A stretch of 34,475 nt of DNA from Myxococcales bacterium. GTDB taxonomy: Bacteria > Myxococcota > B64-G9. The number at the start of each line of letters is the position of its first letter. Position 1 is the stretch's first letter. Both the position numbers and the translations under genes were made by a program. Below, piece after piece: positions 1 through 34,475 of this stretch. The stretch spans positions 1 through 34,475 of the forward strand of contig JAAZNF010000024.1 of the NCBI GenBank assembly GCA_012798435.1. Reading direction: 5' to 3'. A model generated the notes under the pieces. It worked only from the letters and a program-made list of their open reading frames with translations. It did not search any database and was not told where the DNA came from.

Positions 1-120
1 GGGTCTGATTGTTTTTGGGCGGCAAGAAGCAAAAAACTGCCGGGAAGTCGCTCTTTAACAATGCGAGAGTCTTCACCTGGCATCAATTCAAGAAATAACA
101 GTCTCGTTTTCAGCATGGGC
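1..120. other. Window edge without a gene
   Basis: No convincing gene is visible. The stretch is noticeably less GC-rich than the rest of the window. It holds a boxA-like string at 50-62 on the plus strand and a weak CGGCA/TGCCG inverted repeat (about 21-41). Nothing here looks like a clear terminator for the kinase gene that ends at 163. Confidence 0.5.
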
Positions 121-162
121 GAACCGGGGTGGGTGGAACCGATCTCGGGGATCTCGGGGGGG
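121..162 (-). repeat. C-rich 3'-end element, copy 1 (after kinase stop)
   Basis: Read on the minus strand it is seven C, two GAGATC-type blocks, then GGTTCCACCCACCCCGGTT. It begins at the first base after the kinase stop codon. A second copy with the same C7 start and the same 19-nt core follows the methyltransferase stop at 34317-34356. Both copies lie in sense orientation relative to the upstream gene. Function unknown. Confidence 0.75.
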
Positions 163-2427
163 TCAGGGGAATTCGCGGATGAGCTTCGTGCTCTCGCCAG
201 CGCGAATCTCGACCTCGGCTTCGAGCTTTCGACCGTCCTCGGTGACGAGCGTGACCCGGTGCTTGCCGGGAGACAACCGGATAGGGTTCTTGGCCGCAAT
301 CGGCGTCCAGCGGCCGGTGTCCTTGCCGTCCACCACGACTTTCGCCCAGGGCTTGGAGTTGGCCACCAGAAAGCCCTCGTTCGCCTGACCCGTGGGCGCG
401 CTCGATCCGCTCTCCTGCGGTTTCTTGGGCTCCTCGCCGCCGGTTTCGGGGCCAAGCCGGGCCACCACCTCGATCTCGGCCTTTCCCTCGAACCGCACGT
501 TTTGGATGAACTTCCTGTACCCTTTCTTCTTGACAATGAGGAACGTCGGCCGGCTCGGGTCCAATCCTTCGACGCGGCCCGGGGTCTCGCCAGCGGGCCG
601 GCCGTTCACCAGGATCTCGGCCCCCGCTGGTTCGCTGCCCACCACCAACGTTGCGCGGGCAGCGTGCGCCACCTTCGGCTCCGGCGGCCTGTGTGGCACA
701 ACCAGCGCCGGGACGGAAGGAGACACCGGTTTCTCGCGGGGCGCCGGTGTCTGCACCGCCGGCGGTTTCGGGGAAGGCGCGTTCACTACTGGCGGCGGGA
801 GCACCGCATCTCCTCCGGTGGTTCCCCCGTCCACGAATGGCGAGACGGTATCGGGCGGCTCCTCGCGTTTCGGCTCCGCCGTGACCGACGTATTCAGCGT
901 GGGTTCTTCCGGGATGGAAGGCTTCGCCTCCACCGTAGCGTCAAACGCCAGCGAACTTCCCGCATCGACGAGTGCAACCGGCACGGGCAGGGGCGCGGGC
1001 GGACGAGGCGCGGACGGGGTCGGCGATTTCGACGGGATGACAAAAGCGATACCGATCGCCACCGCCGCGATGGCGAAGAGGGTCACCACAATGCCCAATA
1101 CGGGCCGGCCTCGTTTTCGCACTGGCGTGGGCGGACTCGCCCCGACCGCCGGTCGCTTGGCCTTGCCCGAGAGGGGCTTTCGCCCCACATACTCTGTGCC
1201 GGTCCGGCCTCGCTGCGGTTTCTCGTGTGCCGCAATCCGGGGCCGGGAAATCGCCGGCGACGAGGTCGATCTTGGCGCGGGTTCGGCGGGGGCCTTGGCC
1301 GTCTCGTCCGAGAGGTCGGGCGCGGGGAGCTTCGGCGCCGGCCGCAGGGGCGTGGTGAGCTCCGAGGCGATCTCCACCGTGGGCGTGGCTTGCACTTTTT
1401 CGGGAGGCGGCTCGACCACCGGCACGCGCGAGGTGGGCTCGGCGTTCACCAGCGGGTACCCCCGCTGGCGGTAGAGGCACAGCTTCTCGTTCTCGCGCAG
1501 CAGGTCTTCCGCGAACAGCTCGCGCATGAAGGCCGCCAGGCTCTTGCCGGTGGTGAGCGCTCCCTCGAACATCAGGTAGCGGGCGAGATCCTGTTGCAGG
1601 TCGGAGGCCCACTCGTAGCGCTCCTCGGGCTCGCGGGCCAGGGCGCGCAGCACCAACCTCTCGAGCTCCCGCGGGATGCGCCGGTTGTAGGTCGAGGGCG
1701 GGATGACGGTGGCGTTGCGTACCTTCTCCAGGGTGCCGAAATCGGACTCACCGGCGAAGAGCCGCTCGCCGGTGAGCAGCTCGTACAGGATGATGCCCGC
1801 GGCGAAGATGTCGCTGCGGTGATCGAGCGGCAGGCCGCGCACCTGCTCCGGCGACATGTAGCCGAACTTCCCCTTGAGCGTGCCGGCGGTGGTGCGGCCC
1901 ATGCGGTTCTGGGCCTTGGCGATGCCGAAGTCGATGAGTTTCACGTCGCCGTCGTAGGAGATGAGCACGTTGCCCGGGCTGACGTCGCGGTGGATGATGC
2001 GCAGGCTGTTGCCGGCCGAGTCGGTCTTGCGGTGGGCGTACTCCAGCGCCTCGCACAGACGGGACACCACCAGCACGGCGATCGGGATGGGCATCACCCG
2101 ATTGTTCTTCCGCAGCCGCTCCTGGAGCCGGCCCAGGTCCCGGCCATGGATGAACTCCATGGCGATGAAGTAGGCGCCGTCCTCCTGCCCGAGCTCCAGG
2201 ATCTGGGCGATGCCCGAGTGGTTGAGCGTCGAGGCGATGCGGGCCTCGTCCACGAACATGTCGATGAACTCGCGGTCCTCCGCCATGTGCGGCAGGATGC
2301 GCTTGATGACCAGCAGCCGCTCGAACCCCGCCACCCCGAAGGCCTTGGCCAGGAACACCTCGGCCATGCCGCCCACGGCGATGCGCTCCAGCAGGTGGTA
2401 CTTACCGTAAGCGACGGGGAATTCCAC
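163..2427 (-). CDS. Transmembrane Ser/Thr protein kinase with two PEGA domains
   Basis: Hanks-type protein kinase of 754 aa. The N-terminal kinase domain (about 7-285) has a glycine-rich loop (AVGGMAEVF), Lys42, Glu61, the catalytic loop HRDVSPGN (Asp148, Asn153), DFG (166-168) and SPE (192-194), so it should be active. HRDVSPGN is typical of myxobacterial kinases. A Pro-rich linker leads to one membrane helix (about 443-464). The outer part holds two PEGA-like beta domains (about 591-655 and 685-745), a fold common in envelope proteins. The predicted topology is a cytoplasmic kinase with a periplasmic sensor. The start is GTG, chosen for AAGGA about 10 nt upstream. It is the last gene of a three-gene unit, 36 bp after a Cys-rich lipoprotein gene, so ligand or partner roles for those lipoproteins are possible but inferred. 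Substrates are unknown. Confidence 0.93.
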   Translation of the reverse strand: MEFPVAYGKYHLLERIAVGGMAEVFLAKAFGVAGFERLLVIKRILPHMAEDREFIDMFVDEARIASTLNHSGIAQILELGQEDGAYFIAMEFIHGRDLGRLQERLRKNNRVMPIPIAVLVVSRLCEALEYAHRKTDSAGNSLRIIHRDVSPGNVLISYDGDVKLIDFGIAKAQNRMGRTTAGTLKGKFGYMSPEQVRGLPLDHRSDIFAAGIILYELLTGERLFAGESDFGTLEKVRNATVIPPSTYNRRIPRELERLVLRALAREPEERYEWASDLQQDLARYLMFEGALTTGKSLAAFMRELFAEDLLRENEKLCLYRQRGYPLVNAEPTSRVPVVEPPPEKVQATPTVEIASELTTPLRPAPKLPAPDLSDETAKAPAEPAPRSTSSPAISRPRIAAHEKPQRGRTGTEYVGRKPLSGKAKRPAVGASPPTPVRKRGRPVLGIVVTLFAIAAVAIGIAFVIPSKSPTPSAPRPPAPLPVPVALVDAGSSLAFDATVEAKPSIPEEPTLNTSVTAEPKREEPPDTVSPFVDGGTTGGDAVLPPPVVNAPSPKPPAVQTPAPREKPVSPSVPALVVPHRPPEPKVAHAARATLVVGSEPAGAEILVNGRPAGETPGRVEGLDPSRPTFLIVKKKGYRKFIQNVRFEGKAEIEVVARLGPETGGEEPKKPQESGSSAPTGQANEGFLVANSKPWAKVVVDGKDTGRWTPIAAKNPIRLSPGKHRVTLVTEDGRKLEAEVEIRAGESTKLIREFP

Positions 2428-2463
2428 CGAGGTCGGTTCCTTGCCGGGGGAGCTGACGAGCGG

Positions 2464-4134
2464 CTACCAGCAGTACCCCAGGTCCGGGTTGGTCGAGTCG
2501 TACAGGTCGCGACAGAAGTACATGAACGGGCACTCCGGATCGCCATCGTACGCGTCGCACGCTTGCGTGCAATAGTAATCCCCGAAGAAGTCCTGGAGGC
2601 AGATCGCCCCCACCACGCAGTCGCGCCCGTCGGAAAGGCCGCACTCCTGCCCGACCTGGATGTCGCCACCGTACTCGCAGTACCCCTCGGTGGCCGAGCC
2701 CATGGCGATGCATACCTCCTCGTTGCCGGGCTGGCAGAAGGGGTCCTGCGAGGGGTTGCAGGTGGCGTAGCAGTGGGAGGTGAAACCCTCGTAGCCGAGG
2801 CACACCAGGCCCGTCAGGCAGTCGCCATAGCTCTCGCCGCACGGCTCGCCGACGTCCTGGGTGGCGGTGTTGGGGACGCAGGCGCCGTCCTGGCAGACCT
2901 CGGCCGTGGCCGCGCAGTCGGTGCCATCCTGCCACACCGTGTCCACGCAGGTCTGGACGATGTTGCCGTTGCAGCGGCTCTGGCCGTTCGTGCAGGGCCG
3001 CTCCTGGCACGCGCCACTCACGCAGGTCTTCCCGGAAGCGGCGCAGTTGGTGCCGTTCACCCAGGCGCCGCTCTGGCAGGTCTGCACGACATCGCCGCTG
3101 CAACGGGTCTCGCCGGCCTGGCAGGCCGGGGCCTGACAAGCCCCATTCAAGCACACCTGGCCCGTGGCGGCGCAGTTGGTGCCGTCCACCCAGGCGCCGC
3201 TCTGGCAGGTCTGCACCACGTTGCCGCTGCAGCGGGTCTGACCGCTGGTGCAGCTCGCGGCCTGGCAGGCCCCGTTCAGGCACACCTGGCCCGTGGCGGC
3301 GCAGTTGGTGCCGTTCACCCAGACACCGTTCTGGCAGGTCTGCACCACGTTGCCGCTGCACTGGGTCTGGCCATTGGTGCAGGTCGTGGCCTGGCAGGTG
3401 CCGTTCACGCAGCGGTTGCCGGCCATGCAGTCGGCGTCGGTGACGCAACCTCCGGTCTGGCAGGTGCCGCCGATGCAGCGCTGGCCCGCCTGGCAGTCGG
3501 CGTCCGAGACGCAGCCGGCTGCCTGGCACTGGCCGTTCTGGCAGACCTTGCCTTGGAGCGCGCAGTCGATGCCGTCCTGCCAGACGCCGCTCACGCAGGT
3601 CTGGATCACCGTGCCCAGGCACTGGACGTTGCCATTCACGCACCCCGGCACCTGGCACTCGCCATTCAGGCACTGCTGGCCCGCGGGGCAGTCGATGTCC
3701 GACACGCAGCCCTTGAGGACGCACACCCCGGCCAGGCACTTCTTCCCGGCCGGGCAATCGGCGTCCTGGGTGCAGCCTGTCGCCTCGCACTGGTGGGTGA
3801 TGGCGTTGCAGGTTGAGCCACCGGCGCACTCGTTGCTGTTGCGGCAACCGGGGAGGCAGTGCCCGCCGCTACACCAGGTCCCCGCGGGGCAACCGGCGTC
3901 GTTCTGGCAGGGGGCCTGGCACACTCCGCTGTTGCACACCTGACCATAGAGACAATCGCTGTCCTTTGCGCAGAAGTTGTTGTGGCTCGGGACGCAGCTC
4001 CCCCCGTTGCAGGTTTCGTTCGCCGGGCAGTCGTTGTCGGTTTTACACCCGCCCACCGGTTCCGAGCCGCAGCCGAAGATCCCGAACAGCGCGGCTCCCA
4101 ACAGCACCAGCACAACAACTGCAACTGACTTCAT
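2464..4134 (-). CDS. Cysteine-rich repeat lipoprotein
   Basis: Putative exported lipoprotein of 556 aa. The signal peptide ends in a lipobox-like IFGC (Cys22). The N-terminal third carries short CxxDxDCPAGxxCxxGxC units, similar to the Dickkopf/EGF-like modules seen in many myxobacterial surface proteins. Then come one diverged and four tandem 43-residue modules of the form C-x-x-G-x-x-x-C-x-G-x-x-x-Q-T-C...C...VC.x.G.AC. A different Cys-rich C-terminal domain follows (about 425-556). The many paired cysteines imply disulfide-stabilised folding outside the cytoplasm. The ATG is preceded by GGAGGTG at ideal spacing. It lies 24 bp after the upstream lipoprotein gene and 36 bp before the kinase gene, so one transcript is likely. 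Its molecular role is not known; adhesion or ligand binding is only a guess. Confidence 0.88.
   Translation of the reverse strand: MKSVAVVVLVLLGAALFGIFGCGSEPVGGCKTDNDCPANETCNGGSCVPSHNNFCAKDSDCLYGQVCNSGVCQAPCQNDAGCPAGTWCSGGHCLPGCRNSNECAGGSTCNAITHQCEATGCTQDADCPAGKKCLAGVCVLKGCVSDIDCPAGQQCLNGECQVPGCVNGNVQCLGTVIQTCVSGVWQDGIDCALQGKVCQNGQCQAAGCVSDADCQAGQRCIGGTCQTGGCVTDADCMAGNRCVNGTCQATTCTNGQTQCSGNVVQTCQNGVWVNGTNCAATGQVCLNGACQAASCTSGQTRCSGNVVQTCQSGAWVDGTNCAATGQVCLNGACQAPACQAGETRCSGDVVQTCQSGAWVNGTNCAASGKTCVSGACQERPCTNGQSRCNGNIVQTCVDTVWQDGTDCAATAEVCQDGACVPNTATQDVGEPCGESYGDCLTGLVCLGYEGFTSHCYATCNPSQDPFCQPGNEEVCIAMGSATEGYCEYGGDIQVGQECGLSDGRDCVVGAICLQDFFGDYYCTQACDAYDGDPECPFMYFCRDLYDSTNPDLGYCW
2866..3381 (-). 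repeat. Four tandem 129-bp coding repeats
   Basis: Four units of exactly 129 bp (43 codons) begin at 3381, 3252, 3123 and 2994 on the minus strand, each starting with a TGC Cys codon. They encode the Cys-rich modules of the lipoprotein. Units one and two are nearly identical and the later ones are diverged, which suggests recent duplication or gene conversion at one end of the array. An older related unit lies nearer the N-terminus (around 3530-3650). Confidence 0.9.
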
Positions 4135-4158
4135 GAAAACACCTCCCGAAGCAAGGAG

Positions 4159-5004
4159 CTATGGCATGCAACCTCTTGGACTCTCCGCTTGTTCGAGCGG
4201 CTGACAGGTATAGCCGCCGCGGCAGTCGGAATCCGACTCGCAGGCGACGGCGCACATGCGAGTGCTGGACGTACCGATCATGTATCCCGTGCAAGCGCTC
4301 CCCGCGGGGCAAGTGCTGGCGCCGCCGCACGACTTCGAGCAGTAGCCGCCGGGGAAACTCACCCCGCCCATGCTGGCGATGCACGAGAGCCCGGTGACGG
4401 CGGAGGCGCAGTCGGGATTCGCGGCGCAGGAGCTTCCTACGAGCTGCGGGTAGCAGTGGGCCTTCTGGCAATCCGAACCTGCGGAAAGGTCACACGACGC
4501 GGCCAGGCAGATGCTCCCGGCGGCGCACTCCGTCTGCGCCAGGCACAGCACCTCGCACTTCGGATCCATCGCCGGCGGATACAGGATCTGGATGGTGACC
4601 CAGTGTTTCTCGCCGCCTCGCAAGCGGAAGGCCGAGACCCCGCACTGGTGGACCACCTCCGGCGCATCCTTGCGAAAGGCCACGAAGCGCGCCAGGTAAT
4701 CGCAATCCGAGGGAAGGTGCGGCAGCACCACCTCCTGGAAGCCACCGGAAGGAGAAGGCTCCACGTCCACCGAACGCTCGGCCAGTACGTCGCGGGGCGG
4801 CTCGGCGGAGAGCACCTGGCAGGTCACCCGGCCCACGATGTCCACGTCGATGGGCCGCTCGTCGCGCAACTCATTGGTATTGTAGATGTTCTCGGCGCGG
4901 ACCAGGACGAAACCCACCTCGCCGGTCGGCCCGCCCTGGCAACCCAGGACGAGCGCAAGCGAAAACAGCACAAGCGCACCCATTTTCATCGAGCCAGGCG
5001 TCAT
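4159..5004 (-). CDS. Cysteine-rich lipoprotein
   Basis: Predicted lipoprotein of 281 aa. The signal peptide has a lipobox VLGC (Cys22). A non-Cys-rich domain (about 25-145) is followed by a Cys-rich C-terminal half with motifs such as CLAQTECAAGSICLA and CESDSDCRGGYTC, like its downstream neighbour. ATG 5004 was chosen because GGAG stands 5 nt upstream; a GTG at 5040 is open but lacks a ribosome site, and a second ATG lies at 4989. It is the first gene of the lipoprotein-lipoprotein-kinase unit and is divergent from atpH. I recognise no known enzymatic family. Confidence 0.8.
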   Translation of the reverse strand: MTPGSMKMGALVLFSLALVLGCQGGPTGEVGFVLVRAENIYNTNELRDERPIDVDIVGRVTCQVLSAEPPRDVLAERSVDVEPSPSGGFQEVVLPHLPSDCDYLARFVAFRKDAPEVVHQCGVSAFRLRGGEKHWVTIQILYPPAMDPKCEVLCLAQTECAAGSICLAASCDLSAGSDCQKAHCYPQLVGSSCAANPDCASAVTGLSCIASMGGVSFPGGYCSKSCGGASTCPAGSACTGYMIGTSSTRMCAVACESDSDCRGGYTCQPLEQAESPRGCMP

Positions 5005-5030
5005 CGGCGCTCCAGATCTTCGGACGTAGC

Positions 5031-5059
5031 AACTTAGCACAATCAGGCGCCTGCGACAA
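5031..5059 (-). promoter_or_regulatory. Candidate promoter with palindromic spacer for the lipoprotein-kinase operon
   Basis: On the minus strand TTGTCG (5059-5054) and TAAGTT (5036-5031) are separated by 17 bp. The spacer contains the perfect palindrome CAGGCGCCTG (5044-5053), a possible operator. The -10 match is weak, so this is tentative. Upstream, at 5088-5096, is a run of nine C. Confidence 0.3.
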
Positions 5060-5136
5060 TGAAGAACACCTCCTGAGTTGGGCCCCTCCCCCCCCCAAGC
5101 CGTTCGGTCTTGACTGGAGTGTCAATTCATGGTTTC

Positions 5137-5685
5137 ATGCGCCCCGTGATCCAGCGCAAGACAGCGCGCCGCTACGCGCGCGCCATCATCGAGCTTTGCG
5201 GCGACGAGGCCCCGAAGGCCCTGGAGAGGCTCCGCTCGTTTTCGGATGCCCTGCGCGAGCATACCGGGCTCATCCAGGTGCTCACCAACCCCTCCTTCTC
5301 CCGTGAGGAGCGGGCCAAGGTGCTCTCGGATGTCGGGAGCCGCCTCGGCATCACCTCGCCGCTCGATCGCTTCCTTTCGGTCCTGGTGGAGCGCCGCGGC
5401 CTGCCCTACCTGCCGGCCATCCTGGAGATCCTGGAGGATCTGCTGGACGAGCGCGCCGGCCGGGTGCGGGTGAAGGTGGTGAGCGCCGCCCCGCTCGCGC
5501 CCGACGAGGCCCACAAGCTCGAGGCCACCCTGGCGGCCGCGCTCCAGAAGAAGATCGTGCTCGAGCCGCGGGTCGACCCGCGCATTCTGGCCGGGCTCTC
5601 CCTGGAGGTGGGCTCGGTGATGGTGGACGGGACGCTGCGCACCCAGATCGAGAAACTCAGAGACCGGTTGAGCCGGCGGGCCTAG
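5137..5685 (+). CDS. atpH: ATP synthase F1 subunit delta
   Basis: Delta subunit (about 182 aa) of the F1F0 ATP synthase. It forms the peripheral stalk cap that holds the alpha3beta3 head to subunit b. The family-typical N-terminus (ARRYARAIIEL) and the C-terminal part containing a V-x-V-x-S-A-x-P-L motif are visible. It is the first gene of atpHAGDC and lies 21 bp before atpA. The start is uncertain: ATG 5137 fits the family N-terminus but has no good ribosome site. Upstream in-frame TTG 5110 and GTG 5119, and downstream GTG 5146, are alternatives. No F0 genes (atpB, E, F) precede it, so these must lie elsewhere. Confidence 0.93.
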   Translation: MRPVIQRKTARRYARAIIELCGDEAPKALERLRSFSDALREHTGLIQVLTNPSFSREERAKVLSDVGSRLGITSPLDRFLSVLVERRGLPYLPAILEILEDLLDERAGRVRVKVVSAAPLAPDEAHKLEATLAAALQKKIVLEPRVDPRILAGLSLEVGSVMVDGTLRTQIEKLRDRLSRRA

Positions 5686-5706
5686 CCCGAGGCGCCCGGA
5701 GGTCAT

Positions 5707-7233
<1,527 letters not shown>

Positions 7234-7247
7234 GAGGCCACCTCGAG

Positions 7248-9567
<2,320 letters not shown>

Positions 9568-9577
9568 GGGAGCCGCC

Positions 9578-10006
9578 ATGGCCGCCACCTTCGACCTGCG
9601 CCTGCTGACCCCGGTGGAGGAGATCCTCCACCAGGAAGCCGAGTCGGTGATCCTCCCCGGCGAGGAGGGAGAGTTCGAGGTGCGCGCCGGCCACACCCGC
9701 TTTTTGTCCAAGCTGGCCCCCGGGTGCATGCGGGTGACATCTTCCGGTGTCACAGAGAGCTTCGCCGTCTCGGGCGGTTTCGCCGAAGTGTCCGAGCAGG
9801 GCCTGTCGGTGCTGGCGGACGCCGCCGAACCGGCCGGGAAGATCAAGGTCGAGCGGGCCGAGAACGCCCGCGAGCGGGCGAAAAAAGCCCTGGCCGAGAT
9901 GAAGCGCGCCGACACCCCCGAGGCCGAGCAGCAGCGCCGGCGCCTGGCTCGCGCGGAGAACCGCCTGCGGGTGGCCGCCAAGGCCCAGGCCCGCAAGGAA
10001 GAGTAG
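9578..10006 (+). CDS. atpC: ATP synthase F1 subunit epsilon
   Basis: Epsilon subunit (142 aa) of the central stalk. An N-terminal beta-sandwich (about 1-85; typical FDLRLLTPVEEILHQEAESVILPGEEGEFEV) is followed by a helical hairpin that can inhibit ATP hydrolysis. The start has GAGGGAG upstream. It is the last gene of the F1 operon and converges on the lipid kinase gene. Confidence 0.96.
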   Translation: MAATFDLRLLTPVEEILHQEAESVILPGEEGEFEVRAGHTRFLSKLAPGCMRVTSSGVTESFAVSGGFAEVSEQGLSVLADAAEPAGKIKVERAENARERAKKALAEMKRADTPEAEQQRRRLARAENRLRVAAKAQARKEE

Positions 10007-10145
10007 CCCGGCCCTCTGAGCCTAGTGGCTTGATTTATTAGTCTTTTCCGGGGGGAAGGCTGTGGTGTCCTGGCAGGAAATCGGGGCGAAAACCGGGGTG
10101 CCTGGCACCGGTCCAATGGCCCGGCCCCGGTCACACCGGTCACAG
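10007..10145. other. Convergent intergenic gap after atpC
   Basis: 139 bp between two convergent stop codons. It contains the hairpin at 10089-10112 and a tandem CCGGTCACA duplication just before the lipid kinase stop. No gene is seen. A clear plus-strand terminator for atpC is not obvious. Confidence 0.5.
10089..10112 (-). terminator. Candidate terminator for the lipid kinase gene
   Basis: On the minus strand an imperfect hairpin (ACCG-GTGCC / GGCAC-CC-CGGT) is followed by TTTT. The core GGTGCC-T-GGCACC is a near-perfect palindrome with almost no loop, so the real fold is probably shorter. The T run is short. Confidence 0.4.
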
Positions 10146-11090
10146 CTAGCCGGTGATCAGCGCGAGCCGCGGTCCGGTCGTGATGACGAGCTTTTGCTTG
10201 CCGCGGTAGAGCTCGCCGTCGAGGACGTACTCGACCGGCGTCTCGAGCTCCAGCTCCAGCCGCGAGGCGATGTTGGAGTAGGCATCCGGGTGAACGGGGA
10301 TCTTCCCGCGCTTGTAGGCGGTCATCAAGCGCACGAACACCCCGGGCTTGATGCGCATGGCCCCCACGTGGAAGGTGCGCTCCGTCTCCGCGGCCCGTGG
10401 GTAGGGCGTGAACCCCAGCCCCAGCTTCTCCATGCCCGAGGCGGAGATGCCGTTCTGGTCGGTCCAGGGGAGCTCTACCTCGTCGACCCGGATGCGCCCG
10501 GGCTCCAGTCGGAAGATGTGCCGGATGCGCCTGCCGCCGATCAGCCAGGAGCCGATCCACCCGGCCAGCAGGGCGGCCACCTTGGCCGGGGAGTCGCGCT
10601 GGGTCGCCACCAGATCGGCGTAGAAACGGTACATGAACCCGGTGGCCAGGCTGAAGCCGTGGTGGCGCCGCTCCCCGTCGTCGACATCGAGAAGCTGGCG
10701 GTGGGTAATCTGAAAGGGCTCGCCCGCGTGGTACTTGCGCACGATGTTGGCGAGCAATTTGTCGGGAGAGCCCTTCACCCCGATGGAGGCCGCGTGGGCG
10801 TTGTGGGTACCACCGCACAGCAGGGCCACGCGTGGCAGCGGGCGCGCCCCCCACACTTGAACCGCCCGGGAGAGCACGTAGTGGTTGGACCCATCGCCGC
10901 CGCTGATTCCCAGGATGTCGATCTGGCGCTCGCAGAAGGCTTGCATCACCTCCTCGATCTCGTCCACGTGGGCGGTCTCGCGCACGGAGCGGGGATCGCC
11001 CAGCACGAAGGCCAGCTTCTCGCCGATGGTGCCGCGAAAGGCGCGGTGCTTGCCCGCGTTCTTGTTCAAGATGATGCCGATCCCGCCCAT
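10146..11090 (-). CDS. Diacylglycerol kinase-like lipid kinase
   Basis: 314 aa protein of the DAGK/sphingosine-kinase-like (DAGKc) family, which phosphorylates lipid hydroxyls with ATP. Seen: an N-terminal ILNKNAG nucleotide-binding strand, the signature GISGGDGSN (GGDG at 64-67) and a GGTHN motif (93-97) equivalent to the family GTxN loop. It starts at ATG 11090 with GAGGAGG upstream; a longer open frame runs to 12050 but lacks these hallmarks. It stands alone, divergent from the FHA gene and convergent with atpC. The substrate cannot be told; diacylglycerol or another membrane lipid is likely. Confidence 0.88.
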   Translation of the reverse strand: MGGIGIILNKNAGKHRAFRGTIGEKLAFVLGDPRSVRETAHVDEIEEVMQAFCERQIDILGISGGDGSNHYVLSRAVQVWGARPLPRVALLCGGTHNAHAASIGVKGSPDKLLANIVRKYHAGEPFQITHRQLLDVDDGERRHHGFSLATGFMYRFYADLVATQRDSPAKVAALLAGWIGSWLIGGRRIRHIFRLEPGRIRVDEVELPWTDQNGISASGMEKLGLGFTPYPRAAETERTFHVGAMRIKPGVFVRLMTAYKRGKIPVHPDAYSNIASRLELELETPVEYVLDGELYRGKQKLVITTGPRLALITG

Positions 11091-11121
11091 GACGCCGCCT
11101 CCTCCGTCCCGCCGGGCGCAG

Positions 11122-11150
11122 AGGCTACAGCCGCGCCCTGGCGCTGTCAA
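11122..11150 (-). promoter_or_regulatory. Promoter of the lipid kinase gene
   Basis: On the minus strand consensus TTGACA (11150-11145) and TAGCCT (11127-11122) are separated by 17 bp, ending 31 bp upstream of the ATG at 11090. The -35 is perfect and the -10 matches 3 of 6. Confidence 0.5.
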
Positions 11151-11189
11151 CGCGCCTGCCAGAAGACGTGGCGCGAGCGCGCGGCCGGT

Positions 11190-11218
11190 TTGACGAACGC
11201 GCCTCGGGGTGGTATGCG
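11190..11218 (+). promoter_or_regulatory. Promoter of the FHA-metK-lyase unit
   Basis: TTGACG (11190-11195), a 17-bp spacer and TATGCG (11213-11218). Transcription would begin near 11225, which supports ATG 11256 rather than the in-frame ATG at 11214 as the start of the FHA gene. Confidence 0.5.
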
Positions 11219-11255
11219 CTGGACCATCGAGGCAGCCGCGGCCCACGAGGACGCC

Positions 11256-11789
11256 ATGAAGTCCACCGAGCTTCCCTCCAGTTTTTCTCTCGACCAACTC
11301 GCCGGCGATCTGGCCATCCAGGAGGAGGTGGACTTTCGGCGTCAGTGGCCCAACCCGGTGCTCCTTGTCCACTCCATCCCTCCCATCGACACCGAGGACA
11401 TCATCATCAACACCGAGATCACGGACCTCAAGGACCACGAGCGGTCGGCGGTGCGGCCAGATCACCGGCAGGTCATTCCGCTGGCCAAGTCGGGCAACAA
11501 CCAGTACACGGCCCGCATCACGGTCGGCCGGGCTCGCAACAACGACATCGTGATCCGGGCCAGCAAGATCTCCAAGCTGCACGCTATGTTCGTGCCGGAC
11601 GAGGCGGGCCACTACTCCTTGATGGACATGGGCTCCATGAACGGCACCGAGGTCAACGGCCGCCGCCTCCAGCCGAAGGAGAGCGTGTTGCTGAAGAGCG
11701 GCGACCACCTGGTGTTCTGGCGCTGCGCCTTCGAGTACCTGGAGCCGGACGACTTCATCGCCATGCTGCGCCGGCATGCCCAGAAATGA
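11256..11789 (+). CDS. FHA domain protein
   Basis: 177 aa cytoplasmic protein. An N-terminal linker of about 80 residues is followed by a forkhead-associated domain (about 85-165) with all hallmarks: GR (91-92), SKLH (106-109) and NGT (129-131). FHA domains bind phosphothreonine peptides, so it may read the output of a Ser/Thr kinase such as the one at 163-2427; that link is only inferred. ATG 11256 has GAGGA 5 nt upstream. It lies 46 bp before metK and is probably co-transcribed with it. Confidence 0.88.
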   Translation: MKSTELPSSFSLDQLAGDLAIQEEVDFRRQWPNPVLLVHSIPPIDTEDIIINTEITDLKDHERSAVRPDHRQVIPLAKSGNNQYTARITVGRARNNDIVIRASKISKLHAMFVPDEAGHYSLMDMGSMNGTEVNGRRLQPKESVLLKSGDHLVFWRCAFEYLEPDDFIAMLRRHAQK

Positions 11790-11835
11790 GACGACCCGCG
11801 GCCGGACGGCGCCGGGTCGCCGGGAGAAGAAAACC

Positions 11836-12999
11836 ATGAGCGGACAGCGGATCCTGTCGGCCGAGTCGGTATGCCCGGGGAACCCCCACAAGGTGGCGGA
11901 CGCGCTGGCGGACGCGGTGCTGGACACCATCCTGGCCCGCGATCGCTTCGCCCGCGTCAACTGCAAGGTGCTGGTGTCCACCGGCCTGGTGATGCTGGCC
12001 GGCGAGGTGACCTGCGACACCTGGGTGGACGCCGGCGCGGTGGTGCGCAAGAAGCTGCGCGAGATCGGCTACGACGAGCCCGGCACCGGCTTCGACGCCT
12101 CGAGCTGCGCCATCATGAACATCCTGGAGGAGCAGTCCGAGGAGCTGGGCCTGGCGGTGGACCGGCGCGGCGCCGGCGACCAGGGCACGGTGGTGGGCTA
12201 CGCCAGCGACGAGGGCGAGGCGCTGCCCCAGAAGACCGCGCTCCTCCCGGCGGGGGTGTACCTGGCCCACGCCCTGGCCCGCGAGCTGTGCCGGGCGCGG
12301 GTCGACGGGCGGGCCCCGGAGCTGCGTCCCGACGGCAAGGTGCTGCTCTCGGTGCGCTACGCCGGCGAGCGGCCGGTGCACCTCGACACGGTGGTGGTGT
12401 TCGCGCAGCACCGCGATGCGGCGGCCCTGGCCCGGCTCCAGCAGGAGCTGCGGCGGCAAGTGATCGAGCCGGTGCTGGCGCCGAGCGGGTTGCTGGACGG
12501 CGACAGCCAGGTATTGGTCAACCCGGCCGGGCCCTTCACCCGCGGCGGACCGCCGGTGGACGCGGGGTTCACCGGCATGCTCACCGCGGTGGACGCCTAC
12601 GGGCCGGCGGCCCGCCACGCCTCGGGGTGCTTCTCGGGCAAGGATCCCACCAAGCCCGACCGCAGCGGCGCGTACCTGGCGCGCCACCTGGCCAAGAACC
12701 TGGTGGCCGCCGGGCTGGCCAGGCGCTGCGAGGTGAGCCTCAGCTACGTCACCGGCCAGGAGCAGCCCATCCTGTTGCAGGTGGACGAGTTCGGGACCGG
12801 CAAGCTCCCGCCGGAGCGGCTGGAGATGCTGCTGCGCGACCACTGCGACCTGGGCATCCCGGCCATCATCGAGAGCTTCGACCTGCGCCGGCCCATGTAC
12901 GCGCCGCTCTCGTGCTTTGGGCAGTTCGGGCGCCCGGAGGCCGAGGCGCCCTGGGAGCGGCTGTCCCTGGTCGAGGCGCTGGCCCGGGCGGCGCGCTAG
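11836..12999 (+). CDS. metK: Divergent S-adenosylmethionine synthetase
   Basis: 387 aa, full family length. The family makes S-adenosylmethionine from ATP and methionine. Conserved parts: GAGDQG (112-117), LRPDGK (163-168), FSGKDPTKPDRS (266-277) and AKNLVAAGL. Key differences from E. coli MetK: the canonical GHPDK reads GNPHK, so His14 is Asn and the Mg ligand Asp16 is His; the GLTGRK pair Arg244-Lys245 is Met-Leu (248-249); the active-site loop before GAGDQG is about five residues shorter. It may be a lineage-specific active variant or a paralogue of changed function. Start ATG 11836 has GGAGAAG upstream. No SAM riboswitch was recognised in front. The next gene, 15 bp away, is a methionine gamma-lyase-type enzyme. 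Confidence 0.85.
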   Translation: MSGQRILSAESVCPGNPHKVADALADAVLDTILARDRFARVNCKVLVSTGLVMLAGEVTCDTWVDAGAVVRKKLREIGYDEPGTGFDASSCAIMNILEEQSEELGLAVDRRGAGDQGTVVGYASDEGEALPQKTALLPAGVYLAHALARELCRARVDGRAPELRPDGKVLLSVRYAGERPVHLDTVVVFAQHRDAAALARLQQELRRQVIEPVLAPSGLLDGDSQVLVNPAGPFTRGGPPVDAGFTGMLTAVDAYGPAARHASGCFSGKDPTKPDRSGAYLARHLAKNLVAAGLARRCEVSLSYVTGQEQPILLQVDEFGTGKLPPERLEMLLRDHCDLGIPAIIESFDLRRPMYAPLSCFGQFGRPEAEAPWERLSLVEALARAAR

Positions 13000-13014
13000 C
13001 CTGCGGAGGGTGTC

Positions 13015-14217
13015 ATGAGCGAAAAGCGGGAACTCAAGTTCTCCACCATCGCGGTGCACGGGCGCAAGCACCTGGACAAGCACGAGCTGGGCCGGCCCAT
13101 CCGCTCCGTCTCCACCCCCATCTTCATGAGCTCGACCTTCGCCTTCGAGAACGCCGACCACGGGGCGCGGCTCTTCGCCGGCGAGGAAGAGGGATACATC
13201 TACACCCGCATCGGCAACCCCACCACCCAGGCCCTGGAGAAAGAGATCGCCTACCTGGAGGGCGCCGAGGTCGGCCTGGCCTTCGCCTCGGGCATGGCCG
13301 CCGAGGCCCACACCTTCCTGGGCGTGTGCGGCGCCGGCGACAAGATCGTCTCCGGCGACACCATCTACGGCGGCACCCACGCCCTGATCACCACCGTCCT
13401 GCCGCGCTTCGGCATCCGCACCCAGGAGGTGAACTTCTGCGACCTGGCCCAGGTGGAGGCCGCCGTCGACGAGCGCACCCGGGTCCTGTTCTTCGAGACC
13501 CCGGCCAACCCCACCCTGGGCGTGGTGGACATCGCCGCCGTCGCCGAGATCGCGCACCGCAAGAACGCCCTGGCCATCGTGGACAACACCTTCGCCACGC
13601 CCTACCTGCAAAACCCCATCGCCCTGGGCGCCGACGCGGTGATCCACAGCGCCACCAAGTACATCGGCGGCCACGGCGACTGCGTGGCCGGGCTGCTGGC
13701 GGGCAAGAAGGACTTCGTGGACCGGGTGGCGCACGAGTCGCTGCACGAGATCGGCGGCATCATCAGTCCCTTCAACGCCTGGCTGCTGCTGCGCGGGCTC
13801 AAGACGCTGCCGGTGCGCATGGACCGCCACTCGCAGAGCGCCCTGGAGGTGGCCAAGTACCTGTCCTTCCACCCCAAGGTGACCTGGGTGAGCTACCCCG
13901 GCCTCAAGACCCACCCGCAGCACGAGCTGGCGCGCCGCCAGATGCGGGCCTTCTCGGGCGTCATCGCCTTCGAGGTGCGGGGCGGGCGCGAGGCCGGCCG
14001 GCGAGTGCTCGACACCTGCGAGCTGTGCACCGTGGCGGTGTCGTTGGGCGACGTGGACACGCTGATCCAGCATCCCGCCTCCATGACCCATCACACCTAC
14101 TCGAAAGAGGCGCTGGCGGCCGCCGGCATCAGCGAGGGGTTGATCCGCCTCTCGGTGGGGCTCGAGGACGTGGACGACATCATCGCCGATCTCAAGCAGG
14201 CCCTGGCCCGGCTGTAA
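13015..14217 (+). CDS. PLP-dependent methionine gamma-lyase-type enzyme
   Basis: 400 aa Cys/Met metabolism PLP enzyme (fold type I). The PLP lysine is in HSATKY (Lys215), the cofactor Asp is Asp190 (IVDNTF), and the phosphate-binding YTR is at 63-65. The overall sequence most resembles methionine gamma-lyase (ISEGLIRLSVGLEDVDD, QHPASMTHHTY), which cleaves methionine to methanethiol, 2-oxobutyrate and ammonia. The Cys next to the active-site Tyr of classical lyases (Cys116 in Pseudomonas putida) is Gly120, so cystathionine gamma-lyase, gamma-synthase or O-acyl-homoserine sulfhydrylase activity is possible. Ribosome site GGAGGGT is 15 bp after metK, so the two share a transcript. Confidence 0.88.
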   Translation: MSEKRELKFSTIAVHGRKHLDKHELGRPIRSVSTPIFMSSTFAFENADHGARLFAGEEEGYIYTRIGNPTTQALEKEIAYLEGAEVGLAFASGMAAEAHTFLGVCGAGDKIVSGDTIYGGTHALITTVLPRFGIRTQEVNFCDLAQVEAAVDERTRVLFFETPANPTLGVVDIAAVAEIAHRKNALAIVDNTFATPYLQNPIALGADAVIHSATKYIGGHGDCVAGLLAGKKDFVDRVAHESLHEIGGIISPFNAWLLLRGLKTLPVRMDRHSQSALEVAKYLSFHPKVTWVSYPGLKTHPQHELARRQMRAFSGVIAFEVRGGREAGRRVLDTCELCTVAVSLGDVDTLIQHPASMTHHTYSKEALAAAGISEGLIRLSVGLEDVDDIIADLKQALARL

Positions 14218-14394
14218 GATCTTCGTCCCGCCCATGGACGCGCGCCGCGTTGTCACATCCCTGCGAAATCGACGGGTATGCTCCCTGTCCGACGGCCGGT
14301 CAGAACGCAAGCGCACACCCCGAGCGCCTGGATGCGCTGCCACCAGCGCAAGCGCGGCCGGGCGCGGAGGTGTGGCCGGAGGCCGTGGAAGGAC
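14218..14394. other. Intergenic gap before priA
   Basis: 177 bp. A TTGTCA (around 14250) and a TATGCT (around 14277) are present but 21 bp apart, so a sigma-70 promoter is doubtful. No gene is supported; an open frame in phase with priA begins at 14278 but shows no family similarity. Confidence 0.4.
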
Positions 14395-16611
14395 ATGACC
14401 GAGCCCTCCCTGCCCCACCTGTTGCAGGTCGCGGTCGCGGCGCCGCTCCACTCGCTCTTCACCTACCGCGCGCCCGAGAAGGACGACGGCCTCGGCCCCG
14501 GACACCTGGTCGAGGTCCCGTTCGGGCGCGGGCGACGGCGCGGGGTGGTGGTGGCGGAGGCCGAGGCAGCGCCACCGGGCGTGGAGATCAAGGCCATCCT
14601 GCGCCGGGTCGAGCCGGAGCCGATGCTGTCGCCGGCGCTGCTGCGCCTGCTGCGCTTCGCCTGGGAGTACACCCTGTCGCCGCCGGGAGAGATGGTGTTC
14701 GCCGCCCTGCCGCCGGCCTTCCACCGGACCGGAAACCTCTCGCCGGAGAAGCGCGTTCGCCTGGTCGCGACGACAAGCGCGGGATGCGCTGCGGACGCGG
14801 AGACGCTACCCGAGCGCCAGCGCGAGATCTTGCTCGGCCTGCGTCGCGCCGGCGAGGTGCCGCTGACCCGCCTGTGTCGCGGGAAACCCTCGGCGCGCGC
14901 GGCCGTGCTGGCGCTGAAAAAGAAGGGACTGGTGAGCTTTCGGGAGCTTCTGGAAGAGCGGCGCCCCCGCGCCGCCGACCTGCCGGTCTCGCAGCCGCCA
15001 ACCCCGACGCCGGAACAACAAGCGGCCCTGGCCGCGTTGAGCGCGGCGCTGCAAAGTGAAGGCAACGAGAGCTTCCTCCTCTTTGGCGTGACCGGCAGCG
15101 GAAAGACCGAGGTGTACCTTAGGGCCATCGGCGAGACGCTCTCGCGGGGGCGCGGCGCCTTGCTGCTGGTCCCGGAGATCGCGCTCACCCCCCAGCTCAT
15201 CGCCCGCGTGACCGCCCGCTTCGGGGAGCAGGTGGCGGTGTTGCACTCGGGGCTGAGCGAAGGCGAGCGCCTGGACGAGTGGCGAAGACTGCAAGGCGGC
15301 CGGGCCCGGGTGGCGGTGGGGGCTCGCTCGGCGGTCTTCGCGCCGGTTCGGGACCTCGGGCTCATCGTGGTCGACGAGGAGCACGACCCCTCCTACAAGC
15401 AGTCGGAGCGGCTTCCCTACCACGCCCGGGACCTGGCCCTGGTGCGCGGCCGCGAGGAGAAGGCGGTGGTGGTGCTGGGTTCGGCCACACCCTCGGCGGA
15501 GAGCCTGCACCGGGTGGGCGCCGGGCGCATGCGGCAGCTCTTCCTGTCCAAGCGCATCCAGCGGCGGGCGCTGCCCGCCCTCGAAGTCGTCGACCTCAAG
15601 CGTGAGCTGCTCGACCCGCTGGAGCGCCCGCACGTGCTGGGCCCCCGCCTCGCCCAGGCGTTGGCAGAGACGCTGGACCGCGGCGAGCAGGCCATCTTGT
15701 TTCTCAACCGTCGGGGATATTCCTCGGTGGCGCTGTGCCAGGACTGCGGCCAGGGGGTGCGTTGCCAGAACTGCAGCGTCTCGCTCACCCACCATCTGAA
15801 AGAGGATCAGCTGCGCTGCCACTACTGCGGCCTGGCCATGCCGCTCCCGCGCGCCTGCCCCGCCTGCGGCGGCGGCCGTATCGCCTTGTTCGGACTGGGC
15901 ACCGAGAAGTGCGAGGAGGAGGTGCGCCGGCGTTTCCCCGGCGCACGCATCGCCCGCCTGGACAGCGACACCACTTCGGGCCGCGGCGTGCTGCTCCGCA
16001 CGCTGGAGCGCTTTACCGCCGGCGACCTGGACGTGCTCATCGGGACCCAGATGGTCACCAAGGGCCACGACATCCCGAACGTGACCCTGGTCGGGGTGCT
16101 GCTGGCGGACCTCGGTCTGCAGGTGCCGGATTTCCGCGCCGCGGAGCGGACCTTCCAGCTGCTGGTCCAGGTGGCCGGGCGGGCCGGGCGCGGGTCGCGG
16201 CCGGGGACGGTGATCGTGCAGACCTTCCTGCCGCTGCACCCGGCCATCCAGGCGGCCCGAGAAGACGAGGTGCTGTCTTTCATGCAGCGGGAGATCGAAC
16301 GCCGCCAGCAACTCGGGTACCCTCCCGCACGGCGCCTATTGCTGGTGCGCGCGGAGCACGAGCGGCAAGAGCTGGCCGCGGAGGCGGCGCGGCAGGTGGC
16401 CGCGGCTTTCCGCCGACTGGACCCGGAGCAGCTCTCCGTGCTGGGGCCCTCGCCGTCGCCGATCGAACGCCTACGGGGCCTGTACCGCTTCCAGCTCCTG
16501 GTAAAGAGCCGTTCGATCGCCCGCCTGCTGCAGGCGGCGCGCCGGGTCCGCGAGCGGGTGCAGACGCGGGCACGCCTAAATTTTGATGTCGATCCGTTCG
16601 ACATGTTATGA
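14395..16611 (+). CDS. priA: Primosomal replication-restart helicase PriA
   Basis: 738 aa, normal length. A 3'-5' helicase that recognises stalled forks and reloads the replisome. Seen in order: N-terminal 3'-binding domain with YxxP-like SLFTYRAP, Walker A GVTGSGKT (about residue 230), DEEH box (about 327), a zinc-binding insertion with four CxxC pairs (CQDC, CQNC, CHYC, CPAC; about 448-492), helicase motifs [10 protein letters not shown] and QVAGRAGRG, and the C-terminal domain. ATG 14395 was chosen because the PriA family begins here; GGAGG stands about 12 nt upstream. Its stop overlaps the start of the next gene (ATGA), implying translational coupling. Confidence 0.96.
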
Positions 16612-19600
16612 TTCGCCATCCCATGGCCCGCATCCTGATCTTCGAAGCCCAGAGCGACCTGGCCGCGCAGCTCGGCGAGGCCATCCAGCGCGCCGGCATG
16701 CCGGTGGAACGCGTGGCCTCCGGTACTCCTGAGGTCATCGCCTCCATCGGCCACAAGCCACCCGCGCTCATCGTCCTCGACCTGCGCATCGACGGTGGCC
16801 GCGGCGTCGAGCTGTGCCACACCATCCGCGAGTCGCCGGGTGGCGACCTGGTGCCGATCCTGCTCCTGGGGACGGGCGCCGAAGGCGTGGCCAACTTCGG
16901 CGACGCGCTGGCCGAGGGCGGCGACTACTACTTTTCCTTGCCGCTCGATCTGGAAAAGCTGGTGTCCAAGATCTTGACCTACGTGGGTGTGCAGCGCGAC
17001 GAGGCGACCCAGATCGGCACGCCCCCCCCCGAGGCCACCCGTCTGCCCGCCTCCGACGAACTGACCCGGCGGGTAGACTTGATCTTGGGTTTCCAAGGCG
17101 CGCCGCAGGGTGCGGCCAAATTGGCTCCGCCCCGCGACGATCGTCCGGAGGACGCGGAGCGCCTGTCGGCGCTCGAGCGCCAGCTCTTCGACGATGGCGT
17201 GACCGAGCCGGCGGGATCGGCACCGCCGCTCGACATCGCCGAGCGGCCCACGCTGCAAATGCCGGCCATCGATCTCTCATCGATCCCGCCGGCGAAGGAC
17301 GAGGGCGCCATTCTCCAGCCGCCCAAGTCGTCCCCTCCCCCGGAGCCGCCTCTCGAAGTGCCGCCCGTAGAGCCCGACAGGCCCAAGGATACGCTCCAGG
17401 CCATCGATGACCGATTGGAAGAGATTCTCGAAGACCAGGAAGAAGGGGGAGACGCGGAAGCGCCCGACATCGCCCTGAAGCTCTTGCGCGAAGTCGAGGA
17501 GCGCAACCGAGCTTACGCCCGAGAGAAGGCCCTGGCGGAGGCGGGTCTCGCACCTCCAAGAGACGACCTGACCGATTCGGCAGCGAGCGAAGAGGAGTCG
17601 CCGCAAGAGGAGCAAGAGAAGGCTCCTTCGATGGACGGCTCGGTCGAGACACCGGAAGACCCGGTGGAAGACGCACTGGAGGAAGAAGACCGCAAGATAA
17701 GGGAGTTTGAAGAGAAGCTCCTTCAAGAAGCGGCAGAAAGAGAGCGGCGCGAAGCCGAGGAGAAAGCGAAGCGCGAGGCCGAGGAGAGGGCGAAGCGCGA
17801 GGCCGAGGAGAGGGCGAAGCTCGAGGCCGAGGAGAAAGCGAAGCGCGAGGCCGTGGAGAAGGCGAAGCGCGAGGCCGAGGAGAAGGCACGCCGCGAGGCC
17901 GAGGAGAAGGCACGCCGCGAGGCCGAGGAGAAAGCGAAGCGCGAGGCCGAGGAGAAAGCACGCGCGGAGGCCAAGAAGAAGGCGATCGAAGAGTTCAAGG
18001 AGAGAGTCCGCAGGGAGGCAGAGGAGAAGGCGTATCGCAAGATCCACAAGAAGGAAGAGAAGCCTCCGGCCAAGGACAAGGAAGCAACCCCGCAACTACC
18101 CGGGCAACCTGCGGCCCCGACTCCTCCCGGCGACGCGTCCGCGCCGACGGCCAGGGCGACGTCCGGTGACGAGGGTGAGGAGCTCTCGGCGAGCGAGTTC
18201 TGGGACAGCGAGGCCCCGGACATCGGAGGCGCCGGCGACGCCCAAGAAGAACGACACCTGGCCGATCTGGCCTCCGAGTGGATGGCGGAGGGCGCCTCGG
18301 GCGGCTCCGAGGCGGACGCGGTGGGGCCCGAGACCTCGGTGAGCTCCGATCGTCTGGTCAAGCTGCTCGAGGAGGAAGCCCGCCTGGCGCGCGAGAAGGC
18401 CGCCGTGGAACCCGAAGCGGAGGACGAGGGCGTCATCACCGTGCCGGATCTCCCTCCCTACCCGGGCGCGAAGGAGCGCCGGGTGGTGGTTCCGCTGCAT
18501 GGCTCCGGCCGGTTGGAATCGGCCCGAGGCGAGCCGACCCCGACCGTCCGAACGGAGACGACCGCGCCGCCGCCAGACGAACCCGCCGCCGAGCAACCGT
18601 TGCAGGTCGCCCCGCGGGCCAGGGGTGCCGCCTGGGTGTCATTCCTGCGCGAGGGAGGCCCCGAAGCCGACGAGGCGTTCCGACCCCGGCCCCCGCCCGC
18701 GTACCGACCACTCGATCCCCTGGAATGCGGTCTGGCCGAGGAGAGCGTGCCGACCGTTTTCTGGCGCGCGCACGTGCAGCAGGTGACCGGCCGGTTGCTC
18801 TTCGTCTCGGGCCAGGAGGAGAAGGAGGTCTTCTTCGAGGAGGGAGTGCCGATCGCCGCGCGCTCCAACCTGGCGGCGGATCGGCTGGAGGAGATGCTGC
18901 TGCGCTTCGGCCTCCTCGATCGCGCCTCGTACGCGCAGGCCCGGGTCAAAGGGTTCGAGCATCCCCGGGCGCTGGCCGCGCATCTCGTCGAGCGCGGCCT
19001 GCTGCGAGCGGAGGAGTTCTTCCCCGTGGTGCGGCGCCACCTGGAGGAGGTGCTGCTCTCGCTGTTCGAGTGGTCCGAAGGCGCGGCGCGATTCGACGAC
19101 CAGCTCGTGCCGGATCCGGAGAAGGTCCGGCTTGCCCGGCCCGTGGCCGCCCTGATCATGGAGGGTATCCGGCGCAAGTACCTGCTGCCGCGGCTGGTGC
19201 AGACCGTGGGCGGCCCTTCCAGCCTGCTGGCCCCGATCCCGCCCGAGCAGCGCGGCCCGGGCTCGCCCGATCCGGCGTCGCTCATGCTCAACGCCGGCGA
19301 GCGAGAGGTGCTGCGCCGGGTGGACGGGCTGCGGCCCATCGAGGAGATCGTGTTCTTGTCGGGGCGCGAGGCGCTCGAGGTGTACCGGGTGCTCTTCGCC
19401 GGCGTGGTGACGGGCCTCTTGGTCGTGACGGCCCCGGGATTGCGCGATGGAGCGCAAGCCGATCCGCGGGCCGAGCAACGCGATCTGGAGATCGGCCGCC
19501 GCCGGGTGGAGGCCAAGTTCGAGGAGCTCGACCGGGTGAGCTACTTCGAGGTGCTGGGTGTCTCCTCCCGCGCCACGCCCTACGAGATCGAGGAGGCCTT

Positions 19601-19760
19601 CCGCAGGCTCCAGCGCGAGTTCCACCCCATGCGTTTCACCCACCCCGCCTACCAGGCGCTCCAGGGAAAGCTCGACGCCATCCGGCGCGCGGTGGAGGAA
19701 GCCTTCGAGGTGCTATCCGACGAGGTGCTGCGCGAGGAGTACCGCAAGTCCTCCCAGTGA
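16608..19760 (+). CDS. Receiver / charged helix / DUF4388-like / J-like multidomain protein
   Basis: 1050 aa, no enzymatic signature. N-terminal receiver-like domain (about 7-125) keeps the phospho-acceptor Asp58 (VLDLR) and Thr89, but the conserved Lys-Pro is Leu-Pro (101-102) and the acidic pair is incomplete, so phosphorylation is uncertain. A low-complexity acidic/Pro region follows. Then comes a long charged helix (about 370-490) made of eight-residue KAKREAEE units, an acidic linker, and a DUF4388-like segment (about 705-870; [22 protein letters not shown]) of the sort found in myxobacterial gliding and regulatory proteins. It ends in a J-domain-like segment (about 975-1046; [17 protein letters not shown]) whose HPD is HPM, so Hsp70 stimulation is unlikely. 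The start ATG overlaps the priA stop and no separate ribosome site is seen; ATG 16623 is an alternative. Probably a scaffold or regulator. Confidence 0.85.
17763..17978 (+). repeat. Nine 24-bp coding repeats (charged octads)
   Basis: Nine in-phase 24-bp units encode variants of KAKREAEE ([24 protein letters not shown]), the last one decayed to KARAEAKK. An eight-residue period with alternating acidic and basic residues suits a single stable alpha-helix better than a heptad coiled coil. Near-identical units suggest unit number may vary between strains. Confidence 0.85.
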
Positions 19761-19784
19761 ATTACGATCCGCGTTCCCAACGGC

Positions 19785-19914
19785 GCGCCTCCGGCCACTC
19801 GTTCGCGGCGCGCCAAGCGAGTCCTCTATGTAGCGGAGCCGGCTCTGCGGCGAGCAACTAAGAGGACTCGCCGGTAGGCAGCCGCGCCTCCGGCCACTCG
19901 TTCGCGGCGCGCCA
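19785..19914. repeat. Palindromic intergenic repeat, copy 1
   Basis: A composite unit. A 31-nt box (19785-19815, beginning GCGCCTCCGGCCACTCGTTC and ending GCGCGCCA) is followed by a perfect 11-bp inverted repeat GCGAGTCCTCT / AGAGGACTCGC (19817-19827 and 19861-19871), whose loop contains the palindrome GAGCCGGCTC (19836-19845). A second 31-nt box follows at 19884-19914. The boxes are 99 bp apart. The box can itself fold (GCGCC/GGCGC). Copy 2 lies 288 bp downstream. No transposase is nearby. Confidence 0.9.
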
Positions 19915-20072
19915 GGTTGGTATTTTCGCCGCACCAAGTGTTCACGATGCGGCCTGTTTAACGCCGACCACCCCCGGCGCTGCTCGGGAGGTCCCTGCGC
20001 GGCGGCGGGGGGCCCCCGGTCGGCTACGCGGCCGCCACGATGCATCCAAGGCGGCGACGTCGATGAACAGCC
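19915..20072. other. Spacer between the two palindromic repeat copies
   Basis: 158 bp with no supported gene. It contains its own inverted repeat, GCCGACC (19963-19969) and GGTCGGC (20018-20024), enclosing a very GC-rich arm with C5/G6 runs, plus a short CCGCA/TGCGG repeat (19929-19952). Small open frames on the minus strand across this area read through the repeats and are not credible genes. Confidence 0.6.
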
Positions 20073-20199
20073 GCGCCTCCGGCCATCTGTTCGCAGCGCG
20101 CCAGGCGAGTCCTCTATGTAGCGGAGCCGGCTCTGCGGCGAGCAACTAAGAGGACCCGCCGGCAGGCAGCCGCGCCTCCGGCCACTCGTCCGCGGCGGG
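20073..20199. repeat. Palindromic intergenic repeat, copy 2
   Basis: Same architecture as copy 1: 31-nt box at 20073-20103, inverted repeat GGCGAGTCCTCT / AGAGGACCCGCC (20104-20115 and 20149-20160, one mismatch), the same inner palindrome, and a box at 20172-20199 that is degraded at its end. Box spacing is again 99 bp. The ~45-bp hairpin core is nearly identical between copies while the flanking boxes carry substitutions. Confidence 0.9.
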
Positions 20200-20207
20200 A
20201 GTTTGCC

Positions 20208-20236
20208 TTGTCAGCCGAAGCCAGCATTGCTAGATT
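20208..20236 (+). promoter_or_regulatory. Promoter of def-fmt
   Basis: TTGTCA (20208-20213), a 17-bp spacer and TAGATT (20231-20236), 26 bp before the def start. The -35 begins just after the last repeat box, so the repeat element ends where the promoter starts. Confidence 0.5.
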
Positions 20237-20262
20237 GCCCCGCGGGAGGATGGCAGGAAATC

Positions 20263-20775
20263 ATGACCACACGTGCGTTGCGGATATTTCCCGACCCGGT
20301 GCTGCGCGAGCGTTGCCGCGAGATCGATTGTTTCGATGAGAACCTGTCGCGGCTGGTCGATGACCTGGCCGAGAGCATGTACGCCCATCGCGGCGTCGGC
20401 CTGGCCGCCCCCCAGATCGGCGAGTCGCTGCGGGTCATGGTGGTGGACGTGGATCAGCGGGAGGGTGCGCCGCGCCTGCTCGAATTTGTGAACCCCCGAA
20501 TATCCGCCGCGGACGAGGAGCTCGAGGAACGCGAGGAGGGGTGCCTTTCCTTTCCCGGCGAGGCAGAGATGGTGCGCCGGCCCCGGCGGGTCACCGTGCA
20601 GGCCCTGGACCGACGCGGGCAGCCGTTCGAGATCACGGCCGAGGGGCTGCTGGCGACCGCCATGCAGCACGAGATCGATCACCTGGACGGGAAGCTGTTC
20701 ATCGACTACCTGTCACGGCTTCGGCGATCATTGGTTACGCGGCGGATGAAGAAACGCTCCAGGGAGGGCGAGTGA
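20263..20775 (+). CDS. def: Peptide deformylase
   Basis: 170 aa metallo-hydrolase that removes the formyl group from the N-terminal formyl-Met of new proteins. All three motifs are intact: GVGLAAPQ (44-51), EGCLSFP (92-98, metal ligand Cys94) and QHEIDHLDG (135-143, ligands His136 and His140, catalytic Glu137). Start ATG 20263 has AGGAA 4-5 nt upstream. The gene overlaps fmt by GTGA, the standard def-fmt pair. Confidence 0.96.
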   Translation: MTTRALRIFPDPVLRERCREIDCFDENLSRLVDDLAESMYAHRGVGLAAPQIGESLRVMVVDVDQREGAPRLLEFVNPRISAADEELEEREEGCLSFPGEAEMVRRPRRVTVQALDRRGQPFEITAEGLLATAMQHEIDHLDGKLFIDYLSRLRRSLVTRRMKKRSREGE

Positions 20776-21710
20776 GCCTGCGCTACGCCTTCTTCGGCAC
20801 GCCCCCGTTCGCGGTGTCGGTCCTCGACGTCCTGTGCCGAGCGGGACACCCCCCGGCGGCGGTGGTGTGCCAGCCGGATCGGCCACGCGGCCGCGGCTTG
20901 CGCCTGGAACCTCCCCCGATCAAGACGTGGGCCGAGGCGAAGGGTCTGCCCCTGTACCAGCCCGAGCGCGCCGCCGCGCCGGATTTTCTCGACGCCTTCG
21001 CCGGCCTGGGCGTGGACGTGGCGCTGGTGGCGGCCTACGGCCTGCTCCTGCCAGCGAAGCTCCTGGAGGCGCCGCGCCTGGGGTTCATCAACGTCCACCC
21101 CTCGCTCCTGCCGCGCTACCGGGGCGCGGCGCCGGTGCAGTGGACGCTGCTCAACGGCGACACCGTCACCGGGGTCAGCATCCTGCAGGTGACCCCGCGG
21201 CTCGACGACGGGGACATCCTGCTCCAGCGTGATGTCCCGGTGGATCCCGAGGAGGACGCCGGCGCGCTGCTCTCGCGCCTGGCGCTTCTCGGAGGCGAGC
21301 TGTCGGTCGAGGCCCTCGAGCGGCTCTCGCGCGGCGACCTGAAAGCCGTGCCACAAGACGAGAGTCGCGTGGTGTGGGCGCGCGCGCTCGAGAAGGAAGA
21401 CGGCCGACTGGACTGGAATCAACCGGCGACGACGATCCACAACCGGGTGCGGGCGGTGCAGCCGTGGCCCGGGGCCTTTTGCCAGCTTCGCGGGCGGCGG
21501 CTCAAGATCCACAGGACCCGCTTGGCACCGCGAGGTGGACTGCCCCGCCCCCCCGGTGAGGTGCTGACGCTCGGCCCGGACGGCATCGGAGTCATGGCCG
21601 CCGATGGGCCCGTGCTGCTGCTCGAGGTCCAGCTCGAGGGGAAGAAGCGCCTCTCGGCCCGCGAATTCGTCCAGGGGCGGAACCTGGCGGTCGGCGATCG
21701 GCTCGACTGA
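20772..21710 (+). CDS. fmt: Methionyl-tRNA formyltransferase
   Basis: 312 aa enzyme that formylates initiator Met-tRNA using 10-formyl-tetrahydrofolate. The start is the GTG overlapping the def stop (GTGA), giving the typical N-terminus RYAFFGTPPFAVSVL; GGGAGG stands just upstream. Catalytic residues are Asn107 and His109 in GFINVHPSLLPRYRGAAPVQ and the Asp in LDDGD (145-148). The C-terminal tRNA-binding barrel is present. It converges on bioY with only 8 bp between stop codons. Confidence 0.96.
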   Translation: MSLRYAFFGTPPFAVSVLDVLCRAGHPPAAVVCQPDRPRGRGLRLEPPPIKTWAEAKGLPLYQPERAAAPDFLDAFAGLGVDVALVAAYGLLLPAKLLEAPRLGFINVHPSLLPRYRGAAPVQWTLLNGDTVTGVSILQVTPRLDDGDILLQRDVPVDPEEDAGALLSRLALLGGELSVEALERLSRGDLKAVPQDESRVVWARALEKEDGRLDWNQPATTIHNRVRAVQPWPGAFCQLRGRRLKIHRTRLAPRGGLPRPPGEVLTLGPDGIGVMAADGPVLLLEVQLEGKKRLSAREFVQGRNLAVGDRLD

Positions 21711-21718
21711 TAGCGTTT

Positions 21719-22285
21719 CTACGGGCGGGGGCGCGGGACGAAGGGCCGGGCGCCGGCGACCGCCACGCCAGCCTTGAACAGGTCGAACGGCAGGAAGGGG
21801 ATCACGCCGGCCCACAAGGTCCAGGCCGCGGAGGGCGCCTGACCGGAGGCGGCCGCCCAGCCGAAGAGCCACAGGCCGCCGACGAGATAGATGGAGAGCA
21901 GGCCCAGGCCGGCGCCCGCCAGGCCGAAGAAGCGGCCCCGCCACCGTCCGGCGCAGTAGCTCGCCAGCGGGAAGGCCAGCAGGTAGCCGAGCGTCGGCGC
22001 CAACATGACGGACGGCCCGGCCGCCAGCGGCTGCGCGAACACCGGCAGGCCCAGCATGCCCAGCAGCAGGTACAACGCCTGGGAGATCGCGCCGCGCCAG
22101 GGACCGGCGGCCGCCCCGGCGAAGATCACCGCCGCCACCTGAAGGGTGGCGGGCACCGGCGTCCAGGGCAGCGGGATGGCCACCTGGGCGCACAGCGCCG
22201 TGAAGGCCGAAAGCACCGAGACGATGCCGATCTCTCGCAGCAGCCAGAGGTCACGGGCCGAGGAGCGTTCGCGCGCGAGTTCCAT
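21719..22285 (-). CDS. bioY: BioY-type biotin transporter substrate-binding subunit
   Basis: 188 aa membrane protein with about six hydrophobic helices, matching the BioY (ECF transporter S component) family that captures biotin at the inner membrane. Visible family features are the N-terminal AQVAIPLPWTPVPATLQV and LAPTLGYLLAFPLA, where the common PTGGYL is PTLGYL. ATG 22285 has TTGGAGGTG upstream; an in-frame ATG at 22297 precedes it. It lies 76 bp after the BamA-like gene, so it may be the tail of the mla run or have its own promoter. No energising ECF genes are in the window. Confidence 0.88.
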   Translation of the reverse strand: MELARERSSARDLWLLREIGIVSVLSAFTALCAQVAIPLPWTPVPATLQVAAVIFAGAAAGPWRGAISQALYLLLGMLGLPVFAQPLAAGPSVMLAPTLGYLLAFPLASYCAGRWRGRFFGLAGAGLGLLSIYLVGGLWLFGWAAASGQAPSAAWTLWAGVIPFLPFDLFKAGVAVAGARPFVPRPRP

Positions 22286-22361
22286 GTTCACCTCCAAGGT
22301 CGGGGCCGAAGGTAATCCACTCGCCGCGCGAAATCAACATCCCGCCGCCGGCGCTTTCGGG

Positions 22362-23924
22362 CTAGAACACCTTGCTTAAGCTTGCCGAGAGCCCGTAGTC
22401 GAAGTCGCCTTCCTCGGAGGTGAAGCCGAAGGCGGCGTAGATGTCGAACTGGATCACGTCCAGGATGAGGGCGTGGAAGCCGGCGCCGAAGGAGTTCGCC
22501 ACGCGCAGCGTCTCGGCGTCGGAGGCCCGCTCGATCGAGCCAAACAGCGCCGCGTCGTGGAAGAGGCTCAGCTTGAACAGGTCCCGGGCCAGCGACAGCC
22601 GGAACTCGGCGGAGATCCCGCCCACCTCGCGCACGTAGTAGCGATCCCCGAACACGCCTCGCAGGTAGCGCCCACCCACCGGCTCCTCGTCGTCGGCCTG
22701 CACCGCGCCGTACAGCAGGGCGCCGCGGGTCTTGAGCCACAGGTCGTGGTAGCCGAACGCCCACAGCCACTGGCCCTGCAACGAGACGCGCCCGTACGGC
22801 TCACCGCCTTCCACCCAGTGGTGACGGGCCTCCGCCACCAGGCGCCGGCGCCGATCGCGCCGCTCCTCGTCGGGGTTGAACATGAGCTCGGCGCGCCCGA
22901 CGATGAACGGCTCGGCCAGGGCGCCCGCATCGAGCGGCACCGGGTCGGCCGTCACCGGCTCGAGGCCGAACAGGAACTTCTCGCGCATGCCGCCGCCCAG
23001 CGAGAGCCCGATCCGGCGGCGCCATTCGAAGGCGAGGTTCAAGGTGGCGTCCAGATGCTCGCGGTAGAAGATCTCCAGGTTGAGATCCTGGCGCTGGCGG
23101 CTCACCAGGTCGCTCTGCAGCGAGAGAAAGGCGCGCAGCAACCGCCGGATGAAAGGCGGGGTGTACCAGCGCAGCTCGGCCCCGGAGTGCGACAGCACCG
23201 GGTAGGTGTCGCCATCAGAGAGGTCGTCGCGCAGCTTGCCGCCCAGCACTCCGCTGGCCAGCCAGCGATCGTGGCGGAACAGAAGGTCGGTGCCGCGATA
23301 GGCCACCACCGCCTCCAGCCCGTCGGGGAAATCGTACTGCAGATCCACGCTGAGCCCGGTGTCCCACTCCCGCCCCCCCAGGCGCACGAACAGGCTGATC
23401 TTGCTCCCCGGCGGGATGATCTCCTGGCCCAGGAACCTCCCCAGACGCCGGATCTGCGGGCCGCGGTGGGGGATCTCGCGCACCGTCACCAGGCGGTAGC
23501 TGGGGACCTCGGTGCCGTATCTCTTGCGTAGCTCGTCGAGCTGTCGCTCCAGGTAGAAGCGGTTGAAGACGTGGTGCGGCATGTCGAGGTCGAGCTTGAA
23601 CTGTAGCGTCCTCAGCGAGCCCACCCCGGTGAACACGATCTTGTCAAGCCGACCCTCGTCGATGGTCACGTGAATGGCTCGCCCCTCGGGATGAGCATCG
23701 ACCCGGGCCAGCTCGTAGCCGCTGCGGTGCAAGAACTCCTGAAGCTGCCGCTCCACCAGGCGGGCGGTGGCCTCGTCCGCCGCCGCCGTGCGCGGGAGAT
23801 CCAGCACCGTCCGGTACACCTCGTCGATGATGGCCACGTTGCCCTCGAAACGGATCTCGGGCGAGGCGGCCCAGGCGGTGCCGCAAAGGCACATCACGAG
23901 CGCGATCTCAGCCGCGCGCGCCAT
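22362..23924 (-). CDS. BamA/TamA-like outer-membrane barrel with POTRA-type domains
   Basis: 520 aa. The signal peptide (about 1-19, ending TAWA) is followed by two POTRA-like units (about 23-95, IRFEGNVAIIDEV...; and 95-155, LDKIVFTGVGSLRTLQFKLDLDMP) and a long alternating-polarity barrel region ending in Phe, the usual outer-membrane targeting residue. This is the Omp85/TamA architecture, shorter than BamA (five POTRA). Start ATG 23924 has GGAGGAGGAGG directly upstream, inside the tail of the subtilase gene, with a 17-nt overlap. Its place at the end of an MCE transport run suggests a lipid- or protein-handling role in the outer membrane; this is inference. Confidence 0.83.
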   Translation of the reverse strand: MARAAEIALVMCLCGTAWAASPEIRFEGNVAIIDEVYRTVLDLPRTAAADEATARLVERQLQEFLHRSGYELARVDAHPEGRAIHVTIDEGRLDKIVFTGVGSLRTLQFKLDLDMPHHVFNRFYLERQLDELRKRYGTEVPSYRLVTVREIPHRGPQIRRLGRFLGQEIIPPGSKISLFVRLGGREWDTGLSVDLQYDFPDGLEAVVAYRGTDLLFRHDRWLASGVLGGKLRDDLSDGDTYPVLSHSGAELRWYTPPFIRRLLRAFLSLQSDLVSRQRQDLNLEIFYREHLDATLNLAFEWRRRIGLSLGGGMREKFLFGLEPVTADPVPLDAGALAEPFIVGRAELMFNPDEERRDRRRRLVAEARHHWVEGGEPYGRVSLQGQWLWAFGYHDLWLKTRGALLYGAVQADDEEPVGGRYLRGVFGDRYYVREVGGISAEFRLSLARDLFKLSLFHDAALFGSIERASDAETLRVANSFGAGFHALILDVIQFDIYAAFGFTSEEGDFDYGLSASLSKVF

Positions 23925-26430
23925 GCCTCCTCCTCCAGGCCAGGGGAACGAGCCCGGCCAGCGCGAGCTGAGGTCCAGCGCCGCCGCAACCGCAGCCGCC
24001 CTCCACCGTCTTCCCCTCGGGTCCTGATTCGCCGCCGTCGTCGCTCGTGGGATCGCCCTCGTTTAGCGCCCCGCCGTCCGCGTCGGGGGTGGAGTCGCTG
24101 CCGCTCGCGCCATCATCGCCGCCCGCACCGGCGTCCGCCCCGTCCTGCCCGTCTTGCGCGTCGGCGCCGTCTGGGATCCCGCCGTCGCTCCCCGGGCAGG
24201 GATCCTGGTCGCAGGCCTCGGCGAAATCGCCCACGGCCAGCAACGCATAGCCCTGCCGGTCCGAGCGATAGGGGCTGGTCATGCCGTTCCCGGGCACGCG
24301 TCGACCCGTGACCCGCACGTGGAGATCGCCCGCCTCGGCCACCTCCAGGATCAGGATCTCGTGCGGGTTGGTGCCGTCGGGCGCGGCGGCGCCGGCGGGC
24401 GCGTTTCGATTGTTTTCGAAGTTCACGTTGCCCCGGTACACGACGCCCCGGCCGTCCTCCACCACGAGATCGAGATCGTTCACCAGGGCCGAACCCGCCC
24501 CGGCCGCGGCCGGGGGATCGGTCCACGCCAACGCCAGCCGCAGCGGCGTCCCCGGACGCACCGCGCGCAGCAAGAAGGCGTGGCTCTGCCCCTCGGAGAG
24601 CGGCGTCTTGCGGGCAGCGCCGCGATCGACGCCATCGGACCAGGTGTCGGTCAGCAAAGCGATGCTCTCGGAGTCCCCGGCAAAGAAGAGTGCGCGATCC
24701 AGGTGCGGCAGGCCGAGTCCCTGCACGGGTGTCGGGGCCGGGTCGAGGTCTGCCAGCCGTTGGCCGGTGGAGGTGTCGTACAGCGGTCCGTCGATGCTCT
24801 CGGCGGCGGCCAGCAGCACCGCCTTCAGCAGGGCCGCCGACGGGACAAAACCATCGGCCGGCGTCCGCCGCCCGGAGGGGTAGAAGCCTTCCATGAAGTA
24901 TTGCCGCACCAGCGCCGCGGCCCCCGCCACCAGCGGCGCGGCGAAGCTGGTGCCCACCCGGTAGCCGCTGTCTACCGCACAGTTGTCATTGGGGGGATCG
25001 GTGGTGGTGTCGGCCTGCGGCTGTCCGTAGATGTCGTTGCCCGGCTGCGCCACCCAGGCGGTCTCGAGCGCTGACTTGACCGCGCCGGGGGCGACCAGCT
25101 CCGGCTTGAGGCGGCCGTCCCCGGCCGGGCCCTGGGAGCTGAAGGCGCACACCCCTTCGCCGCCGCGGCTGGCCCCGGCCAGTGAGCCGCCCACGGTGAG
25201 CGAGTTCTTGGCGGTGGCGCCCATGCCGTCCAGGGTGCGCGGGTCGGGACCCAGGTTGCCGGCGCTCCACACGATGAGGAGCTCCGGCATGCGCCAGGCG
25301 GCCTCGTCGACCTCGCGCGAGTTACCGCCGTAGGATACGTCGGCATCGGGGTAGCCGTAGGAGTTGTTGTGGACGCGTGCGCCGGAGTCGTAGGCCTGGC
25401 GGTAGAGATCCACCAGCGAGTCGGGCAGGCCCGCCTGGTTGCCGTCGCGCCGGCCGATGTCCTGGATGACCAGGCGAGCCCCGGGGGCTATGCCGTCCCC
25501 GTGATCGCGGCCCGCGGAATCGGTGGAGGCCAGGGCCGCGAAGTTGTCCCCGGCGGCGCAGCCGGCCACGTGGGTGCCGTGGGCCAGCTTGGAGCGGTCG
25601 TCGTATGCGCTGGCGCCAGACAGCAGGTAGTATGCCAGCACCTTGTTCCCGGCGTCGGTCACCTCGGCGGCAGGGGGCTGCGTGGTGTTGTAGCGGGTCT
25701 GCGCCGCCGCGTCCGCGGAGAGCCGGAACTGGCAGGCGTCCGTGTCCAGCCCGCTGTCGGCCACGGCGATGATTTGGCCGAAGCCGGAGAGCCCTTGCGC
25801 AAAGAGCGGGGTGGTCCGCGCCTCCGCGTCGCCGCTCTGGAGGACCCAGGCGGAGTCATCGTTGCAGAACACCGCCTCGCGGTAGGGCTCGAGCCAGGCC
25901 ACCTCCTCGATCTCGCCGAGTCGTTCCAGCACGATCTCGCGCCGGTTGGCCGGGAGACGCAGCACGGCGTGGCCAGTGCCGGCGCTATCGTCGGAGAGCC
26001 GCAGCAGCTCCCCCAGGGCGGCGAGCTCGCCCTGCCGCGGACGCAGCGGCACGCCGGGCCAGGCCCAGATCCGCACGCGGTCTTCAGACGTCGGCCGGGC
26101 CAACAGGGGCGAGCGTTTCCAGGCGGGCCGCAGCGCGCCCTGCCAGCGCACGCCCGGGATCAGCTCCGGGCGCAACGCTGGCGGCAGGCGGACCACCAGC
26201 GCCTGCTCCGGGTAGTACGAGAGCACTGTCGCTCCCTGCCGCTCGAGCCAGGCGGCGAGCTGGCGGGCGCTGCCGTGGGCCTGCACCAGACGGATGCGCG
26301 CAGTGTCATCGCCCGGGGCAGCAGGTAGCCACCGGGGGTCCAGGGCCCCCGCCGGGATCCGCAGCGGCAACTCCTCCGCCGCCGGGCCGGCCAGCAGCCA
26401 CACCATCGACCACGAGATGGCGAAAAGCAC
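23908..26430 (-). CDS. Secreted subtilisin-like protease with MYXO-CTERM-type tail
   Basis: 840 aa S8-family serine protease. After a signal peptide and a prodomain-like region come the catalytic residues Asp225 (VADSGLD), His284 (HGTHVAG), Asn392 (SAGN) and Ser495 (GTSFAAP), so it should be active. A beta-rich domain follows (about 590-735), then an Asp/Gly/Ser-rich linker and a 30-residue tail with GGCGCGG, a hydrophobic stretch and WRRRH, the pattern of MYXO-CTERM sorting signals that anchor proteins at the cell surface in myxobacteria. Start is GTG 26430 with GGAG about 9 nt upstream. It lies 15 bp after the outer-membrane protein gene and overlaps the BamA-like gene. Confidence 0.9.
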   Translation of the reverse strand: MLFAISWSMVWLLAGPAAEELPLRIPAGALDPRWLPAAPGDDTARIRLVQAHGSARQLAAWLERQGATVLSYYPEQALVVRLPPALRPELIPGVRWQGALRPAWKRSPLLARPTSEDRVRIWAWPGVPLRPRQGELAALGELLRLSDDSAGTGHAVLRLPANRREIVLERLGEIEEVAWLEPYREAVFCNDDSAWVLQSGDAEARTTPLFAQGLSGFGQIIAVADSGLDTDACQFRLSADAAAQTRYNTTQPPAAEVTDAGNKVLAYYLLSGASAYDDRSKLAHGTHVAGCAAGDNFAALASTDSAGRDHGDGIAPGARLVIQDIGRRDGNQAGLPDSLVDLYRQAYDSGARVHNNSYGYPDADVSYGGNSREVDEAAWRMPELLIVWSAGNLGPDPRTLDGMGATAKNSLTVGGSLAGASRGGEGVCAFSSQGPAGDGRLKPELVAPGAVKSALETAWVAQPGNDIYGQPQADTTTDPPNDNCAVDSGYRVGTSFAAPLVAGAAALVRQYFMEGFYPSGRRTPADGFVPSAALLKAVLLAAAESIDGPLYDTSTGQRLADLDPAPTPVQGLGLPHLDRALFFAGDSESIALLTDTWSDGVDRGAARKTPLSEGQSHAFLLRAVRPGTPLRLALAWTDPPAAAGAGSALVNDLDLVVEDGRGVVYRGNVNFENNRNAPAGAAAPDGTNPHEILILEVAEAGDLHVRVTGRRVPGNGMTSPYRSDRQGYALLAVGDFAEACDQDPCPGSDGGIPDGADAQDGQDGADAGAGGDDGASGSDSTPDADGGALNEGDPTSDDGGESGPEGKTVEGGCGCGGAGPQLALAGLVPLAWRRRHGARG

Positions 26431-26445
26431 CGTGTTTGCTCCGCG

Positions 26446-28080
26446 CTACAGGATGTCGAAGGTAAAACGTAAAAGCAGCCGCTGCTCGACCTGCAGGTAC
26501 TTGCTGAGCTGGCGATTGAAGTCCATCTTGACCACGTAGGCCAGCGAGGCGAACGACACCAGGCGTAAGCTGATGGTGTTGCGCCAGTTGATGAGCGGCT
26601 CGGTGCTCTCGCTGCTGGAGTAGAAGGGGATGAGGGTATCCAGCTCGGTGTCCAGCATGAGGAATCGCAGCAGCCGCGCCGAGCCGATCAGGGTGGCCTC
26701 GAGGCCGAGCAGGTCGCTACCGCGCTTCTGGTCGAAGCAGCGGTTCTGCGGGTCCTGGCACTCGGCCACCGGGTCGCTTTCCTGGCGGGGCCGCTCCACC
26801 AACAACGACTGCACCAGGTACTGGCGCGCCCCGAAGCCCAGGCGCACATGGATATCGAAGGGCAGCGAGGGCACCAGGTCGAAGGCCACCCCGGTGCCCT
26901 CCTTGAGCAGCAGCGGGTCGAAGGGATCGGCCAGCCGAAGCTCGCTGGGGTTCTGCTCGCGCCGCACCACCTCTCCCGACCCGCCGATCACCAGCACGTT
27001 CGGCGCGCTTCCCTCAGTAAAGAGCATCTTGCCCGGAAACAGGTTGCTATCCAGCCCGAAGCGCAGGTACGGCCCCAGCCAGGAGAGCAAGCGGAAGGTG
27101 TACAGCGAGTCCAGCCGGATCTCGTCGATGGTCTTGGTGAGCTTCATGTCCGAGAGGTTCATACCGATGCGCGAGCTCTGCCCCTCGTCCATCTGGAGCC
27201 GGGCATAGATCAGGTGGCGCGGGTGCAGGTAGCGCACGCTGGCGTCGATGAAGGCGTTGAAGGTCACCGAGTTGCCGAAGGACACGCCGACCACCTGGTC
27301 GTTGCGGTTCCACAGGAGGTCGCCACCCACCACCAGCCCGAAGCGCCAGTTGCGGTACTCGGTCTTGCCCTCCCAGCGATCCACCACGCCGCCGCCCAAA
27401 AAGCGCCCGGTGGCCGCCTCCTGCACCAGGGTGAACTGCACCAGCTCGCCGGCGTCGATGTTCACGGTGAGGAAGTCGGTGCGCGCCCGCGGCGTCTCGC
27501 CGGCCGCGGTGATCATGTAGCGACCGGGTCGGAGCAGCCAGGTGCGTAAACTTTCGCCGCGCGACTCGTCGGCGCCTAGACCCAGCCCGAAGTCCTCGCC
27601 GGAGGGCAGGGCGAAGATCTCGTAGGTGCCGCGAATCTGCGCCCCGCGCTCGTCCACCACGTGCACCACCAGGCCGGCCCAGTCGGTCGGTACCAGGGCG
27701 CAGTGGCCCTCGAACACCTCGACCTCGTGCTCCAACATCTGGGTCTCGACCCCGGAGCCCACCAGCACCTGGTAGTGCCCCGGCGGCACGATGGCCTTGC
27801 GGCTGGTGTTGCGGCTCTCCACCCTCTCCCCGTCCTGCATCACCACGAAGGGCGGCTCCGCCGGGGGATCGCTCATGGCCGGGACGAAGACGCAGCCCCG
27901 GCCCACCGGGATGAGCTCGGGGTCGCGGTCGAGCTGCTCCTGCGGTGGCGGCATCCACCAGCCGGGCGGGCGTTCGGTGGCGGGCTTATTGGCGGGTGGC
28001 GGCTCGGCGGCCTCCTGGGCGCGCAGGCCGGCGCCGACGAGCAAGGCCAGGCCGGCGATGAGGATGCGGCCGGCGCTCAT
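26446..28080 (-). CDS. Putative outer-membrane beta-barrel protein
   Basis: 544 aa. Signal peptide (about 1-22, ends LRAQ), then a Pro-rich segment, two beta-sandwich-like regions (about 70-225, with PPGHYQVLVGSG and RPGRYMITAAGE) and a C-terminal half (about 240-544) of alternating hydrophobic strands ending LLLRFTFDIL. It resembles poorly characterised outer-membrane barrel families; I cannot name one with confidence. ATG 28080 overlaps the stop of the upstream lipoprotein gene (ATGA) and has GGGGAG upstream. It sits between the MCE genes and the subtilase, so it may be the outer-membrane end of that transport route. A longer in-frame opening to 28746 is rejected because it covers the lipoprotein gene. 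Confidence 0.8.
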   Translation of the reverse strand: MSAGRILIAGLALLVGAGLRAQEAAEPPPANKPATERPPGWWMPPPQEQLDRDPELIPVGRGCVFVPAMSDPPAEPPFVVMQDGERVESRNTSRKAIVPPGHYQVLVGSGVETQMLEHEVEVFEGHCALVPTDWAGLVVHVVDERGAQIRGTYEIFALPSGEDFGLGLGADESRGESLRTWLLRPGRYMITAAGETPRARTDFLTVNIDAGELVQFTLVQEAATGRFLGGGVVDRWEGKTEYRNWRFGLVVGGDLLWNRNDQVVGVSFGNSVTFNAFIDASVRYLHPRHLIYARLQMDEGQSSRIGMNLSDMKLTKTIDEIRLDSLYTFRLLSWLGPYLRFGLDSNLFPGKMLFTEGSAPNVLVIGGSGEVVRREQNPSELRLADPFDPLLLKEGTGVAFDLVPSLPFDIHVRLGFGARQYLVQSLLVERPRQESDPVAECQDPQNRCFDQKRGSDLLGLEATLIGSARLLRFLMLDTELDTLIPFYSSSESTEPLINWRNTISLRLVSFASLAYVVKMDFNRQLSKYLQVEQRLLLRFTFDIL

Positions 28081-28793
28081 GACCGCTCCCCGGCCGCCGG
28101 CGCCTCGGGCCGCGCCCCTTCCCTCGGTGCCAGGGCCTGCGTGGAGAGGAAAGCCGCCAGCTCGTCGATGATGCGCCCGGTCTCCTGTTCCAGGATCTCG
28201 CTCAGCGCCTTCACCACGTACACCGGCTGCTTGTTGAACACCTTGCGGCGCTGTTCGATGACACCGGTCCACAGGGCCTGCTCCTGGCCGTAGCGGCTGA
28301 GACGCAGGGTGATGTTGAGGTGGGCGAACCATTCGTCGCCGGCGTCCAGCTCCTCGATGGCCTCCACCATGCCGGACAGCTCGTAGTCGGGGCGCTGCTC
28401 GCCGAACTCCCCGGCCACCGCGGCGAAGCGCCCCGAGTGGGAGAGCTGCTTGCGGAAGAGATCGGTGAGCATCTTCTGCGGCTTCACCGCCCACAGCATG
28501 TAGTTGTAGTACTGGAACTCGAAGGGCGAGTAGCGGTACACCAGCCGCTCCTGATCGTAGGCCGGGGTGATGTCGAACTGGCGCACCCGGATGGTGGCGT
28601 CGACGCGGGGCGCGGGCTTGGGCGGCAGCAGGGCGTAGGCCATCATGAAGTAGCGGTTCTCGGGGACGGCGCTGCAGGCGCACAACAGCGCGCCGGCGAG
28701 CAGGGTGGCGCACGCCACGCGCATCTTTCCCGACGGCCCCGCCCACCGACCCTCGAGATCCGGGTGCTTTCGCGACGGAGGCGTTCCGGTCAT
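28077..28793 (-). CDS. PqiC-like ABC transport auxiliary lipoprotein
   Basis: 238 aa lipoprotein (lipobox LCAC, Cys40) of the ABC-type transport auxiliary family (PqiC/DUF330-like). Visible features are IRVRQFDITPAYDQERLVYRYSP and a C-terminal KALSEILEQETGRIIDEL. Such lipoproteins sit in the outer membrane and bridge to the MCE protein in the periplasm. ATG 28793 has a very strong GGGAGGAG 4 nt upstream but gives a long 23-residue n-region before the signal core; ATG 28724 would give a normal signal peptide with a weaker site. It follows mlaD by 25 bp and overlaps the outer-membrane protein gene by ATGA. Confidence 0.85.
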   Translation of the reverse strand: MTGTPPSRKHPDLEGRWAGPSGKMRVACATLLAGALLCACSAVPENRYFMMAYALLPPKPAPRVDATIRVRQFDITPAYDQERLVYRYSPFEFQYYNYMLWAVKPQKMLTDLFRKQLSHSGRFAAVAGEFGEQRPDYELSGMVEAIEELDAGDEWFAHLNITLRLSRYGQEQALWTGVIEQRRKVFNKQPVYVVKALSEILEQETGRIIDELAAFLSTQALAPREGARPEAPAAGERS

Positions 28794-28818
28794 GTCTCCT
28801 CCCGAGGCGGCGCGCCCC

Positions 28819-29832
28819 TCAGGGCAACGACCGCTCCCGCCGATCCGGCGAGCGCAGCAGGCGCGATGGGTCCTCGCGGATCAGCCGGCTGAAGTCGCGC
28901 AGATTCTCGCTGGTTTCGGCAAAAAAGCGCAACCCCGCCTGCCAGTCCTCGCGGCTGCGGTTGACCAGGGTGTCCAGCTTCTCGCTGAGGGCGTTGAGGC
29001 GGACGAGCAGGCTGTTGAGGCCGCTGGTCACCCGGCCGAGCTCTTCGGCCCCGGCACGCCGGCGCACGTCCTCCAGGGTGGCCCGGCCCTCGTCCAGCAG
29101 TGCGGCCACCCTTTTCCCGTCCAGCACGCCCTCGGCGGAGCGGCGCACCGCGGCCACCGCCTCGCGGATCTCCTGCAAGGTGCGACGGAACTCGGTCAGG
29201 GTCTCGCCCAACTGCTCCGAGGCGCCGGCCAGCGAGCGCAGCAGGCGCTCCAGGGGCTCGCTGTTCTGCTGGACCATCTTCTCGGTGCTCTGCATCAGGT
29301 CGCCGAGGCGCTCCAGGTCATTGCCGAGCAGGGCGCGGTTCTCGTCGCTGGTGAGCTCCAGAAGCTGATTGAGGAGCAGCTCGGCCTTGATGGAGATGGT
29401 CTCGGCCTGCCCGGTCAGCTTGTCCACGGTGGAAGTGCCGGCCGGGATCTCCGAGCCCGGGGCCAGCACGGCCGCCTCCGAGGTCCCGCCCACCAGCTCG
29501 ATGAACTTGAGCCCGGTGATGCCCTGTACGTTCAGCACCGCCTGGGTGTTCTCCTTGACGGGCGTGCCGGTCTGCAGCGAAATCGACACCAGGGTGCGGC
29601 TCACCTCCTTGGGGTCGATGCGGATCTCCTCCACCCGGCCCACTCGCACCCCGTTGTACTTGACCGGGGCGCCGATCTCCAGGCCGGACACCGAGATGTC
29701 GTAGCGCACCCAGTACCGGTCGCGATCTTCCCACAAGAACGATCCCAGCACCGCCGCCAGGAACCCCACCAGCGCGAGCATGGACAGGGCCACGAACAGG
29801 CCCAGCCGGATCTTCTGTCCGCGGGTGATCAT
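28819..29832 (-). CDS. mlaD: MCE family protein (MlaD-like)
   Basis: 337 aa inner-membrane-anchored lipid-binding protein. One N-terminal helix (about 9-30) precedes an MCE domain (about 38-115; YDISVSGLEIGAPVKYNGVRVGRVEEI). A long helical C-terminal region (about 150-335) follows, unlike the short E. coli MlaD and similar to proteins in which helices form a periplasmic needle. MCE rings carry phospholipids between the membranes. The start overlaps the ATPase stop by ATGA; the downstream gene is a PqiC-like lipoprotein. Confidence 0.93.
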   Translation of the reverse strand: MITRGQKIRLGLFVALSMLALVGFLAAVLGSFLWEDRDRYWVRYDISVSGLEIGAPVKYNGVRVGRVEEIRIDPKEVSRTLVSISLQTGTPVKENTQAVLNVQGITGLKFIELVGGTSEAAVLAPGSEIPAGTSTVDKLTGQAETISIKAELLLNQLLELTSDENRALLGNDLERLGDLMQSTEKMVQQNSEPLERLLRSLAGASEQLGETLTEFRRTLQEIREAVAAVRRSAEGVLDGKRVAALLDEGRATLEDVRRRAGAEELGRVTSGLNSLLVRLNALSEKLDTLVNRSREDWQAGLRFFAETSENLRDFSRLIREDPSRLLRSPDRRERSLP

Positions 29833-30635
29833 CCGCGCACCTCGCTTTCGCCTTCTCGGGCCCGTTCGAGAAGCGACGGTCCCAGGGCGCCGACCTCCGC
29901 CGGCCGCCGCTGCAAGAAGTCCTGCACCGCCGCCAGCTCAGACTGCTTCGCCTGCGGGAGCGATCCATCGAAGGCCACCCTGCCGTCGGCCACGATCACC
30001 AGCCGGTCGGCGATGGTCTCGATGGAGCTCAGCTCGTGCGTCACCACCACCAGAGTCATGCCGAGCGCCTCGCGCAGGTGGAGCAGCAGCTCGTCGAGCC
30101 CCGCCGCGGTGACCGGATCCAGCCCGGCCGAGGGCTCGTCGCACAAGAGCAGCTCGGGATCGAGCGCCAGGGCCCGGGCCAGGGCGGCCCGCTTGCGCAT
30201 GCCACCGGAGAGCTGGGGTGGCGTCTTGTGCCGGTGGGCCTCGAGCCCCACCAGGGCGAGTTTCATGCGCACCAGCTCCTCCTGCACGCGCGGCGGCAGG
30301 CCCGAGCGGTGCTCTAGCGGCAGGGCCACGTTCTCGGTGATGGTGAGCGAGTTGATCAGGACGCCACCCTGGAACAGCATGCCGGTGCGGGCGCGCAGCT
30401 CCGCCAGGCGTCCCTCGGATGCGGTCGCCACGTCCTGGCCGAACAGGCGCACCTGGCCTTCCCAGGCGGGCAGCAAGCCGATGGCCGCCTTGAGCAGGGT
30501 GCTCTTGCCACACCCGCTGGAGCCGGCGATGACCACGAGCTCTCCGCGCCGCACCCGAAGATCCACGCGGGTGAGCACCGGCGCCTCCTCGTAGCCCAGC
30601 ATCACGTCCCGATATTCGAGCACGAGCTCGTCCAT
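29829..30635 (-). CDS. mlaF: MlaF-like ABC transporter ATPase
   Basis: 268 aa ATPase that powers the MCE transporter. Walker A GSSGCGKST (38-46), signature LSGGM (142-146) and Walker B LLLCDEPSAGLDP (162-174) are intact. GMLFQGGVLINSLTITENVALPL is typical of MlaF. It sits 6 bp after the permease gene and overlaps mlaD. Confidence 0.95.
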   Translation of the reverse strand: MDELVLEYRDVMLGYEEAPVLTRVDLRVRRGELVVIAGSSGCGKSTLLKAAIGLLPAWEGQVRLFGQDVATASEGRLAELRARTGMLFQGGVLINSLTITENVALPLEHRSGLPPRVQEELVRMKLALVGLEAHRHKTPPQLSGGMRKRAALARALALDPELLLCDEPSAGLDPVTAAGLDELLLHLREALGMTLVVVTHELSSIETIADRLVIVADGRVAFDGSLPQAKQSELAAVQDFLQRRPAEVGALGPSLLERAREGESEVRG

Positions 30636-30641
30636 GGCGCC

Positions 30642-31751
30642 TCAACTATAGAAGGCCAGGCTGAAGGCACAGTCGGCGACGATCACCAAGAAGATCGACA
30701 ACACCACCGAGCGAGTGGTGGAGATGCCCACCCCCTGCGCGCCCCCGCTGGTCTGCAGGCCGCAATGGGCGCCGGTGAGCAGGATGATCCAGCCGAAGGA
30801 CAGGCTCTTGAGCAGCCCGATCACCAGATCCTTGGTGCGTAAAGCGTCGGCGCACTGCTGCAGGAAGGCCGGCATGGGCACCTGCAGCAAGAGCGCCCCC
30901 ACCAGCATGCCGCCCAGCACGCCGCAGGCGTCGGCTACCAGGGTGAGCAGCGGCTGGGTCATGGTGACCGCGTACAGCTTGGGCACCACCAGGAAGCGCA
31001 CCGGCGAGAACCCCATGGACTCGAGCGCGTCGATCTCCTCGGTCACCCGCATGGTGGCGATCTCGGCGGCGATGGCCGAGCCCGAGCGCCCGGCCACGAT
31101 CACCGCGGTGAGCAGCGGCCCCATCTCGCGGGTCATGGCCACCGCCACCAGGTTGGCCGCATAGATGTTGGCACCGAACTGCCGAAGCTGCGCCGCCGAG
31201 AGCAGAGCCAGGGTCAACCCGATCAGCAGCGACAGCAGCGCCACGATGCCGAAGGCCCGTGAGCCGAGCAAGATGGACTGGCGCAGAATCTCGCCGCGCG
31301 GGTGTCCCGGCTGCGCGGTGAACGGTCCGGCCAGCGCCCAGCTGAAGGTGTCGGCGGCCAGCAGCCCCACCTTGCGGAGCCCGGCAAGCAGCGCCCAGGC
31401 GCGCTCTCCCAGGCCCTCGAACAGACCCACCCGCTCCGGGACTTCGAGGTCCACGCCCTGCCAGCGGAAGATCTCGAGCGTCTTTTGCGCCGGCGCGCTG
31501 AGGTTGGCCAAGGAGAGCGACTGCTTGCGTTCGCGGGCCAACCGCAGCGCCTCCGAGAGCACGGCCACCCCGGCGCTGTCGAGGTACTCCACCCCGGAGA
31601 GATCCAGCGCGGCCTTCTCGCCGGCCCCCGGCAACCACGTGCGCAGCCACTCGAGCAAGAGCGGCGCCGCCTGGCGATCCAGCCGGCCGCGCAGTCGCAG
31701 GCGCACCTCCCCGCCCTCCACCGTACGTTCCATCTGGAGCGCGCCGCTCAT
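30642..31751 (-). CDS. mlaE: MlaE permease fused to an N-terminal STAS domain
   Basis: 369 aa. The N-terminal STAS domain (about 1-100, with LDSAGVAVL as in MlaB and anti-sigma antagonists) is fused to a MlaE permease (about 125-369) with REMGPLLTAVIVAGRSGSAIAAEI and multiple membrane helices. In E. coli these are two proteins, MlaB and MlaE; here they are one chain. The start is taken at ATG 31751 (MSGALQ), though no strong ribosome site precedes it; ATG 31733 is an alternative. It is the first gene of the mla run, just downstream of a terminator. A short out-of-frame leader (GTG at 31772, stop overlapping the ATG) with a good GAGGGGG site may couple translation. Confidence 0.92.
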   Translation of the reverse strand: MSGALQMERTVEGGEVRLRLRGRLDRQAAPLLLEWLRTWLPGAGEKAALDLSGVEYLDSAGVAVLSEALRLARERKQSLSLANLSAPAQKTLEIFRWQGVDLEVPERVGLFEGLGERAWALLAGLRKVGLLAADTFSWALAGPFTAQPGHPRGEILRQSILLGSRAFGIVALLSLLIGLTLALLSAAQLRQFGANIYAANLVAVAMTREMGPLLTAVIVAGRSGSAIAAEIATMRVTEEIDALESMGFSPVRFLVVPKLYAVTMTQPLLTLVADACGVLGGMLVGALLLQVPMPAFLQQCADALRTKDLVIGLLKSLSFGWIILLTGAHCGLQTSGGAQGVGISTTRSVVLSIFLVIVADCAFSLAFYS

Positions 31752-32050
31752 CGGCGCATGTTTACCACGAACCCCCTCTTGTATAAAGTGAAACAACCTC
31801 GGAAAAACGCGGCCCCCTGATGCGTCTGGCCGCGTTTGCCCTTTCGGCACCACGATCGAGCCACAAATGCTTCCTTTCAGGCGCGAACGCGCTGGCTGCT
31901 TCGGCCCCGCATTCGCGCGACCGGACAGATTCCGAACTTCATCGAGAACATGCGCAAAGAGGTAGGAGGCGCCTGCGATTCTGTTCTGGATGAGCTTCCG
32001 GCCGAAACTCGATCGCTGGCATGGGAGAGAGACGCGGCGTCACCCCGGGG
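31752..32050. other. Gap between the Kazal-like lipoprotein and mlaE
   Basis: 299 bp with no supported gene. It holds the terminator at 31803-31837 and, between it and mlaE, a TATACA that could serve as a -10 for the mla transcript, but no convincing -35. An open frame on the plus strand (31836-32153) runs antisense into the lipoprotein gene and is not credible. Confidence 0.5.
31803..31837 (-). terminator. Rho-independent terminator upstream of mlaE
   Basis: A perfect 10-bp stem, AAACGCGGCC (31828-31837 read on minus) and GGCCGCGTTT (31805-31814), with a 13-nt loop. On the minus strand the stem ends in five T. It would end transcripts from the lipoprotein gene at 32051-33091 and isolate the mla transcript. 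Confidence 0.65.
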
Positions 32051-33091
32051 TCACGGCAGGCACACCCAGGTGCAGGCGTGGTCGAGGCACTGGAAGGACC
32101 CCTTGCACTGCCCCGGCTCGAGCGGCTGGAGATCGCAGTGGGCATTCTCGTAGCAGGAGCCGGGGGTCAGGCACACCCCCGGACAGTCCATGCAGCCGGG
32201 CCGCAGGTTGACACAATAGAGTGAGTCGTCCGGGCACGGCCGGGCCACGATCCCCCCGCAGCGTTCGCCCTCGCCGCTCCCGCACTCGCCGTAGTGCCAG
32301 AACGGCTGCTCCTGGCAATCGGCGAAGCAGGCGTCCGGGTAGGTCGTAAAGTCTGCGCCGCACACCGCGCGCCACGGCCGGGCCAGCGCCTCGCAGGCGT
32401 CGCAGGCCGGACTGCACTCGCCCGGGTAGCGCACCGCCTGGCCACTACACTCGGCCTCCGCCGCGCCACAGACGTAGCTCACACCGTTGGCGGCGCACAC
32501 CGGGTCGGCCACGGCGCACTCGCGCTGGCAATCGCAGCGCCCTGGATAGAACGACTGCAAACCGGCGCAGGAGGCCTGGCAGGGGTCGGGGAAGGTCCAG
32601 GGGACGCCCATGGGCATGCCGGGGACGGAAGCGACGCACACCGGGCTCCAGCCTTCGGCGCAGCGACAACCCTCGCCCAGCAGCGCGCACACGCCTTCGC
32701 GGCACACCGGCGGCCGATCGGTGCAGGCGTTGTACCCGGCGCATTGCGGATCCACGTTGGCGCAGCGTTGGTCGCGCTCCTCGTTGAACTGCGTAAGATT
32801 CGCCGTCGCTACCGCGACCTCCGGCCCGCCCAGCTCGCAGGGGCAGCAGTCGGAGGATGCCCGCACGCAATCCTCGTCGCGCTCGCACGCCTGGGGGCAG
32901 GGCACGTCCACCATCTTTGCGCTGTCGCACTGGTTGTTCACGCAATCGATCAGGTGCCCGCAGGTCTTGCCCGCGTTGCAGTCCGCGATGGTCTGGCAGG
33001 GATCGCCGCCACCGGAGTACTCCTGGCAGGACCAGAGGACGAGCGCCGCAACCGCGAACACCGAAACACTGGCTGTCTCCGTCCATCGCAT
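32051..33091 (-). CDS. Cysteine-rich lipoprotein with Kazal-like modules
   Basis: 346 aa. Lipobox LWSC (Cys22). A Cys-rich N-terminal region is followed by two or three Kazal-like units with the VCG-x-D-x-x-TY...C-x-A-x-C...YGEC pattern: about 150-190 (SPVCV...YPGRC), 195-228 (DPVCAANGVSYVCG...YPGEC) and 240-270 (RAVCGADFTTYPDACFADC...YGEC). Kazal domains inhibit serine proteases in many secreted proteins. A further Cys-rich end follows. ATG 33091 has GGAGGTG upstream. It is a single gene, divergent from the methyltransferase. Inhibitor activity is inferred. Confidence 0.85.
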   Translation of the reverse strand: MRWTETASVSVFAVAALVLWSCQEYSGGGDPCQTIADCNAGKTCGHLIDCVNNQCDSAKMVDVPCPQACERDEDCVRASSDCCPCELGGPEVAVATANLTQFNEERDQRCANVDPQCAGYNACTDRPPVCREGVCALLGEGCRCAEGWSPVCVASVPGMPMGVPWTFPDPCQASCAGLQSFYPGRCDCQRECAVADPVCAANGVSYVCGAAEAECSGQAVRYPGECSPACDACEALARPWRAVCGADFTTYPDACFADCQEQPFWHYGECGSGEGERCGGIVARPCPDDSLYCVNLRPGCMDCPGVCLTPGSCYENAHCDLQPLEPGQCKGSFQCLDHACTWVCLP

Positions 33092-33117
33092 GGCCCACCT
33101 CCGCGCTCCCCTTCTTA

Positions 33118-33146
33118 CTTTTAGCGCATCCGGACACAGTTTGAAA
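33118..33146 (-). promoter_or_regulatory. Candidate promoter of the Kazal-like lipoprotein gene
   Basis: On the minus strand TTTCAA (33146-33141), 17 bp, TAAAAG (33123-33118), ending 26 bp before the ATG. The -35 match is weak (3 of 6). Confidence 0.3.
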
Positions 33147-33190
33147 CACGCGCATGCGGGTCATCTGCGACATGAGCCGTTTTGTGGCCC

Positions 33191-33309
33191 GTATGACTCT
33201 TATCATACAGTGCAGTGACCGCTGCGAGCGGAAGCAGGCCCGCGCCAACCTCTCTGGCGCCTCGCTGGTGAGACAGCGAGCCTCGCCTTGGCCGGTAGTG
33301 CCCGGGCCA
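33191..33309 (+). other. Run of hairpins in the methyltransferase leader
   Basis: Five inverted repeats in a row: GTATGA/TCATAC (33191-33208), CCGCT/AGCGG (33219-33231), GCGCCA/TGGCGC (33242-33260), CTCGCT/AGCGAG (33261-33280, directly abutting the previous stem) and TGGCC/GGCCA (33289-33309). They end 21 nt before the ATG. The first may be an operator; the last four could form a structured 5' leader. No known riboswitch class was recognised. Confidence 0.45.
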
Positions 33310-33330
33310 TCGACGAAGGTAGCAGAGGAG

Positions 33331-34296
33331 ATGACGACCGACAACTGGGAAGCCGTGGAACGCTGCGAAGTGTGCCGGGCCACGAAGTTCAGGCGCCTCG
33401 GCGAGGTATCGGACCGGCTCTACCGAACCACCGGGCGCTTTACCCTGGTACGTTGCGTCGGGTGCGGGCTGACGTTTATCAACCCTCGCCCGACAATGAA
33501 GGAGATCGGGCTCTTCTATCCGACGGAGTACACCGAGTATCAGGCTCCTCTGACACCGCGGCTCCGGCGTTGGGAAGAAGACAAAGGCAGGCCCGGAGCA
33601 AAAATGGGGCCCTGGAGACGCCTGGTGGCATTCATCAACGAGCGGATGTCCTACCGGATGATCCCACCGTATCAGGGAGAGGGCCGGCTGCTCGACGTCG
33701 GCTGCGCCAGCGGGGAATTCCTTGACAAGATGAGGCTCCTGGGCTGGCAGACATACGGAGTGGAGCGATCGCCGGCGGCGGCGGAGATCGCGTGCCGCAA
33801 CGGACACCGGGTCCTGGTGAGCGATATCGAGAACGGCTTGCCCATTCCCGAGGCATCGTTCGACCTGGTGTACTGCTGGCACGTCCTCGAACATCTCCAC
33901 TCTCCGCTTCGCGCGTTACGGGAGATGGCACGATTGCTCGCCCCGGGTGGTCGATTGGTGTTGGCCGTCCCCAACTTCGGCAGTTTCCAGGCGAAGTTGT
34001 TTGGGCGCTTCTGGTCGAAGCTCGAGCCACCGCGGCACCTTTTTCACTTCGACAAAAATACGCTGCGCGCGCTGCTTCGACATGGAGGATTCGAGCCGCA
34101 ATCCATGACGACACGGACCGGGGCAACGAGTTATTGTCGGAGTTTTCGGCTGCTCATCAACGCCGTTCTGGGCACGCGTTTTATGAGAGATCCGGCTGCT
34201 GCCGTGTTCTTGTTCGAAATACCGGTTTTCATTGCCAGCCTTTTCAACAACCTCGGGCTCGGTTCGGATATCCGGGTGGTTTGCCGAAAGGCATGA
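33331..34296 (+). CDS. SAM-dependent methyltransferase with N-terminal zinc ribbon
   Basis: 321 aa. An N-terminal zinc-ribbon-like CxxC pair (Cys12/Cys15 and Cys42/Cys45, followed by NPRPT) precedes a class I methyltransferase domain: SAM-binding LLDVGCASG (120-128), acidic end of beta2 in YGVERS, and FDLVYCWHVLEHL. The family is common in polysaccharide and secondary-metabolite clusters; the substrate is unknown. ATG 33331 was chosen because the CxxC domain begins right after it; an in-frame opening upstream to 33154 runs through the hairpin region. AAGG about 11 nt and AGAGGAG adjacent are possible ribosome sites. It lies alone, followed by the C-rich element and a hairpin. Confidence 0.9.
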   Translation: MTTDNWEAVERCEVCRATKFRRLGEVSDRLYRTTGRFTLVRCVGCGLTFINPRPTMKEIGLFYPTEYTEYQAPLTPRLRRWEEDKGRPGAKMGPWRRLVAFINERMSYRMIPPYQGEGRLLDVGCASGEFLDKMRLLGWQTYGVERSPAAAEIACRNGHRVLVSDIENGLPIPEASFDLVYCWHVLEHLHSPLRALREMARLLAPGGRLVLAVPNFGSFQAKLFGRFWSKLEPPRHLFHFDKNTLRALLRHGGFEPQSMTTRTGATSYCRSFRLLINAVLGTRFMRDPAAAVFLFEIPVFIASLFNNLGLGSDIRVVCRKA

Positions 34297-34316
34297 TGAA
34301 AATCCAGAAGTGTGTG

Positions 34317-34356
34317 CCCCCCCGAATCCCGAATCCGGTTCCACCCACCCCGGTTT
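34317..34356 (+). repeat. C-rich 3'-end element, copy 2 (after methyltransferase stop)
   Basis: Seven C, two GAATCC blocks, then GGTTCCACCCACCCCGGTT. It begins 20 nt after the methyltransferase stop. It is the inverted counterpart of 121-162, so both copies are in sense orientation after unrelated genes. Confidence 0.75.
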
Positions 34357-34360
34357 TACC

Positions 34361-34395
34361 GTCCGGATTTCGGACACCGTGTTCGAAATCCGGAC
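34361..34395 (+). terminator. Long palindrome after the methyltransferase gene
   Basis: GTCCGGATTTCG (34361-34372) and CGAAATCCGGAC (34384-34395) are a perfect 12-bp inverted repeat; the intervening GACAC/GTGTT extends it with one G-U pair. No T run follows directly (TTTT appears about 11 nt later), so it may be a terminator, an mRNA stabiliser or a protein site. Confidence 0.45.
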
Positions 34396-34475
34396 AGAAG
34401 GCCAATTTTCACAGATTGTCTGCTGATTTTGTGTCTTTATAGTTGTTTGTTTTTATTTGTATTTTATTCGAATAC
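34396..34475. other. AT-rich window edge without a gene
   Basis: Strongly AT-rich compared with the rest of the window, with many T runs. No gene supported. Confidence 0.5.

Follow-up and report, generated by a model that had tools for sequence, protein, structure and literature searches.

What lies in the spacer upstream of def, and whether it is a chance duplication or a member of some wider class of DNA, is the question raised by this locus. The window, meaning the whole stretch of 34,475 nucleotides that was analysed, is one entire contig (C68) of a 129-contig, 5.05 Mb draft genome of a Myxococcales bacterium. The spacer, which separates a stop codon (last base 19760) from the ATG of def (peptide deformylase) at 20263, is 502 bp long, the length that an initial sequence-only reading had assigned to it in describing a two-copy composite palindromic element. 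Upstream of it lies a response-regulator/DnaJ-domain gene (16608-19760), in which a response-regulator receiver domain is joined to a charged stretch built from 24-bp tandem repeats and to a C-terminal J-domain. Combining searches of this genome with covariance models and comparisons across the phylum, the present analysis interprets the array as a probable mosaic in which two units of a hairpin mobile repeat, each consisting of a core (A) and its boxes, enclose one inverted copy of a sister module (B). Most likely, it is tolerated selfish DNA upstream of a predicted def promoter and not a regulator of def.

Layout of the array beside def

The array reads box-A-box-B (inverted)-box-A-box, with the following features.

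19785-19815, plus strand: box 1, a loop of 14-16 nt between inverted-repeat arms, present in other copies too
19804-19888, plus strand: core A, copy 1, an 85-nt hairpin unit whose ends overlap boxes 1 and 2
19884-19914, plus strand: box 2
19946-20038, minus strand: module B, a hairpin unit with the architecture of core A, inverted
20073-20103, plus strand: box 3
20092-20176, plus strand: core A, copy 2
20172-20199, plus strand: box 4, with a degenerate 3' end
20208-20236, plus strand: promoter-like site TTGTCA-17-TAGATT, a consensus match only (shuffles average 0.0)

The sequence-only reading had recognized a 31-nt box with a second box 99 bp on, a palindrome with an inner GCGGAGCCGGCTCTGC and the recurrence of the whole set at 288 bp, all of which are borne out in the window, where the palindrome arms lie at 19817-19834 and 19854-19871. 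The recurrence takes the form of a direct repeat of 126 nt (19784-19909 and 20072-20197) with 94% identity, and a spacing of 288/289 bp between two A copies is also seen on contigs C49 and C101. What had been missed is the third, inverted hairpin, module B, inside the 288 bp. The promoter-like site begins 9 bp past box 4, just downstream of the array, and is a predicted promoter, presumably for def; some other array copies likewise end just 5' of promoter-like sequences. Folded as RNA, the 502-bp spacer is more stable than its shuffles (z = -2.2). A single 131-nt unit folded as DNA has an energy no different from shuffles (z = -0.6), and therefore the case made here is not built on folding energy.

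Other repeats were also observed in the window. Close to its two ends, at 122-160 and 34317-34355, the contig carries the arms of a 39-nt inverted repeat (82%), which suggests that another dispersed repeat is what broke the assembly. Positions 2879-3714 hold repeats of 129 nt in tandem (65-74% alike) along with repeats of 66 nt, and may belong to a gene for a cysteine-rich repeat protein.

Copies in the genome and a MITE that carries core A

A BLAST search with 19785-19915 found 53 matching places in the genome, and the part common to most of them is the 85 nt of core A. When a covariance model was built from 30 distinct copies, it returned 55 places at E <= 1, of which about 50 were taken as real, three of the weakest being the antisense of known copies. 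Members missed by the sequence search and added by the model include C32:38596 (E 7e-12), C66:65034 (1e-11), C31:2513 (2e-10) and C48:43563 (3e-6). Given some 50 genomic places and a best covariance-model E of ~1e-19, core A is not a product of chance. The stretch between the two A copies of the window is itself repeated (28 BLAST matches, some of them fragments), and module B has at least 11 copies in this genome. The label 'two-copy' is thus replaced by a family of about 50 members. The fallback offered with it, a local duplication without wider meaning, would suit two near-identical copies in one spacer; it is refuted by the ~50 genomic copies together with relatives in four other genera, and its probability is negligible.

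Core A also sits in the middle of 168-186 bp elements of this genome that have the ends CTGACCGNACCTCA. Among 14 paired-end miniature elements of the MITE type (L034, L036-L043, L045, L049, L061, L065 and L069), core A is at the same place in 12, and it is absent from a 96-bp and a 299-bp element. Target duplications of 9 bp accompany 12 of the 14, with 6-9 of the 9 positions identical as against a shuffled mean of 2.5. The motif TTGAC occurs within 40 nt of 10 of the 28 MITE ends, compared with a background of 2%, eight of these motifs starting exactly 12 nt from the element, and TTG or more starts 12 nt outside, on one side, in 13 of the 14. The MITE with these ends is therefore a promoter-targeted insertion. 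ISLre2, TnGBS and some ISKra4 elements are reported to insert at a fixed distance upstream of sigma-A promoters (PMC3942029). Like the MITEs of promoter-targeting Mutator-like elements, those that hold this subset of A copies end in terminal inverted repeats, duplicate 9 bp and lie at a set distance from a -35-like hexamer, although that distance is 12 nt here rather than 15-17, and the window copies and module B are no such elements. No ISKra4 transposase was found in this draft genome. An IS256-type transposase, of which the genome has one gene, was considered as mobiliser of the MITE and rejected because the ends do not match. In the same genome, L093, L104 and L108 are mosaics in which parts of the MITE are joined to module B and to other repeats, the latter having ends similar to TTGACCGTATCTCG, with some of the fusions lying at a common string, GGGTCCTCC.

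The 12 MITEs that hold core A at one place, most of them with 9-bp target duplications, raise the prospect that core A is simply the middle of an element mobilised by a DDE transposase and that the window copies are decayed remnants of this promoter-targeting MITE. We regard this as quite improbable, since box flanks and no MITE ends are found in the window copies, in module B and in the copies read in other genera (G002, G005 and G008), and neither terminal inverted repeats nor a target-site duplication were found around the window unit. The MITE accounts for a subset of A copies only.

A shared fold in sibling genera, in tandem units and in protein genes

Core A and module B share one plan, namely, outer arms, GCGYA, a variable inner stem, GC-GNA-apical hairpin-GA-GC, the inner stem again, GTTAARCA and the outer arms. 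Core A reads CGCGGC-GCGCMA-stem-GC-GGA-GCCG..CGGC-GA-GC-stem-GTYAAGCA-GCCGCG, and module B, on the minus strand, has arms GCGGCC/GGCCGC, loop GCGTA, inner stem, GC-GCA-GGG..CCC-GA-GC, inner stem and loop GTTAAACA. The letters common to the two lie in internal loops, whereas the helices differ, and the same plan is followed by the C48 copy, which is unlike the others in sequence, and by weak model matches in two sibling genomes.

Alignment of the copies revealed the compensatory stem changes that had been suggested as a check. For A, 7 of 26 pairs have changed on both sides, in 46 cells as compared with 15.2 +/- 4.0 when shuffled and at most 5 when slid; for B, aligned from three genera, the values are 10 of 28 pairs and 44 cells, vs 17.1 shuffled and at most 10 slid. 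The outer arms also compensate within G005 (GGCCC/GGGCC vs GGTCC/GGACC) and within G008 (CGCGGC/GCCGCG vs CGTGGC/GCCACG). Hence, the earlier description of a core that is unchanged while the boxes vary suits the two window copies but not the family, in which the stems change in a compensated manner and it is the internal-loop letters that are kept. Covariation alone is no proof of selection, as DNA palindromes can covary by self-templated repair, and unpaired letters conserved over unlike stems are the stronger argument.

Those letters were used as a pattern, GCGCA-N25-50-GAGCA-N14-22-GTTAARCA, on 195 genomes of the phylum. It matched 14 times in G002, nine times in G005, and twice each in G008 and the own genome; single matches in G004 and G022 have non-pairing flanks and were counted as chance. 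All of the true members have complementary arms of 5-9 bp, which the two chance matches lack, and a reversed control pattern gave no match in the family and at most one in any genome. Since G005 was not used in designing the pattern, its family of matches represents a confirmed prediction. The covariance model of module B, run on 117 genomes, gave 34 matches in G008, 13 in G005, 11 in the window's own genome, two in G004 and two weak ones in G002, and none in the remaining genomes. On the basis of the pattern and the B model together, the class is present in five genera of the GTDB family f1. Four further f1 genera gave no match and, by pattern and covariance model, nothing was found outside f1 except one chance pattern match. 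Sibling genera have the same fold with different stem sequences, in keeping with the initial description of the element as structured. A DNA search with the A sequence found no match in 57 other genomes of the family and phylum, because it is the fold, rather than the sequence, that is conserved in the relatives. No match came from viral contigs, plasmids or phages, and Rfam 15 gave none at gathering score, with only chance matches at a permissive threshold. The hairpin class is accordingly unmatched in the libraries searched (Rfam, GTDB r220 contigs, viral contigs, plasmids, phages). The sole core-pattern match among the GTDB r220 contigs, in a Prevotella genome, was set aside as chance because its flanks do not match.

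With fold and loop letters conserved, and with G-U in place of G-C at one pair in subfamilies, the units might be a dispersed structured RNA, i.e., hairpins that act in transcripts (through stability, RNase processing, or binding of a protein or ligand) and were multiplied for that use. This appears rather unlikely in view of the occurrence of both orientations within one array (B vs A), the lack of an Rfam match and the units inside coding genes of G002. The wobble pairs do not discriminate between RNA and DNA: G-U and A-C mismatches affect similar numbers of pair columns (5 vs 7 and 4 vs 4), and no preferred RNA strand is apparent.

Cores occur singly or head to tail, and adjacent cores share a box made up of an arm, a loop of ~12-16 nt and an arm. 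Tandem units measure 99 bp at C77 and C6 of the own genome and at C263 and C264 of G002, 98 bp at C15, 103 bp at C534 of G005 and 117-119 bp at C471 and C368 of G008; tandem units with shared boxes are seen in four genera. The boxes flanking one core are identical, though differing between loci, at L007, L021, the first unit of the window and L135 of G002; they differ at L010, L013 and L141. The pattern fits, without proving, duplication upon insertion followed by unequal recombination.

In G002, one and the same frame of the unit (APAAQAKLSGAASLPSSGGQRGVKQAG) passes through real genes. The selB gene of that genome (L123 and L137; contigs C8 and C181) is in two halves at two contig ends, with a unit at each broken end. 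By Pfam, one half has the GTP_EFTU and SelB domains and the other has SelB-wing_2 and wing_3. At least one hairpin unit interrupts the gene in-frame between winged-helix parts, where the contigs break. Seven selB orthologs in sibling genera cross the site without an insert and so provide the empty site. A TPR protein of G002 has two tandem units in-frame, and an N-acetyltransferase gene probably has one. At L147, L129 and L135 of G002, a second in-frame module (~50 aa, AGAAWLAARGRTPVLTSLRAGAHPLAARIMGN) comes after the hairpin unit, between the same boxes. The own genome offers no convincing in-frame case, its long spanning frames resembling the chance frames of a GC-rich genome.

Alternating arms, clustered arrays and a location between genes and near promoters are what a protein-binding or nucleoid array would also present. 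In the manner of gyrase-, IHF- or Pol I-binding BIMEs, such an array would be retained because it helps to organise the chromosome or affects supercoiling upstream of promoters. Yet the units are limited to some genera of one family, have undergone large sequence change and lie in tandem inside G002 genes, and we give this explanation little credence.

A probable mobile hairpin and its nearest counterparts

The class is probably, if by no means securely, a non-autonomous hairpin-forming mobile DNA repeat that works like REP/BIME and the Rickettsia palindromic elements (RPEs), although it is not counted as a member of either. Copy number, covariation, the loop-letter prediction, the tandems with shared boxes, and the selB insert with its empty site support a mobile repeat. 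Against it are the failure to find a mobilising enzyme (four Y1 loci without a core), flanking boxes that are not identical everywhere, and the ability of palindromes to covary without selection. Of the MITE- or REP-like element proposed at the outset, mobility is supported by genome-wide copies, covarying stems, flanking direct-repeat boxes and the site that is empty in sibling genera. True MITEs do contain some of the A copies, but MITE ends are absent from those of the window, and the class has neither a consistent REP tag nor a linked RAYT gene.

As a mobile repeat, the unit would spread as a folded single strand or cruciform seen by a recombinase acting in trans, with the conserved internal-loop letters as its likely recognition features. 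Each lineage would be free to change arms and stems, because these need only pair, and tandem arrays may lengthen or shorten through box-to-box recombination. A more specific version, offered tentatively, is a distinct class of mobile hairpin in which the trans-acting recombinase reads GCGYA/GTTAARCA plus GNA/GA in the folded strand, takes any pairing arms, integrates tandem units at the inverted-repeat box and enters protein genes in-frame; if true, protein-invading palindromes would exist outside Rickettsia as well, here with a mechanism of their own. We know of no settled mechanism for how short palindromic repeats such as RPEs move. One bacterial family here offers sibling genera with diverged hairpin families, an empty site, tandem units and in-frame insertions, and the mechanism becomes testable, as the conserved letters mark those features of the hairpin that any partner, such as a mobilising enzyme, would need to recognise.

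Among known systems, integron attC sites have consensus boxes RYYYAAC and GTTRRRY. They are likewise folded single-strand sites with variable arms and arrays, and GTTAARC fits GTTRRRY. In contrast to integrons, there are no gene cassettes between the units, and attC identity is ruled out by the missing RYYYAAC, the 5' side being GCGYA in the members listed.

REP/BIME sequences are described (PMC3733652; PMC2817692) as interspersed hairpins with mismatches or internal loops, forming clusters of alternating orientation and mosaics. The present class is similar in its interspersed hairpins with internal loops, alternating-orientation clusters and mosaics, but its units are 80-100 nt rather than 20-40 bp, and direct tandem units are prominent. 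Membership in REP/BIME fails on tag and transposase association. REP sequences bear an unpaired GTAG or CGTC tag at one end, whereas of 29 distinct members of the present class 9, most of them from G005, have GTAG nearby and 2 have CGTC, with no common tag. Association with RAYT (Y1 transposase) is reported for GTAG repeats only; Y1_Tnp genes are present in nine of nine family genomes, and no core was found beside the four Y1 loci examined, two of which are short or at contig ends.

RPEs are short hairpin-forming palindromic repeats of ~100-150 bp, with several families per genome, that are situated between genes as well as in-frame inside unrelated genes (PMC10969869, PMC3733652). The likeness to these published descriptions lies in short hairpin-forming palindromes between genes, in several families per genome and in the in-frame habit, seen in G002 but in no convincing case in the window genome. 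What sets the present class apart is its other bacterial group, its head-to-tail units with shared boxes, and its common loop letters over different stems.
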